NCBI GenBank assembly: GCA_001683895.1
Contig: LXQJ01000052.1
Span: forward strand, 17,116 to 81,115
Direction of reading: 5' to 3'
Source: Luteimonas sp. ANT-B3E
GTDB lineage: Bacteria; Pseudomonadota; Gammaproteobacteria; Xanthomonadales; Xanthomonadaceae
Length of the DNA stretch: 64,000 bases
The first letter of the stretch is position 1; each line of letters opens with the position of its first letter. The position numbers and the translations under genes are program-made. The notes below the pieces were generated by a model, which was given only the letters and a program-made list of their open reading frames with translations, was not told the DNA's origin and made no database searches. Positions 1-64,000 of this stretch are shown in pieces.

Positions 1-304
1 CCGGCACCAGCGCCGCCGGGCGGCTGCGCAGGTCGCCGTGGCGCGCCATCCAGTCCATCGTCCCGTACAGGCCCTGCTGCAGCCAGTCGCGCAGGTGGGC
101 CTCGTCGTCGTCGAGCGAGATACCGGCGATGCCGCAGCGCTGGAAGCCGAGTGAAAGCGCGAGCGCGCGGATGCGCGCCGCAACCGCTGCGGGATCGACG
201 CTGACGTCCGGGACCGCGGCATCGGCCGCGCGACCGGCGTCGGGGTCGGCGTGCGCGGGTCGGCTGTCGACCGCGGCAGGGATGTGTCGGCGGGAAGGGG
301 TCAC
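1..304 (-). CDS. queG: Epoxyqueuosine reductase QueG, N-terminal part (runs off left edge)
   Basis: QueG is the cobalamin- and Fe-S-dependent enzyme that reduces epoxyqueuosine to queuosine in tRNA, in the cytoplasm. Only about 101 N-terminal residues are in the window. The reverse-strand frame reads through RCGIAGISLDDDEAHLRDWL and then GTMDWMARHGDLRSRP, the conserved QueG N-terminal block; the Fe-S cysteines lie outside the window. The start chosen is GTG at 304-302, because it is the first start in the open frame and sits 3-10 nt downstream of a reverse-strand -10 box. A variable Pro/Asp/Ala-rich stretch of about 35 residues precedes the conserved part, so a later start is possible. It is divergent from nnr with only 26 bp between the starts, an arrangement I recall from related genomes. 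Confidence 0.85.
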   Translation of the reverse strand, partial: MTPSRRHIPAAVDSRPAHADPDAGRAADAAVPDVSVDPAAVAARIRALALSLGFQRCGIAGISLDDDEAHLRDWLQQGLYGTMDWMARHGDLRSRPAALVP

Positions 305-313
305 GGGATGCGA

Positions 314-323
314 AGTATAGAAT
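314..323. promoter_or_regulatory. Overlapping divergent -10 elements for queG and nnr
   Basis: The 26-bp gap holds AGTATAGAAT. Read forward it gives TAGAAT (318-323), 7 bp before the nnr ATG at 331. Read in reverse it gives TATACT (319-314), about 9 bp before the queG GTG at 304. Normal spacing puts both transcription starts within 0-4 nt of the start codons, so both mRNAs would be leaderless or nearly so. No clear -35 box is seen on either side. This is prediction from sequence only. Confidence 0.5.
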
Positions 324-330
324 CCGGCCG

Positions 331-1896
331 ATGACGCCCTCGGATCCCGCGATGCTCCCGCTGCACGACGCGCGCGCGGTGCGCGCGATGGAGGCGGTTT
401 CGACCCGCGACGTCGACGGCGACGAGGACGCGTTGATGCACCGCGCGGGGCTCGCCTGCTGGCGCGCGCTGCTGCGGCGCTGGCCGGCTGCGCAACGGAT
501 CGCGATCGCCTGCGGGCCCGGCAACAACGGCGGCGACGGTTACGTGCTTGCGCTGCATGCGCTCCTGGCCGGTCGCGACGTGACCGTGGTCCGGCTGGCG
601 GCGCATGCCCCGTCGACGGCATCTGCCCGCCGTGCTTGCGCTGCGTTCGACGCGGCCGGGGGCGGCTTCGAAGATTTCGACGATGACGGCACGTCCGAAG
701 GTGCCGCGATGACGCGCGACACCGCCAGCCCGCGCACGGCGCTGCACCGGGCGGAGCTGCTCGTCGACGCGGTGTTCGGCCTAGGCCTGTCGCGCGCGCC
801 GGACGCGGCCACGACTGCGTTGCTACGCGCGCTGGCCCGCGCGGGCACCCCGGTGATGGCCATCGATGTGCCGTCCGGCGTCGATGCCGACACCGGCGAC
901 GTCCCGGGAGACGCGCTGACCGCGGTGCTGACGCTGCAGCTGCTGGCGCGGCATGTCGGGCTGCACTCCGGCGCGGCGCTTGGGTACGTGGGCGAGCTGG
1001 CGTTCGACGGGCTCGATGACGCTGCGCCGCCGGCAGTGTCCCAACCGCCGGCAGCCTGGCTGCTGCGCCCGCCCGCACTGGCGGCGGTGCTGCCGTCGCG
1101 GGGGCGCAATAGCCACAAGGGCGATGGCGGCCACGTGCTGTGCATCGGCGGCGACCACGGGCACGGTGGCGCGGTGCTGCTGGCGGCGGACGCCGCGCTG
1201 CGCTGCGGGGCCGGGCTGATCACGGTGGCGACCCGCACCGCGCACGTGGGGTCGCTGCTGGCGCGGCGTCCGGAGGCGATGGCGTGGGGCATCGACGACC
1301 TGCACGGCGACGAGGCCCTCGCGCGGCTGCTTGGGGCGGCGAGCGTGGTCGCGATCGGCACCGGGCTGGGGCAGGGCAGCTGGGGTCGTGCGCTGTTCGC
1401 CGCGGCACTGGGCGCGAGCCGGCCGCTGGTGATCGATGCCGATGCGCTGCAGCTGCTGGCGCGCGACCCGGCACTGCTGCCGGCGGATGCCGTGCTGACG
1501 CCGCATCCCGGCGAGGCCGGGCGCCTGCTGGGGCTGACCGCCGCCGATGTCCAGCGTGATCGACGCGCCAGCGCGCGCCAGCTGGCCGAGCGCCATGGCT
1601 GCGTCGTCGTCCTGAAGGGCGCCGGCACGATCATCGCCGCCCCGGGCCGCACCCCGCGAGTCGTCGGCGCCGGCAATCCAGGCATGGCCGTCGGCGGCAT
1701 GGGCGACCTGCTGACCGGCACCATCGCGGCGATGCGGGCGCAGGGGCTCGACGCGTTCGACGCCGCCTGCCACGGCGCGCTGCTGCATGCGGCGGCGGGC
1801 GACGCCGCGGCCGCGGACGGTGGCGAACGCGGCCTGCTGCCGTCGGACCTGCTGCCCTGGCTGCGCCGCGGCGCGAATCCAGGCGCGCGCCCTTGA
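331..1896 (+). CDS. nnr: Bifunctional NAD(P)H-hydrate epimerase / ADP-dependent NAD(P)H-hydrate dehydratase
   Basis: This cytoplasmic enzyme repairs damaged NADH and NADPH. The N-terminal YjeF_N domain (about residues 8-215) interconverts R and S hydrates, and the C-terminal ribokinase-like domain (about 245-510) dehydrates the S form using ADP. Visible motifs are GPGNNGGDGYVLAL and AIDVPSGVDADTGD in the epimerase, and HKGDGGHVLCIGG, VVLKGAGTII and GNPGMAVGGMGDLLTG in the dehydratase. The length of 521 residues fits the fused bacterial form. ATG 331 is used; ATG 352 is the alternative. The stop overlaps the TTG start of tsaE, so the two are likely co-translated. Confidence 0.95.
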   Translation: MTPSDPAMLPLHDARAVRAMEAVSTRDVDGDEDALMHRAGLACWRALLRRWPAAQRIAIACGPGNNGGDGYVLALHALLAGRDVTVVRLAAHAPSTASARRACAAFDAAGGGFEDFDDDGTSEGAAMTRDTASPRTALHRAELLVDAVFGLGLSRAPDAATTALLRALARAGTPVMAIDVPSGVDADTGDVPGDALTAVLTLQLLARHVGLHSGAALGYVGELAFDGLDDAAPPAVSQPPAAWLLRPPALAAVLPSRGRNSHKGDGGHVLCIGGDHGHGGAVLLAADAALRCGAGLITVATRTAHVGSLLARRPEAMAWGIDDLHGDEALARLLGAASVVAIGTGLGQGSWGRALFAAALGASRPLVIDADALQLLARDPALLPADAVLTPHPGEAGRLLGLTAADVQRDRRASARQLAERHGCVVVLKGAGTIIAAPGRTPRVVGAGNPGMAVGGMGDLLTGTIAAMRAQGLDAFDAACHGALLHAAAGDAAAADGGERGLLPSDLLPWLRRGANPGARP

Positions 1897-2354
1897 TCGC
1901 GCTGCACCTCGCCGATGCGGCGGCAACCGACCGGCTGGGCGACCGGCTGGGCGCCACCCAGCCGGCGACCGCCGTGGTCCACCTGCGCGGCGACCTCGGC
2001 GCCGGCAAGTCCAGCCTTGCGCGTGCGTGGCTGCGCGGGCTCGGCGTCGGCGGCCCGATCCGCAGCCCCACCTACACTCTCGTCGAATGCTATCCGCTGG
2101 CCACCGGCGGTGAAGCACTGCACCTCGACCTTTACCGCATCGGCGACGCTGGCGAACTTGAGTTCCTCGGTCTCGACGACGCCGATGCGCGTCTGTGGCT
2201 GGTCGAGTGGCCCGATCGTGGCATTGGCGCGCTGCCGGCGGTGGACATCACGGTCTCGCTCGCGGTGGCCGGAGACGGCAGGGACTGCACGCTGACGGCC
2301 GGTTCGCCGGCGGGCGAAGCGTGGCTGGCGACGATGCGACCGGCACTGCCCTGA
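1893..2354 (+). CDS. tsaE: tRNA threonylcarbamoyladenosine biosynthesis ATPase TsaE
   Basis: TsaE is the P-loop ATPase partner of TsaB and TsaD in making t6A37 of ANN-decoding tRNAs. The 153-residue product has a Walker A motif in RGDLGAGKSSLARA (about residues 29-42), then SPTYTLVECY and HLDLYRIGD, and a late VEWPDRG motif, all typical of the YjeE/TsaE family. The start is TTG at 1893, overlapping the nnr stop by 4 nt; no ATG or GTG lies upstream of the P-loop in this frame. Translational coupling to nnr is likely. Downstream is a hairpin and then the amidase gene; tsaE-amiC-mutL linkage is common in gammaproteobacteria. Confidence 0.93.
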   Translation: MIALHLADAAATDRLGDRLGATQPATAVVHLRGDLGAGKSSLARAWLRGLGVGGPIRSPTYTLVECYPLATGGEALHLDLYRIGDAGELEFLGLDDADARLWLVEWPDRGIGALPAVDITVSLAVAGDGRDCTLTAGSPAGEAWLATMRPALP

Positions 2355-2369
2355 ACCCGAGCTTGCGCG

Positions 2370-2398
2370 ACCTTCCTGAATCCCCGTAGCAGGAAGGT
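2370..2398 (+). terminator. Hairpin after tsaE, terminator-like
   Basis: ACCTTCCTG (2370-2378) and CAGGAAGGT (2390-2398) form a perfect 9-bp stem with an 11-nt loop. It starts 15 bp after the tsaE stop and has no T-run, so it may be a weak or Rho-assisted terminator, or an operator for amiC. Confidence 0.4.
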
Positions 2399-2467
2399 GG
2401 GGCAGGCCGCGGATTCGTAAGGGAAAGATGGCTTGCAAAGGCCTGCGGGGGATGTTTGACTACGGCC

Positions 2468-4093
2468 ATGCGCGTCCGGGGAATCCAGTTCCAGCAGCTG
2501 CTGCTCGGCCTAGCCCTGGTCGCCGCGCTGCTGTGGAACCTGGCCCAGGCCGGCGAACTCGGCGGCCTGCAGCTGGCGGCGGGCGCCACGGGGACCCGTG
2601 CCGAGCTGAGGCTGGCGACCGAATCCGACTTCAAGGTGATCTCGCTCGCCGGTCCTGACCGGCTGGTGGTCGACCTGCCCGGTGTGACCCTGGCGAAGGG
2701 CTTCCAGCCGCCGGCGGCGGCCGGTCTGGTCAAGGCGGTGCGCAGCGGGCAGCCGGTGCCGGGTACGACCCGGATCGTGTTCGACCTGGCGTCGCCGGTC
2801 GTGGTACTGACTCCGCGCTTCGAGCCTGGTGCCGACGGGCCGCGCCTGGTGCTGGAGTGGCCTGGCGACCATGGGCCCATCGCCGCACCCGCCGTCGCGG
2901 CCAACGCGCCGCTGCCCCCAGTTGCCATCCCGCCGGCTGCGGCAGCGCCCCCCCCGCCGCCCGCGATCGATCCCGCCGCGGCGTCGGCAAGTGCGACCTC
3001 GAAGCTGATCGCCGCGATGCCGCGACCGACGCCGACGCCGACGCCCGCAGCATCGAGCGTTGCTGCCACATCGATGTCCGCGTCGACGGTGAACGCGCCG
3101 TCGTCCGGCAGCGATCCCCGCACCGACGCGACTGGCGCCTCGGCTCCGCCGCCGGCTGCCACCACGGCGCGAATCCCGGTCGCCACCACGATCGCGACCG
3201 GCGTGCCCACCCGCATCGCCACCGGCGTGCCGACGCTGACGCCGGCCGGCGCGGCCCGCGCGCGCGCCGCCGCTGCCGCTGCCGCGGAGTCGCAGCCCGA
3301 TATGCCCGCGGCCGGGAGCACCATGCGGCCCGGCATGCGTCCGCTGGTGATCGCGATCGACGCCGGCCACGGCGGCCAGGACCCCGGTGCCGTCGGCCCG
3401 ACCGGCAAGCGCGAGAAGGACATCACCCTGGCCATTGCGCGCGAACTCGCGCGGCAGATCGACGCCACCCCGGGGCTCAAGTCGTTCCTGACCCGCAGCG
3501 GCGACACCTTCATCCCGCTGGAGCGTCGCGCACAGCTGGCGCGCACCGCCAAGGCGGACATGTTCATCTCCATCCACGCCGACGCCGCACCCAACCGCAA
3601 CGCCAAGGGATCGTCGGTGTACGTGCTGTCGCTGAAGGGCGCCTCGTCGCAGCGCGCGCGCTGGCTCGCCGACAAGGAGAACGCAGCCGACCTGATCGGC
3701 GGTGCGACCATGCAGCGCAGCGACAGCACGCTGACCAACGTGCTGCTCGACCTGACCCAGAGCGGCCGCATGAAGGCCTCCGAGGACGCCGGCAACCACA
3801 TCCTGTCCGGCCTCAAGCGCATCGGCAACAACCACAAGCCGCACATCGAGCGCGCCAACTTCGCGGTGCTGCGCACGTCCGACATGCCGGCGATGCTGGT
3901 CGAGACCGCGTTCCTGTCGAACGCCGAGGAAGAGCAGCGGCTGATCGACCCGGTGTTCCAGCGCACGGTCGCGCGCGCGGTGCTCGATGGCGTCAACACC
4001 TACTTCACCAGCCAGCCGCCGCCGGGCACGCTGTTCGCGGCGCGCGCCGCGGGGGGGCAGGGCGCGTCGTCCGCGTCGGGTGGCAGCCCCTGA
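2468..4093 (+). CDS. amiC: N-acetylmuramoyl-L-alanine amidase, AmiC type
   Basis: This periplasmic zinc amidase cuts the bond between N-acetylmuramic acid and the stem peptide and acts in daughter-cell separation. From ATG 2468 the product is 541 residues: signal peptide 1-28 (cleavage near AQA/GE), AMIN domain about 32-132 that directs it to septal wall, a long Pro/Ala/Thr linker about 135-285 with PTPTPTP and two ATGVPT repeats, then Amidase_3 from about 291. Zinc and catalytic residues are visible as H301 (DAGHGG), E316 (KREKD), H370 (SIHAD) and E479 (LVETAFLSN). An in-frame TTG at 2456 would add four residues. The linker is long for the family. mutL follows directly. Confidence 0.93.
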
Positions 4094-4098
4094 GCGTC

Positions 4099-4104
4099 TA
4101 TCAT
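4099..4104 (+). promoter_or_regulatory. mutL: Possible -10 box (TATCAT) upstream of mutL
   Basis: TATCAT lies 5 bp after the amiC stop and 48 bp before the mutL TTG. No convincing -35 box is visible. It suggests mutL may have its own promoter besides read-through from amiC. Confidence 0.3.
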
Positions 4105-4151
4105 CGCGGCTGATCCGTCGACACGGCCGCAGCGCGGCCTCGCGTGCAGCC

Positions 4152-5978
<1,827 letters not shown>

Positions 5979-5979
5979 C

Positions 5980-6924
5980 ATGACGCAACGTGGCTGGACC
6001 ATGGGGATGGCCTCGCTGCTGCTGGCGGCGGCATTGCCCGGCTGTGCCGGGGAAGAGACACAGCCGGCGCCCACGGCGGCCATCGATCCGGCATTCGTCG
6101 CCGCACAGGCCGGCTGGCGGCGCGAGCGCCGTGACGCGCTGCTGGCACCGGACGGCTGGACCAGCCTCATCGGCCTGCACTGGATCGAACTGCCGGCGCA
6201 CTACGTTGGCAGCAGCGCCGACAGCGGGCTGCGGCTGGCGCTGGGCCCGCCGAAGCTCGGATTGCTGCAGCGAGAGCGCCGAGGACTCTTCCTCACGCCC
6301 GAGCGTGGCGTCGCGCTGACGCTCGACGGCGCCCCTCTGGCCGCGCGCGCTGCTTTGCGCGACGACCGTGATCCCGCGCCCAGCGTGGTCGGCTTCGACG
6401 ATGGTCGCGGCACGCTGTCGGTGATCCACCGCGGCGGCCGCGAAGCGCTGCGCGTGCGCCACGCCGACGCGCCCACCCGCACCGGCTTCGGCCGGCTCGA
6501 CTACTGGCCGGCTGACCCGGGCTGGCGGATCGATGCCGACTTCAGGCCAAACCCCGCCGGCACGACGATCGAGGTCGCGAACCTCATCGGCGGCGTCGAC
6601 GCGATGCCCAGTCCGGGTGTGGTGTCGTTTGTGCGCGACGGCGTCGACTACCGGCTCGCCGCGCTGGCCGGTGCGGATGGCGGCCTGTTCCTGATCCTCG
6701 CCGACGGCACCACTGGCCACGACACCTACGGCGCGGGTCGCTACATCGACACCGGGGCGCCGGCCAACGGCCGTGTGGTCGTCGACTTCAACCGTGCCTA
6801 CAACCCGCCCTGCGCGTTCACCCGCTACGCGACGTGCCCGCTGCCGCCAGACGGCAACCGGCTGTCGCTGCCGGTCACCGCCGGCGAGCGTACCTACGTC
6901 CCGCCCGCCAGCCCCACATCCTGA
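5980..6924 (+). CDS. DUF1684 family lipoprotein
   Basis: The product has 314 residues. The N-terminus is a lipoprotein signal ending LPGC, with C22 as the lipidated residue, so it should be anchored on the periplasmic face of an envelope membrane. The remainder matches the DUF1684 pattern: GWTSLIGLHWIE near residue 60, a central TRTGFGRLDYWP, and a C-terminal block with VVDFNRAYNPPCAF followed by TYVPPASP. The biochemical role of the family is unknown to me and nothing here reveals one. The ATG lies 2 nt after the mutL stop, so it is probably in the mutL transcript. Its stop codon is part of the sequence TGAGGAA, which supplies the ribosome site of the next gene. Confidence 0.85.
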   Translation: MTQRGWTMGMASLLLAAALPGCAGEETQPAPTAAIDPAFVAAQAGWRRERRDALLAPDGWTSLIGLHWIELPAHYVGSSADSGLRLALGPPKLGLLQRERRGLFLTPERGVALTLDGAPLAARAALRDDRDPAPSVVGFDDGRGTLSVIHRGGREALRVRHADAPTRTGFGRLDYWPADPGWRIDADFRPNPAGTTIEVANLIGGVDAMPSPGVVSFVRDGVDYRLAALAGADGGLFLILADGTTGHDTYGAGRYIDTGAPANGRVVVDFNRAYNPPCAFTRYATCPLPPDGNRLSLPVTAGERTYVPPASPTS

Positions 6925-6934
6925 GGAACCGCGC

Positions 6935-7960
6935 ATGCGCCCGAGCCACCGTCCTTCCGTCCCCCGCTGGCTGCCGCCGCTGCTGCTGGGCGCGCTGTTC
7001 GGCGGCGCCGTCGCTCAGGACCGGTCATCCACGCCGACAGCTTTCGCCGTGCAGGCACCGCCAGGCGCGCATGTGCCACCGGTGCCGCTGCTGTGGCAGG
7101 CCACGGCCGGGGACAACACCGTGTACCTGCTGGGCGCGTTCCACCTGCTGCTGCCCAGCGACTACCCGCTGTCGCGCGACGTCGACCTCGCGTTCGCCGA
7201 TGCCGAGAAGGTGATGTTCGAGCTGGCGCCCGAGGAAATGTCGTCACCGCAGCTGGGCCTGGAGATGGCGCGCGCGGCACTGCGCAACGACGGCACCACC
7301 CTCGACAGTGAACTGCCTGCGGCCACGGTCGCGCGCCTGCGTGCGTGGGAAACCGCGAATGCCGACCTGCTGGCGCGCACCGGCATGACCGCCGCGTCGC
7401 TGCAGGCGATGGAACCCTGGTTCGCGGCGCTTGTCGTCACCCTGACCGAGATGTCCAGGATGGGGCTGCAGCCGGAGCTCGGCATCGACGCCCACTTTGC
7501 GGCCCGCGCCGCTGCCGAACGCAAGCCGACCACGGGGCTGGAAACCGGTGCCCAGCAGATCGCCTTCCTCGACGGCATGTCGGTGGCCGAGCAGCGGCAG
7601 TTCCTGGACGAGGCCCTCACCGAAGCCGGCAAGGGCCCCGAGGCGATGCAGGCCGTGCACCGCGCCTGGCGCGAGGGCGACGCGGCCACCCTCTGGCAGC
7701 AGATGGCGCTGGACATGCGCGCGTCGTACCCCGCGCTCTACCAGCGCATCAACGTCGACCGCAATGACGCCTGGCTACCGGCCATCGAGGCCCGGCTGTC
7801 CGCCCCCGACGGTGACGACACCCTGGTCGTGGTCGGCGCGCTGCACCTGCTGGGCAAGGACGGCGTCGTCGAGAAACTCCGCGCCCGCGGCCACGCCGTC
7901 GAGCGCATCTGCTCTGCGTGCAAGGCGCCCGCGACCGACACGGCGGTGCCGACCAACTGA
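6935..7960 (+). CDS. TraB/GumN family secreted protein
   Basis: This 341-residue protein has a signal peptide ending GGAVA/QD (about residue 27), so it is likely periplasmic or exported. The TraB/PrgY/GumN fold is indicated by NTVYLLGAFHLLLPSD near the mature N-terminus, FADAEKVMFELAPEE, then GIDAHFAARA, GLETGAQQIAFLDG and the C-terminal VVVGALHLLGKDGVVEKLRARG. The paired GxxHLL motifs with a glutamate-rich core have been compared to the Tiki metalloprotease fold, but activity is unproven for bacterial members. ATG 6935 is preceded by GAGGAA overlapping the previous stop, so it is co-translated with the DUF1684 gene. GumN itself comes from the xanthan locus, but this is not that locus. Confidence 0.85.
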   Translation: MRPSHRPSVPRWLPPLLLGALFGGAVAQDRSSTPTAFAVQAPPGAHVPPVPLLWQATAGDNTVYLLGAFHLLLPSDYPLSRDVDLAFADAEKVMFELAPEEMSSPQLGLEMARAALRNDGTTLDSELPAATVARLRAWETANADLLARTGMTAASLQAMEPWFAALVVTLTEMSRMGLQPELGIDAHFAARAAAERKPTTGLETGAQQIAFLDGMSVAEQRQFLDEALTEAGKGPEAMQAVHRAWREGDAATLWQQMALDMRASYPALYQRINVDRNDAWLPAIEARLSAPDGDDTLVVVGALHLLGKDGVVEKLRARGHAVERICSACKAPATDTAVPTN

Positions 7961-7962
7961 CC

Positions 7963-7981
7963 GGCACGCTGGCAGCGTGCC
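7963..7981 (+). terminator. Hairpin directly after the TraB/GumN gene
   Basis: GGCACGCT (7963-7970), loop GGC, AGCGTGCC (7974-7981): a perfect 8-bp stem beginning 3 nt after the stop codon. It lacks a T-run, so it would be a weak intrinsic or Rho-assisted terminator. Confidence 0.45.
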
Positions 7982-8107
7982 GATCTCCGCGGCGGAGTCA
8001 CCCGATCCCGCCGTTGCAGTGGCGGTGGCTTCCTTAAATCTTGATGTTGATGTAGCCGTCGCCGTCGCGGTGGCTCCTCGTCGGACCGCTGCCACTGCAT
8101 CGTCGCG

Positions 8108-8209
8108 GTGAGGGCGGGAGTGCGCAGCCGGCATCAAGACCCGCAGGGTCAGCCGGTGGAGTACTTCCGCCCTCACTGCCGCCCCACGCAGCGCCCGCCG
8201 CGCTTTTTT
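8108..8209 (+). ncRNA. Candidate structured small RNA (unrecognised)
   Basis: Stem 1 pairs 8108-8121 (GTGAGGGCGGGAGT) with 8163-8176 (ACTTCCGCCCTCAC): 14 pairs with one G-U. Nested inside are CCGGC 8128-8132 with GCCGG 8152-8156, and GACCC 8138-8142 with GGGTC 8146-8150 around a GCA loop. A short linker leads to a terminator hairpin and six T residues at 8204-8209, fixing the transcript as plus strand. The wobble pair and nested stems are expected of a folded RNA. Upstream, TTAAAT (8034-8039) is a possible -10 box, which would put the 5' end near 8046. It does not match 4.5S, 6S, tmRNA or RNase P RNA as I know them. It could instead be a palindromic DNA repeat or the 3' end of the preceding transcript. 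Confidence 0.4.
8190..8209 (+). terminator. Intrinsic terminator, plus strand
   Basis: AGCGC (8190-8194), loop CCGCC, GCGCT (8200-8204), then T to 8209. A GC-rich stem followed by six T residues is the classic intrinsic form, and it is the strongest T-run terminator in this gap. It could end the candidate RNA or the mutL-GumN transcript. Confidence 0.6.
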
Positions 8210-8277
8210 CAGCTGGAGCAGCTGAGGCGGCCTCTGCAACCGCACGCCCCTGCTGCCTGTCCCCCGCGCTGCAGGTG

Positions 8278-8772
8278 TCAGCCCTCAGGCACCCGCAGCA
8301 GCTCGATGCAGTCCACCGGACATGGCGGCAGGCACAGCCCGCAGCCCGTGCACAGCGGCGCGATCACCACGTGCATCAGCTTCGAGGCCCCGATGATCGC
8401 ATCCACCGGGCAGGCCTGCAGGCACTTCGTGCAGCCGATGCAGTCGGCCTCGATCACCGCCGCCACCTGCGGCGGCAGGTACGTCCCGCGCGTGCGGTCG
8501 TACGGCATCGCCGCCACCCCGAGCACGTGCGCCAGCGCCCGCGCCCCTTGGTCACCGCCCGGCGGGCAGCGGTCGACGCCCGCGTCCCTGCGCGCCATCG
8601 CCTCCGCGTAGGGGAGGCAGCCGGGATGCCCGCACTGGCCGCATTGCGTCTGGGGCAGCAGCCGGTCGAGACGCTCCACCAGGGACGCAGGTGCCGCGTC
8701 CGTGTCCACGTCGCCGCGGGTCGGTCCGGTATCGCGCCACGCTCCGGACACGCCTGGCGCCGTCGCCGTCAC
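8278..8772 (-). CDS. RnfB/RsxB-like iron-sulfur ferredoxin, soluble
   Basis: The 164-residue product carries the RnfB 4Fe-4S domain (C44, C47, C52, C69 in CGQCGHPGC...RCPPGG) and two ferredoxin clusters (C111/C114/C117/C121 and C141/C144/C147/C151). Full RnfB begins with a membrane helix; here the N-terminus is polar (TGPTRGDVDTDAAP), so it should be cytoplasmic. No rnfA, C, D, G or E gene is present nearby, which makes it an orphan electron carrier whose partner is unknown. GTG 8772 lies 19 nt after the metG stop on the same strand, so it is probably in the metG transcript, as annotated in related xanthomonads. The gene name rsxB is often applied, but a complex role is not supported here. 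Confidence 0.85.
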   Translation of the reverse strand: MTATAPGVSGAWRDTGPTRGDVDTDAAPASLVERLDRLLPQTQCGQCGHPGCLPYAEAMARRDAGVDRCPPGGDQGARALAHVLGVAAMPYDRTRGTYLPPQVAAVIEADCIGCTKCLQACPVDAIIGASKLMHVVIAPLCTGCGLCLPPCPVDCIELLRVPEG

Positions 8773-8791
8773 GTGGCGTCGCCGCCGGCCA

Positions 8792-10927
8792 TCAGCGCAC
8801 CGGCATCCCCGGCGCCGCGCCGGGGTCGGCCGCCAGCAGCGCCAGCGCGCCTGCGTCGTGGCCGGCCGACAGGATCATCCCCTCGCTCACGCCGAAGCGC
8901 ATCTTGCGCGGCGCCAGGTTGGCGATGAACACCACGTCGCGCCCGACCAGCGCCGTCGGATCGGCGTAGCTGGCGCGGATACCGGAAAAGATCTGCCGCC
9001 GCCCCAGCGCCCCGGCGTCAAGCTGGAAGCGCAGCAGCTTGTCCGAGCCTTCGACCAGCTCGCACGCGAGCACGCGGCCGATGCGCAGGTCGAGCTTCGC
9101 GAAGTCGTCGATCGAGACCGTTGGCGGCGCCGTCCCGGCCGCGCTGCCGGGCGCGACCGGGGACGCGTGAGCCGGCGCCGGCGTGGATGGAGCCGCGGTG
9201 GAGGCCGGCGGCGCCGGGGTGTCGGCGGGCGTCGCCGAGGTGCTGCCATTGGTCACCGCGGTCGCGGTGGTGGGCTTCAGGTCATCCCTGCTGGCGTCGA
9301 TCATGGCGTCGATGTGGCTCCGGTCGATGCGGGTGAACAGCGGCGTGTACGGATGGATGCAGCGGCCGACCAGCGGTGCGGCGAGGTCGTCGAAGTACGC
9401 GACCGGCGCGTCGAGGAAGGTTTCGGCGTCGTGCGCGAGCCGCGGCAGCACCGGGCGCAGCGCGCCGGCGACCACGCGGAACAGGTTGAGGCCCTGCGTG
9501 CACACCGCCTGCAGCTCGAGGTCGGCGCCATCCTGCTTTGCCAGCACCCACGGCTTGCGCTCGTCGATGTAGCGGTTGGCCTCGTCGGCCAGCGCCATTG
9601 CCTGGCGCAGCACGCTGGCCGGGTCGTTGCGCTCGTAGGCGTCGCGCACGTCGCCCAGCGCCGACACGAAGCGCGCCTGCAGCGCCGGCTCGGGCAGCGC
9701 ATCGGCCAGCCGGCCATCGAAGCGCTTGCCGATGAAGCCTGCGCAGCGGCTGGCGAGGTTGACGAACTTGTTGACCAGGTCGGCGTTGACCCGCGCGCTG
9801 AAGTCCGCGAGGTTGAGGTCGATGTCATCGACGCCGCCGCCGGACTTGGCGGCGAAGTAGTAGCGCAGCGCCTCGGGCGCCAGCCCGCTGTCGAGGTAGG
9901 TGCGCGCCTGGACGAAGGTGCCGCGAGACTTCGACATCTTGGCGCCGTCGACGGTCAGGTAGCCGTTGACGTGCAGCCGGGTCGGCGCGCGGAAGCCGGC
10001 GCCGTGCAGCACCGCCGGCCAGAACAGGCCATGGAAGTTGACGATGTCCTTGCCGATGAAGTGGTGCAGCTCGGTGTCGCCGCCCGGCGCCAGGAACGCG
10101 AAGAAATCGAGCCCGGTGCGCTCGCACAGCGCCTGGAAGCTGCTGAGGTAGCCGATCGGCGCGTCCAGCCACACGTACAGGAACTTGCCCGGATGGCCCG
10201 GAATCTCGAAGCCGAAATACGGGGCGTCGCGCGAGATGTCCCACGCACGCAGCCCGCCGTCGCCGTCGAGCCACTCCTGCAGCTTCAGCTTGACGCCGGG
10301 CACGGCCACGTCGCCCGCCAGCCACTCCCGCAGGAAGCCTTCGAACTGCCCGACCTCGAAGAAGAAGTGCTCCGAGTCGCGCAGCTCCGGCGTGGCGCCG
10401 CTGACCACCGACACCGGCGACTTGAGCTCGGTCGGCGAATAGGTCGCCCCGCAGTGCTCGCAGTTGTCGCCGTACTGGTCGGGTGTGTCGCAGTTGGGAC
10501 AGATGCCGCGCACGTAGCGGTCGGGCAGGAACATGCCGCGCACCGGGTCGTACAGCTGCGCGACCGAGCGCCGCGAGATGTGGCCGCTGTTGTCGAGGCG
10601 CGCGTAGATGGCCTCGGTGAGCTGGCGGTTGCCGGCCGAGTGGGTGGAGTCGTAGTGGTCGAACGCGACCCCGAATTCCGCGAACTCGCGCTCGTGCCCG
10701 GCCTGGACCCCGGCGATGAAGGCCTCGGGCGTCATCCCCGCCTTCTCGGCGGCGAGCATGATCGGCGTGCCGTGGGTGTCGTCCGCGCAGACGAAGTGCA
10801 CCTCGTGGCCGGCCATGCGCCGCGCGCGCACCCAGATGTCGGCCTGGATGTAGCCGACCAGATGCCCCAGGTGCAGGCTGCCGTTGGCATAGGGCAGGGC
10901 GGCGGTGACGAGGGCGATGCGGGGCAT
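8792..10927 (-). CDS. metG: Methionine--tRNA ligase
   Basis: MetRS charges tRNA-Met and initiator tRNA-Met in the cytoplasm. The 711-residue protein has the class I HLGH signature at 19-22, a zinc knuckle with CPNC and CEHC, the KMSKS loop in [13 protein letters not shown], and the anticodon-binding helical domain. A Pro/Ala/Thr-rich linker of about 50 residues ([20 protein letters not shown]) joins a C-terminal tRNA-binding OB domain ([20 protein letters not shown]). This is the dimeric, domain-appended form typical of gammaproteobacteria. ATG 10927 gives [16 protein letters not shown], the normal family start, although the frame is open further upstream into the DUF2147 gene. An RnfB-like gene follows. 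Confidence 0.97.
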
Positions 10928-10954
10928 GGGCGGATGGCGTCGGCGCGGTCGCGG

Positions 10955-10960
10955 AGTATC
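10955..10960 (-). promoter_or_regulatory. metG: Possible -10 box (GATACT) for metG
   Basis: Reverse-strand GATACT ends 28 bp upstream of the metG ATG, predicting a leader of about 20 nt. It lies just after the terminator hairpin of the DUF2147 gene. No clear -35 box. Confidence 0.35.
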
Positions 10961-10977
10961 GCATGCGCCAAAACGCC

Positions 10978-11002
10978 GAAGGCCCGGCAGTGCCGGGCCT
11001 TC
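10978..11002 (-). terminator. Strong hairpin between the DUF2147 gene and metG
   Basis: GAAGGCCCGGC (10978-10988) pairs perfectly with GCCGGGCCTTC (10992-11002) around a 3-nt loop. On the minus strand it lies 23 nt after the DUF2147 stop and is followed by GGCGTTTTGG, so it probably terminates that gene. Confidence 0.7.
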
Positions 11003-11025
11003 GTGACGCAAACGCGTGCGGCGCC

Positions 11026-11463
11026 TCAGCCTGCGGCGCGCACCCAGACCTGCTCGCGGCAGATGAAGGCGACGCAGCCCGACACGCCGAGCTTGCGGCC
11101 GTTCTCGAGCAGCTTGGCCTTGGACTTGTAGGTCTTGCCGTTGGCCGGATCGAGGATGGTGCCGCCCTGCCAGCCGTCGCCGCCGGGCTTCAGGTTCCAC
11201 AGGATGGTCATGCCCTCCACCGGCTTGCCCCTGTTGGCGCCGGAGCAGTCGTCGCACGTCGGGCTGGGGCCACGATCGGACTGCAGCACGCGCTCGACGC
11301 GCCCCGACAGCGCACCGGCGGACTCGGTGATCACCACGATCGACTTCACGTTGCCGGTGGCGTCGTCGATGGTCTGCCAGCGGCCGACCGGCGACTGCTG
11401 CGCGACGGCGGCGAACGGGAGCGTGGCGCAGGCGAGCACAAGGACGGTAAGGAGTTGGCGCAT
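11026..11463 (-). CDS. DUF2147 family exported protein
   Basis: A 145-residue protein with a signal peptide ending AAVA/QQ (about residue 22), predicted to be periplasmic or secreted. The mature part fits DUF2147: [20 protein letters not shown] at the start, a mid-chain [12 protein letters not shown] in place of the usual short cysteine-bearing loop, then [11 protein letters not shown] and a terminal [16 protein letters not shown]. Members are lipocalin-like beta-barrel proteins of unknown function. ATG 11463 is supported by GGAGG six bases upstream. It is monocistronic: a strong hairpin follows and apbC diverges upstream. Confidence 0.85.
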
Positions 11464-11693
11464 GGAAGCCTCCGGGGCAGGGACGGTGCAAGAGGGGGTG
11501 CGGTGCCGGCGCGGCCCGCGTGCGCGCAGTGTTGGCGCGATCGCGGCGCAGCGCAATGGCGCGCTCGCGCGTGATCCCGACGCGTTCAGGCGTATCGGCG
11601 CGCGCGGCTGGACAAGCGTCGGCCCGGGCGACGGCGCAGCGGCACGCCGGTGCGCACCACGCGTTGCGGGCCCGGCCGCAAGGTGGCCATCGG

Positions 11694-11699
11694 TAGAAT
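11694..11699 (+). promoter_or_regulatory. apbC: -10 box (TAGAAT) immediately before apbC
   Basis: TAGAAT ends 7 bp before the apbC ATG (11706). The predicted transcription start is the A of the start codon itself, so the mRNA would be leaderless. No Shine-Dalgarno sequence is present. No clear -35 box. Confidence 0.5.
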
Positions 11700-11705
11700 G
11701 CGCGC

Positions 11706-12590
11706 ATGTCCCAGACCCCCGACCATCCCGCCGCGGCACCGCCGCGCGTCGCGGCGCGTGCGGTGCAGCCGACGCTGTCGCCGCTGCCGCGCATCCGCAA
11801 CATCATCGCCGTGGGCTCCGGCAAGGGCGGCGTGGGCAAGTCGACCACCGCGGTCAACCTGGCGCTGGCGCTCGCCGCCACCGGCGCGCGCGTCGGCGTG
11901 CTTGACGCCGACGTCTACGGCCCCAGCATCCCGACCATGCTCGGGCTGTCGGGCAAGCCGGACAGCCCCGACGGCAAGTCGATCGTGCCGATGCGCGCCT
12001 TCGGCATCGAGGCGATGTCGATCGGGCTGCTGGTGGAGCAGGACACGCCGATGATCTGGCGCGGGCCGATGGCGACCTCGGCGCTGACCCAGCTGCTGAC
12101 CCAGACGCTGTGGGGTGGCGACGACGGCCTCGACTACCTGATCGTCGACCTGCCGCCGGGCACCGGCGACATCCAGCTGACGCTGGCGCAGAAGATCCCG
12201 GTCGCCGGCGCGGTGGTGGTGACCACGCCGCAGGACGTTGCCACGCTGGACGCGCGCAAGGCGCTGAAGATGTTCGAGAAGGTCGAGGTCGCGGTGCTGG
12301 GACTGGTCGAGAACATGGCCCAGCACGTGTGCAGCGCCTGCGGCCACGTCGAGCACCTGTTCGGCCAGGGCGGCGGCGAGCGTATGGCGGCGCAGTACGG
12401 TGTCCCGCTGCTGGGGTCGCTGCCGCTGGAGATCGCGATCCGCGCACAGGGCGACGCCGGCGTACCGATCGTAACGTCGGCGCCGGATTCGGCTGCGGCG
12501 CAGGCGTACCGCGACGTCGCCGCGCAGCTGCTCGTCGCGCTGGCGGCGCGTCCGCGCGCGGCGATGCCGATCGCGTCGTCGCTGGTCTGA
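11706..12590 (+). CDS. apbC: Iron-sulfur cluster carrier protein ApbC (Mrp family ATPase)
   Basis: Mrp/ApbC is a cytoplasmic P-loop ATPase that binds and delivers 4Fe-4S clusters to apoproteins. The 294-residue chain has the deviant Walker [11 protein letters not shown] (38-47), [27 protein letters not shown] and the cluster-binding CxxC pair C209/C212 (VCSACGH). A Pro/Ala-rich 28-residue N-terminus replaces the longer MIP18-like domain of some homologues. The upstream -10 box sits so close that the message is probably leaderless. A hairpin and then dcd follow. Other users of such clusters in the window include RimO, complex I and the RnfB-like protein. Confidence 0.93.
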
Positions 12591-12601
12591 GCCGGCAGGG
12601 C

Positions 12602-12618
12602 GCGGCCCATCGGGCCGC
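12602..12618 (+). terminator. Hairpin after apbC
   Basis: GCGGCCC, loop ATC, GGGCCGC: a perfect 7-bp stem starting 12 nt after the stop, without a T-run. Terminator-like. Confidence 0.45.
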
Positions 12619-12645
12619 AGCGGCCGGGGCCACCGGCTTGCTGCC

Positions 12646-12651
12646 TACAAT
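12646..12651 (+). promoter_or_regulatory. dcd: Possible -10 box (TACAAT) for dcd
   Basis: TACAAT lies 55 bp before the dcd ATG and just after the apbC hairpin, giving a leader of about 48 nt. No strong -35 box. Confidence 0.4.
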
Positions 12652-12705
12652 GCGCGGCGGCGGGACGGCGTTCCGCGATACCGACACCACACGGAAGACG
12701 ACTGC

Positions 12706-13293
12706 ATGAGCATCAAGAGCGACCGCTGGATCCGGCGGATGGCGGCAGAGCAGCAGATGATCACGCCGTTCGAGCCCGGCCAGGTCAAGTTCGCCGGCAG
12801 CGGCGGCACCGGTGGCGAGCGCATCGTCAGCTACGGCACGTCCAGCTACGGCTACGACGTGCGCTGCTCGCGCGAGTTCAAGATCTTCACCAATATCAAC
12901 TCGACGATCGTCGACCCGAAGCACTTCGACCCCGGCAGCTTCGTCGACGTCGAGGCCGACCAGTGCATCATCCCGCCGAATTCGTTCGCGCTGGCGCGCA
13001 CCGTCGAGTACTTCCGCATCCCGCGCGACACGCTGGTGGTGTGCCTGGGCAAGAGCACCTACGCGCGCTGCGGGATCATCGTCAACGTGACCCCGCTGGA
13101 GCCGGAGTGGGAAGGCCACGTGACCCTGGAGTTCAGCAACACCACGCCGCTGCCGGCGCGCATCTACGCCAACGAGGGCGTGGCGCAGATGCTGTTCTTC
13201 CAGGCCGCTGCCGACGATGTCTGCGAGACCTCGTACAGGGACCGCGGCGGCAAGTACCAGGGGCAGGTGGGCGTGACGCTGCCGCGTACCTGA
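12706..13293 (+). CDS. dcd: dCTP deaminase
   Basis: Dcd deaminates dCTP to dUTP, feeding thymidylate synthesis. The 195-residue sequence carries the trimeric dUTPase-like fold: [13 protein letters not shown], then [20 protein letters not shown], the active-site stretch GKSTYARCG (S117, R121) and catalytic E136 in [13 protein letters not shown]. The C-terminus [13 protein letters not shown] is the arm that closes over the nucleotide. I see no second domain, so this is the monofunctional enzyme rather than the bifunctional dCTP deaminase/dUTPase. It has its own putative promoter and is convergent with the pyroglutamate operon. Confidence 0.96.
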
Positions 13294-13300
13294 GCGGGCA

Positions 13301-13321
13301 CGGGGCCGCGCGCTCGCCCCG
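13301..13321. terminator. Hairpin between convergent dcd and pcp
   Basis: CGGGGC (13301-13306) and GCCCCG (13316-13321) with a 9-nt loop, in the 30-bp gap between two convergent genes. No T-run on either strand, so this is a weak call. Confidence 0.3.
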
Positions 13322-13323
13322 CG

Positions 13324-13986
13324 TCAGTCGACCGCGCCAGCGGCCTGGCGCAGGTCGTCGCCGGTGGCCAGCGCGACGCGCACCGCGATCCGCAGCGCGT
13401 CGGTGATGGTCGCCAGCGGCAGTCCGCGTCGGGCGGCATCGGCGGCGGGCATTTCCAGGGCCGGCGGCACGTGGATGAAGCCCGCGCGCACGCCAGGACG
13501 CCGGCGCAGCGCGTGCAGCAGCGCGAAGAACACGTGGTTGCAGACATAGGTGCCCGCGCTCTGCGACACCTCGGCCGGGATGCCGGCATCGATGAGCGCG
13601 GCGCGCATCGCCTTGATCGGCAGCGTCGCGAAGTACGCCGCCGGCGCGCCGGGCACCACCGCGGCGTCGACCGGGCAGGCGCCGGCGTTGTCGGGGATGC
13701 GAGCGTCGTCGACGTTGATCGCGATGCGCTCGAGCGAGATCGCATCGCGCCCGGCCGCGAGGCCGGCGCAGACCACCAGCCGCGGCCGCAGGTCGCGGAT
13801 CGCCGCGCGCAGTGCGCGCGCCGAGGCGCCGAATTCCACCGGCAGCCGTCGGGCGACAACCCGGTGGCCGAGGATGCGACGCCCGTGCAGCGGCGCGATC
13901 GCGTCCCAGCTGGGGTTGGTCACGTCGCCCGCGAACGGCGCGAAGCCGGTCAGCAGCACGGTGGGCAGGGCGGGGCGCGCGGGCAT
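13324..13986 (-). CDS. pcp: Pyroglutamyl-peptidase I
   Basis: Pcp is a cytoplasmic cysteine peptidase that removes N-terminal 5-oxoproline (pyroglutamate) from peptides. In this 220-residue product the triad is visible as E86 (SLERIAINVDD), C149 (AGTYVCNHVFF) and H172 (GFIHVPP), and the family start LLTGFAPFAGDVTNPSW is present. ATG 13986 gives the usual N-terminus. It is the last gene of a same-strand run with DUF979, DUF969, pxpA, pxpC and pxpB, 41 bp after DUF979. Its product 5-oxoproline is the substrate of PxpABC, so the operon forms a peptide-to-glutamate route. Confidence 0.95.
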   Translation of the reverse strand: MPARPALPTVLLTGFAPFAGDVTNPSWDAIAPLHGRRILGHRVVARRLPVEFGASARALRAAIRDLRPRLVVCAGLAAGRDAISLERIAINVDDARIPDNAGACPVDAAVVPGAPAAYFATLPIKAMRAALIDAGIPAEVSQSAGTYVCNHVFFALLHALRRRPGVRAGFIHVPPALEMPAADAARRGLPLATITDALRIAVRVALATGDDLRQAAGAVD

Positions 13987-14027
13987 CGCGGGATTGTAGG
14001 GGTGCGTCGCCGCGGCGCTGGCGGCCG

Positions 14028-14990
14028 TCACCACGCGTGCCGGAACACGATCACGTACATCAGCACCACGTTGCACGCCAGCAGCGGCAGCGCGGTGGCC
14101 ACCTGCAGGCGGATCACCGCGTAGGGGTCGCGCAGCTCCAGCAATGCCGCCGGCACGAGGTTGAAGTTGGCCGCCATCGGCGTCAGCAGCGTGCCGCAGT
14201 AGCCCGACAGCATGCCGATCGCGGCCATCGAGGCGGCGTCGGCGCCGTGCGCCTGCACCAGCAGCGGCAGGCCGATGCCGGCCGTCATCACCGGGAACGC
14301 CGCGAAGGCGTTGCCCATGATCATCGTGAACAGCGCCATCCCCAACGCGTACGCGAGCACCACCACCAGCCGGTTGTCGACCGGGATCCATGCGCGCACC
14401 AGCCCGGCGACCGCGTCGCCGACGCCGGCGGCGGCGAACACGCTGCCCAGCGTCGCCAGCAGCAGCGGCAGCAGCGCGGCCCAGCCGATCGCGTCCAGCA
14501 GCCGCCGCGACTGCTCCACCGCCGACCACGGCGAGCGCCGGGTCAGCGTGCAGGCGGCCGCGGTAGCGACCATGCAGGCGATGCCGAGCGCGACCAGCGT
14601 GGTCTGTTCCCTGCCCATCAGGCGCACGCCGGCGAGCGTTGCGTCCTTGAGCAGCACCGCGAAAAGCAGGGTCACGCCCGGGATCAGCAGCGCCGGCCAG
14701 AACAGCCGGTTGCCAAGCCGCGCCGCCTCGCGCGCCTTGGCGTCGCCGTCGCTCTCCTCGTAGTGGCCGCGGCGCAAGCCACCGAGGCCGGCGAGCAGCG
14801 CCAGCGCGATCACGACCACGCCGACCAGCGCCGGCGGCAGCCGCTCGCCAACCAGCAGCATCGCCGCCAGCAGTCCCCAGAACGCCGCCGTGGTGACGCG
14901 CCGCGGGTTGCCGCGGTCACGCAGCCCGCGCACTGCGACAGCGGCGAAGAACGCGCCGGCCAGCCAGTACACCCATTGCAGCGTGATCAC
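14028..14990 (-). CDS. DUF979 family membrane protein, likely 5-oxoproline transporter subunit
   Basis: A polytopic inner-membrane protein of 320 residues with about eight to nine hydrophobic helices, for example WVYWLAGAFFAAVAV and VVVIALALLAGLGGL. Conserved-looking loops include YALGMALFTMIMGNAFAAF and GMLSGYCGTLLTPMAANFN. The start is GTG 14990, inside the DUF969 stop (GTGA overlap), so the two are translationally coupled and probably form a pair. DUF969/DUF979 pairs are named as 5-oxoproline transporter subunits in current annotation because they cluster with pxpABC; the cluster here agrees. Transport of 5-oxoproline by this pair is inference, not visible in sequence. Confidence 0.85.
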   Translation of the reverse strand: MITLQWVYWLAGAFFAAVAVRGLRDRGNPRRVTTAAFWGLLAAMLLVGERLPPALVGVVVIALALLAGLGGLRRGHYEESDGDAKAREAARLGNRLFWPALLIPGVTLLFAVLLKDATLAGVRLMGREQTTLVALGIACMVATAAACTLTRRSPWSAVEQSRRLLDAIGWAALLPLLLATLGSVFAAAGVGDAVAGLVRAWIPVDNRLVVVLAYALGMALFTMIMGNAFAAFPVMTAGIGLPLLVQAHGADAASMAAIGMLSGYCGTLLTPMAANFNLVPAALLELRDPYAVIRLQVATALPLLACNVVLMYVIVFRHAW

Positions 14991-15748
14991 GCGGCGCGCG
15001 TCCGGGTGCCGCTGTCGCCACCGGTATCGCTGTCGCCGCCGCCCGGGCCGCGTTCGGGCACCTGCTCGCGCAGCACCGCGGCCGCGCGCGCCAGCCGGGC
15101 GTCGACCCGCGACAGCCGCGCGCCGTGGATCAAGAACGCGCAGACCGCAGTCGGGATGCCCCACAGCGCGATGTGCAGCGGCTCCAGCGCGATGCCGTTC
15201 TCGGCGAAGAACGCCTGCATCAGCAGCACCGCCCCGAACGCGATGAAGATGTCCTCGCCGAAGAACAGGCCGACGTTGTCGGTGGCCGCCGACAGTGCCC
15301 GAAGGCGCTCGCGCTCGGCGTCCGGCAGCGCGCCGTGGCGGGCCTCCGCGGCGCCTTCGGCCATCGGCGCCAGCAGCGGGCGGACGGTCTGCGGATGGCC
15401 GCCGAGGCTGGTGAGGCCCAGGGTCGCGGTGAGCTGCCGCGCCGCCAGGTAGGCCAGCAGCAGTCGCCCGGCGGTAGCGCCGCGCAGGGTCGCGATCCAC
15501 GCCTGCGCGCGCTCCTTCAGCCCGTGCCGCTCCAGCAGCCCGATCACCGGCAGCGTCAGCAGGAACAGTGCCAGGTAGCGCTGCTTGGTGAACGCCTCGC
15601 CCAGCAGCTCCAGCACGCCCACCGGCGTGAAGCCCGCGACCAGCCCGGTGACCACGCCGGCGCCGACCACCACCAGCGCCGGGTTCAGCCGCAGCGCGAA
15701 GCCGACGACCACCAGCGCGACGCCGACCAGCGGCCAGGTGACGGTCAC
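14987..15748 (-). CDS. DUF969 family membrane protein, likely 5-oxoproline transporter subunit
   Basis: A 253-residue inner-membrane protein with about five to six helices (VGVALVVVGFALRL, LVVVGAGVVTGLVAGF, YLALFLLTLPVIGLL), and a central hydrophilic loop with GLTSLGGHPQTVRPLLAPMA and then SAATDNVGLFFGEDIFIAFG, typical of DUF969. The C-terminus is charged and carries GGGDSDTGGDSGTRTR. GTG 15748 overlaps the pxpA stop and its own stop overlaps the DUF979 start, both as GTGA. The role is inferred from the operon: uptake of 5-oxoproline for PxpABC. Confidence 0.85.
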   Translation of the reverse strand: MTVTWPLVGVALVVVGFALRLNPALVVVGAGVVTGLVAGFTPVGVLELLGEAFTKQRYLALFLLTLPVIGLLERHGLKERAQAWIATLRGATAGRLLLAYLAARQLTATLGLTSLGGHPQTVRPLLAPMAEGAAEARHGALPDAERERLRALSAATDNVGLFFGEDIFIAFGAVLLMQAFFAENGIALEPLHIALWGIPTAVCAFLIHGARLSRVDARLARAAAVLREQVPERGPGGGDSDTGGDSGTRTRAA

Positions 15749-16506
15749 GCGTCCCCCGGCGCGACGATCCGCACGCCGGCGCAGGCCAGCGCGGCGTGCA
15801 GCGCGCGCGCGAAGGCCGCGGCGTCGGCGCGGTCGCCATGCAGGCAGAGGGTGTCGGCGCGGATCGCGACCGCCTCGCCGGTGCGCGCGGTCACCGCGCC
15901 GGTGCGCAGCAGCGCGTCCAGCTGCGCCAGCGCAACGTCGAGCTCGTCGATCGTGGCGCCGGGTAGGCCACGCGGGCTGAGGCTCCCGTCCGCCTCGTAG
16001 CGGCGCTCGGCGAACGCCTCCTGCACGACCTGGAGGCCGGCATCGGCGCCGATGCGCGCCAGCGCGGAGCCGGCGAGGGCATACAGGCGCAGCGTCGGAT
16101 CGATGTCGCAGACGGCCGCGATGATCTCTTTTGCGGTGGCGGGATCGCGCGCGGCGAGGTTGTACAGCGCGCCGTGCGGCTTGACGTGGCGCAGCGCGGT
16201 GCCGGTGGCGCTGCAGGCATCACGCACCCTGGCCGCCTGCGCGCAGACCAGCGCGTGCACCGCGCCTGGCAACAGCGCCTGTTCGCGGCGTCCGAAACCC
16301 TCGCGGTCGACGAACGACGGATGCGCGCCGATGGCGACGCCATGGTCGCGGCACAGCACGACCGTCGCACGCAGGGTGTCGGCATCGCCGGCGTGGGCGC
16401 CGCACGCGACGCTGGCGGAGCTGATCCAGGGCACGATCGCGGCGTCGTCGCCGCAGCCCTCGCCGAGATCGCAGTTGAAGTCGATGCGGGTGGCGGCGGT
16501 GGGCAT
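15745..16506 (-). CDS. pxpA: 5-oxoprolinase subunit PxpA (LamB/YcsF family)
   Basis: PxpA, with PxpB and PxpC, forms the prokaryotic ATP-dependent 5-oxoprolinase that opens 5-oxoproline to L-glutamate. The 253-residue product starts TRIDFNCDLGEGCGDDAAIV, the family signature, followed by SVACGAHAGD, GAHPSFVDREGFGRR, HVKPHGALYN and EAFAERRYEADGSLSPRG. LamB/YcsF proteins have a divergent polysaccharide-deacetylase-like barrel. ATG 16506 has GAGAGGA upstream. It is separated from pxpC by 131 bp, the only long gap among the first six genes of the run, and overlaps the DUF969 start by 4 nt. Confidence 0.95.
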   Translation of the reverse strand: MPTAATRIDFNCDLGEGCGDDAAIVPWISSASVACGAHAGDADTLRATVVLCRDHGVAIGAHPSFVDREGFGRREQALLPGAVHALVCAQAARVRDACSATGTALRHVKPHGALYNLAARDPATAKEIIAAVCDIDPTLRLYALAGSALARIGADAGLQVVQEAFAERRYEADGSLSPRGLPGATIDELDVALAQLDALLRTGAVTARTGEAVAIRADTLCLHGDRADAAAFARALHAALACAGVRIVAPGDA

Positions 16507-16549
16507 CGGGGTCCTCTCGGTCTGTGTCGGTGGTGCCGGATGCGGCGGC

Positions 16550-16591
16550 CTTCCACGGTCGCGGCGCGGGTCGGAGCACGGTGGAAGTATG
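16550..16591 (-). promoter_or_regulatory. Inverted repeat and possible -10 box between pxpC and pxpA
   Basis: CTTCCAC (16550-16556) and GTGGAAG (16581-16587) form an inverted repeat spanning 38 bp. On the minus strand, CATACT (16591-16586) could be a -10 box for an internal promoter driving pxpA onward. Suggestive only. Confidence 0.25.
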
Positions 16592-16637
16592 CGTGCTACG
16601 CGGGAGTGAGCCCTGGCGTGCCCGCGGGTGGGGACGG

Positions 16638-17618
16638 TCAGCCGATCCGCCATCCGGTCGACGCCGCGTCGCGCTGGCGGCGGGCCGCGATCGCCAGCGC
16701 CATCCGCGCCAGCCGGACGCGCTGTGCGTCGTTCAGCGCGTGTGCGGTCGCGGCGTCGCAACGCACGAAGCGCACCGCGTCCCCCGGGCGCAGCTGCGCC
16801 AGGCGCGGGCGATCCGCGCGGATCACGTGGGCGATGCGCGGGTAGCCGCCGTGGGTCTGCGCGTCGCCCAGCAGCACGATCGGCGCACCGCCCGGCGGCA
16901 GCTGCACGGTGCCCGGCGCGACGGGTTCGGACACGCGCTCGCGCCGGTCGGCGATGGCCAGTGCGGCGCCCTCGAGCCGCAGTCCCTGGCGGTCGCTCGC
17001 CGCGTCGACCCGCCACGGCTGCGCGGACAGCGCGTCGGCCGGCGCGGTGGCGTCGCTGCCGCGCAGCACGCGCAGCACGGCCTCGCGCGCAAGGTCGAGG
17101 TCGGGGGTCGGGTCGACCCACCATGGCGCGATGCGCACGCGGTCGGTCACGGCAGGCGGCGCATCGTCGCGCAGCGGCAGCACGTCGCCGCGCAGCAGCG
17201 CGCGACCCTGCTGGCCGCCGAAGCCACCGCGCAGGTCGGTGCTGGCGCTGCCGAGCACGGCGTCGACCGCGAGGCCACCGGCGACGGCGAGCAGCGTGCG
17301 CGCGCCGTCGCGGCAGCCACCCAGCCGCAGCGTGGCCCCGGCCGGCAGCGTCACCGGCCGCGGCACGCCGTCGGCGTCGGCGTCGAGCGTGGCGCCGCAG
17401 AGCGCGATGGTCGCCGCGCGGCGCAGCCGCAGCGTCGGCCCGGCCAGCGTGATCTCCAGCGCGGCCGCATCGGGGGCGTTGCCGACGAGACGGTTGGCGA
17501 CCGCCAGCGACCAGCCGTCCAGGGCGCCGGCGACGCCGACGCCGGCGTGGCGCCAGCCCGGACGGCCGGCGTCCTGCACCGTCGTCAGCAGGCCCGGTCC
17601 CAGTACTTCGAGGCTCAC
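16638..17618 (-). CDS. pxpC: 5-oxoprolinase subunit PxpC (biotin-dependent carboxyltransferase-like)
   Basis: PxpC (KipA-like) pairs with PxpB in the 5-oxoprolinase. In this 326-residue chain the family blocks are clear: VLGPGLLTTVQDAGRPGWRH at the start, VGVAGALDGWSLAVANRLVG, ALEITLAGPTLR, then GVPRPVTLPAGATLRLGG, PWWVDPTPDLD and the C-terminal TVQLPPGGAPIVLLGDAQTH with GGYPRIAHVIRADRPRLAQL. These resemble the allophanate hydrolase and urea carboxylase carboxyltransferase fold, but no biotin domain is present. GTG 17618 overlaps the pxpB stop by 4 nt (GTGA). Confidence 0.95.
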   Translation of the reverse strand: MSLEVLGPGLLTTVQDAGRPGWRHAGVGVAGALDGWSLAVANRLVGNAPDAAALEITLAGPTLRLRRAATIALCGATLDADADGVPRPVTLPAGATLRLGGCRDGARTLLAVAGGLAVDAVLGSASTDLRGGFGGQQGRALLRGDVLPLRDDAPPAVTDRVRIAPWWVDPTPDLDLAREAVLRVLRGSDATAPADALSAQPWRVDAASDRQGLRLEGAALAIADRRERVSEPVAPGTVQLPPGGAPIVLLGDAQTHGGYPRIAHVIRADRPRLAQLRPGDAVRFVRCDAATAHALNDAQRVRLARMALAIAARRQRDAASTGWRIG

Positions 17619-18319
17619 CCCGTCCCGCCCATGCCGCTGCGGACGGCCACGAACCGCAGCCGGTCACCGGCGCGCAGCAGCGACGGCGGCGATCGCGCGG
17701 GGTCGAACAGCGCGACGTCGGTGCGCCCGATCAGCTGCCAGCCTCCCGGGCCGGCGGCAGGATAGATCCCGGTCTGGCCGCCGCCGATGCCGACACTGCC
17801 GGCCGCGACGCAGGTGCGCGGGTTCGCGCGGCGCGGCATCGCCAGCGCCGGGTCCAGCCCGACGAGGTACGGGAAGCCGGGCGCGAAGCCGAGCATCGCC
17901 ACGATGTAGACGCCGGCGGCGTGGCGCGCGACCACGTCCGCCGGCGACAGCCCGCAGTGATGCGCGACCATGTCGAGGTCGGGGCCGTCTTCGCCGCCGT
18001 AGCGGACCGGGATGTCGACGATGCGTCGCGCACTGTCCGCCGTGGCCACGGGAGGTTGCGCCAGACCGTCCTCGAGCCGCGCCGCGAGCCAGCGTTCCGC
18101 CACCTCCAGCGGATCGCCGTCGACGTGTGCCCCGGGATCGACGAACAGTGCGAGCGTGGCGTACGCAGGCACGATGTCCTCCAGCCACGCCGGACGGTCG
18201 TCGGCCAGGCGCTCGGCCAGGGCGTGCACAACCTCGAGCGTCGCGCGGTCGTCGGGGACTGCGGTGCGCAGCAGCAGCGCGTCCTCGCCGAGACGCTCGA
18301 CGGTGACGCCGCGGATCAC
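17615..18319 (-). CDS. pxpB: 5-oxoprolinase subunit PxpB (KipI family)
   Basis: PxpB is the partner of PxpC in 5-oxoprolinase; its Bacillus relative KipI was first known as a kinase inhibitor. The 234-residue product shows VIRGVTVERLGEDALLLRTA near the start, IVPAYATLALFVDPG, DIPVRYGGEDGPDLD and the diagnostic YIVAMLGFAPGFPYLVGLD, then PRRANPRTCVAAGSVGIGGG and GGWQLIGRTDVALFDP. GTG 18319 overlaps the stop of the HIT gene by 4 nt, and its stop overlaps the pxpC start, so three genes are chained by GTGA junctions. Confidence 0.94.
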   Translation of the reverse strand: MIRGVTVERLGEDALLLRTAVPDDRATLEVVHALAERLADDRPAWLEDIVPAYATLALFVDPGAHVDGDPLEVAERWLAARLEDGLAQPPVATADSARRIVDIPVRYGGEDGPDLDMVAHHCGLSPADVVARHAAGVYIVAMLGFAPGFPYLVGLDPALAMPRRANPRTCVAAGSVGIGGGQTGIYPAAGPGGWQLIGRTDVALFDPARSPPSLLRAGDRLRFVAVRSGMGGTG

Positions 18320-18747
18320 GCGTGCAGGGTGTCGCGCAGGAGGTTGATGCGTTCGACCAGCAGCTCCGGGGGATAGGGGCAGGCTGCGACCCGGCCCCAG
18401 ACCGGTGCCGGCCATGCCGGATCGTCCTCGAAGCGCGCGATCACGTGCACGTGCAGCTGCGGAACCAGGTTGCCAAGCGCGGCGACATTGAGCTTGAACG
18501 GCGCGAACGCGTCGCGCAGCAGGTGCGAGGCGGCGTCGATGTCGGTGACGACCGCCGTGCGCTGGGCGGCGTCGAGGTCGATCAGCTCGCGCGCATCCGC
18601 CACCCGCGGCACCAGCACCAGCCACGGGTAATTGCAGTCGTCCATCAGCCGCAGCTCACACAGTCCCAGCGTGGTGACCGGGTGGGTGTCGGCGGCCAGC
18701 TGCGGATGCAGTGCGTAGGCGGATGGGGCGTGGATGCGCTTGGCCAT
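18316..18747 (-). CDS. HIT domain protein, first gene of the pyroglutamate operon
   Basis: A 143-residue histidine-triad protein of the small Fhit/Ap4A-hydrolase-like group found in proteobacteria, with LGLCELRLMDDCNYPWLVLV and VPQLHVHVIARFEDDPAWP. The triad motif reads H99-V-H101-V-I, so the third histidine of the classic HxHxH is replaced. Members with an HxH form exist, so activity is uncertain. Nucleotide hydrolase activity is a family expectation only. ATG 18747 has GGGAGAA upstream, and its stop overlaps the pxpB start. The link to 5-oxoproline use is unexplained. A TAGACT box lies 22 bp upstream. Confidence 0.88.
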   Translation of the reverse strand: MAKRIHAPSAYALHPQLAADTHPVTTLGLCELRLMDDCNYPWLVLVPRVADARELIDLDAAQRTAVVTDIDAASHLLRDAFAPFKLNVAALGNLVPQLHVHVIARFEDDPAWPAPVWGRVAACPYPPELLVERINLLRDTLHA

Positions 18748-18769
18748 GGCGTTCTCCCGGAAAGGCCCG

Positions 18770-18775
18770 AGTCTA
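18770..18775 (-). promoter_or_regulatory. Possible -10 box (TAGACT) for the HIT-pxp-pcp operon
   Basis: Reverse-strand TAGACT predicts a start near 18763 and a 16-nt leader containing GGGAGAA. It sits back to back with the rimO -10 box 10 bp away. Confidence 0.45.
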
Positions 18776-18785
18776 GCCCCCCGGG

Positions 18786-18791
18786 TACAAT
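18786..18791 (+). promoter_or_regulatory. rimO: Possible -10 box (TACAAT) for rimO
   Basis: TACAAT ends 27 bp before the rimO ATG, giving a leader of about 20 nt. It is divergent from the HIT operon promoter; no clear -35 box. Confidence 0.45.
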
Positions 18792-18818
18792 CGCCGGCCC
18801 CCCGCGCCGCGACCGTCC

Positions 18819-20234
18819 ATGCCCGCCACCGTCCCCGCAGGCGCCCCCCCGCGGGCCGTCAACCCACGCGTCGGCTTCGTCAGCCTCGGCTGCCCGAAGG
18901 CGCTGGTCGACTCCGAGCGCATCCTCACCCAGCTGCGGGTCGAGGGCTACGACATCGTGCAGACCTACGACGACGCCGACGTGGTGGTGGTCAACACCTG
19001 CGGCTTCATCGACTCCGCGGTGACGGAATCGCTGGACGCGATCGGTGAGGCGATCGCCGAGAACGGCCGCGTCATCGTCACCGGCTGCCTGGGCAAGCGG
19101 GCCGAGGTGATCCGCGAGGCGCACCCGGGCGTGCTGTCGATCAGCGGCCCGCAGGACTACGCCAGCGTGATGTCGGCGGTGCACCAGGCGCTGCCGCAGC
19201 GCCACGACCCGTTCATCGACCTGGTGCCGCGGCGCGCCGCCGCCGACGACGTCGGCGTCAAGCTGACGCCGAAGCACTACGCGTACCTGAAGATCTCCGA
19301 GGGCTGCAACCACCGCTGCAGCTTCTGCATCATCCCCTCGATGCGCGGCGACCTGGTCTCGCGCCCGGTCGACGAGGTGCTGCGCGAGGCGGAGCGGCTG
19401 GTGCGCGGCGGCGTGCGCGAGCTGCTGGTGGTGTCGCAGGACACCTCCGCCTACGGCGTCGACCTGCGCTACGCCACCGGCACCTGGCGCGACCGCGAGT
19501 ACCAGACCCGGATGCGTGCGCTGTGCGAGGGACTGTCGGAACTGCAGGTGTGGACCCGGCTGCACTACGTGTATCCGTACCCGCACGTCGACGACGTGGT
19601 GCCGCTGATGGCGGAGGTGCACGCGGACGGCATGCCGAAGCTGCTGCCGTACCTGGATATCCCGTTCCAGCACGCCAGCCCGCGGATCCTGAAGCTGATG
19701 AAGCGGCCGGGCGCGGTCGAGCGCACGCTGGAGCGCGTGCAGCGCTGGCGCGAGGCCTGCCCGGACCTCGTCGTGCGCAGCACCTTCATCGTCGGCTTCC
19801 CCGGCGAGACCGACGCCGAGTTCGAGGCGCTGCTGGCGTTCCTCGACGACGCCCAGCTCGACCGGGTCGGGGCGTTCGCGTACTCGCCGGTGGACGGCGC
19901 CGGCGCCAACGGGCTGCCGGACCCGGTGCCCGAGGCGGTGAAGCAGGAACGTCTGGCGCGCTTCATGGCGCGGCAGGCCGGGATCTCCGCGGCGCGGCTG
20001 GCGGACAAGGTCGGCAGCGTGCAGACCTGCATCGTCGACGCGATCGACGGCGAGCTCGCGATCGCGCGCTCGATGGCCGATGCGCCCGGGATCGACGGCG
20101 TGGTCCAGGTCCAGGACGGCCGCGACGCCGGCCTGAAGCCGGGCGACTTCGTCGACGTCGAGATCATGGGCAGCGACGAGCACGACCTTTACGGCGAGGT
20201 CGCCACCGTCGACGGCGATGACGGGCGCTTCTGA
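18819..20234 (+). CDS. rimO: Ribosomal protein uS12 methylthiotransferase RimO
   Basis: RimO is a radical-SAM enzyme that adds a methylthio group to the conserved aspartate of ribosomal protein uS12. In 471 residues it has the N-terminal UPF0004 domain with cluster cysteines C25 ([12 protein letters not shown]), C61 (NTCGFIDSA) and C90 (TGCLGKR), the radical-SAM motif C163/C167/C170 ([13 protein letters not shown]), and a C-terminal TRAM domain ending [20 protein letters not shown]. The phrase [14 protein letters not shown] separates RimO from MiaB. The Ala/Pro-rich first 15 residues are variable. It is convergent with greB. Confidence 0.96.
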
Positions 20235-20278
20235 GCCCGGTGGGTCGACGGCGACGCGCACCGTCCGTCCGCGGGGGC

Positions 20279-20297
20279 TGACGCGGCCGGCGCGTCA
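20279..20297. terminator. Hairpin between convergent rimO and greB
   Basis: TGACGCG (20279-20285), loop GCCGG, CGCGTCA (20291-20297): a perfect 7-bp stem whose right arm includes the greB stop codon. No T-run; it may serve rimO. Confidence 0.4.
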
Positions 20298-20801
20298 GCC
20301 GCGCGGGTAGTCCACCGCCACGATGTCGTACGCGCGCACGCCGCCCGGCAGCGCGGCCACCACGCGATCGTCGACGCGCCTGCCAAGCATCGCGCGCGCA
20401 AGCGGCGAGTCGATGCTGATCCAGCCCAGCCGCGCGTCGGTCTCGTCGGGGCCGACGACGCGGTAGCGCGCCTCGTTGCCGCTGGCGGCATCCGCGACCG
20501 TGACCTCGGCGCCGAAGAACACCCGCCCGGGATCGGTGGGGGCGGTGTCGACAACGCGCAGCGTCTCCAGCCGCTTGCCGAGGTAGCGCACGCGGCGGTC
20601 GATCTCGCCCAGCTGCTTCTTGCGGTAGGAGTATTCGGCGTTCTCCGAGCGGTCGCCCTCGGCGGCGGCCGCGGACAGCGCGCGCACCACTTCCGGCCGG
20701 CGCACGCGCCACAGGTCGTCGAGCTCGGCCTTGAGCCGGGCGTGGCCGGCGACGGTGACCAGCGCAGTGCCGGCCGGGGTCGGCGGCCGCCAGCGCGTCA
20801 T
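20295..20801 (-). CDS. greB: Transcript cleavage factor GreB
   Basis: GreB inserts its coiled coil into the RNA polymerase secondary channel and stimulates cleavage of backtracked transcripts. The 168-residue product has the N-terminal coiled coil with [20 protein letters not shown] and the acidic tip [20 protein letters not shown], then the FKBP-like C-terminal domain with [20 protein letters not shown] and the family-typical [15 protein letters not shown]. GreB rather than GreA is suggested by the R-rich linker [18 protein letters not shown] 20801 lies 13 nt after the stop of the HerA-like gene, so they probably share a transcript. Confidence 0.93.
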
Positions 20802-20814
20802 CGCGTCACGGCCG

Positions 20815-22398
20815 TCAGCGGCGGCCGCTGAGGCCGCCGAAGAGGCCGCGCAGGATCTGCCGGCCGATCTGGCTGCCGACGGTGCGCGCGGTCTGCTTAG
20901 CCATGGTCTCGACCATGCCCTGGCGGCGCCCGGTGCCGAACATCGCGTCCTTGACCGATTTGCCGAAGCCGCCCCCGGTCGCCTCGTCGTCGCCACGCGT
21001 GCGCGCCCTGGGCGCCTGTACCTGCTCCGCGGCGGCTTCGGCCTTGCGTGCGAGCATCTCGAATGCCGATTCACGATCGACCCGCGTGTCGTACTTGCCG
21101 CCGACCGGGCTGGCGGCGCGCACCTGCGCGCGCTCGGCGGCGGTGATCGCGCCCATGCGGCAGCGCGGCGGCGCCACCAGCGTGCGCTCCACCGGCATCG
21201 GCACGCCGCGCGGGCCGCCGGGCACGTCGCGCAGCAGCGACACCAGCGCCTCGCCGGTGCCGAGCTGGGAGATGGTGGCGGCGACGTCCAGCGCCGGATT
21301 TGCGACGAAGGTGCCGGCCGCGGTGCGCACCGCCTTCTGGTCGCGCGGGGTATAGGCCCGCAGCGCGTGCTGCACGCGGTTGCCGAGCTGGCCAAGGATC
21401 TCGTCGGGCACGTCGTCGGGGAACTGCGAGCAGAAGTACACGCCCACGCCCTTGGAGCGGATGATCCGCACCACCTGCTCGACCCGCTGGCGCAGCGCCG
21501 GCGGCGCGTCGTCGAACAGCAGGTGCGCCTCGTCGAACAAAAACACCAGCCGCGGCCGGTCGAGGTCGCCGACCTCCGGCAGGCTCTCGAACAGCTCCGA
21601 CAGCAGCCACAGCAGGAAACTCGCGTACAGCCGCGGCTTCAGGACCAGGCGGTCGGCGGCGAGGATGCCGACCACGCCGCGGCCCTGCGGCGTGGTGCGC
21701 ATCAGGTCCGCCAGCTCCAGCGCCGGTTCGCCGAAGATGGCGTCGCCGCCGTCGGCCTCCAGCCGCAGCAGCGCGCGCTGGATCGCGCCGACCGACTGCA
21801 CGCTGACCAGCCCGTGGCTGGTCGAGATCTCGCGCCGCTCCTCCGCCACCAGCCCCAGCAGCGCGCGCAGGTCCGGCAGGTCGAGCAGCAGCAGGCCGCG
21901 CTCGTCGGCAAGCTTGAACACGATGTCGAGCACCCCTGACTGGGTGTCGTTGAGCTCGAGGATCCGCGACAGCAGCAGCGGGCCCATCTCGCTGACCGTG
22001 GTGCGCACCGGATGGCCGTCGCGGCCGAACAGGTCCCAGAACACCACCGGCGAGGCCTCCGGCAGCCAGTCGTCGATGCCGATCTCGGCGATGCGCTGGT
22101 CCAGCCGCTCGCCGTGCGTGCCGGCGACGGCGAGCCCGGAGACGTCGCCCTTGACGTCGGCGATGAACACCGGCACCCCGATGCGCGAGAAGCCCTCGGC
22201 CAGCGTCATCAGGGTGACCGTCTTGCCGGTACCGGTGGCGCCCGCTACCAGCCCATGGCGGTTGCCGTAGCACGCCAGCAGGCTGACGTTGGTGGTGCTG
22301 GTGGCGTCGACGGACGCGGCACCCGGGGCGGCCGCGGGGTGGCCGCCGCCGGAGGGGGCCACGGCGGTGACGGCCTTGCCGACGAGGATCGAATCCAT
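20815..22398 (-). CDS. HerA-like ATPase, DUF853 family
   Basis: A predicted cytoplasmic P-loop ATPase of 527 residues. Walker A is [12 protein letters not shown] (51-62) and Walker [16 protein letters not shown] (283-297). Between them are [11 protein letters not shown] and [16 protein letters not shown], typical of DUF853 (YjgR) members of the FtsK-HerA superfamily. The C-terminal part has an amphipathic helix region and a Gly/Arg end ([16 protein letters not shown]). The physiological role of DUF853 is not known. ATG 22398 is chosen because TGGGAG lies 7 bp upstream; the frame stays open to 22632, with ATG 22470 as another option. greB follows. It is not next to a NurA nuclease gene, so a NurA-HerA system is not supported. 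Confidence 0.87.
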
Positions 22399-22570
22399 GG
22401 GTACTCCCAGCGCGTTGGCCAGCCGGGATTCTACGGCCGCCGCGGCGCCGCGCCGGGTGGTTGGCGCCATCGCGATGGCCTTCCGCCGGTCCGCGGCGGC
22501 GTACGCAGCGCCTTGCCGGTGCCGGGTGTGGCCGCTACCGTGGTCGGCCCCTCGCGATCCCCACGCCTCC

Positions 22571-24151
22571 ATGCCCCTCGTCCCGCAGCCACGCCGTCGC
22601 CCAGGCCACCATCGCGCGTTCGCCCGCGCCACCGTCGCCGCGCTTGCGCTGGCCCTGCTGCTGCCAGCGACCGCCGGCGCGCAGTCGCGCCGCGACCGCG
22701 ATGCCGCCGATGCGCTGGTGGCGCGGATGGGCGCCGCCGAGGCGCGCTACCGTGAGGCGCTGGTCAAGGTCGGCAACGCCGACCCGTCAGGCGTGGCAGA
22801 GAGCAACGCGGCGCTGGAGGACATGGAGGACGTGCTGGTCGCATGCCCCAGGCAGCGCGGCTGCAACATCTCCCAGCTGCTGCCGACCTACAAGCGGCTG
22901 CTGAAGGCCCAGACCGATGCCGGCGCCGGCATGGACGGCGACGATACCGACGCCACCCTGGTCGACGACGGCCTCGACCTGCCGCCCGGCGGGCTTCCCG
23001 ACGCGGCCAGCGCGGCGGCGCTGCTGAGCGCCGACGGCCGGCGCTTCGTGGAGATGGTGCAGCTGAATCCCGCGGTACAGGAGGGCATCCGCCGCTGGCT
23101 GACCGATACCCGCGTGTCGCTGATCACCAGCCACGAGAACTACCAGTACATGCGCCATCTGATGTCGCCGGCGTTCGAGCGCAGCGGTCTGCCGGAAGCG
23201 CTGCTGTTCGGGATCATGGCCAAGGAGTCGACCGGACGCGTGCACGTCGGCTCGCGCGCCGGCGCGGTCGGGCCGATGCAGTTCATGCCCGCGACCGGGC
23301 GCCGCTTCGGCCTTGGCCCGGACGGCACCGGCTTCGATACCCGCTACGACCCCCAGGCATCGGCCGATGCCGCCGCCCGCTACCTCAACGAGCGCTACGC
23401 CGAGTTCGGCAACGACATCGAGATGTGGCTGGCGGCCTACAACGGCGGCGAAGGACGCGCGATGCGCATCCACCGCGGCGCCGGCGGCCGCAAGTTCTGG
23501 GATCCCACCGTCTACGAGCAGTTCCCGGCCGAGACCCGGGATTACGTGCCGATGGTGATCGCCGCGGCCTGGCTGTACCTGCATCCGCGCGAGTACGGGC
23601 TGGTGTTCCCGAAGGTCGACGCGCGCCCGGCGACGTTCCAGCTGGCGCGCCCGGCATCGATCTACGAGCTGACGATCTGCCTCGGCAACGGCGGCACCCG
23701 CGACGGCTACATGCGTGCGCTGCGCAACCTCAACCCGCGCTACGAGGCCGACCAGGTCATCGCCGCCGGCACCACGGTCAACGGCACAGTGCGCATGGCC
23801 AGCCTGTACGGCCGCTGGTGCACCCGCGGCGAGCGCGCGGACCTCGCTCGCCAGCTGGTCGGCAGCGGCGCGCGGCAGGCGGTCGTCACCACCGGCGCGC
23901 TGGAGGTGCTGCCGCCGGTGTCGAGGTACGTGCCCGGCGCCGGCGCGGTGCCGACGACGGTCGCCACCGGCGTGCCGGCGATAGTCGGCGAGCCGCGCGA
24001 GCACCGCGTGGCCCGCGGCGAGACGCTGGTGGCGATCGCCAGTCTCTACCAATGCGATACCGCGGTGCTGGCGCGCGCCAATGGGCTGCAGGCACCGCGT
24101 TACGCGCTGCGCCAGGGGCAGCGGCTGAAGCTGGAGGGATGCACCCGCTGA
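22571..24151 (+). CDS. MltD-like lytic transglycosylase with C-terminal LysM
   Basis: A 526-residue exported murein hydrolase. The signal peptide ends TAGA/QS near 37. The SLT (goose-lysozyme-like) domain spans about 200-330 with catalytic E219 in GIMAKESTGRVHVGSRAG, followed by AVGPMQFMPATGRRFG and AAYNGGEGRAMRIH. A central region (YVPMVIAAAWLYLHP) precedes one LysM at about 477-526 (HRVARGETLVAIASLYQCDT). MltD of E. coli has two or more LysM motifs; one is seen here. I find no lipobox, so it is likely soluble in the periplasm. ATG 22571 gives a normal signal peptide. It is divergent from the HerA-like gene. Confidence 0.9.
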   Translation: MPLVPQPRRRPGHHRAFARATVAALALALLLPATAGAQSRRDRDAADALVARMGAAEARYREALVKVGNADPSGVAESNAALEDMEDVLVACPRQRGCNISQLLPTYKRLLKAQTDAGAGMDGDDTDATLVDDGLDLPPGGLPDAASAAALLSADGRRFVEMVQLNPAVQEGIRRWLTDTRVSLITSHENYQYMRHLMSPAFERSGLPEALLFGIMAKESTGRVHVGSRAGAVGPMQFMPATGRRFGLGPDGTGFDTRYDPQASADAAARYLNERYAEFGNDIEMWLAAYNGGEGRAMRIHRGAGGRKFWDPTVYEQFPAETRDYVPMVIAAAWLYLHPREYGLVFPKVDARPATFQLARPASIYELTICLGNGGTRDGYMRALRNLNPRYEADQVIAAGTTVNGTVRMASLYGRWCTRGERADLARQLVGSGARQAVVTTGALEVLPPVSRYVPGAGAVPTTVATGVPAIVGEPREHRVARGETLVAIASLYQCDTAVLARANGLQAPRYALRQGQRLKLEGCTR

Positions 24152-24167
24152 CGCGGGCGGGCCCCGC

Positions 24168-24980
24168 TCAGCGCGGATCAGGAGCGGGGCGAAACGCCGC
24201 GGCGGGGGGGCTTCCGCCGCCGGGCACGCAGTCGGCGACATGGCGCTCCGCGCGCAGTCCCTCGGCGCTGCGCATGATGACCGCCGCGCCCACGCTGCGT
24301 TCGCCGACCGGGTTGTCGCACGCGTCCAGCCGGACCTGCACAAACTGCTGCAGCACTTCCATTTGCCCGCCGGCCAGGGACACCACGTCGAGACCCTCCC
24401 AGGACTGGCCCATCCGGTAGCCGGAGGTGGCCAGCAGCAGGTCGTCGAGGCCGTCGCCGTCAGCGTCGACCACCCCCGGCAGCGCCTGGTAGCGCACGTC
24501 GGGAACGAACTGCGCCGCCACCTTGTCGCCGTCGACCACCGCCAGCATTGGCGGCGCTGGCGCGGGGCCGACACCGTCGCCGCGCACCAGCAGCACCGCC
24601 GACTGCGCACGGCCGGGAACGGTAAACACTCCCGCGTGGGCGGCAACGATGCGCACGTCCGCAGGCGCGTCGTCGCCATAGACCGCGGCCACCGTGCGCG
24701 CGGCGAGCGCAGCATCCACCACCTGCGGCGACGGCGGCTGGCGCAGGTCGAGCACCACGGCTTCCTGCGCCGCTCGGTCCTGGGGCGACGCGGCACCGTG
24801 CGCCCCGGCCGGTGTTGCGCGGGTGGCGGTGGGAGCCGGCGAGGCCGCTGCTGCGGTCCGCGCGCCGGGCACGTCGGTCGCACCGCAGCCGCCCAGCCAC
24901 AGCAGGCAGGTGGCAACCGGGAGTGCGTGCCACGCCTGTCGCAGCGCGATCGACTGCAAACCGGAAAGGATCTGGCGCAC
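24168..24980 (-). CDS. Putative lipoprotein with a calcium-binding-like DxDGDG motif, unknown function
   Basis: I do not recognise a family. The 270-residue product begins with a basic, then hydrophobic, stretch ending LGGC (C32), a likely lipobox, so it is probably an envelope lipoprotein. An Ala/Pro/Thr linker (about 38-72) follows. The folded part has VDADGDGLDDLLLATSGYR, which resembles a single FG-GAP/VCBS-type repeat or calcium loop. Three cysteines remain, one near the C-terminus in VADCVPGGGSPP. GTG 24980 is preceded by GAGGAG, which decides the start, although the frame is open to 25136. The gene is on the same strand as, and 152 bp after, the LysM multi-domain protein, so they may act together at the wall. 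Confidence 0.7.
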   Translation of the reverse strand: MRQILSGLQSIALRQAWHALPVATCLLWLGGCGATDVPGARTAAAASPAPTATRATPAGAHGAASPQDRAAQEAVVLDLRQPPSPQVVDAALAARTVAAVYGDDAPADVRIVAAHAGVFTVPGRAQSAVLLVRGDGVGPAPAPPMLAVVDGDKVAAQFVPDVRYQALPGVVDADGDGLDDLLLATSGYRMGQSWEGLDVVSLAGGQMEVLQQFVQVRLDACDNPVGERSVGAAVIMRSAEGLRAERHVADCVPGGGSPPAAAFRPAPDPR

Positions 24981-25132
24981 GCGGTGCTCCTCGCTGATGG
25001 GCGGCGCTGCTGCTGCCGCGCAGCGGCGTGAACCCGCATGGTGCACGTCGAACGGAACATCCGGAAGCCGCTGCGCCCCGGCGACGGCGCGGCGGCACCC
25101 GCGCAGGGCGGAGCGCGCCACCGGGGTGGCCA

Positions 25133-27361
25133 TCATCGGCTGGTCGTCAGGAGATTGGGCGAGATAAAGATCCGTCCCCCGTCGACGTTGATCCAGGTCA
25201 GGAAGTCGACGTGGTCGCCGGTGCTGCCGCCGGTGCTGCCCTGGTCGCCGATGTCCTGGCCGGCGCTGAAGCGATCGCCCTCCCGCACCGTGAAGCCGTC
25301 AGCGTGGGCGTAATGGGCGTACACCGGATACTCGCGACCCTGGTAGCTGTAAGTGAGGTCGGTGCGGGTGATGATGTAGTTGCCATAGCCGCCGGGATCG
25401 CTGCGGATCGATTCCACCGTGCCGTCGAACCAGGACTGGATGCGGCCGTTGGTCGTCACGTAGTCGATGCCGAGGTTGTAGACGCCGGCGGGCACCCGCT
25501 GCGCGACCCCGGGATTGTCGGAATAGATCGCCAATGCCTCGCGCTTGCTGCTGTGCGGACCGCCGCGGGCCATGAATCCCTCGGTCAGAATGAACTCGCC
25601 GATCACCGGCGAGCTGATGGTCTGCCGGCCCGGCGTGCTGCGCTCGTGCACGGGCTGGCTGAGCTGCAGGTCGGCGCCGGGGCGGTCCGGCGCCGCCAGC
25701 GCCGCAAAGGTCGTTGCACCGAGGATCCCGGTGGTCGCGATCCCGGCTTCGGCCTGGAACGCGCGCAGCGCGTCCCTGGTCGCTGTGCCGAATCGACCGG
25801 CCTCGGCGGCGGCATCGCCGGCGCCCAGCAGCCCGCGGTCGACCAGCTGCGCCTGCAGGCCGCGGACGACGTCGGCATTCGGGTTGCGGTCGACGCCGAC
25901 GCCACCCTCGACCGCTGACATCGCGGCGCGTGTGGCGTTATCGAAAGCGCCGCTGGGCGACAGGCCGGCGAGCGACTGAAACGCGCGCACTGCGCCTTCG
26001 GTCGCTGGACCGAAGCTGCCGCGGCCGGCGGCGACCGTCGCCGGGGCGATCAGCCCGAAGCCCGTGAGCGAATCCTGCAGGCGGGCCACGGCATCGCCAC
26101 GGTCGCCCCTGGCCAGTGCCTCGGTGGGCAGGCCTGTACCGGGCGGGGGTGCTGGCGGCGCTGGCGGTGCGGTGGGCGCTGTTCCGGACAGCGCGGCGCC
26201 GGTGGCGGCGTCGAGCAGCCCGGACGCCGGTAGCCCGTTCGCCTGCTGGAAGGCCGCGACCGCGGACGCGGTGTTGCGTCCAAACTCGCCGTCGACGAAA
26301 CCCTGGCGCTGCGCGTCGGGCACCGCACCGGCGTCGACCAGCCGCTGTTGGACCGCCGACACGCCGCCATACAGGCGCGCGGCCACGGCCTGCGTGGCCT
26401 CGCCCGCGGTGATGCGGCCGTCGCGGTTGAAGTCGAGTCCCGAGTTCTGCGTGTACTCCACGTTGCCGGCGACGAAGTCGCGGCCCGACGGCGTGCGCAG
26501 GGTCGCACCGGGATCGGGCGTCGCGCGGCCCGAGAGCACCGAAGTGTAGACGCCCTCCAGGGTTCCGAGGCTACCCGGATACTGCGCGAAGTAGCTCTCG
26601 ACGTACGTCAGCTGCTCGACCGACGACATCTGCGCCAGCGCCGCGGTGGTGGTGCCGAGTCCGCGCGCGGTCGCCGGCATGAACTGGATCAGCCCGGTGG
26701 CGCCGGAACCGGCCAGATTGGCCTGTGCCGGATTGAAGGTGCCGCCGGTCTCGAAGCTCATCACCGCGAGTACGTATTGGGGCTGGGTCCCAAGCCTGCC
26801 GGCCATGGCTTCGACCTCTGCCAGGAAGGCCGGAGTCACGTTGGGGTTGCCGCGGACGCCGACGATCGCGTCGTAGCCGATACCCGGGGCACCCGCGGCC
26901 GGTGGCGTGGGTGACGGCGCGGGACCGGTGCTGCCGTCGACCGGGGCGTTGCCGGCCGGTGGCGATCCCGGCGTGCTTCCAACCGGCGCGCCGGGCGGCG
27001 GACCATTCTGCGACGGAACCGTCAACCGATCGCCTGGAAAAATCAGGTCGGGGTTGCGCAGGTCGTTGGCCGTGGCGATCGCCGACACCGTGCTGCCGTA
27101 CTCGCGGGAGATCGCGCCCAAGGTGTCGCCCGCGCGAACGACGTGGGTGCGGCTGGCGCCGTCGGGAATCGTGATGGCGTCGCCGACGTAGATCCGGTCG
27201 GGATGTCGCACCTGCGGGTTGGCCTGGAGCAGCGCGTCGACGCTGACGCCGTATCGCGCGGCGAGCTGGCCGAGGGTGTCGCCGTGCGCGACCACGTGGG
27301 CGTCGGCCACGCGCGGCGGCGGCAGGGAGGAGGCGCTGCGAAGGGACTGGACATTGGTCAT
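25133..27361 (-). CDS. Multi-domain wall protein: 2 LysM, transglycosylase-like, EF-hand, 3 PG-binding, degenerate M23
   Basis: A 742-residue mosaic. LysM repeats lie at about 22-66 and 73-116; a Pro/Gly linker follows; a lysozyme/SLT-like domain at about 175-300 has a candidate catalytic E204 (VMSFETGGTFN) and GATGLIQFMPATARGLG. A full EF-hand loop lies at 310-321 (DFNRDGRITAGE). Three PG_binding_1-type repeats follow at about 327-393, 413-484 and 495-556, and an M23 (LytM)-like domain at 585-740. The usual zinc ligands appear replaced: the H of HxGID is N629 and the second H of HxH is D719; D633, H683 and H717 remain. No signal peptide, lipobox or XVIPCD-like tail is seen. ATG 27361 is the natural start. 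The export route is unknown. Confidence 0.85.
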   Translation of the reverse strand: MTNVQSLRSASSLPPPRVADAHVVAHGDTLGQLAARYGVSVDALLQANPQVRHPDRIYVGDAITIPDGASRTHVVRAGDTLGAISREYGSTVSAIATANDLRNPDLIFPGDRLTVPSQNGPPPGAPVGSTPGSPPAGNAPVDGSTGPAPSPTPPAAGAPGIGYDAIVGVRGNPNVTPAFLAEVEAMAGRLGTQPQYVLAVMSFETGGTFNPAQANLAGSGATGLIQFMPATARGLGTTTAALAQMSSVEQLTYVESYFAQYPGSLGTLEGVYTSVLSGRATPDPGATLRTPSGRDFVAGNVEYTQNSGLDFNRDGRITAGEATQAVAARLYGGVSAVQQRLVDAGAVPDAQRQGFVDGEFGRNTASAVAAFQQANGLPASGLLDAATGAALSGTAPTAPPAPPAPPPGTGLPTEALARGDRGDAVARLQDSLTGFGLIAPATVAAGRGSFGPATEGAVRAFQSLAGLSPSGAFDNATRAAMSAVEGGVGVDRNPNADVVRGLQAQLVDRGLLGAGDAAAEAGRFGTATRDALRAFQAEAGIATTGILGATTFAALAAPDRPGADLQLSQPVHERSTPGRQTISSPVIGEFILTEGFMARGGPHSSKREALAIYSDNPGVAQRVPAGVYNLGIDYVTTNGRIQSWFDGTVESIRSDPGGYGNYIITRTDLTYSYQGREYPVYAHYAHADGFTVREGDRFSAGQDIGDQGSTGGSTGDHVDFLTWINVDGGRIFISPNLLTTSR

Positions 27362-27478
27362 CGACAGGTTCCGCGCTGGCAGGGTGCCCGCAGGTTGGTC
27401 GATGTCGCCGGCGGCAACCAGCTGGGGAAAACCCCTGCGCCGGGATCGCAATGATGGCGCTGGTGCGGTTCCGTGCCT

Positions 27479-28354
27479 TCAAGCCGGACGGGCGGGTGCC
27501 AGCAGCCGCGCCAGCCGCTGGCCCAGGCGCACCGCGACCTCGGGTCCCAGATCGGGATCGAGCGTCGCCACGCCGGCAGGCAGCAGCACGATCACGGTGG
27601 AGCCGTAATTGAAGCGCGCCATTTCCTCGAAGCGGTCCAGCGCGATGTCCTCGCCGCGGTAGTCCTTGACCGTGACCGTCTCGCCGTAGGCGGGGATCTC
27701 CTCGCCGCTCCACACCGTCTCCACGCCCGACACCAGCAGTGCGCCGACCATCACCACCGCCATCGGTCCGAAACCGGTGTCGAAGTGGCAGACCAGGCGC
27801 TCGTTGCGCGCGAACAGCCCCTGCACCCCGGTGACCGCATCCGGCCCGACGCTGAACAGCCTTCCGGGCACATGGACCGTCTTGCGCAGGCGTCCCGCCC
27901 ACGGCATGTGCACGCGGTGGTAGTCCTTCGGCGACAGGTAGACGGTGGCGAACACGCCGCCAGCGAAGGCCTCGGCGGCATCGTCGTCGCCGAGCAGGGC
28001 GCCGGCGGTGAACGACCGCCCCTTGGCCTGGAAGATGCGCAGGCTGCCGTCATCATCGCGGGCGATCACGCCGCACTGGCTGACGCGGCCGTCGGCGGGC
28101 ATCACCAGGGTCTCCGGATCGGCGTCCGGCGTGCGCACGCCGGGACGCAGCGCGCGTGTGAAGAAGGCGTTGAACGTCGCATACGCCGCCGGGTCGGACT
28201 GCGCCGCTTCCGACAGGTCGACGCCGAAGCGCGCGACCACGGTATCGACCAGCCAGCGCCGCAGGCGCGGGTGGTCGGAATAGGCCAGCCGCCGCGCCAC
28301 TGACGACAGCAGCCGGTGCGGCAGCACGTGGGTCAGCGCGGTGACCAGGGTCAT
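27479..28354 (-). CDS. psd: Phosphatidylserine decarboxylase proenzyme
   Basis: Psd converts phosphatidylserine to phosphatidylethanolamine at the inner membrane. The proenzyme of 291 residues cleaves itself between G251 and S252 ([11 protein letters not shown]), and the serine becomes the pyruvoyl group. The autocleavage triad is visible as D88 (MPADGRVS), H146/H149 (DYHRVHMP) and S252. The usual LGST appears here as YGST, a known variant in some proteobacteria. ATG 28354 overlaps the stop of the SCO gene by 4 nt (ATGA), so psd is translated from the SCO transcript. Confidence 0.95.
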
Positions 28355-28998
28355 CGGCCGGCGCTGCTGGTCAGGGTGGCGAGGTCGCCGGCGATCGCGG
28401 CCGGGTCAAACGGCGGCTGCACCACGCCGGCCATGCGGCCCTGCGCGTCGAGCACGGCCATCGCGACCGAATGGTCGATGGTGTACGCATCGGCCGGAGC
28501 GTCGCCGCCCAGCGGCGCCTTCATGAACACCAGCGACAGCGACTGCGCGAACTGCTCCAGCGACGGGATGTCCGCGGTCGCGGCCAGCGTGTCGCGGTGG
28601 AAGGCGTGCACGTATTCGCCGATGCGGTCGGGTGAGTCGCGCTCGGGGTCGACAGAGACGAACAGCACGCGTGGGCGGGAGGCGTCGGGCAGGGCTTCCC
28701 ACTGATTCTGCGCCTGCGCCATCTGTGCCAGCGTGGTCGGGCAGATGTCGGGGCAGTAGGTGAAGCCGAGGAAGACCACGGTCCAGTGGCCGCGCAGTTC
28801 GCCGGGCACCAGCTGGGTGCCATCGGACTGCTGCAGCGCGAAATCGGGCAGCACGCGTGGCTGCGGGAACAGCTGCACCGCGGCAAGCGCCGGGCCGGTG
28901 GGCGCGTCGGGGCGGTCGAGCAGCTGCTGCGAGGCCAGCAGGCCCAGCCCGCCCGCGAGCGCGGCGACGAGGATGACGAAGGTGGAGCGGCTGAGCAT
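28351..28998 (-). CDS. SCO1/SenC family copper chaperone
   Basis: SCO proteins are thioredoxin-fold, membrane-anchored periplasmic proteins that help insert copper into the CuA centre of cytochrome c oxidase. This one has 215 residues with a single N-terminal anchor ([20 protein letters not shown]), the metal-binding [11 protein letters not shown] (C82, C86) and H176 (YTIDHSVAM). The fold markers [11 protein letters not shown] and [14 protein letters not shown] are present. The gene precedes and overlaps psd. A TATCAT box lies 43 bp upstream. No cytochrome oxidase gene is in this window. Confidence 0.93.
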
Positions 28999-29040
28999 CG
29001 GCGTCCCGGGGGCGCGGCGCGGCGGACCGCGCGGCAGGCC

Positions 29041-29046
29041 ATGATA
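29041..29046 (-). promoter_or_regulatory. Possible -10 box (TATCAT) for the SCO-psd transcript
   Basis: Reverse-strand TATCAT predicts a start near 29034 and a leader of about 36 nt before the SCO ATG (28998). It is back to back with the prmB promoter. Confidence 0.4.
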
Positions 29047-29059
29047 GCGGCGCCATCGC

Positions 29060-29065
29060 TATAAT
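29060..29065 (+). promoter_or_regulatory. prmB: -10 box (TATAAT) for prmB-aroC
   Basis: A consensus TATAAT ends 36 bp before the prmB ATG, giving a leader of about 30 nt. No clear -35 box. Confidence 0.55.
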
Positions 29066-29101
29066 TCCGGCCCCGGCCGCTGCCGTCGCGTTGCGCACGC
29101 C

Positions 29102-30076
29102 ATGACCACGCACCAGCTGCAGACCATCATCGACCTGATCCGCTACGGCGCCAGCCGCTTCAACGCGGCCGGGCTGACCTTCGGCCACAGCTACGACAAC
29201 GCGCTCGACGAGGCGACCCAGCTGACGCTGCACGCGCTGCACCTGCCGCACGACCTGAGCCCGGTCTACGGCCAGGCGCGCGTGACCGAGGCCGAGAAAG
29301 AGGATGTGCTGGGGCTGTTCATCCGCCGCATCGAGGAGCGGGTGCCGGCGGCGTACCTGACCGGCGAGGCCTGGTTTGCCGGGCTGAGCTTCAAGTCCGA
29401 CGCCCGTGCGCTGGTGCCGCGCTCGCCGATCGCCGAGCTCATCGAGAGCGGGTTCTCGCCCTGGCTGGGCGGGCGGGAGGTGCGGCGTGCGCTGGACCTG
29501 TGCACGGGCTCGGGCTGCATCGCGATTGCGATGGCGCACTACAACCCGGACTGGCACGTGGATGGCGTCGACCTCAGCGACGACGCGCTGGCGTTGGCCG
29601 CGGAGAACGAGACGCGGCTGCACGTTCGCAACACGCGGTTCCTGCGCTCGGACCTGTTCGACGGCATCCAGGGCGAGCACTACGACCTGATCGTCAGCAA
29701 CCCGCCCTATGTCACCGACGACGAGACCGACGCGCTGCCGCGCGAGTACGAATTCGAGCCCGAGATGGGCCTGCGCGCCGGCGAGGACGGGCTGGACCTG
29801 GTGCTGTGCATCCTGCGCGACGCACCGCTGCATCTCACCGACGACGGCCTGCTGGTGTGCGAGGTCGGCGAGGCCGAACGCGCGCTCACCGACCTGCTGC
29901 CGGAGCTGCCGCTGCTGTGGGTCGAGTTCAAGGTTGGTCAGATGGGCGTGTTTGTCGTCGAGCGCCATGACCTGGTGACCCACAACGGCCGTATCACCGC
30001 GCTGGCCGCGGCGCGCGCGCCGGCGTCGGCTGCGAATGGGGATGGCGACGGCGCCGCCCCGGGCGGTCTGTTCTAG
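29102..30076 (+). CDS. prmB: Ribosomal protein uL3 glutamine methyltransferase PrmB
   Basis: PrmB methylates a glutamine of ribosomal protein uL3 (L3) using SAM. The 324-residue chain has an N-terminal helical domain (LIRYGASRFNAAGLTFGHSY), the SAM motif LDLCTGSGCIAIAMA (131-145) and the catalytic NPPY (200-203) that holds the target glutamine. The N-terminus and the block VPAAYLTGEAWFAGLSFKSD distinguish PrmB from PrmC (HemK). The C-terminal 25 residues (AARAPASAANGDGDGAAPGG) are low complexity. The stop TAG is only 9 nt before the inferred CTG start of aroC and in the same frame, so coupling is likely. Confidence 0.94.
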   Translation: MTTHQLQTIIDLIRYGASRFNAAGLTFGHSYDNALDEATQLTLHALHLPHDLSPVYGQARVTEAEKEDVLGLFIRRIEERVPAAYLTGEAWFAGLSFKSDARALVPRSPIAELIESGFSPWLGGREVRRALDLCTGSGCIAIAMAHYNPDWHVDGVDLSDDALALAAENETRLHVRNTRFLRSDLFDGIQGEHYDLIVSNPPYVTDDETDALPREYEFEPEMGLRAGEDGLDLVLCILRDAPLHLTDDGLLVCEVGEAERALTDLLPELPLLWVEFKVGQMGVFVVERHDLVTHNGRITALAAARAPASAANGDGDGAAPGGLF

Positions 30077-30085
30077 GCGCGCCGG

Positions 30086-31195
30086 CTGAACACCTTCGGC
30101 CAGCTGTTCCGCGTCACCACCTTCGGCGAAAGCCACGGGCCGGCAATCGGCTGCGTGGTGGACGGCTGCCCGCCCGGGCTGGCGCTGGACGCCACGGACT
30201 TCGCCCACGATCTCGGTCGGCGCGCGACGGGCCGCACCCGGCACACCTCGCAGCGCCACGAGGACGACGCGGTCGAGATCCTCAGCGGCGTGTACGAAGG
30301 CCGCACCACCGGCGCGCCGATCGCGCTGCTGGTGCGCAACGTCGACGCCCGCAGCCGCGACTACGGCCGCATCGCAGCGCAGTTCCGCCCCGGGCACGCC
30401 GACTACGCCTACTGGCAGAAGTACGGCATTCGCGACCCGCGCGGCGGCGGCCGCTCATCGGCGCGCGAGACCACGATGCGCGTCGCCGCCGGGGTGATCG
30501 CGCGGCGCTGGCTGGTGGACCGCCATGGCGTGCGCGTGCGCGGGCACCTGTCGCAGCTCGGCGAACTGCTGCCCGCGCGCCACGACTGGGACGCGGTGGA
30601 GGGCAACCCGTTCTTCTGGCCGGACGCGTCGCAGGTGCCCGCGCTGGAGGACTACATGGACGCGCTGCGCAAGTCCGGCGACTCGGTGGGCGCGCGGGTC
30701 ACCGTGGTCGCCGACGGCGTGCCGCCGGGCTGGGGCGAGCCGGTCTACGGCAAGCTCGACGCCGAGCTGGCGGCGGCGATGATGTCGATCAACGCGGTCA
30801 AGGGCGTCGAGGTCGGCGCCGGTTTCGCCAGCGTCGCCCAGTGTGGCAGCGCACACCGCGACGTGATGACGCCCTGCGGCTTCCTGTCCAACCACGCCGG
30901 CGGCGTGCTCGGCGGCATCAGCACCGGGCAGGACGTGGTGGTGTCGGTGGCGTTCAAGCCGACTTCCAGCCTGCGCCTGCCGACGCCGGGCATCGATGTC
31001 GAAGGTGACGCGGTGGAGATCGTGACAACCGGTCGCCACGACCCCTGCGTCGGCATCCGCGCGACGCCGATCTGCGAGGCGATGCTGGCGCTGGTGCTGA
31101 TGGACCAGGCGCTGCGCCACCGCGCGCAGTGCGGCGACGTCGGCGACGTTGCGCCGCGGATCCCGGGCAGCGCCGTGCCGACCGACGCCGGCTAA
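30086..31195 (+). CDS. aroC: Chorismate synthase, apparently with a CTG start
   Basis: AroC makes chorismate from EPSP with reduced FMN, the last common step to aromatic amino acids. Conserved blocks include [17 protein letters not shown] at the very start, [13 protein letters not shown]-like basic sequence, [17 protein letters not shown], and [17 protein letters not shown]. The FGESHG histidine is catalytically important, so translation must begin upstream of it. Between the in-frame prmB stop (30074-30076) and that motif there is no ATG, GTG or TTG; the only plausible starts are CTG 30086 and CTG 30104. CTG 30086 yields 369 residues, normal for the family. Starting at GTG 30155 would delete the motif. 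No good Shine-Dalgarno is seen; coupling to prmB may supply ribosomes. Confidence 0.88.
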
Positions 31196-31357
31196 TCGCC
31201 CGACGGCCGCGTCGACGCCACCACCATCGCGCACGCGACATGGCGGTTCGCGGCGGCCAATGCCAGGGTCGGCCTCGAGCGCTCCCTGCCTAGTGGCGAC
31301 GCCGAACGGCCTTGCGCCGTAGAGAGCATGCGAAGCGCGGAGCCGGCGCTGGCAGTG

Positions 31358-31363
31358 GATAAT
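31358..31363 (+). promoter_or_regulatory. asd: Possible -10 box (GATAAT) for asd
   Basis: GATAAT lies about 100 bp before the asd ATG in the 269-bp gap after aroC. The rest of the gap shows no gene that I can support. Confidence 0.35.
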
Positions 31364-31464
31364 CCGTGCGCGGGGGCCGGCGCCGGGCGCCCGTTGCATG
31401 GTGGCGCCTCGCGCACGCGCCGCGACTGCCTTCACTTCACCGTACACCTGAGGAACCGCACCCC

Positions 31465-32487
31465 ATGAGCAGGACATTCAAGGTCGCCGTCGTCGGCGCC
31501 ACCGGCGCCGTCGGCGAGGTGATGCTGGCGATCCTCGCCGAGCGCGGGTTCCCCGCCAGCGAGGTGATCGCGCTGGCCAGCGAGCGCTCCGCCGGCGGCG
31601 AGGTGTCCTACGGGGGCGACGACCTCGTGGTGCGCGACCTCGCCACCTTCGACCCGGCTGGCGTCGACATCGCGTTGTTCTCCGCCGGTGGTGCCACGTC
31701 GCTGGAACATGCGCCGCGGTTCGCGGCAGCGGGCGCGGTGGTGATCGACAACAGTTCTGCGTTCCGCCGCGACGACGACGTGCCGCTGGTGGTCAGCGAG
31801 GTCAATCCGGAGGCGATCGCCCACCGGCCGCGCGGCATCATCGCCAATCCCAACTGTTCGACGATGCAGATGCTGGTCGCGCTGGCACCGATCCACCGCC
31901 GCTACGGCATCGAGCGCATCAACGTGTGCACCTACCAGTCGGTGTCCGGGGCAGGGCGCGCGGCGCTGGAGGAACTGGGCCGGCAGACCGGTGCGTTGCT
32001 GAACTTCCAGGGCCCGGACCCGCAGCGGTTCCCGGTGCAGATCGCGTTCAACCTGATCCCGCAGATCGACGAGTTCATGGACAACGGCTACACCCGCGAG
32101 GAGATGAAGCTGGTCTGGGAAACGCGGAAGATCCTCGGTGACGACGGCATCCAAGTGAACCCGACCGCGGTGCGGGTGCCGGTGTTCTACGGCCACTCCG
32201 AGGCGGTGCACATCGAAACGCGGGACAAGGTCACGGCTGCCGAGGCGCGCGCGCTGCTGGAGGCGGCCCCCGGGGTCGAGGTGGTCGACGAGCGCGTCGC
32301 CGGCGGCTGGCCAACGCCGGTCACGCACGCCTCCGGCAAGGACGCGGTGTTCGTCGGGCGCATCCGTGAGGACCTCTCGCATCCGCGCGGCCTGGACATG
32401 TGGATCGTGTCCGACAACATCCGCAAGGGTGCGGCGCTGAATGCCGTGCAGATCGCCGAGCTGGTGGCGGCGGAGTCAGCGGGGTAG
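31465..32487 (+). CDS. asd: Aspartate-semialdehyde dehydrogenase
   Basis: Asd reduces aspartyl phosphate to aspartate semialdehyde, the branch point to lysine/diaminopimelate, methionine and threonine. The 340-residue product has the NADPH-binding VAVVGATGAVGEVML, the acyl-binding cysteine C131 (IANPNCSTMQM), and RVPVFYGHSEAVHIET. The presence of YQSVSGAGRAALEEL and the overall length place it in the short USG-1/Gram-positive-like class. ATG 31465 is preceded by GAGGAA at 9 bp. It precedes fimV as in related xanthomonads, separated by a 646-bp repeat-bearing gap. Confidence 0.96.
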   Translation: MSRTFKVAVVGATGAVGEVMLAILAERGFPASEVIALASERSAGGEVSYGGDDLVVRDLATFDPAGVDIALFSAGGATSLEHAPRFAAAGAVVIDNSSAFRRDDDVPLVVSEVNPEAIAHRPRGIIANPNCSTMQMLVALAPIHRRYGIERINVCTYQSVSGAGRAALEELGRQTGALLNFQGPDPQRFPVQIAFNLIPQIDEFMDNGYTREEMKLVWETRKILGDDGIQVNPTAVRVPVFYGHSEAVHIETRDKVTAAEARALLEAAPGVEVVDERVAGGWPTPVTHASGKDAVFVGRIREDLSHPRGLDMWIVSDNIRKGAALNAVQIAELVAAESAG

Positions 32488-32701
32488 GGCAGCTGCGTCG
32501 TATTGCGCGAGGGCGGCTGGCCGCATGGCGCTGCCCCGCTGCTGTTTGAATGCCAGAGCCAGGGCACTCTCCGCAGCACCCCGACACCCGCCTCCTGTAC
32601 GATCAACGTGGCTCCGGAAGATCAAGCGGATTCGTCAGGTCCGGGAAGGCGACCCGTGCTTGGCCATAGCGAAAGCAGTGCACGTGTCTATGTTACCGCG
32701 C

Positions 32702-32809
32702 CGCGCCGGGGTGCGGGGGTGTCGCATAAAGGGAACATGGATGTGCCCGGCGGTGAGTTGGGCAGGATGCCCAATCGAGCCGCTAGCGACACCCCCGCAT
32801 CCCGGCGCG
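32702..32809. repeat. 24-bp inverted repeat enclosing a 60-bp loop with an inner hairpin
   Basis: Positions 32702-32725 and 32786-32809 are reverse complements at 23 of 24 bases, with a core of GCGGGGGTGTCGC. The 60 bp between contain a perfect 7-bp hairpin TTGGGCA/TGCCCAA (32758-32774). The shape resembles a REP/BIME-like or miniature inverted element. No target-site duplication is apparent. Confidence 0.7.
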
Positions 32810-32970
32810 AGAGCCCGGAGCCCGGGCGTTGGCCTTTACCCGCATCCCGCCGCTGTGGTTCGAAAGCCCGGGCGTCTGCTTCCACACCCCATCCCGTCGC
32901 CATGCCCGAAGCCCGGGCGTTGGCCCATCCGCATCCCGGCGCGACGACCCGGCACCCGGGCTCTCGAATC
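32797..32970. repeat. Degenerate tandem repeat, about four units of 42-47 bp
   Basis: GCATCCCG-like starts occur at 32797, 32842, 32889 (CCATCCCG) and 32931. The 11-mer AGCCCGGGCGT recurs exactly at 32819, 32865 and 32910. The fourth unit is more decayed (ACCCGGGCTC). The right arm of the inverted repeat is the start of unit 1. Spacers are not constant, so this is not a CRISPR array. Confidence 0.7.
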
Positions 32971-33079
32971 AGGCGATGGACGCCCCGACTCGTGATCGTG
33001 GCGATGACGACAGCGCGCCGTCGCACTGCGCAGTGGGGCAGGCAGTGCTCACCGGGCAGGCCGCGACTGCGCGGCTGAA

Positions 33080-33109
33080 TTGCCAATCGCGCGCCTGCGC
33101 GGCTAGAGT
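33080..33109 (+). promoter_or_regulatory. fimV: Sigma-70-like promoter for fimV
   Basis: TTGCCA (33080-33085), an 18-bp spacer, TAGAGT (33104-33109). The predicted start is near 33116, giving an 18-nt leader with GGGGGGG as a ribosome site before the GTG start at 33134. It is one of the few promoters in this window with a good -35 box. Confidence 0.65.
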
Positions 33110-33133
33110 CGGCCCCGACTGCCGGGGGGGCGC

Positions 33134-35011
33134 GTGACCAAGCAACGACGTTTCGTGTGGGTGATCGCGTGCTGGCTGCTGCTGGCGCTGCTGCCGGGTG
33201 CCGCGTTGGCGCTCGGGCTCGGGCCGATCGAAGTCAGGTCGCAGCGCAACGCGCCGCTGCTGGCGGAAATCCGCATCGTCAGCAGCGATCCATCGGAGCT
33301 CGACCAGCTGCGCGCCCGGCTGGCGTCGCCAGACACGTTTGCCCGCGTCGGCCTGGCGCCGCCGCAGGGGCTGGTGTCGAACCTGCAGTTCGCGGTGGCG
33401 CTCGATGCGGCCGGGCAGTCAGTGATCCGCGTCACCAGTGCCGAGCCGGTGCAGCAGTCACTGCTGACCTTCCTGATCGAGGTCGACTGGGGTCAGGGCC
33501 GGCTGGTGCGCGAGTATTCCGCGTTGATCGATACCCCGGACGCGGTCGCGTCGACCGCGCAGCCGCCAATCCAGGCGCCGGTGGCGCCGACTACGGACGC
33601 CATCATCCGTCCGGCGCAGGCCCCGCCACCGCCGGACGACGCCTCACTCGCACCCGCACCGATGGCCCAGGGCAGCGAGGACGCGGCCAGCAGCGCGGGA
33701 TCGACCGCGGTCGCGCCGACGCCCAGCGCCCCGGTGCCGATGTCGCCGCCGCCGGCTTCCGTGGCTGACAGCGCCCCGGCGGGCGATCCCGGCGAGTACG
33801 GTCCGGTGCAGGCTGGCGAGACGCTGGGCCGCATCGCCGCCAACATCCGCGCTGCCGACGAAACCCTCGACCAGGCCATGGTCGCGCTCCTGCGCGCCAA
33901 TCCGCAGGCGTTCATCGGCGACAACATCAATCTGTTGCGCCAGGGCGCGGTGCTGCGGATCCCGCCGCCGCAGGCGCGCGCCGAATACAGCGCCGCCGAG
34001 GCCAGTGCCGTGGTGCGCGAGCAGGTGGCGCAGTGGCGCGCGATGCGCACGCCGGCGCCGCTGCCCGAGGCGGTCGCCCACAGCACGTCCGCGACCGCCG
34101 CGGGGCCGGCGGCCACCGCTACGCCGCGCGTGGCCGATGCGCGGCTCGAGATCACGCCGCCGGCGCCGGGCGGCAGCAACCAGGCAGGAACACGATCCGG
34201 CATCCAGGCCGGTGGCGAGGGCGACATGCTGCGACAAGAGATGCAACAGACCGCCGAAACGCTGGCCGCGCGCGAGGCCGAGGTCGAGGAACTCAAGGCG
34301 CGGGTCGTCGACCTCGAGCGCCTGCAGGCCCAGCAGGAGCAGCTGATCGGGCTCAAGGACAGCGAACTGGCCGCCGCGCAGGCGCGCCTGGCCGAGAGCA
34401 ATGCGCGCCCCGGAACAACCGTGGCCGATTCGTCGGGCGCCACGACCGCGGCCGGCGGCCTGGCGTGGCTGTGGATCGGGCTGGCGCTGCTGCTTGCCGC
34501 AATCGTCGGCTGGCTACTGCTGCGGCGCCGGGACACGGCCACGACGCGGCGGCCTTTCGACCCCGCGACGCTGGCCGCAAGCCTGCCAAGAGCGTCGGCG
34601 ACAGCGTTGCCGGCGTCCGAAGCCCCGGACCGCGCCACGCACGATCAGTTGGCACCGGCTTCCCACCCCGATGCCACGCCCGCGCCGGTGCCGGCACCCG
34701 CAGCGGCGTCGTGGAACGCGCCCGGCCTGCAGTCGGTCGAGCGCGCGCCAACCTGGCACGCCGGGGACGCGGCGGCGGCCGGTGGCGCGACGGCGGCAAG
34801 CGACTCGGGCACTCGCGCCGGTACCCGGGACAGTGCCGCGATCGCCCCACTCAACGCGTCGCCCGGCGGCCACGAGCGCATCGAGCTGGCGCGGGCCTAT
34901 ATCGACCTCGGCGACATGGACACCGCCCGCAGCCTGCTGCAGGAGGTCGTCGCGGGCGACGACGCCACGTCGCGCGAGGAGGCCGCGCGGCTGCTGCGCG
35001 AGCTGGCCTGA
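33134..35011 (+). CDS. fimV: FimV-like pilus/polar hub protein
   Basis: FimV is an inner-membrane protein with a periplasmic peptidoglycan-binding part and a cytoplasmic tail, needed for type IV pilus assembly, twitching and polar organisation. This 625-residue version has a signal peptide (to about 26), the FimV N-terminal domain ([39 protein letters not shown]), a Pro/Ala linker, a LysM-like motif at about 221-276 ([17 protein letters not shown]), a coiled coil at about 365-425, one membrane helix at about 446-466 ([19 protein letters not shown]), and a C-terminal TPR-like element ([20 protein letters not shown]). It is shorter than the Pseudomonas protein of about 920 residues, mainly in the cytoplasmic part. 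The start is GTG. truA follows 47 bp later. Confidence 0.9.
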
Positions 35012-35058
35012 CCGACGGCTGGACGCGGGCTGTCATCGCGCCCGACCCTGGACCCGCC

Positions 35059-35841
35059 ATGCGCTACGCGATGGGCATCGAATACGACGGCGGCGACTTC
35101 CACGGCTGGCAGCGCCTGGGCACCACCCCCGACGCGTCCGACCGCTCGATCCAGTCCGCGCTCGAAGTGGCGCTGTCGACGGTGACCGATCGCCCGGTGG
35201 CGACAGTGTGTGCCGGGCGCACCGACTCCGGCGTGCACGCGGAGTGCCAGGTGGTGCATTTCGACAGCGCAGTCGTCCGCGAACCGGCTGCGTGGACCCT
35301 GGGCGTGACCTCGCGGCTGCCGCCGGCGGTGGCGGTGCGCTGGTGCCAGCGCGTGGACGAGGGCTTCCACGCGCGTTTCTCGGCGCGCGCGCGCCGCTAC
35401 CGCTACCGCATCCTCAATCGCACGGTGCGTCCCGCGCTGGGGCGCCAATACCTGTCGTGGGTGCACCGGCCGCTTGATGCGGGCGCGATGCACGCCGCCG
35501 CGCAGGTGCTGGTCGGCGAACACGATTTCACCACGTTCCGCACCGTGCACTGCCAGGCCGCGCACGCACGCCGCAATGTCCTCGTGCTGTCGGTGTCGCG
35601 CGACGCCGACGTGGTGACCGTCGATGTGACCGCCAACGCTTTCCTGCATCATATGGTGCGCAACATCGTCGGATCGCTGCTCGAGGTCGGGGCAGGCCGG
35701 CAGCCAGGCGACTGGATCGCGCAGCTCCTCGACGCGCGCGACCGCGCGCAGGCCGGCGCCACCGCGCCATCGGCCGGGCTGGTGTTCGTGGGTCCAATGT
35801 ACCCGGGCGGGGACGGTCTTCCCGCGGAAGTCACGCTGTAA
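35059..35841 (+). CDS. truA: tRNA pseudouridine synthase A
   Basis: TruA makes pseudouridine at tRNA positions 38-40. The 260-residue protein has the catalytic aspartate D56 in [11 protein letters not shown], preceded by [11 protein letters not shown], and later [20 protein letters not shown] and [17 protein letters not shown]. The common GRTDAGVHA is GRTDSGVHA here, a mild change next to the catalytic residue. ATG 35059 gives the standard start [11 protein letters not shown]; the frame is open far upstream inside fimV but that part is a shadow. trpF begins 10 bp after the stop, so truA and trp genes likely share a transcript, as in many gammaproteobacteria. Confidence 0.96.
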
Positions 35842-35851
35842 GGTCAGGCGC

Positions 35852-36553
35852 ATGAGCCGCACGCTGTTCCGTACCCGCATCAAGTTCTGTGGCATGACCC
35901 GCGCCGGCGACGTGCGCCTGGCGAGCGAGCTCGGTGCCGACGCGATCGGCTTCGTGTTCGCCCACGCCAGCCCGAGGCGCGTCCACGCCGAGGAGGCGCG
36001 CGCGATGCGCAACGCGCTGGCACCGCTGGTCGACGCGGTGGCCGTGTTCCGCGACAACCCAGGCGAGGAGGTCCGCGACGTGGTGCGCCAGGTGCGTCCC
36101 AGCATGCTGCAGTTCCACGGCGACGAGGACGACCATTTCTGCCGCGGCTTCGGCGTTCCGTATGTCAAGGCGATCGCGATGGGAAATTCGCTGGTCGACA
36201 ACGCAAGGGCGCTGCAGGCGCGCTACCCGGCGGCGGCGGCGTTCCTGTTCGACAGCCACGGCGACGCCACCAGCGGCGGCAGCGGTCGCACGTTCGACTG
36301 GTCGCGCATTCCGCAGGGCCTCAACAAGCCGGCGCTGCTGGCCGGCGGGCTGACGGAACGCAACGTCTTCGACGCGGTCACCGCGACGCTGCCGTGGGGG
36401 GTGGATACTGCCAGTGGCGTCGAGGTATCGCCGGGCATCAAGGACGGCGACCGCATGCGCGCCTTCGTCGAAGAGGTCCGGCGCGCCGACTGCCACGTCG
36501 ATCCCGACATCAAGGCCGGCACGCCCGCCGGTGACCGCGCCAACGGACTCTGA
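35852..36553 (+). CDS. trpF: Phosphoribosylanthranilate isomerase
   Basis: TrpF isomerises phosphoribosylanthranilate to CdRP, the third step from anthranilate to tryptophan. The 233-residue TIM barrel starts [14 protein letters not shown], with catalytic C13, and has the general acid D134 in FLFDSHGD. Phosphate-binding segments are visible in [14 protein letters not shown] and [16 protein letters not shown]. The C-terminal 25 residues ([20 protein letters not shown]) extend beyond the usual end. It is monofunctional, not fused to TrpC, and trpC is not in the window. trpB starts 4 nt after the stop. Confidence 0.96.
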
Positions 36554-36557
36554 CCCC

Positions 36558-37853
36558 ATGATCGTCGACCCCACCAGCGGCGGCGGCACGCCCGTCGACG
36601 ATGCACCCGCCACATCGTCACAGGCATCCTCCGCGCCCGCACGCGATACGATCACCGACTACCACGCGTATCCAGATGCGTCGGGGCACTTTGGCCGCTA
36701 CGGCGGGCGCTTCGTCGCGGACACGCTGATCGACCCGCTGCACGAGCTCGCCGCCGCGTACGACGCTGCGCGCGTCGACCCGGCGTTCATTGCCGCCTAC
36801 GACCGCGACATGGCGCACTACGTCGGCCGCCCAAGCCCGATCTACCACGCAGAGCGGCTGAGCGCGCACGCTGGCGGGGCGCGGATCCTGCTCAAGCGCG
36901 AGGACCTGAACCACACCGGCGCGCACAAGATCAACAACACCATCGGCCAGGGGCTGCTGGCCGCGCGCATGGGCAAGACCCGGATCATCGCCGAGACCGG
37001 CGCCGGGCAGCACGGCGTGGCTTCGGCCACCGTCGCCGCGCGCCTCGGGCTCGACTGCATCGTGTACATGGGCGCGACCGACATCGAGCGCCAGAAGATC
37101 AACGTCTACCGGATGCAGCTGCTGGGCGCCCAGGTGGTGCCGGTGACCAGCGGCTCGGCGACGCTCAAGGACGCGCTCAACGAGGCCATGCGCGACTGGG
37201 TCGGCAGCGCGCGCGACACCTTTTACATCATCGGCACGGTGGCAGGCCCGGACCCGTATCCGCGCATGGTCCGCGACTTCAACGCGATCGTCGGCCGTGA
37301 GGCGCGCGCGCAGATGCTGGCGGAGTACGGCTGCCTGCCCGACGCGATCACCGCCTGCGTGGGCGGTGGCAGCAACGCCATCGGCCTGTTCCACGCGTTC
37401 CTCAACGACCCGTCGGTGCGCATTGTCGGCGCCGAGGCCGCCGGCGACGGCATCGCCACGGGGCGGCACGCGGCATCGATCGCCGCCGGGCGCCCGGGCG
37501 TGCTGCACGGCAACCGCACCTACGTGATCTGCGATGACGATGGACAGATCACCGAGACGTATTCGGTGTCCGCGGGCCTCGACTATCCGGGCGTCGGGCC
37601 CGAGCACGCGTTCCTGTCCGATGCCGGGCGCGCGGAGTACGTCGGCATCACCGACGACGAGGCGCTCGAGGCGTTCCACCTGCTGGCGCGGACGGAGGGC
37701 ATCCTCGCGGCGCTGGAGTCCAGCCATGCCATCGCGCAGGCGGTGAAGCTGGGGCGTGACATGCCGCGCGACGGCATCGTGCTGTGCAACCTGTCCGGGC
37801 GCGGCGACAAGGACATCTACACCATCGCCACCCGCGAGGGCATCGCGCTGTGA
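36558..37853 (+). CDS. trpB: Tryptophan synthase beta chain
   Basis: TrpB condenses indole with serine using PLP, in an alpha2-beta2 complex with TrpA. The PLP lysine is K124 in [14 protein letters not shown], the catalytic glutamate E146 is in [11 protein letters not shown], and the phosphate loop is [15 protein letters not shown]. The COMM-domain region and the C-terminal [13 protein letters not shown] are intact. Length is 431 residues; an extra about 30-residue Ser/Pro/Ala N-terminus ([17 protein letters not shown]) precedes the conserved [10 protein letters not shown], so a later start is conceivable, but no better one has a ribosome site. The stop overlaps the trpA GTG. Confidence 0.96.
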
Positions 37854-38734
37854 CAGAAACGACGGCGGTGGCGGACCGCGGTGCGGCCGTGTGGGATCAC
37901 GTCGCGGTCGCCCCGCGCCTCGCCCCGCGCCTCGCTGCGCGCTTCGCCGCGCTGGCGTCGTCAGGCCGCAAGGCGCTGATCCCGTTCGTCACCGCCGGCG
38001 ATCCCTCGCGCGAGGCGACGGTGCCGGTGATGCACGCGCTGGCTGCCGCGGGCGCGGACGTGATCGAGGTCGGGGTGCCGTTCTCCGACCCGATGGCCGA
38101 CGGCCCGACCATCCAGCGCAGCTCCGAGCGCGCGCTGGGACGCGGTGCGGGGCTGGCGTTCGTGTTCGAGGCGGTGGCGGAGTTCCGCCGGCGTGACGAC
38201 ACCACCCCGGTGGTGCTGATGGGCTATCTAAATCCGGTGGAGATCCGGGGCGCGGCGCGTTTTGCCGACGACGCCGCGGCATCGGGCGTCGATGGCGTGC
38301 TGCTGGTCGACCTGCCGCCAGAGGAGGCGCAGGAATTCCGGGAGGCCTTCGGCGCCCGCGGCATCGCGCTGATCCTGCTGGCGTCACCGACCACGTCGCC
38401 GGTGCGGCTGGCCACCCTCTGCGCGACCGCGCAGGGGTACCTGTACTACGTCAGCTTCGCCGGCGTGACCGGCGCATCGGACCGGCTCGACACCTTGGAG
38501 GCGTCCGGGCGGCTGCGCGACATCCGCGCTGCCACCACGGTACCGGTGGTCGCCGGCTTCGGCATCCGCGATGCCACCAGCGCGCTGGCGATGTCGGTCG
38601 ACGCCGATGGTGTCGTCGTGGGCAGCGCGCTGGTCGCGGCGCTGGCCGGTGCCGCCGACCCGGGCGACGCGGCGCTGCGCGCAACCGCGTTCCTGGAGCC
38701 GATCCGCGCGGCGCTGGACGCCGCGGCGGCCTGA
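37850..38734 (+). CDS. trpA: Tryptophan synthase alpha chain
   Basis: TrpA cleaves indole-3-glycerol phosphate to indole, which is channelled to TrpB. The 294-residue chain has the catalytic glutamate in [16 protein letters not shown] and aspartate in [13 protein letters not shown], with the phosphate site in [14 protein letters not shown] and [11 protein letters not shown] 37850 overlaps the trpB stop (GTGA), the arrangement expected for 1:1 synthesis. This start adds about 25 residues, including an internal repeat [13 protein letters not shown], before the conserved [14 protein letters not shown]. It is followed by accD after 60 bp with a possible new promoter. Confidence 0.95.
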
Positions 38735-38748
38735 ACGGCCGCCTGCGC

Positions 38749-38754
38749 TAAACT
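38749..38754 (+). promoter_or_regulatory. accD: Possible -10 box (TAAACT) for accD
   Basis: TAAACT lies 40 bp before the accD ATG and 14 bp after the trpA stop. It may let accD and glmM be expressed independently of tryptophan control. Confidence 0.35.
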
Positions 38755-38794
38755 CCGCCGCCTCGCGCGGCGCCGCCGCGACCCTGGCTGACGC

Positions 38795-39685
38795 ATGTCC
38801 TGGCTGAAGAAACTGATGCCCGCCCGCATCCGCACCGACAGCGGCGCCGCGCGCAAGCGCAGCGTCCCCGAGGGCCTGTGGGAGAAATGCGACCGCTGCG
38901 GCGTGGTGCTGTATCGCCCCGAGCTCGAGGAGAACCTCGAGGTCTGCCCCAAGTGCAGCCACCACCGCATGATCCGCGCCCGTGCGCGGCTGGCCAGGTT
39001 CCTGGACCGCGACAGCGGCCGCGAGATCGGCGCCGAGCTCGGCCCCACCGACGTGCTGAAGTTCCGCGACCAGAAGAAGTACGGCGACCGCATCAAGGCT
39101 GCGCAGAAGGCGACCGGCGAGCGCGATGCGCTGGTGGCGATGGAGGGCGCGCTGAAGGGCCAGCCGGTGGTCGCGTGCGCGTTCGACTTCCCGTTCATGG
39201 GCGGCTCGATGGGATCGGTCGTCGGCGAGCGCTTCGCGCGCGGCGCCGAGCGCGCGCTGGCGCTGCGTGCGCCCTTCGTCAGCTTCTCCGCCAGCGGTGG
39301 CGCGCGCATGCAGGAAAGCCTGTTCTCGCTGATGCAGATGGCCAAGACGTCGGCGGCGCTCGGCCGCCTGCGTGCCGCGGGCCTGCCGTACGTCTCGGTG
39401 ATGACGCACCCCACCACCGGCGGCGTATCGGCATCGTTCGCGATGCTGGGCGACATCAACATGGCCGAGCCGGAGGCGCTGATCGGCTTCGCCGGGCCGC
39501 GGGTGATCGAGCAGACCGTGCGCGAGACGCTGCCAGAAGGCTTCCAGCGCTCGGAGTTCCTGCTCGACCACGGTGCGATCGACCAGATCTGCGACCGCCG
39601 CGAGCTGCGCGACCGCATCGCGCAGCTGCTGGCGCTGCTGATGCGGCTGCCGCATCCCGAGGATGACATCGAGGTGGTGGCGTGA
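38795..39685 (+). CDS. accD: Acetyl-CoA carboxylase carboxyltransferase subunit beta
   Basis: AccD with AccA moves the carboxyl group from biotin to acetyl-CoA, making malonyl-CoA for fatty acid synthesis. The 296-residue protein carries the zinc ribbon C32/C35/C51/C54 (KCDRCG and CPKCSHH), the crotonase-like core with [33 protein letters not shown], and the C-terminal [17 protein letters not shown]. The N-terminus [16 protein letters not shown] is typical. Its stop overlaps the GTG start of glmM. Confidence 0.97.
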
Positions 39686-41061
39686 GCCGCAGGTACTTCG
39701 GCACCGACGGCATCCGCGGCCGGGTCGGCGAGGGCGTGATCTCCGCGGACTTCGTGCTGCGACTGGGCAACGCCTACGGCCATGCGCTGCGCGCCGCGGC
39801 GCGCCCGGCCGATGCCCGCCGCGGCGGCGAGTGGCGCAAGCCGCAGGTGATCATCGGAAAGGACACGCGGATCTCGAACTACATGTTCGAGGCCGCGCTG
39901 GAGGCCGGACTGGTCGCAGCCGGTGTCGACGTGCAGCTGATGGGCCCGATGCCCACACCCGCAGTCGCACACCTGACGCGCTCGCTGCGCGCCGACGGCG
40001 GCATCGTCATCTCCGCCTCGCACAACCCGCATTTCGACAATGGCATCAAGTTCTTCTCCGCCGAGGGCGAGAAACTCGACGACGCCACCGAGCTGGCGAT
40101 CGAGGCCGCGCTGGAGCAGCCGTTCGCCACCGTCGCGTCCGAACAGCTGGGCAAGGCGCTGCGCACGCGCGACGCCGTCGGCCGCTACGTCGAGGCGTGC
40201 AAGAGTTCGGTGCCGCGGCGCTTCAGTCTCGACGGCATGCGGCTGGTGGTCGACTGCGCGCACGGCGCGACCTACCAGATCGGACCGCTGGTCCTGCGCG
40301 AACTCGGCGCCACGGTCGACGCCATCGGAGTCGATCCCAACGGCCTCAACATCAATGCCGGCGTCGGCTCGATGCATCCCGAGGCGCTGGTGGAGCGCAT
40401 CCGCGCCACCGGGGCCGAGCTGGGCATCGCCTTCGACGGCGACGGCGACCGGCTGCTGTTCGTGGACCGCGAAGGCACCGTGCGCGATGGCGACGACCTG
40501 CTGTACGTGCTCGCCTGCGACTGGCAGGACAGTGGCCGCCTGCACGGTCCCGTGGTCGGCACGCTGATGACCAACTACGGCTTCGAGCGCGCGCTCGCCT
40601 CGCGCGGCATCGAATTCGTGCGTGCGGCGGTCGGTGACCGCCACGTGCACCGGGCGCTGCTCGACCACGGCGGCATCCTCGGCGGCGAGGCCTCCGGCCA
40701 CTTGTTGTGCCTGGACCGCGCGACCACCGGCGACGGCATCATCAGCGCGCTGCAGGTGCTGGAAGTGCTGCAGCGGCGCGGCATCGGCCTGCATGAGGCC
40801 ACCGCGGGCCTGGCCAAAGTGCCGCAGCGCACCGAGAACGTGCGTGTCGCCACCGGCGCGCGGCCTGCCGAGGCCGCCAGCGTCAAGGCGGCGCTGGCCC
40901 AGGCGCAGGCCGCGGTCGAAGGCCGCGGCCGTGCCTTCCTACGCCCTTCCGGCACCGAGCCGGTGGTGCGGGTCACGGTCGAGGCCGACGATGCCGCGCT
41001 GGTGCAGGACACGCTGTCTCGGCTGACGGACGCCGTGCGCGCGGCGGCGACGGCCGCCTGA
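39682..41061 (+). CDS. glmM: Phosphoglucosamine mutase
   Basis: GlmM converts glucosamine-6-P to glucosamine-1-P on the way to UDP-GlcNAc for peptidoglycan and LPS. In 459 residues it has the N-terminal [16 protein letters not shown], the phosphoserine loop [14 protein letters not shown] (catalytic S113), the metal site [11 protein letters not shown] and the C-terminal [16 protein letters not shown]. The loop [12 protein letters not shown] (about 43-54) is a small insertion relative to E. coli. GTG 39682 overlaps the accD stop. Pairing with accD ties two envelope precursor routes together in one transcript. Confidence 0.96.
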
Positions 41062-41094
41062 GCGCGCCACCACTTTCTTCCTATCGAGATCCCG

Positions 41095-42048
41095 ATGACT
41101 GCGCACATCCCCACGCTCGACATCCACCGCTTCACCCATCCCGCCAGCGCCCGGGACCGCGAGGCGTTCGTGGACGAGCTGGGCGTGGCGTACCGCACGT
41201 GGGGCTTCGCCGGCATCCGCCACCACGGCATCCCACAGGCGTTGATCGACGACAGCTACGAGGTCTTCCAGCGCTTCTTCGCGCTGCCCGACGGCACCAA
41301 GCGCTGCTACCACGTGCCCGGCAGCGGCGGCGCGCGCGGCTACACGCCGTTCGGCGTCGAGACCGCCAAGGGCGCCACCCACTTCGATCTCAAGGAGTTC
41401 TGGCACATCGGCCGCGAGATCCCGGACGACTCGCCTTACCGCGAGGCGATGCCCGCCAACGTGTGGCCGGTCGAGGTCGACGGCTTCCGTGAAAAGGGCT
41501 ACGCGCTCTACCAGGCGCTGGACGCGCTGGGCGCGCAGGTGCTGGCGGCGCTGGCGCTGCACATCGGTCTGCCGGAGGACTGGTTCGCCGACAAGACCGA
41601 CTCGGGCAACTCGATCCTGCGACCGATCCACTACCCGCCGATCGTCGACGGCGACGTCCCCAACGAGCGCGCCGGAGCGCACGAGGACATCAACCTGATC
41701 ACGCTGCTGGTCGGCGCCAGCGCCGCCGGGCTGGAGGTGCGCTCGCAGCAGGGCGGGTGGGTGCCGTTCACCTCCGACGCCGACACCATCGTCGTCAACA
41801 TCGGCGACATGCTGCAGCGGCTGACCAACCACGTGTACCCGTCGACCACGCACCGCGTGGTCAATCCGCCCGGTTCGGATGCGCGCAAGCCGCGCTACTC
41901 GACGCCGTTCTTCCTGCATCCGAATCCCGACTTCCTGATCGACGTGCTGCCTTCGACGGTGACCGACGACAACCCCAGCCGCTACCCGCAGCCGATCACC
42001 GCGCAGGGCTACCTCGAGGAGCGGCTGCGCGAGATCAAGCTGAAGTAG
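41095..42048 (+). CDS. 2-oxoglutarate/Fe(II) oxygenase, isopenicillin N synthase family
   Basis: A 317-residue cytoplasmic non-haem iron oxygenase. The DIOX_N region (IPTLDIHRFTHPASARDR, GFAGIRHHGIPQALID) is followed by the jelly-roll with the iron triad H196/D198 (GAHEDINLITLL) and H253 (STTHRVVNPP), and the co-substrate residues R267-x-S269 (KPRYSTPFF). Substrate is unknown; the family includes ethylene-forming and antibiotic-ring enzymes as well as many uncharacterised bacterial members, so a named reaction is not justified. It lies 33 bp after glmM on the same strand and may be read from that transcript. I see no secondary-metabolite genes nearby. Confidence 0.88.
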   Translation: MTAHIPTLDIHRFTHPASARDREAFVDELGVAYRTWGFAGIRHHGIPQALIDDSYEVFQRFFALPDGTKRCYHVPGSGGARGYTPFGVETAKGATHFDLKEFWHIGREIPDDSPYREAMPANVWPVEVDGFREKGYALYQALDALGAQVLAALALHIGLPEDWFADKTDSGNSILRPIHYPPIVDGDVPNERAGAHEDINLITLLVGASAAGLEVRSQQGGWVPFTSDADTIVVNIGDMLQRLTNHVYPSTTHRVVNPPGSDARKPRYSTPFFLHPNPDFLIDVLPSTVTDDNPSRYPQPITAQGYLEERLREIKLK

Positions 42049-42123
42049 GCGGCGCGGCGGGCGGCTGCGCCGACGGCCGCGTGGCGATAGCGGGGGCGCG
42101 GCAGGCACCGCGGGAAGCGGTTC

Positions 42124-42633
42124 TTACTCCAGCGCCGTGGACACCGCCGTCCGCCACGCCGCCAGTTTGTCGGCGGGCCGCTGCGATGCGTTGGCCGGGC
42201 TGGTCGAGGGCAGGCGCTGCAGCCCCAGGGTGGGATCGATGGTCCCTGGTGGGTGGAAGCGTTGGAACTCGGCCTCCGCGCGCGCTCCGTTGAACAGCAG
42301 GGTGCGGATCGCGGAGTAGGTTGCAAGCAGGCTGGGCAGGTCGGCGGCTTCGACGCTCGCAGCGACGATCGCGCTGTCCAGGCTGCCATGACGCTCGCAG
42401 CGAGCGACCACGTCCCACAATCCGATCCCGGCCTGCTGCAACACGCGCACCCGTGCGGCGTAGGGCAGGGCGGGGTCGAAACCGACGATGTCGGCCATGA
42501 ACGGCCAGAACAGGTTGCGGGGATGAGCGTAGTACGCGCCGGCCGCCAGCGACGCCGCGCCCGGCATGCTGCCCAATAGCAGCAGCCGGGTCGTCGGGCC
42601 CACCACCGGGGCGAAGGCGCGCTGCAGGGTCAC
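42124..42633 (-). CDS. Uracil/hypoxanthine-DNA glycosylase superfamily protein
   Basis: A 169-residue DNA-repair glycosylase of the family often annotated DNA-deoxyinosine glycosylase (UDG family 6). The catalytic-region motif LLLGSMPGAASLAAGAYYAH is followed by PRNLFWPFMADIVGF, and the C-terminal loop is LPSTSPANAS. The GSMPG and SPAN motifs match this family better than Mug (GINPG) or Ung (GQDPY). It would excise deaminated bases from DNA. The start is GTG 42633. It is alone on the minus strand between the oxygenase and tpiA. Confidence 0.85.
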   Translation of the reverse strand: MTLQRAFAPVVGPTTRLLLLGSMPGAASLAAGAYYAHPRNLFWPFMADIVGFDPALPYAARVRVLQQAGIGLWDVVARCERHGSLDSAIVAASVEAADLPSLLATYSAIRTLLFNGARAEAEFQRFHPPGTIDPTLGLQRLPSTSPANASQRPADKLAAWRTAVSTALE

Positions 42634-42710
42634 CGGCTCTGTTCCATTGGCTTCGATGCGTCTCGGGCGGCGGGGCGCCAGCGTAGGCGATCGGGTGGGG
42701 GCAGGGCCTG

Positions 42711-42716
42711 TATCCT
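42711..42716 (+). promoter_or_regulatory. tpiA: Possible -10 box (TATCCT) for tpiA
   Basis: TATCCT ends 27 bp before the tpiA ATG; ACAGGAG in the leader is a good ribosome site. No strong -35 box. Confidence 0.4.
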
Positions 42717-42743
42717 CGCCGCCTACGCCTACAGGAGTGTCCG

Positions 42744-43508
42744 ATGCGCCGCAGGATCGTCGCCGGGAACTGGAAACTGCACGGCAGCCGCGCGTTCGCG
42801 CAGGCGTTGCTGGCCGAGGTGTGCGCAGGCCTGCCGCTGGCAGGGGTCGAGCTGGTGGTGTTGCCGCCGATGCCCTACATCGGCGAGCTGGCCACGGCCT
42901 TCGACCAGCCGGGGCTTGCGTTTGGCGCCCAGGACGTCAGCACCAACGCCCGCGGTGCCTATACCGGTGAAGTCGCCGCGGCGATGCTGGTCGAGGTCGG
43001 CGCGCGCTACACGCTCGTGGGGCACTCGGAGCGTCGCCAGTACCACCTGGAGAGCAACGCGGTGGTGGCGCGCAAGCTGGTGGTCGCACGCGAAGCGGGG
43101 ATGTCGCCGATCCTGTGCGTCGGCGAGAGTCTCGCCCAGCGGGAGGCAGGGCAGACCGAGGCGGTGGTGGCTGCGCAGCTGGCGGCGGTGTTCGACGCCG
43201 CCGGCCCGCAGGCGCTGGACGGCGCCGTCGTGGCCTACGAGCCGGTGTGGGCGATCGGGACCGGCCTCACCGCGACCCCTGAGCAGGCGCAGGCTGTGCA
43301 CGCCTTCATCCGTGGCGAGGCAGCGCTCCGCGATGATAGAATCGCGGGTCGGCTGCCGATCCTCTACGGCGGCAGCTGCAAGTCCGACAACGCGCTGGCG
43401 CTCTTCGCGCAGCCCGATGTCGACGGTGGCCTGATCGGCGGAGCCTCGCTGGTTGCCGCGGACTTCCTCGCCATCGCGGCGGCCGCATCGGCGGCCGCCT
43501 CCCACTGA
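42744..43508 (+). CDS. tpiA: Triose-phosphate isomerase
   Basis: TpiA interconverts dihydroxyacetone phosphate and glyceraldehyde-3-phosphate in glycolysis and gluconeogenesis. The 254-residue barrel has K11 (AGNWKLHGS), the electrophilic histidine in LVGHSERRQYH, the catalytic base in VAYEPVWAIGTG with loop 6 immediately after, and the phosphate-binding LYGGSCKSDNA and GGLIGGASL. The Ala-rich C-terminus (AIAAAASAAASH) is extended. secG follows after 19 bp, an order common in proteobacteria. Confidence 0.97.
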   Translation: MRRRIVAGNWKLHGSRAFAQALLAEVCAGLPLAGVELVVLPPMPYIGELATAFDQPGLAFGAQDVSTNARGAYTGEVAAAMLVEVGARYTLVGHSERRQYHLESNAVVARKLVVAREAGMSPILCVGESLAQREAGQTEAVVAAQLAAVFDAAGPQALDGAVVAYEPVWAIGTGLTATPEQAQAVHAFIRGEAALRDDRIAGRLPILYGGSCKSDNALALFAQPDVDGGLIGGASLVAADFLAIAAAASAAASH

Positions 43509-43527
43509 CCACCCGCCGGGTACCGCC

Positions 43528-43998
43528 ATGCTGCTGCTGATCCTCAATGTCGTCTTCGTCATCATCGCCATCTCGATGGTCGCGCTGATCCTCATGCAGC
43601 GCGGCGCCGGCGCGCAGGCTGGTTCCGGTTTCGGCGGTGGCGCGTCGGCGACAGTGTTCGGCTCGCGCGGCGCGTCCAACTTCCTGTCAAAGTCGACCAA
43701 GTGGCTCGCGATCTCGTTCTTCGCGATCACGCTGTACATGGCGTGGCACGCTACGCACAGCGCGCGGCCCGACGTGCAGCAGACGGATCTCGGCGTGATG
43801 TCGAGCGTGCCGACCGCGCCCACGGCGCCCGTTGCAGCGCCCGGCAGCGTGCCGGCCGCGCCGGGCGCGCTGCCCGCCGCCACCCCGCCCGCGTCGTCGG
43901 TACCGGCGGCGCCCGCGCCGCAGCCTGCGCCGGCGACCCCCGGGAACGCGCCCGATGCAACGCAATCGCCCCCGGCTGTCGCCCCTCAGGGCGGCTGA
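43528..43998 (+). CDS. secG: Preprotein translocase subunit SecG
   Basis: SecG is the small auxiliary subunit of the SecYEG channel in the inner membrane. The 156-residue product has two membrane helices (LLLILNVVFVIIAISMVALI and WLAISFFAITLYMAWHA) separated by the conserved RGAGAQAGSGFGGGASATVF loop. The C-terminal 80 residues are a Pro/Ala tail (PTAPTAPVAAPGS and similar), making it about 40% longer than the E. coli protein; such tails are usual in this group. ATG 43528 is the natural start. The tRNA-Leu promoter begins 8 bp after the stop. Confidence 0.95.
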   Translation: MLLLILNVVFVIIAISMVALILMQRGAGAQAGSGFGGGASATVFGSRGASNFLSKSTKWLAISFFAITLYMAWHATHSARPDVQQTDLGVMSSVPTAPTAPVAAPGSVPAAPGALPAATPPASSVPAAPAPQPAPATPGNAPDATQSPPAVAPQGG

Positions 43999-44005
43999 TA
44001 GCGAT

Positions 44006-44011
44006 TACACT
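44006..44011 (+). promoter_or_regulatory. Possible -10 box (TACACT) for tRNA-Leu
   Basis: TACACT lies 40 bp before the mature 5' end of tRNA-Leu, after GATAGCGAT. The -35 region is weak. It may also contribute to nuo transcription, since no terminator is evident after the tRNA. Confidence 0.35.
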
Positions 44012-44051
44012 AGCGTCCTGCCGCGATCCGTCGGGTCGCGGACACAAGCTT

Positions 44052-44136
44052 GCCCAGATGGCGGAATTGGTAGACGCACTACCTTGAGGTGGTAGCGACT
44101 TAGGTCGTGGGGGTTCGAGTCCCCCTTTGGGCACCA
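44052..44136 (+). tRNA. tRNA-Leu (GAG)
   Basis: An 85-nt class II tRNA including encoded CCA (44134-44136). The acceptor GCCCAGA pairs with TTTGGGC using a G-U-tolerant end. The anticodon stem-loop is CTACC-TTGAGGT-GGTAG, with GAG at 44086-44088 reading CUC and CUU. The variable arm is CGACTTAGGTCG-like, and the T arm GGGGGTTCGAGTCCCCC is canonical. It lies between secG and nuoA as in other xanthomonads. Confidence 0.96.
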
Positions 44137-44226
44137 TCACCGGAGCGTTCGGGACCCCGCCGTCCCGCCCCTCCCCATGCGGTCAAAGCAAGGGCCGCGC
44201 CGCGGCAAGTAGCCGAGAAGACGAGA

Positions 44227-44583
44227 GTGCTGGCCGAATACCTGCCGACCCTGCTGTTCCTGCTCGTTGCCACCGGCATCGGCATCGCCCTGCTGGTGAT
44301 CGGCAACCTGCTCGGTCCGAAGCGGCCGTCGGCTGAGAAGCTGTCGCCGTACGAATGCGGGTTTGCCGCGTTCGAGGACGCGCGCATGCAGTTCGACGTG
44401 CGCTACTACCTGATCGCGATCCAGTTCATCATTTTCGACCTCGAGATCATCTTCATCGTGCCCTGGGCCACCGTGTTCCGCGAGCTGGGCGTGCTCGGCC
44501 TGATCGAGATGGGCATCTTCGCCGGCATGCTCCTGCTGGGCTTCGTGTACGTCTGGAAGAAGGGCGCGCTGGAATGGGAGTGA
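44227..44583 (+). CDS. nuoA: NADH-quinone oxidoreductase subunit A
   Basis: NuoA is a small membrane-arm subunit of complex I near the quinone site. In 118 residues it has three helices ([59 protein letters not shown]) and the conserved loop [20 protein letters not shown], with a cysteine that responds to enzyme state in homologues. The GTG 44227 start is preceded by GAGA and gives the family length; the frame is open back into the tRNA but that part is not a gene. First of 14 nuo genes. Confidence 0.95.
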
Positions 44584-44587
44584 ACGC

Positions 44588-45220
44588 GTGAGCCGTGACG
44601 TCGATACCGCCGCGCCGTCGCTGGGCAAGCGCATCAGCGACCGCATCAGCGGGCTGATGAACAACCCGCTGCCCGACGGCCGCCTTGACGACATCCTGCG
44701 ACCCGAGGCGCTGCTGTCGAAGGCCGACAGCCCGCTCAACGAGCGCGGCTACCTCACCACGAGCTCCGACGTGCTGCTCAACTGGGCACGCACCGGCTCG
44801 ATGTGGCCGATGACCTTCGGGCTTGCCTGCTGCGCGGTGGAAATGATGCATGCCGGCGCGGCGCGGCTGGACCTGGACCGCTACGGCGTGGTGTTCCGCC
44901 CCAGCCCGCGCCAGTCCGACGTGATGATCGTCGCCGGGACCCTCGTCAACAAGATGGCACCGGCGCTGCGCAAGGTGTACGACCAGATGCCCGATCCCAA
45001 GTGGGTCATCTCGATGGGCAGCTGCGCCAACGGCGGCGGCTATTACCACTACTCGTACGCCGTGGTGCGCGGCTGCGACCGGATCGTGCCGGTCGACATC
45101 TACGTGCCGGGCTGCCCGCCGACCGCGGAGGCGCTGGTCTACGGCATCCTGCAACTGCAGAAAAAAATCCGCCGCGCGACCAATTTCGGCGATACCAAAA
45201 CGGGCCTGCGCAATGGCTGA
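44588..45220 (+). CDS. nuoB: NADH-quinone oxidoreductase subunit B
   Basis: NuoB binds the terminal 4Fe-4S cluster N2 that reduces quinone. In 210 residues the ligands are visible as the tandem cysteines in [11 protein letters not shown], then [16 protein letters not shown] and [15 protein letters not shown]. The N-terminal 55 residues ([16 protein letters not shown] and on) are longer than in the minimal form. GTG 44588 follows nuoA by 4 nt and the stop overlaps the nuoC start by 8 nt. Confidence 0.96.
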
Positions 45221-45974
45221 GACCGGTACCGCGTTCGCCTCGCGCCTGCGCGCGCGTTTTCCGCAGGCCGCGGTCGAAGTCGCGCTGCCGCGAGGCGAGG
45301 TCGGCATCGTGTTCGCGACCGCGGACTGGTATGCGGGCTGCCTTGCGCTGCGCGACGAGTTCGCGTTCGAGTCGCTGGTCGACCTGTGCGGCATTGACTA
45401 CCTCGGCTACGGCAGCGACGAGTGGGACACCTCGGTGTCGTCGGAGGGCTTCAGCCGCGGCGTGGAGGGGCGCGGTCCCGGGCGCTTCGCTTTCGGCCAG
45501 ACCACCAGCCAGCAGGCGCCGCAGCCCGAGGGCAGCGTGATCACCCCCGTGCCGCAGCGGCGCTTCGCGACCGTGGTGCAGCTGCTGTCGGTATCGGCCA
45601 ACCAGCGCCTGCGCGCGACCTGCTACGCCGACGATGACGACCTGCCGGTGATGGCATCGGTCAGCGACCTGTGGCCGGGCACCAACTGGTTCGAGCGCGA
45701 GGCGTTCGACCTGTTCGGCATCATCTACGAAGGCCATCCGGACCTGCGCCGGATCCTGACCGACTACGGCTTCGTCGGCCATCCGTTCCGCAAGGACTTC
45801 CCGCTGATCGGCAACGTCGAGGTTCGCTACGACCCGGAGCGCAAGCGCGTGGTCTACGAGCCGGTGACCTCGGTGGAGCCACGCGTTGGCGTGCCGCGCG
45901 TGATCCGCGACGACGCACGCTATGCCACCGCCGCCGGCGAGCAGATGGCGCGCCGCGCCGGGGACGCCGGATGA
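45213..45974 (+). CDS. nuoC: NADH-quinone oxidoreductase subunit C
   Basis: NuoC is a peripheral-arm subunit that packs against NuoD. The family signature [12 protein letters not shown] appears here as [20 protein letters not shown], followed by [19 protein letters not shown]. Length is 253 residues because of an insertion of about 40 residues ([20 protein letters not shown] onward) between the [11 protein letters not shown] block and the [12 protein letters not shown] block. NuoC is separate from NuoD here, unlike the fused E. coli form. The stop overlaps the nuoD ATG by 4 nt. Confidence 0.95.
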
Positions 45975-47299
45975 GCGCCGTGCCCTCGAGCCAGGCCGAG
46001 CAGCACCGCGCCGAAGAAGGTTTTGCGAGCAGCGTCGCGGAGTCGCGGCAGGAGATCCGCAACTACACGCTCAACTTCGGCCCCCAGCACCCGGCCGCGC
46101 ACGGCGTGCTGCGACTGATCCTGGAGATGGATGGCGAGGTCGTGCAGCGCGCCGATCCGCACATCGGCCTGCTGCACCGCGGCACCGAGAAGCTCGCCGA
46201 GTCGAAGCCGTTCAACCAGTCAATCGGCTACATGGACCGGCTCGACTACGTGTCGATGATGTGCAACGAGCACGCGTACGTGCGCGCCATCGAGACCCTG
46301 ATGGGCGTCGAGGCGCCGCCGCGCGCGCAGTGGATCCGCACCATGTTCGACGAGGTGACGCGGATCCTCAACCACCTGATGTGGGTAGGCTCCAACGGCC
46401 TCGACCTCGGCGCGATGGCGGTGTTCCTGTACGCGTTCCGCGAGCGCGAGGAGCTCATGGACGCCTACGAGGCGGTCAGCGGCGCGCGCATGCACGCGAC
46501 CTACTACCGCCCCGGCGGCGTCTACCGCGACCTGCCGGAGCGCATGTCGCAGTACCGCGAGTCTCCGTGGAAGAAGGGCGCGAAGCTGAAGCGCTCCAAT
46601 GCGTGGCGCGAGGGCTCGCTGCTCGACTTCCTCGAGGCGTTCGCGAAGGACTTCCCGCATCGAATCGACGAGTACGAGACGCTGCTCACCGACAACCGGA
46701 TCTGGAAGCAGCGTACCGTGGGCATCGGCGTGATCCCGCCCGAGAAGGCGCTGGCGTGGGGCATGACCGGACCGATGCTGCGCGGCTCGGGCATCGCCTG
46801 GGACCTGCGCAAGAAGCGTCCCTACGCTGCCTACGACCAGGTTGACTTCGACATCCCGGTGGGGGTCGCCGGCGACTGCTACGACCGTTATCTTGTGCGC
46901 ATGGCCGAGATGCGGCAGTCGGTGCGCATCATCGAGCAGTGCATCGCGTGGCTGCGGGCCAACCCCGGCCCGGTGATGATCGACAACTACAAGGTCGCGC
47001 CGCCTTCCCGCGGGGAGATGAAGGACGACATGGAAGCGCTGATCCACCACTTCAAGCTGTTCACCGAAGGCTACTGCGTGCCTGCCGGCGAGACCTACAG
47101 CGCGGTCGAGGGGCCGAAGGGCGAGCTCGGCGTGTACATGGTCAGCGACGGCGCCAACAAGCCTTTCCGCATGCACGTGCGCGCGCCCGGCTTCGCACAC
47201 CTGTCGTCGATGGACGAGGTGGTGCGCGGGCACATGCTGGCCGACGTGGTCGCGATGATCGGCACCTACGACATCGTGTTCGGCGAGATCGACAGGTAA
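45971..47299 (+). CDS. nuoD: NADH-quinone oxidoreductase subunit D
   Basis: NuoD forms, with NuoB, the quinone-binding pocket. The 442-residue protein shows [20 protein letters not shown] (quinone-site histidine), [31 protein letters not shown], and the C-terminal [20 protein letters not shown] and [10 protein letters not shown]. It is related to the large subunit of NiFe hydrogenases but has lost the metal-binding cysteines, as expected. ATG 45971 overlaps the nuoC stop. Confidence 0.97.
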
Positions 47300-47307
47300 G
47301 GACGACG

Positions 47308-47835
47308 ATGAAGGCGACAGGCAACTTCGAGAACGCACGCAACATCGATCCCCTGGTCGCGCTCAGCGACGACACGCGTGCGCACATCGACCACTGGCTG
47401 GCCAAGTTCCCGGCCGACCGCAAGCGCTCGGCGGTGCTGCAGGGGCTGTTCGCCGCGCAGCAGCAGAACGACGGCTGGCTGAGCGACGAGATCATCGCCG
47501 CGGTGGCCAAGTACCTCGAGCTGCCCCCGGTGTGGGCATACGAGGTCGCGACCTTCTACTCGATGTTCGAGACCGCGCCGGTCGGCCGCCACAACGTCGC
47601 GTTCTGCACCAACATCAGCTGCTGGCTCAATGGCGCCGAGGACCTGGTGGCCCATGCCGAACGGCGCCTGGGCTGCCGGCTGGGCGAGTCCTCCGCCGAC
47701 GGCCGCGTGTACCTCAAACGCGAGGAAGAATGCGTCGCGGCGTGCTGCGGCGCGCCGGTGGTCGTGATCAATGGCCACTACCACGAGAACCTCGACGCGG
47801 CCGCGGTCGACGCGCTGCTTGACGGACTGAAGTAG
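47308..47835 (+). CDS. nuoE: NADH-quinone oxidoreductase subunit E
   Basis: NuoE carries the 2Fe-2S cluster N1a next to the FMN site. In 175 residues the thioredoxin-like ferredoxin domain has its ligands in [11 protein letters not shown] and in [20 protein letters not shown]. The helical N-terminus [20 protein letters not shown] and the [15 protein letters not shown] block are normal for the family. ATG 47308 lies 8 nt after the nuoD stop. Encoded just before its partner NuoF. Confidence 0.96.
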
Positions 47836-47849
47836 AGGCTGGCGACGAC

Positions 47850-49199
47850 ATGGCACAGCACACCCCGCACGCATCCGCCGGCTACGGTCCGGTCGGCCCG
47901 GCGCCCAAGGAGCATCAGGCGGTCTACACGACGCTGCACTTCGACAAGCCGTGGGCTTACGACAACTACCTCAAGACCGGTGGCTACAGCGCTCTGCGCC
48001 GGATCCTCGAGGAGAAGATCCCGCCGGCCGACGTCATCGAGATGGTCAAGCAGTCGGGCCTGCGCGGCCGTGGTGGCGCCGGCTTCCCGACCGGGTTGAA
48101 GTGGAGCTTCATGCCCAAGGACTCGCGGATGCAGAAGTACATCCTGTGCAATTCGGACGAGTCCGAGCCAGGCACCTGCAAGGACCGCGACATCCTGCGC
48201 TACAACCCGCACGCGGTCATCGAGGGCATGGCGATCGCCTGCTATGCCACCGGTGCCTCGACCGGCTACAACTACCTGCGAGGCGAGTTCCACCACGAAC
48301 CTTTCGAGCACTTCGAGGAAGCGACCGCGGAGGCCTACGCCAACGGCTGGCTGGGGCGCGACATCCTCGGCAGCGGCATCGACATCGAGCTGTACAACGC
48401 GCTCGGCGCGGGCGCGTACATCTGCGGCGAGGAGACCGCGTTGATGGAGTCGCTCGAAGGCAAGAAGGGGCAGCCGCGGTACAAGCCGCCGTTCCCGGCC
48501 AACTTCGGGCTGTTCGGCAAGCCGACCACGATCAACAACACCGAGACGTTCGCGTCGGTGCCCGCGATCATCCGCAACGGCGGCGAGTGGTTCCTCAACC
48601 TCGGCAAGCCCAACAACGGCGGGCCGAAGATCTTCTCGGTGTCGGGCCACGTGGCGAAGCCGGGCAACTTCGAGGTGCGCCTCGGCACCCCGTTCGCGGA
48701 GCTGCTGGAGATGGCCGGAGGCATGCGGCCAGGGCGGACGCTGAAGGGCGTGATCCCCGGCGGGTCGTCGATGCCGGTGCTCCCCGGCGACACGATGATG
48801 GGGCTGACGATGGACTACGACAGCATCCAGAAGGCCGGCTCCGGCCTGGGCTCGGGCGCGGTCATCGTGATGGACGACACCACCTGCATGGTGCGCGCCT
48901 GCCAGCGCATCGCGCGCTTCTACTACGCCGAATCCTGCGGCCAATGCACGCCGTGCCGCGAAGGCACCGGCTGGATGTACCGGATGCTGACGCGCATCGT
49001 CGAGGGCCAGTCGACGCTCGACGACCTGCACATGCTCAAGGCCGCCGCGGGGCAAATCGAGGGCCACACCATCTGCGCCTTCGGCGAGGCGGCAGCGTGG
49101 CCGGTGCAGGGCTTCCTTCGCCACTACTGGGACGAGTTCGCGTTCTACATCCGCAACGGCCGTTCTGTCGTCGACGACGCGCCGAGGGCCGCGGCATGA
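47850..49199 (+). CDS. nuoF: NADH-quinone oxidoreductase subunit F
   Basis: NuoF binds NADH, FMN and cluster N3, and is where electrons enter complex I. The 449-residue chain has the FMN/NADH motifs [20 protein letters not shown] and [20 protein letters not shown], and the 4Fe-4S ligands in [15 protein letters not shown] with a distant cysteine in [18 protein letters not shown]. Length and motif order are standard. Confidence 0.97.
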
Positions 49200-49257
49200 T
49201 GCCCGCCGCGATCGTGATCACGGCGCGAGCGTGCATCCGGCGGCCGGCGGTGGCCCG

Positions 49258-51528
49258 GTGAGCGCGCAGCCGGTCAACCCGGGGCTGCCGCCCGACCACG
49301 TCACCGTCTTCATCGACGGCGTGGAGATGGCCGCGCCCAAGGGCTCGATGATCATCCATGCCGCCGACAGGGCCGGCATCCCCATCCCGCGCTTCTGCTA
49401 TCACGACAAGCTTGCCATCGCAGCCAACTGCCGTATGTGCCTGGTCGAGGTAGAGAAGATGCAAAAGCCCGCGCCGGCGTGTGCGACGCCGGTCATGGAC
49501 GGCATGAAGGTCTCCACGCGCAGCGACAAGGCGCTGAAGTCGCAGCGCAGCGTGATGGAGTTCCTGCTCATCAACCACCCGCTCGACTGCCCGATCTGCG
49601 ACCAGGGCGGCGAGTGCGAGCTGCAGGACCTGGCGATGGGCTACGGTCGCTCGGTCAGCCGCTTCAACGAACGCAAGCGCGTGGTCGCCGACGAGGACCT
49701 CGGGCCGCTGGTCGCCACCGACATGACCCGCTGCATCCAGTGCACGCGCTGCATCCGCTTCACCGCCGAGATCGCCGGGACCCACGAGCTCGGCGGCATG
49801 CGGCGCGGCGAGAACCTGCAGGTCGGCACCTATGACGGCAAGCCGCTGTCGACCGAGCTGTCGGGCAACGTGATCGACATCTGCCCGGTCGGCGCGCTGA
49901 CCAACAAGGTGTTTCGCTTCCGTGCGCGTCCCTGGGAGCTGGTGGCGCGCGAATCGCTCGGTTACCACGATGCGCTCGGCAGCAACCTGTTCCTGCACGT
50001 GCGCCGCGGCGAGGTGATGCGCACCGTGCCGCGCGACAATGAAGCGGTCAACGAGTGCTGGCTGTCCGACCGGGACCGCTATTCCCACCAGGGCCTGGAA
50101 GCCGACGACCGCGCGCGCGTGCCGATGCTGCGCGTGGCGTCCAACGGCGACGACGGCGACTGGCGCGAGGCGGGCTGGGAAGAGGCGCTGGAGCGCGCCG
50201 CCACCATCCTGCGCGACAACGCCGCCGACGGCCTCGGCATGCTGGTGCATCCGTCGACCTCCAACGAGGAGGGCGCGCTTCTGGCCGTACTGGGCGAGGC
50301 GCTGGGTACAGCCCACCTCGATCACCGCATCGACCAGCACGACCTGTCCGACGGCGCCGCCGCCGAGCCGTTCGCAATGCCGGTCGCCGACATCGCCCAC
50401 GCCGACGTGATCGTGATCGTCGGCTCGCACCTGCGTTACGAGGTCCCGCTGCTGCACCAGCGCGTACGCGCTGCGTTCAACCGCGGCGCCAGCGTGCACG
50501 TCATCAACCCGGTGGACTTCGAGTTCACCTTCGACATCGCCTCGCGCCAGATCGTCGCACCGTCGGCGCTGGCGGCGGCACTCGGGTCGTCTGTCACGGA
50601 CGACGCGCTGCGCGACGCGAGCCGCCCGGTGGTCATCATTGGCGCCGTCGCCGAGCGCGGCCCCCATGCGGCCGCGATCCGCGCCGCCGCCGCCGCCCTT
50701 ACGGGTCGCGCCACCGTGTGCCGCATCCCGCAGGGCGCCAACGCTGTCGGCCTCTCGCGCCACGGCGTGCTGCCGGGCGGGCTCGACGCGCGCGCGATGC
50801 TGGTGTCGCCGCGCAGCGCCTACCTGCTGTACGGCATCGAGCCGGGGCTGGATTTCGCCGATCCCCCCCTTGCGCGCAAGGCATTGGGCGCGGCCCAGGT
50901 CGTGGCCTTCAGCCAGTTCGCGTGCGCGTCCACGCGAGCGGTCGCCGACGTGATCCTGCCGATCGGCCTGTTGCCGGAGATCGATGCCACGCTGACCAAC
51001 CTCGAGGGCCGGGACCAGGTCGCGATCCCCGCCGGCAAGCTGCCGGGTCTGGCGCAGCCAGGCTGGCGCGTGCTGCGGGCGCTCGCGGGCGGCATGGGGT
51101 TGCCCGGTTTCGAGTTCACCGACCTCGGCGGTGCGCGCGCCGCGATGGTGCTGCGCACGGTGTCGATGGTGGATGGTGCTGGTCCGGAGGGGAAGCTCGC
51201 CGGTGGGCAGGACGCCGCCGGCGCTGGCCATGGCGTCGAGCTGGCCGCGTCGCAGGCGATCTACCGGATCGACGCGGTCACGCGCCGCGCCGCGGCGTTG
51301 CAGGCGCACCCTCTGACGTTGGGCCCGCGGGTCACGCTGCATCCCGACACTGCCGCCGACGCCGGCCTGCGCGAAGGCACGATGGCCAAGGTCGGCAACG
51401 GGGTCGGCACCGCGACGCTGCAGGTCGCGACCAGTATCCGGGTGGCACCCGGCATCGCGTGGGTCGAGTCGGGCTACGGCGCGACCGCGGCGCTGGCGTC
51501 CGGCCGGGTGACGGTGGTGGCGGCATGA
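49258..51528 (+). CDS. nuoG: NADH-quinone oxidoreductase subunit G
   Basis: NuoG carries the chain of Fe-S clusters that leads from NuoE/F to NuoB/I. The 756-residue protein has an N-terminal 2Fe-2S domain ([20 protein letters not shown], then [10 protein letters not shown]), the His-Cys cluster segment [19 protein letters not shown], a 4Fe-4S pair ([30 protein letters not shown]) and a molybdopterin-oxidoreductase-like C-terminal domain without cofactor. GTG 49258 gives (M)[17 protein letters not shown], the usual start in this group; GTG 49231 would add nine residues. The stop overlaps the nuoH ATG. Confidence 0.95.
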
Positions 51529-52616
51529 ACACCTACGAGTTCCTGTCACCTGTGTCCGGGCCGGTGCAGGCGTTCCTGGCGTCGCTGGGCCCGGCCGGGC
51601 TGGTGGCGTGGATCGTGCTCAAGATCCTGCTGGTCGCGGTGCCGGTGATCCTGGCGGTCGCGTTCTACGTGGTCTGGGAGCGCAAGCTGATCGGCTGGAT
51701 GCATTCGCGCCACGGGCCGATGTACGTCGGCATGGGTGTTTTCCAGGCGTTCGCCGACGTCTTCAAGCTGCTGTTCAAGGAAGTCATCCAGCCGACCAAG
51801 GCGCAGCCGGTGCTGTACGTGCTGGCGCCGCTGATCACGCTGGCGCCGGCGTTCGCGGCGTGGGCCGTGGTGCCGTTCGATGCCCAGCTGGTGCTGTCCA
51901 ACGCCAACGCCGGCCTGCTGTACCTGCTGGCGATGACCTCGCTGGGCGTGTACGGGATCATCCTCGCGGGCTGGGCCTCCAATTCCAAGTATGCGTTCCT
52001 GGGCGCGATGCGCTCCGCGGCGCAGGTCGTCAGTTACGAGATCGCCATGGGCTTCGCGCTGGTCGGCGTGATGGTCGGCGCCGGCAGCCTCAACCTGACG
52101 GAAATCGTCATGGCGCAGGCCGGCAGCAAGGGCCTGTTCGACTGGTTCTGGCTGCCAATGCTGCCGCTGTTCGTCGTGTTCTTCGTGTCTGGCGTCGCAG
52201 AGACCAACCGTGCGCCGTTCGACGTGGTCGAGGGCGAGTCGGAGATCGTCGCCGGGCACATGGTCGAGTACTCGGGCTCGGCGTTCGCGCTGTTCTTCCT
52301 GGCCGAATACGCCAACATGATCCTGGTGAGCTTCCTCACTGCGATCTTCTTCATGGGCGGCTGGCTGTCCCCGTTCCAGGGCTGGTTCGACGGCATCCCG
52401 GTGCTGTCGCTGCTCGCGGTCGACGGCTGGTGGTGGCTGTTCGCGAAGGCGGGGTTCTTCGCCAGCTGCTTCATCTGGTTCCGCGCGTCGTTACCGCGCT
52501 ATCGCTATGACCAGATCATGCGGCTGGGGTGGAAGGTGTTCATCCCGCTTTCGATCTTCTGGATCGTGGTGACCGCATTGATGGCGTATTACGGCGTGTT
52601 CGAGGCAGGGGTCTGA
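51525..52616 (+). CDS. nuoH: NADH-quinone oxidoreductase subunit H
   Basis: NuoH links the peripheral and membrane arms and forms the entrance for quinone. The 363-residue, about eight-helix protein has the conserved loops [73 protein letters not shown] and [20 protein letters not shown], all carrying the charged residues tied to proton coupling. ATG 51525 overlaps the nuoG stop, and the stop shares a base with the nuoI ATG. Confidence 0.97.
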
Positions 52617-53104
52617 TGGGCAAGCTGGGTTCCTACCTGAAGTCGCTGCTGCTGCTGGAGCTGCTCGGCGGCCTGTGGCTGACGCTGAAGTACCTGTTCC
52701 GTCCCAAGTACACGCTGATGTACCCGATGGAGAAGACGCCGCAGTCGCCGCGCTTCCGCGGCCTGCATGCGCTGCGCCGCTATCCCAACGGCGAGGAGCG
52801 CTGCATCGCGTGCAAGCTGTGCGAGGCAGTGTGCCCGGCGCTGGCGATCACGATCGACTCCGAGATGCGCGCCGACGGCAGCCGCCGCACCACGCGCTAC
52901 GACATCGACCTGTTCAAGTGCATCTACTGCGGGTTCTGCGAGGAATCCTGCCCGGTGGACTCGATCGTCGAAACCCACGTCCACGAGTACCACTTCGAGC
53001 TGCGCGGCGAGAACATCGTCGACAAGCAGCAGCTGCTGGCGATCGGCGACCGGCTGGAGCCGGAGATCGCCGAGCGCCGCACCGCCGATGCGGCCTACAG
53101 GTAA
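52616..53104 (+). CDS. nuoI: NADH-quinone oxidoreductase subunit I
   Basis: NuoI holds clusters N6a and N6b between NuoG and NuoB. In 162 residues the two 4Fe-4S motifs are [17 protein letters not shown] and [19 protein letters not shown]. The N-terminal amphipathic segment [20 protein letters not shown] lies against the membrane. ATG 52616 overlaps the nuoH stop by one base (TGATG). Confidence 0.96.
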
Positions 53105-53107
53105 GCC

Positions 53108-53758
53108 ATGGATTTCGTTCTCATCGCGTTCTACGCCTTCGCGGCCGTTACCGTCATGTCCGCGGTGGCGGTCATCAGCGTGCGCAACCCGGTGCACGCG
53201 GCGCTGTTCCTGGTGCTGACGTTCTTCACCGTGGCCTGCACGTGGATCATCGCCGGCGCGGAGTTCCTCGGCGTGGCGCTGATCCTGGTGTACGTCGGTG
53301 CGGTGATGGTGCTGTTCCTGTTCGTGGTGATGATGCTCGACGTCGACGTGGCGCCGCTGCGCGAAGGCTACGTGCGCTACCTGCCGGTCGGGCTGGTGGT
53401 GGCGGTGGTGATGCTGGTCGAGATCCTGGCGCTGATCGGCATCAAGGCGCGCGTGGCGACGCCGTTCGCTCCCGACGCCGCGGAGGTGGAGGGCGTGTCC
53501 AACACGGTCTGGCTGGCGCGGCGGCTGTTCACCGATTTCCTGCTGCCGTTCGAGGTCGCGGCGCTGATCCTGACCGTGGCGGTGGTCGCCGCGGTGATGC
53601 TGACGCTGCGCCGGCGCGAGGGCACCAAGCACCAGGATCCGGCGGCCCAGTCGCGCGTGCGCGCTGGCGACCGCATGCGGCTGGTCAAGATGGATGCGAC
53701 CGCGCCAACAGTGGAGCCGACCGGCGACATGGCAGCGCCGGACGGGGAGGCGAAGTAA
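53108..53758 (+). CDS. nuoJ: NADH-quinone oxidoreductase subunit J
   Basis: NuoJ is a five-helix membrane subunit; its third helix, with [20 protein letters not shown], contains the pi-bulge region moving during turnover. The 216-residue sequence has the conserved [17 protein letters not shown]. The C-terminal 45 residues ([20 protein letters not shown] onward) are hydrophilic and lineage-variable. The stop overlaps the nuoK ATG by one base. Confidence 0.95.
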
Positions 53759-54084
53759 TGGAGTCCACGGTCATCAGCGGGCTCGCGCTCGGCCACTACC
53801 TTGCGCTGGGTGCCGTGCTGTTCTGCATCAGCGTCGCCGGCATCTTTCTCAACCGCAAGAACGTGATCATCCTGCTGATGTCGATCGAGCTGATGCTGCT
53901 CGCGGTCAACATCAACTTCATTGCGTTCTCGCGGGAGTTCGGTGACGCCGCCGGCCAGATCTTCGTGTTCTTCATCCTGACCGTCGCCGCCGCGGAGGCC
54001 GCCATCGGGCTGGCGATCCTGGTCACGGTGTTCCGCAACCGGCACACGATCAATGTCGCCGAACTCGACACGTTGAAGGGCTGA
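53758..54084 (+). CDS. nuoK: NADH-quinone oxidoreductase subunit K
   Basis: NuoK (MrpC-like) is a three-helix proton-channel subunit. The 108-residue product has the key membrane glutamates in [20 protein letters not shown] and [17 protein letters not shown], matching the two conserved positions of the family. ATG 53758 follows the TAATG overlap with nuoJ. Confidence 0.96.
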
Positions 54085-54087
54085 CCG

Positions 54088-56229
<2,142 letters not shown>

Positions 56230-56235
56230 TCCCCC

Positions 56236-57747
56236 GTGTCGAACTGGCCCCTCCTGAGTCTCCTGATCTGGCTGCCGATTCTCGGCGGCGGCGCCGTGGT
56301 CGCGCTCGGCAACGGCCGGGCCGGTGCCGCGCGCTGGCTGTCGCTGGCGATCGCGCTGCTAGTGTTCGCGCTGAGCATCCCGCTGTACACCGGCTTCGAC
56401 GCCACCGCGACGACGATGCAGTTCGTCGAGCAGCGCGCCTGGATCCCGGCCTACGACGTGCAGTACCACCTTGGCGTCGACGGCATCGCGATCGCACTGA
56501 TCATGCTGACCACGTTGACCACCGCGCTTGTGCTGGTCGGCGCGTGGACCTCGATCGACAGGCGCGTCAGCCAGTACTGCGCGGCGTTCCTGGTCCTGGA
56601 AGGGCTGATGATCGGCGTGTTCTCCGCGGTCGACGCGCTGCTGTTCTATGTGTTCTTCGAGGGCATGCTGATCCCGATGTTCATCATCATCGGGGTCTGG
56701 GGTGGGCCGCGACGCGTGTTCGCGTCGCTCAAGTTCTTCCTCTACACCTTCCTCGGCTCGGTGTTCATGCTGGTCGGGCTGGTGTACCTGTACCTCAAGG
56801 CCGGAAGCTGGCAGCTGCCCGACCTGTACGCGCTGCCGCTCAACGCGACCGAGCAGACCTGGCTGTTCTTCGCGTTCCTGGCCGCGTTCGCGGTCAAGGT
56901 GCCGATGTTCCCGGTGCATACGTGGTTGCCCGACGCGCACGTCGAGGCCCCCACCGGCGGCTCGGTGATCCTGGCGGCGATCATGCTGAAGATCGGCGGC
57001 TACGGCTTCCTGCGCTTCACGCTGCCGATCGTGCCCGACGCGGGCCACGAGTGGGCGTGGCTGGTGATCGGGCTGTCGCTGGTCGCGATCGTCTATGTCG
57101 GCCTGGTGGCGATGGTCCAGCAGGACATGAAGAAGCTGATCGCGTACTCGTCGGTCTCGCACATGGGCTTCGTCACCCTGGGCACGTTCATCGCGTTCGC
57201 GCTGGTGCGCGACCTCGGCGCCGACGATGCGGCGCGGTTGGGCCTGCAGGGTGCGATGGTGCAGATGATCTCGCACGGCTTCATCTCCGGCGCGATGTTC
57301 TTCTGCGTGGGGGTCCTGTACGACCGGATGCATACCCGCATGATCCGTGACTACGGCGGCGTCGCCAACGTGATGCCGTGGTTCGCGACGTTCATGGTGC
57401 TGTTCGCGATGGCCAACTCGGGCCTACCCGGGACCTCGGGGTTCGTCGGCGAGTTCATGGTGATCCTGGCCGCGTTCCAGCACAGCCCGCTGATCGCCTT
57501 CGCGGCCGCGTTCACGCTGATCATCGGCGCGGCCTACACGCTGTGGCTCGTCAAGCGGGTGCTGTTCGGCGAGGTCGGCAACGCCCATGTCGCCGAGCTG
57601 CAGGACATCAACGCCCGCGAGACCCTGGTGCTGTCGGTGTTCGCCGTCGGCGTGCTGCTGCTCGGCATCTGGCCGAAGCCGCTGACCGACCTGATGGAGC
57701 CCTCCATCGCGCAGCTGGCGGCCATGCTGGCCAACAGCAAGCTGTGA
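56236..57747 (+). CDS. nuoM: NADH-quinone oxidoreductase subunit M
   Basis: NuoM is the middle antiporter-like proton pump. In 503 residues it has YHLGVDGIAIALIMLTTLTT with the conserved membrane glutamate in FFEGMLIPMFIIIGVWGGPR, the lysine helix AAFAVKVPMFPVHTWLPDAH, VEAPTGGSVILAAIMLKIGG and AYSSVSHMGFVTLGTF. The GTG start lies 6 nt after the nuoL stop. Confidence 0.96.
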   Translation: MSNWPLLSLLIWLPILGGGAVVALGNGRAGAARWLSLAIALLVFALSIPLYTGFDATATTMQFVEQRAWIPAYDVQYHLGVDGIAIALIMLTTLTTALVLVGAWTSIDRRVSQYCAAFLVLEGLMIGVFSAVDALLFYVFFEGMLIPMFIIIGVWGGPRRVFASLKFFLYTFLGSVFMLVGLVYLYLKAGSWQLPDLYALPLNATEQTWLFFAFLAAFAVKVPMFPVHTWLPDAHVEAPTGGSVILAAIMLKIGGYGFLRFTLPIVPDAGHEWAWLVIGLSLVAIVYVGLVAMVQQDMKKLIAYSSVSHMGFVTLGTFIAFALVRDLGADDAARLGLQGAMVQMISHGFISGAMFFCVGVLYDRMHTRMIRDYGGVANVMPWFATFMVLFAMANSGLPGTSGFVGEFMVILAAFQHSPLIAFAAAFTLIIGAAYTLWLVKRVLFGEVGNAHVAELQDINARETLVLSVFAVGVLLLGIWPKPLTDLMEPSIAQLAAMLANSKL

Positions 57748-57775
57748 CCCCCACGACGATGACGAGCTCGCCGCA

Positions 57776-59257
57776 ATGATTTCCGGTCCGATGACGCCCC
57801 CCGTCCGAACCCTCGCCGACATCGCGCCGCTGGCGCCGGAGCTGGTCGTGATCCTCGGCGCGTTCGCGCTGCTCATGCTCGACCTGTTCGTGGACGAGCG
57901 CCGCCGCTTCGTCACCCAGGCGCTCGCGGTGGTGGTGCTGGCGGTCGCCGCGGCGATGATCGGTTTCGGCGTGGGCGGCCACGGCGTGGCGCTCGCGGGG
58001 ATGTTCGTCCGCGACACCACCGCCGACGTGCTGAAACTGTCGCTGCTGGTCGCGAGCGCGGTGTCGCTCCTCTACATCTGGCCGTTCCTGCGCGAGCGTG
58101 GGCTGTACAAGGGCGAGGTGCCGGTGCTGGTGCTGTTCGCGTCGGCAGGCATGATGCTGCTGGTGTCGGCCGGCAACCTGACCATGGTCTACGTCGGGCT
58201 GGAGCTGCTGGCGCTGTGCCAGTACGCGCTGGTCGCGACCGACCGCGACAGCCCGGTCGCGTCCGAGGCGGCGATGAAGTACTTCGTCCTCGGCGCACTC
58301 GCGTCGGGCATGCTGCTGTACGGCATGTCGCTGGTGTACGGCGCTACCGGTAGCCTCGACCTGCCGACCATCAACGCCGCGGCTGCCGGCCTGCAGGGCG
58401 AGGGCCGCACGCTCCTGCTCACCGGCACCGTGTTCCTGGTGGTGGGCATCGCGTTCAAGTTCGGCGCCGCGCCGTTCCACATGTGGCTGCCCGACGCCTA
58501 CCACGGCGCGCCGACTGCGATCACCGTGTTCATTGGCGCGGCTCCCACGCTGGCCACGTTCGGCATGGCCTACCGGCTGCTGGAAACCGGCGTCGGCCCG
58601 CTGTTCCCGCAGTGGCAGCTGCTGCTCGCCGGGCTTGCGGCGCTGTCGCTGGTGGTGGGCAACCTGTTCGCGCTGCCGCAGACCAACCTGAAGCGGCTGC
58701 TGGCGTATTCGACGGTGTCGCACATCGGGTTCCTGTTCCTCGGCCTCGCTGGCGGCGGCCCCGACGGTTACGCCGCGGCGATGTTCTATGCAATCAGCTA
58801 CGTGCTGATGGCGCTGGCGTCATGGTCGGCGATCGTGATGCTGTCGCGGCGCGACTTCGAGGCCGACCGCATCGACGACTACCGCGGGCTCAATGTCCGC
58901 AGTCCGTGGATGGCGGGGCTGATTCTCTGCATCATGGCGTCGCTGGCCGGCGTGCCTCCGTTCCTCGGCTTCTGGGCCAAGCTGGTGGTGCTGCGCGCCG
59001 CGCTCGAAGGCGGGCTGATGTGGCTGGCAATCGTCGGCATCGTGTTCGCGGTGGTCGGTGCGTTCTATTACCTGCGCGTCATCAGGGTCATGTACTTCGA
59101 CGAGCCGCAGTCGATGGCGGGCGGTCCGGGGACGATGCAGCCTCGCCCTGGCCTGATGCTGCGCGCGGTGTTCGTCGCCAACGCACTGGCGTTGCTGGTG
59201 CTGGGGCTGTTCTGGAGCCCGATCATGGCGTGGTGCCAGTACGCGTTCGGTGCCTGA
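57776..59257 (+). CDS. nuoN: NADH-quinone oxidoreductase subunit N
   Basis: NuoN is the proximal antiporter-like pump and the last nuo gene. The 493-residue sequence has LELLALCQYALVATDRDSPV, EAAMKYFVLGALASGMLLYG, IAFKFGAAPFHMWLPDAYHG, GAPTAITVFIGAAPTLATFG and YSTVSHIGFLFLGLAGG. ATG 57776 is used, with ATG 57791 as a close alternative. The stop is 54 bp before the tRNA-fMet promoter. Confidence 0.96.
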   Translation: MISGPMTPPVRTLADIAPLAPELVVILGAFALLMLDLFVDERRRFVTQALAVVVLAVAAAMIGFGVGGHGVALAGMFVRDTTADVLKLSLLVASAVSLLYIWPFLRERGLYKGEVPVLVLFASAGMMLLVSAGNLTMVYVGLELLALCQYALVATDRDSPVASEAAMKYFVLGALASGMLLYGMSLVYGATGSLDLPTINAAAAGLQGEGRTLLLTGTVFLVVGIAFKFGAAPFHMWLPDAYHGAPTAITVFIGAAPTLATFGMAYRLLETGVGPLFPQWQLLLAGLAALSLVVGNLFALPQTNLKRLLAYSTVSHIGFLFLGLAGGGPDGYAAAMFYAISYVLMALASWSAIVMLSRRDFEADRIDDYRGLNVRSPWMAGLILCIMASLAGVPPFLGFWAKLVVLRAALEGGLMWLAIVGIVFAVVGAFYYLRVIRVMYFDEPQSMAGGPGTMQPRPGLMLRAVFVANALALLVLGLFWSPIMAWCQYAFGA

Positions 59258-59311
59258 CGCGCGGTATCGCCCGCAGCGCGGCCGGTACAGCGAACCGTGC
59301 GTGTCGCGGGC

Positions 59312-59340
59312 TTGCAAATCATCCCGCGCCTGCGCATAAT
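59312..59340 (+). promoter_or_regulatory. Strong promoter for initiator tRNA-Met
   Basis: TTGCAA (59312-59317), a 17-bp spacer, CATAAT (59335-59340). The predicted start is near 59347, 6 nt before the mature tRNA. It is the best-formed sigma-70 promoter in the window. Confidence 0.75.
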
Positions 59341-59352
59341 TCCGCTCCTGAT

Positions 59353-59429
59353 GCGGGGTGGAGCAGTCTGGCAGCTCGTCGGGCTCATAACCCGAAGGTC
59401 GCAGGTTCAAATCCTGCCCCCGCTACCAG
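59353..59429 (+). tRNA. Initiator tRNA-fMet (CAT)
   Basis: A 77-nt tRNA with encoded CCA. Anticodon CAT at 59387-59389 in the stem-loop CGGGCTCATAACCCG, whose three consecutive G-C pairs mark initiator tRNAs. The first base T pairs against T at position 72 (TGCGGGG...CCCCGCT), so the end pair is a mismatch, the other initiator mark; E. coli has C-A there. D arm and T arm (CAGGTTCAAATCCTG) are canonical. It precedes rimP-nusA-infB, the classic metY position. Confidence 0.95.
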
Positions 59430-59532
59430 CTTCGCGAGATCGAGGTGCGCCCCCCGGGGCATGCGTCGACCACGCGGATCGGGCTAGGCCGGTGCGTCCT
59501 CCAGCGCCCGGCACCGGAATCCAGTGGTATCG

Positions 59533-59565
59533 GACAAGGGGCCCCATGGGCCCTTTGTCGTTTCT
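59533..59565 (+). terminator. Intrinsic terminator after tRNA-fMet
   Basis: GACAAGGGGCCC (59533-59544), loop CAT, GGGCCCTTTGTC (59548-59559): a 12-bp stem with one G-U pair, followed by GTTTCT. It lies about 100 bp after the tRNA and 75 bp before rimP. Confidence 0.7.
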
Positions 59566-59641
59566 GGCGTTCGGCAGGGCATAGATCGACGCGTCGCGGC
59601 GCCCGCCGCGGCCGGCACCGAAGGTAGGGTCCAGGCACACA

Positions 59642-60304
59642 GTGGCAGACAAGGCGACCGACATCGCGACATTGCTTGGCCCGACGGTGGCATCGCTCGG
59701 GCTCGAACTGCTGGGCGCGGAGTATCTTCCGGCTCCCAGCAGTGCGGTGCTGCGCCTGTATATCGACCGCCCCGGCGCCGATCCAAATGACCCGTCGACG
59801 GGCGTAACGATCGAAGACTGCGAGGCGGTCAGCCGCGAGGTGTCCGCGCAGCTTGACGTCGAGGACCCGATCAGCAGCCAGTACACGCTGGAGGTGTCCT
59901 CGCCGGGGGTCGACCGGCTGCTGTTCACGGTCGCGCAGTTCGCCCGATTCATCGGGCAGCGGGCGAAGGTCGGGCTGAAGCTGCCGCAGGATGGACGCCG
60001 CCGGCTGCAGGGCATGATCAGCGCGGTTGTCGAAGGCGAGGGCGGGCGTGCTGGCAGCGTGACCTTCGACGTCGACGGGCAGCCGTTCACGGTGTCGGCC
60101 GACAACGTCGACAAGGCCCGGCTGATGCCCGACTGGGTTGCACTGGGTTATGCGCCGGCGCAGGACGCATCGGGCCGCGATGCGCGCCCGGGCAAGGGCG
60201 AGGCGCGGCCGAGAGGCGCGACACGGGATGGCGGCAACGCGGGTGAGGCATCGGATCAACGAACCAACAAGCCGGCGGCCAGCAAGCCGACCGCTGCGGA
60301 GTAG
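59642..60304 (+). CDS. rimP: Ribosome maturation factor RimP
   Basis: RimP helps assemble the 30S subunit. The 220-residue product has the family blocks [46 protein letters not shown] and [15 protein letters not shown], followed by the Sm-like C-terminal domain. The last about 50 residues ([20 protein letters not shown] and on) are a hydrophilic extension beyond the usual 150-170. The start is GTG 59642; TAGGGT at 59625-59630 is a possible -10 box that would leave almost no leader. nusA follows 8 nt later. Confidence 0.93.
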
Positions 60305-60312
60305 AGAAGCAC

Positions 60313-61824
60313 ATGAGCAAGGAACTGTTGCTGGTCGTGGACGCGGTTGCCAATGAGAAGGGCGTGCCGGAGTCGGTGATCCTGGAGGCCATCGAGGCCG
60401 CGTTGGCCACAGCGGCCAAGAAGCGCTACGCCGAGGACGAGGTGCTGACCCGCGTGTCGATCGACGCCGAGACCGGCGAGTACGAGACCTTCCGCCGCTG
60501 GGAGGTGGTCGCCGACGACGTCGTGATGGAGTCGCCCGACCGCCAGATCCGGCTGATGGACGCCATCGACGAGGCCGAGGGCGTCGATGTCGGCGACTAC
60601 ATCGAAGAGCAGATCGACAACGTGGACTTCGGCCGCATCGCCGCCCAGGCCGCGAAGCAGGTGATCGTGCAGCGCGTCCGCGAGGCCGAGCGCGCGCAGG
60701 TGGTGGATGCCTGGAAGGACCGCGTCGGCGAGCTGGTGACCGGCATCGTCAAGCGCGTCGAGCGCGGCAGCGTATACGTCGACCTCGGCGGCAACGCCGA
60801 AGCCTTCATCCCGAAGGACCGTGCGATCCCGCGCGACGTCGTCCGCGCCGGCGACCGCATCCGCGGCTACCTCTACGACGTGCGCACCGAGCCGCGCGGG
60901 CCGCAGCTGTTCATCAGCCGCGCCGCGCCGGAATTCATGATGGAGCTGTTCAAGCTCGAGGTGCCCGAGGTCGGCCAGGGCCTCGTCGAGATCAAGGCCT
61001 GCGCGCGCGACCCCGGCGACCGCGCCAAGATCGCCGTCGTCGCCTACGACACCCGCACCGATCCGATCGGCGCCTGCATCGGCATGCGCGGTTCGCGCGT
61101 GCAGGCGGTGTCCAACGAGCTCAACGGCGAGCGCGTGGACATCGTGCTGTGGTCCGACAACCCCGCGCAGTTCGTCATCAACGCGATGGCGCCGGCCGAG
61201 GTGCAGTCGATCGTGGTCGACGAGGACAAGCACTCGATGGACCTGGCGGTGGCCGAGGACCGGCTGGCGCAGGCGATCGGCAAGGGTGGCCAGAACGTGC
61301 GCCTCGCCAGCCGCCTGGCGGGCTGGCAGCTCAACGTGATGACGCAGGACCAGGTCGCGGAGAAGTCCGAGGCGGAGCAGTCCGCCGCGCGCGCGCTGTT
61401 CGTCGAGAAGCTCGAGGTCGACGAGGAGATCGCCAACATCCTGGTGACCGAGGGCTTCAGCACGGTCGAGGAGATCGCGTACGTGCCGGTCGGCGAGCTG
61501 CTGGCGGTGGAGGGCTTCGACGAGGACATCGTCGAGGAACTGCGCGCCCGCGCCCGCGACTCGCTGCTCAACGACGCGCTGGCGGTGGAAGAGGAGCTCG
61601 ACGGGAACGCGCCCGCCGACGACCTGCTGGCGCTGGAGGGCATGGACGACGAAACCGCGTTCGCGCTCGCCGCCCGAGGCGTGCGCACCAGCGAAGACCT
61701 GTCCGACCTGGGCGCCGACGAAGTCGTCGATTTCGCCATCGAGGGGCTCGACGCCACGCGCGCCGCGGCACTGATCCTGGCCGCGCGCGCCGAAGAGATC
61801 GCGCGCCTGGAGCGCGAAGGCTAG
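60313..61824 (+). CDS. nusA: Transcription termination/antitermination protein NusA
   Basis: NusA binds RNA polymerase and nascent RNA and modulates pausing, termination and antitermination. In 503 residues the order is an N-terminal polymerase-binding domain (to about 130), S1 domain (about 135-200, TGIVKRVERGSVYVDLGGNA), KH1/KH2 (GACIGMRGSRVQAVSNELNG and AIGKGGQNVRLASRLAGWQL) and two acidic helix-hairpin-helix repeats (ILVTEGFSTVEEIAYVP, LLALEGMDDETAFALAARGV), the autoinhibitory gammaproteobacterial form. Between rimP and infB. Confidence 0.97.
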   Translation: MSKELLLVVDAVANEKGVPESVILEAIEAALATAAKKRYAEDEVLTRVSIDAETGEYETFRRWEVVADDVVMESPDRQIRLMDAIDEAEGVDVGDYIEEQIDNVDFGRIAAQAAKQVIVQRVREAERAQVVDAWKDRVGELVTGIVKRVERGSVYVDLGGNAEAFIPKDRAIPRDVVRAGDRIRGYLYDVRTEPRGPQLFISRAAPEFMMELFKLEVPEVGQGLVEIKACARDPGDRAKIAVVAYDTRTDPIGACIGMRGSRVQAVSNELNGERVDIVLWSDNPAQFVINAMAPAEVQSIVVDEDKHSMDLAVAEDRLAQAIGKGGQNVRLASRLAGWQLNVMTQDQVAEKSEAEQSAARALFVEKLEVDEEIANILVTEGFSTVEEIAYVPVGELLAVEGFDEDIVEELRARARDSLLNDALAVEEELDGNAPADDLLALEGMDDETAFALAARGVRTSEDLSDLGADEVVDFAIEGLDATRAAALILAARAEEIARLEREG

Positions 61825-61846
61825 GGAGCCCGCGGACGCACGGGGC

Positions 61847-61852
61847 TAGAAT
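61847..61852 (+). promoter_or_regulatory. infB: Possible -10 box (TAGAAT) for infB
   Basis: TAGAAT lies 22 bp after the nusA stop and 50 bp before the infB ATG. It predicts a 44-nt leader that consists mostly of the hairpin at 61863-61884. No strong -35 box. Confidence 0.4.
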
Positions 61853-61862
61853 CGTTCTTTCA

Positions 61863-61884
61863 GGCGCCGGCCACGGCCGGCGCC
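61863..61884 (+). other. GC-only hairpin between nusA and infB
   Basis: GGCGCCGGCC (61863-61872) and GGCCGGCGCC (61875-61884) form a perfect 10-bp stem with a 2-nt loop (9 bp with a 4-nt loop in practice). No T-run follows. It ends 18 nt before the infB ATG, so it may act as a pause, processing or translational-control element rather than a terminator. Confidence 0.55.
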
Positions 61885-61902
61885 ACATGACACGGAATCC
61901 GA

Positions 61903-64000
61903 ATGTCGCAGCAAACCACCATCCGCAAGCTGGCCGCACTGGTGAACACGCCGGTCGAGAAACTGCTCGTGCAGCTGTCCGAGGCGGGAATGGCGTTTAC
62001 CGATCCCGACCAGGTCGTGACCAGCACCGAGAAGGTCAAGCTGCTGGGCTTCCTGCGGCGCACCCACGGCAAGGGCGACCAGCCCGTCGAGGACGCGATC
62101 GCGCCGCGCAGGATCACGCTCAACCGCAGCCAGAAGCAGGAGCTGACGGTCGGCGGCGGAAAGAACCGCGCGACGGTCGACGTGCTGGTGCGCAAGAAGG
62201 TCACGTTGGTCAAGCCGGGCGATGGCGCGCCCATCCGCACGGCGGCCGAGGTGGAAAGCGACGAGCGCGCTGAAATCCTGCGCAAGCTCGAGGAGTCGCG
62301 CCAGCGCAACCTGACAGAGCAGCAGAAGCTGGCCGAGCAGGACCGCGAGCGCGCCGACGAGGCGGCCGCGCGCAAGCGCAAGGAGACCGAGGACGCCGAG
62401 CGCCTGGTCGCCGAAGCCGCGCTGGCCGTCGCCGCGCCTCCCGAGTCGGATGCCGGCACGCGCAAGGCCGCGCATGGCCACGGCCATCCGAAGCCCGCTG
62501 CCGCGCCACGCGGCGACGAGCGCCCGGGTGCCGGCGCCGGTCACAAGCAGAAGGGCAGCCGCGGCTCTCACGTGATGGTCGCCGGCGTCGAAGACGACGA
62601 CGGCGCCGCCGCGCGCTTCGCCGGGCAGCTCCACCTCAGTGCCAGCGAGCGCGCGCGCCGCAGCACCGTGCGCGCCAAGCCCAAGCCGCGCCGCAACCTC
62701 GACCAGTCACGCAGCGGCTCGGGCGAGCACGCGTTCACCCGCCCGACCGAGCGCCAGGTGCGCGACGTCGCCATCGGTGACGCGATCACGGTCGCGGACC
62801 TGGCGCAGAAGCTCGCGCTGAAGGGCGGCGACGTGGTCAAGGCGCTGTTCAAGATGGGCGTCATGGCGACCATCACCCAGTCGATCGACCACGACACCGC
62901 GGCGCTGGTCGTCGAGGAGCTCGGCCACCGGCCGGTGCGCGCCGATGCCGACGACGCCGAGTCCGAGCTGCTGGCCCACGTCGAGCAGGCGCAGGGCGAC
63001 CTCGCGCCGCGTCCGCCGGTGGTCACCATCATGGGCCACGTCGACCACGGCAAGACCTCGCTGCTGGACTACATCCGCACCACCAAGGTGGCGTCCGGCG
63101 AAGCCGGTGGCATCACCCAGCACATCGGCGCGTACCACGTCGAGACCGCCAACGGCGTCATCAGCTTCCTCGACACGCCCGGCCACGCCGCGTTCTCGTC
63201 GATGCGCGCCCGCGGCGCGAAGCTGACGGACATCGTGGTGCTGGTGGTGGCCGCCGACGATGGCGTGATGCCGCAGACGATCGAGGCGATCAAGCACGCC
63301 AAGGCCGCCGCGGTGCCGTTGATCATCGCGATCAACAAGATCGACAAGTCCGATGCCGACCCGGGCCGGATCCGCAACGAACTGCTGACCCACGACGTGG
63401 TCGCCGAGGATTTCGGTGGCGACGTGCAGATGGTCGAGCTGTCGGCCAAGACCGGACTCGGCGTCGACGGGCTGCTGGACGCAATCACCCTGCAGGCCGA
63501 GGTGCTGGAGCTGACGGCGGCGCCGGAAGGCCGCGCGTCCGGCGTCGTCATTGAGTCTTCGCTGGACAAGGGTCGTGGCCCGGTCGCCACCGTGCTGGTG
63601 CAGCAGGGCGCACTCTCCAAGGGCGACTACCTTGTCTGCGGCGTGCAGTATGGCCGCGTGCGGGCGCTGTTCGATGAGACCGGCACCCAGGTGCCGAGCG
63701 CGGGGCCGTCGATCCCGGTGCAGGTGCTGGGCCTGTCCGGCGTGCCTGACGCGGGCGACGATTTCGTCGTTGTCGCCGACGAGCGCCTGGCCAAGGAGGT
63801 CGCGCAGCAGCGCGAGAACAAGCGGCGCGAGTCGCGGCTGGTCGGCGTGCCGGGCAACCGCATGGAAGACATCATGGCGCAGATGGGACAGGCCGAAGGC
63901 CAGCTCAGCCTGCCGCTGATCATCAAGGCCGACGTGCAGGGTTCGGTGCAGGCGCTGCGCGAGGCGCTGACCGCGCTGACCACCGACGCCATCCGTATCA
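61903..64000 (+). CDS. infB: Translation initiation factor IF-2 (3' end beyond window)
   Basis: IF2 is the GTPase that brings fMet-tRNA to the 30S subunit and promotes subunit joining. About 699 codons are present and the frame is open at the right edge. The order is an IF2_N domain ([20 protein letters not shown]), a long charged linker with coiled-coil and His/Gly/Ala-rich parts (about 110-290), a second IF2_N-like domain ([20 protein letters not shown]), then the G domain with GHVDHGKT (378-385), DTPGH (424-428) and NKID (478-481), and domain II. An internal start that would give a shorter IF2 isoform could exist but none is certain. ATG 61903 has only a weak GGA upstream. Confidence 0.96.

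Follow-up and report, generated by a model that had tools for sequence, protein, structure and literature searches.

The gene at positions 25133..27361 (minus strand) raises the question of how a protein that appears equipped to bind and to cut peptidoglycan reaches a cell wall without a recognisable export signal, and whether this wall is the producer's own or that of a rival. It lies in the window, i.e. the whole stretch of 64,000 nucleotides that was analysed, and according to its open reading frame, the Pfam matches and the hydropathy it encodes a signal-less protein of 742 amino acids with LysM, SLT/EF-hand, PG-binding and M23 modules.

Modules, transglycosylase core and export signal

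The open reading frame, the length of 742 residues and the coordinates had been given correctly by an earlier sequence-only reading of this DNA, and the two LysM domains, three PG-binding repeats and M23-like domain that it had proposed are borne out by Pfam. All features of the protein lie on the minus strand. LysM 1 comprises residues 24-66 (27164..27292) and LysM 2 residues 73-116 (27014..27145), while PG-binding repeat 1 was located at residues 333-391 (26189..26365) and repeats 2 and 3 at about residues 412-557 (25691..26128); the three PG_binding_1 and two LysM matches score above the cut-offs. The Peptidase_M23 profile reached 47.2 bits (cut-off 28.7), and the core of the M23-fold domain was assigned to residues 624-725 (25187..25492) by Pfam and by comparison of a structural model with lysostaphin. 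According to the alignment columns its metal site consists of N629 (25475..25477) at the position of the first zinc-ligand His of the Hx3D motif, the conserved zinc-ligand Asp D633 (25463..25465), and D719 (25205..25207) at the position of the second His of the HxH motif; this combination is referred to below as N/D/D. The proteins of the two closest relatives, Luteimonas salinisoli (G041) and Luteimonas endophytica (G027), each share 74% identity with the window protein over the aligned residues and contain PG-binding repeat 1, and repeats 2 and 3 are missing from both. A scan for promoters and terminators detected none, and none were expected beyond chance.

The SLT profile of Pfam was matched only partially, with 19.8 bits and thus below the cut-off of 21.3. 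Judged by its sequence relatives, the SLT core is real despite this score. Residues of about 171-325, including the EF-hand region, resemble the solved chain 9udh_A, a 'lytic transglycosidase' (E 1.4e-29), for which no describing paper was found, and the SLT region without the EF-hand resembles the phage internal protein 9k2v_E (E 3.8e-13). The core also matches the phage families phrog_4928 and phrog_196 'baseplate hub', and core plus EF-hand match 225 phage records, with at least 80% of the query covered in 212. On the basis of 9udh_A and the phage records, the phage-type lytic transglycosylase core with EF-hand was placed at residues 156-333 (26363..26896).

The initial search for family members gave 80 loci, most of which matched only the PG-binding or LysM repeats and were left out. 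The family as counted here comprises 16 LysM-bearing members, or 19 if the core-only prophage-type proteins of G046, G200 and G421 are included. E204 (26750..26752), the candidate catalytic Glu, and the EF-hand loop (residues 310-321, DFNRDGRITAGE, 26399..26434) are present in all 19, three of which are the core-only proteins. The EF-hand thus belongs to the transglycosylase subfamily and does not represent a separate module. The transglycosylase-like domain, candidate Glu and EF-hand loop named in the sequence-only reading are therefore backed by 9udh_A as well as by this conservation. The dN/dS of the SLT/EF part is 0.19 against L. salinisoli and 0.20 against L. endophytica.

Short core-only SLT/EF-hand proteins were seen in three genomes of the order (L134:6575-7480, L181:4579-5097 and L182:5056-5616), and the surroundings of the first of these look like a prophage lysis cassette. 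PseM, a T6SS muramidase, was considered as kin and rejected, since EF-hand, calcium, SLT and lipoprotein go unmentioned in the available part of its description (PMC12494544).

The previous suggestion that a Sec signal, a lipobox and an XVIPCD-type tail are all lacking, which had made export a real question, was upheld. A hydropathy scan, used instead of SignalP, revealed no hydrophobic N-terminus, neither from the ATG nor from in-frame upstream codons: the best 12-residue mean was 0.91 in the first 60 residues and 0.50 in the upstream extension, compared to 1.82-2.62 in the references (two lipoproteins and one Sec-type protein). An upstream start would thus not add a signal peptide. Furthermore, the proteins of L. 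salinisoli and L. endophytica begin at the equivalent Met (MTEVQ and MTNVQ). Hydropathy was computed for seven of the 16 members including the window protein, the other nine being assessed by eye, and the six relatives gave values of 0.52-1.43 in the same test, with the maximum in G026 at residues 42-53. The protein contains no Cys, no lipobox was found, and the XVIPCD profile PF20410 gave no match up to an E-value of 1.

Lipoprotein partner, type III secretion loci and export routes

Directly behind the gene lies a lipoprotein gene (24168..24980, minus strand) which is a candidate guard. It starts with a GTG at 24980, preceded by GAGGAG at a distance of six bases, WLGGC precedes the mature part, and the codon of the mature Cys is at 24887-24885. 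Its open frame extends to 25136, overlapping the stop codon of the 742-aa protein. An adjacent lipoprotein partner, as looked for in an X-Tfe, is therefore present, and by analogy a protective role may be proposed for it. Homologues follow the gene in L. salinisoli, L. endophytica and G026 with 47, 50 and 35% identity, respectively, so that the lipoprotein evolves faster than the 742-aa protein. According to a crude gene-calling script a lipoprotein gene lies downstream in all 14 M23-bearing members, which are not independent of each other, and the same script called none behind the two members without M23 (G037 and G264). The C-terminus of these two appears cysteine-peptidase-like by eye, and Pfam gave no match there. 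The partner lipoprotein of the ten M23 members linked to a type III secretion system (T3SS) is from another family.

The guard reading has evidence against it. No clear structural match emerged for the lipoprotein model: Foldseek returned none at an E-value of 0.001 or better, and VIA-align only beta-propeller-type entries tied near Z 10, which speaks neither for nor against a lysozyme-inhibitor fold. Moreover, the lipoprotein families A and C share only a 16-column DxDGDG stretch (hhalign probability 9.5%).

Two lipoprotein genes stand behind the homologue in G026 (L126:4265-5616), the member with a complete M23 site, and one in the N/D/D genomes. The upstream neighbour of the window gene is a phosphatidylserine decarboxylase gene (27479..28354, minus strand), in the same order in both closest relatives. 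Two genes off, a convergent gene (22289-24151, plus strand) encodes a Sec-type SLT and LysM protein; L. salinisoli and L. endophytica likewise have such a gene beside their homologues.

Eleven of the 16 LysM-bearing members are located on loci with sct genes, across several genera and two families, although these counts are not independent, several members being close relatives. In ten of the 16 the frame lies 28-246 bp behind sctP on the same strand; G264, a member from another family, lies 3.4 kb behind sctP. The remaining five (the window gene in its source genome G000, and those of G041, G027, G026 and G037) are unlinked to a T3SS cluster, and all five genomes encode SctN elsewhere. In the source genome SctN (88% identical, G000:C4:2951-4276) is part of a cluster in G000:C4:1-20000; the place downstream of sctP holds no such wall-cutter gene in it, and the content of the cluster makes no T3SS cargo evident. 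Since SctN (82-100% identity) was detected in 45 of the 52 genus genomes, its presence alone is weak evidence. A tree of the SLT core places the unlinked copies of G000, G041, G027 and G026 together (91/95), apart from most of the T3SS-linked ones; we do not claim any direction of transfer, since the phage branches are very long and strong support is limited to two of the 17 inner branches.

The search for secretion machines was confined to T3SS (SctN), T6SS (VipB) and T4SS (VirB4). VipB was detected in 15 of the 52 genus genomes, including G027, G041 and G026, and was not found in G000. VirB4 was detected in 30 and was not found in G000, G027 or G041. Thus, only the T3SS marker is present in all three N/D/D genomes; as the genome of G000 is 89% complete, its missing T6SS and T4SS markers are no proof of absence. 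XVIPCD occurs in 19 of the 52 genomes including G000, where one of the three matches lies in a 527-aa frame and two lie in 95-aa frames (C42:22910-23239, C54:3952-4146 and C6:17133-17327).

Taken together, we tentatively favour, at somewhat less than even chances, a peptidoglycan-cutting cargo with a lipoprotein guard, the cargo being exported by a specialised machine, of which the T3SS is the most likely. We infer the enzymatic activity, the export route, the guard function and the target, a rival's or the own wall. The cargo would be made without a Sec signal, so that the general route would not bring it to the producer's wall, and would leave through a machine for which the T3SS is favoured because relatives are located in a T3SS operon. 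The LysM and PG-binding repeats would anchor it on peptidoglycan, the phage-type transglycosylase with EF-hand would cleave the glycan strands, and the M23 domain, lacking the usual zinc ligands and retained by selection, may act in docking or regulation or employ another metal. The lipoprotein in the envelope would shield the producer should the cargo enter its own periplasm. Against this reading, five members including the window gene lie outside T3SS clusters, and against the preference for the T3SS, two of the three N/D/D genomes carry VipB.

The strongest alternative, which we nevertheless regard as rather unlikely, is an effector-like cutter that leaves via a T6SS, a T4SS overlooked because the genome is incomplete, vesicles, lysis or periplasmic leak, with the lipoprotein as immunity protein. 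It would agree with VipB in G027 and G041, with the XVIPCD matches of G000, though VirB4 was not found there, and with the lysozyme-like cargo XAC2609, which according to the available part of PMC10933484 has no detectable signal peptide and enters the producer's periplasm independently of its T4SS and of XVIPCD. However, the 742-aa protein itself has no XVIPCD, neither VipB nor VirB4 was found in G000, and VirB4 was not found in G027 or G041 either.

Next in rank, and likewise unlikely, is an enzyme of machine assembly, exported by the T3SS into the own periplasm and opening the wall for the apparatus like FlgJ, the damage being limited by the lipoprotein. The position immediately behind sctP in ten members would fit, and wall enzymes linked to T3SS (EtgA, IagB, HpaH) and flagella (FlgJ) offer precedents in the parts available of PMC11834469 and PMC6403190. 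Furthermore, a signal-less protein with M23 and SLT/EF-hand is encoded beside a DotA/TraY-family gene on the Acinetobacter plasmid NZ_CP091598.1 (MPF_I, L183:3618-5453), indicating that such enzymes accompany another machine too; its M23 motifs are canonical by eye in the one record read. The SLT/EF core matches 76 Acinetobacter plasmid records. On the other hand, 33 of the 45 SctN-positive genus genomes have no SLT/EF match at E 1e-15 among the matches listed (scoring was limited to 21 candidates per genome), and in one further genome the matches listed include only a prophage-type one, so that the T3SS does not depend on the wall cutter. The window copy is unlinked to the T3SS cluster, and the many binding repeats and the lipoprotein partner would presumably be unusual for such a role.

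The preferred cargo and guard reading has a wider bearing. For the Xanthomonas X-T4SS, wall enzymes that lack a signal and are paired with a lipoprotein are established, and relatives inside T3SS genes hint at an exit route for the signal-less window protein. If the T3SS link is true, injectisomes would either secrete wall cutters of their own or serve as armament against bacteria. In the open-licence texts that were retrieved, titles and the beginnings of abstracts contained no signal-less wall enzyme with lipoprotein partner or antibacterial T3SS of this kind.

The M23 domain and its metal site

The replacement of two of the three expected zinc ligands (N629 and D719), as claimed before, was confirmed. 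The Hx3D motif and the second His of HxH are absent, and D633 is retained together with H686 and H717, the two water-activating His. The source genome encodes nine M23 domains above the Pfam threshold. Of the other eight, the canonical set is complete in five and the first His is shifted in one (HAVD, L167); the remaining two are degenerate, the first being NlpD-like (K, D, H, M, H) and the second EnvC-like (S, L, H, G, Y). Among the 14 M23-bearing family members three are N/D/D, ten T3SS-linked ones have Leu in the first column, and only G026 has the full set, which makes an incomplete first motif the rule. The ten T3SS-linked members retain HxH (L128:6308-6745, L180:7377-8840 and other loci) and share a conserved HHDY upstream of the usual first-His position, which, going by the alignment, might replace the first zinc ligand.

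The N/D/D domain was detected in three of the 52 genus genomes (G000, G041 and G027), in two of 398 sampled genomes of the order (G000 and G027) and, among 398 sampled genomes of the phylum, in G000 only (E 1e-10). A phage or plasmid origin of this domain was rejected, as phage and plasmid records gave zero matches at E 1e-5. A scan of viral_contigs returned eight weak M23 relatives with the single sequence and none with the alignment.

The whole M23 part shows a dN/dS of 0.22 against L. salinisoli and 0.18 against L. endophytica, which indicates purifying selection and maintenance of the domain. Its core (residues 625-725; 0.26 and 0.22) is under slightly weaker constraint than the SLT core. 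How an M23 domain loses zinc ligands and yet stays under selection is the question posed by the conserved N/D/D site.

An AlphaFold2 model of residues 566-742 has a mean pLDDT of 75.4, with block means of at least 89 for model residues 71-160. It aligned with lysostaphin (4qpb; Z 15.3, rmsd 2.4, 126 aligned residues), DipM (Z 14.8, rmsd 2.6, 124), LytM (Z 14.3, rmsd 2.7, 123) and EnvC (Z 13.6, rmsd 2.7, 120). The metal site is not reliably modelled, since the pLDDT falls below 50 at residues 597-606, which hold H603, and at 625-629, which hold N629.

The domain could still be a metal-dependent peptidase that employs other ligands, e.g. H603, D633 and D719, or another metal at N/D/D, a reading we consider improbable. 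It would be in line with the retained D633, H686 and H717, with residues 572-624 as the most constrained stretch (dN/dS 0.13 against L. salinisoli and 0.11 against L. endophytica), and with H603, N629 and D719 being invariant in the three N/D/D sequences. However, these three sequences are 82-83% identical, so that invariance is weak evidence, and the low pLDDT concerns exactly the surroundings of H603 and residues 625-629.

A bolder extension of the cargo and guard reading, to which we assign a still smaller chance, would be that injectisomes of the Luteimonas/Lysobacter type serve as weapons against other bacteria, equipped with wall-cutting toxins and their lipoprotein immunity partners, and that the window pair is a cassette which departed from the operon and had its M23 site rewritten to N/D/D.

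The sequence-only reading had proposed an EnvC/NlpD-like role, and the AMIN amidase it had reported is indeed encoded in the window (AMIN and Amidase_3, 2456-4093). Of this comparison the degenerate M23 site stood, and export by Sec or a lipobox did not, given the missing hydrophobic N-terminus and Cys. That the protein activates this amidase is highly improbable: degenerate M23 folds often work through protein contacts according to the available part of PMC9662197, and the model matches EnvC and DipM about as well as active enzymes, but the source genome encodes an NlpD-like and an EnvC-like protein separately (named by eye; the former with a lipobox-like start and LysM and M23 by Pfam, the latter truncated by the contig start), whose different pattern of loss includes M or G in place of the H717 retained in the window protein, the signal peptide expected of EnvC/NlpD relatives is lacking, and the N/D/D domain is restricted to the few genus and order genomes given above. 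The lipoprotein frame overlapping the stop codon, which the sequence-only reading had left unmentioned, and the T3SS-linked relatives, which were not visible to it, argue for a cargo and guard pair instead.

Comparison with known systems

The window pair resembles X-Tfe/X-Tfi pairs in its anatomy. Like XAC2609/XAC2610, it would combine a signal-less peptidoglycan cutter with a co-encoded lipoprotein (PMC10933484, PMC6536674). As far as the available parts of these papers describe it, XAC2610 is a lipoprotein that prevents self-damage by XAC2609 (PMC10933484), M23 and SLT domains occur among X-Tfes, and where a cargo acts on the wall, its cognate X-Tfi is nearly always a lipoprotein (PMC6536674). 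However, the window protein has other catalytic domains, and because XVIPCD is missing it is not an X-Tfe; VirB4 was found in none of the three N/D/D genomes, and the relatives are linked to T3SS instead.

With the LytM/M23 peptidases and the degenerate EnvC, NlpD and DipM the protein shares the fold and, with the latter, an altered active site. It differs from them by N629 and D719 together with the retained D633, H686 and H717, by the lack of an export signal and, compared to LytM factors, by the fusion of its M23 domain to an intact-looking transglycosylase.

EtgA and IagB have a Sec signal, and FlgJ is exported by the flagellar machine without one. The window protein's relatives are, like EtgA, IagB, HpaH and FlgJ, encoded alongside a type III export machine, whereas the window protein itself is multi-modular and lipoprotein-paired and its gene is unlinked.

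The phage-type SLT/EF-hand transglycosylases (9udh, phrog_196 and phrog_4928) have the core sequence, the catalytic Glu and the EF-hand loop in common with the window protein. In contrast to these enzymes, the window protein is chromosomally encoded, fused to LysM, PG-binding and M23 modules and paired with a lipoprotein.
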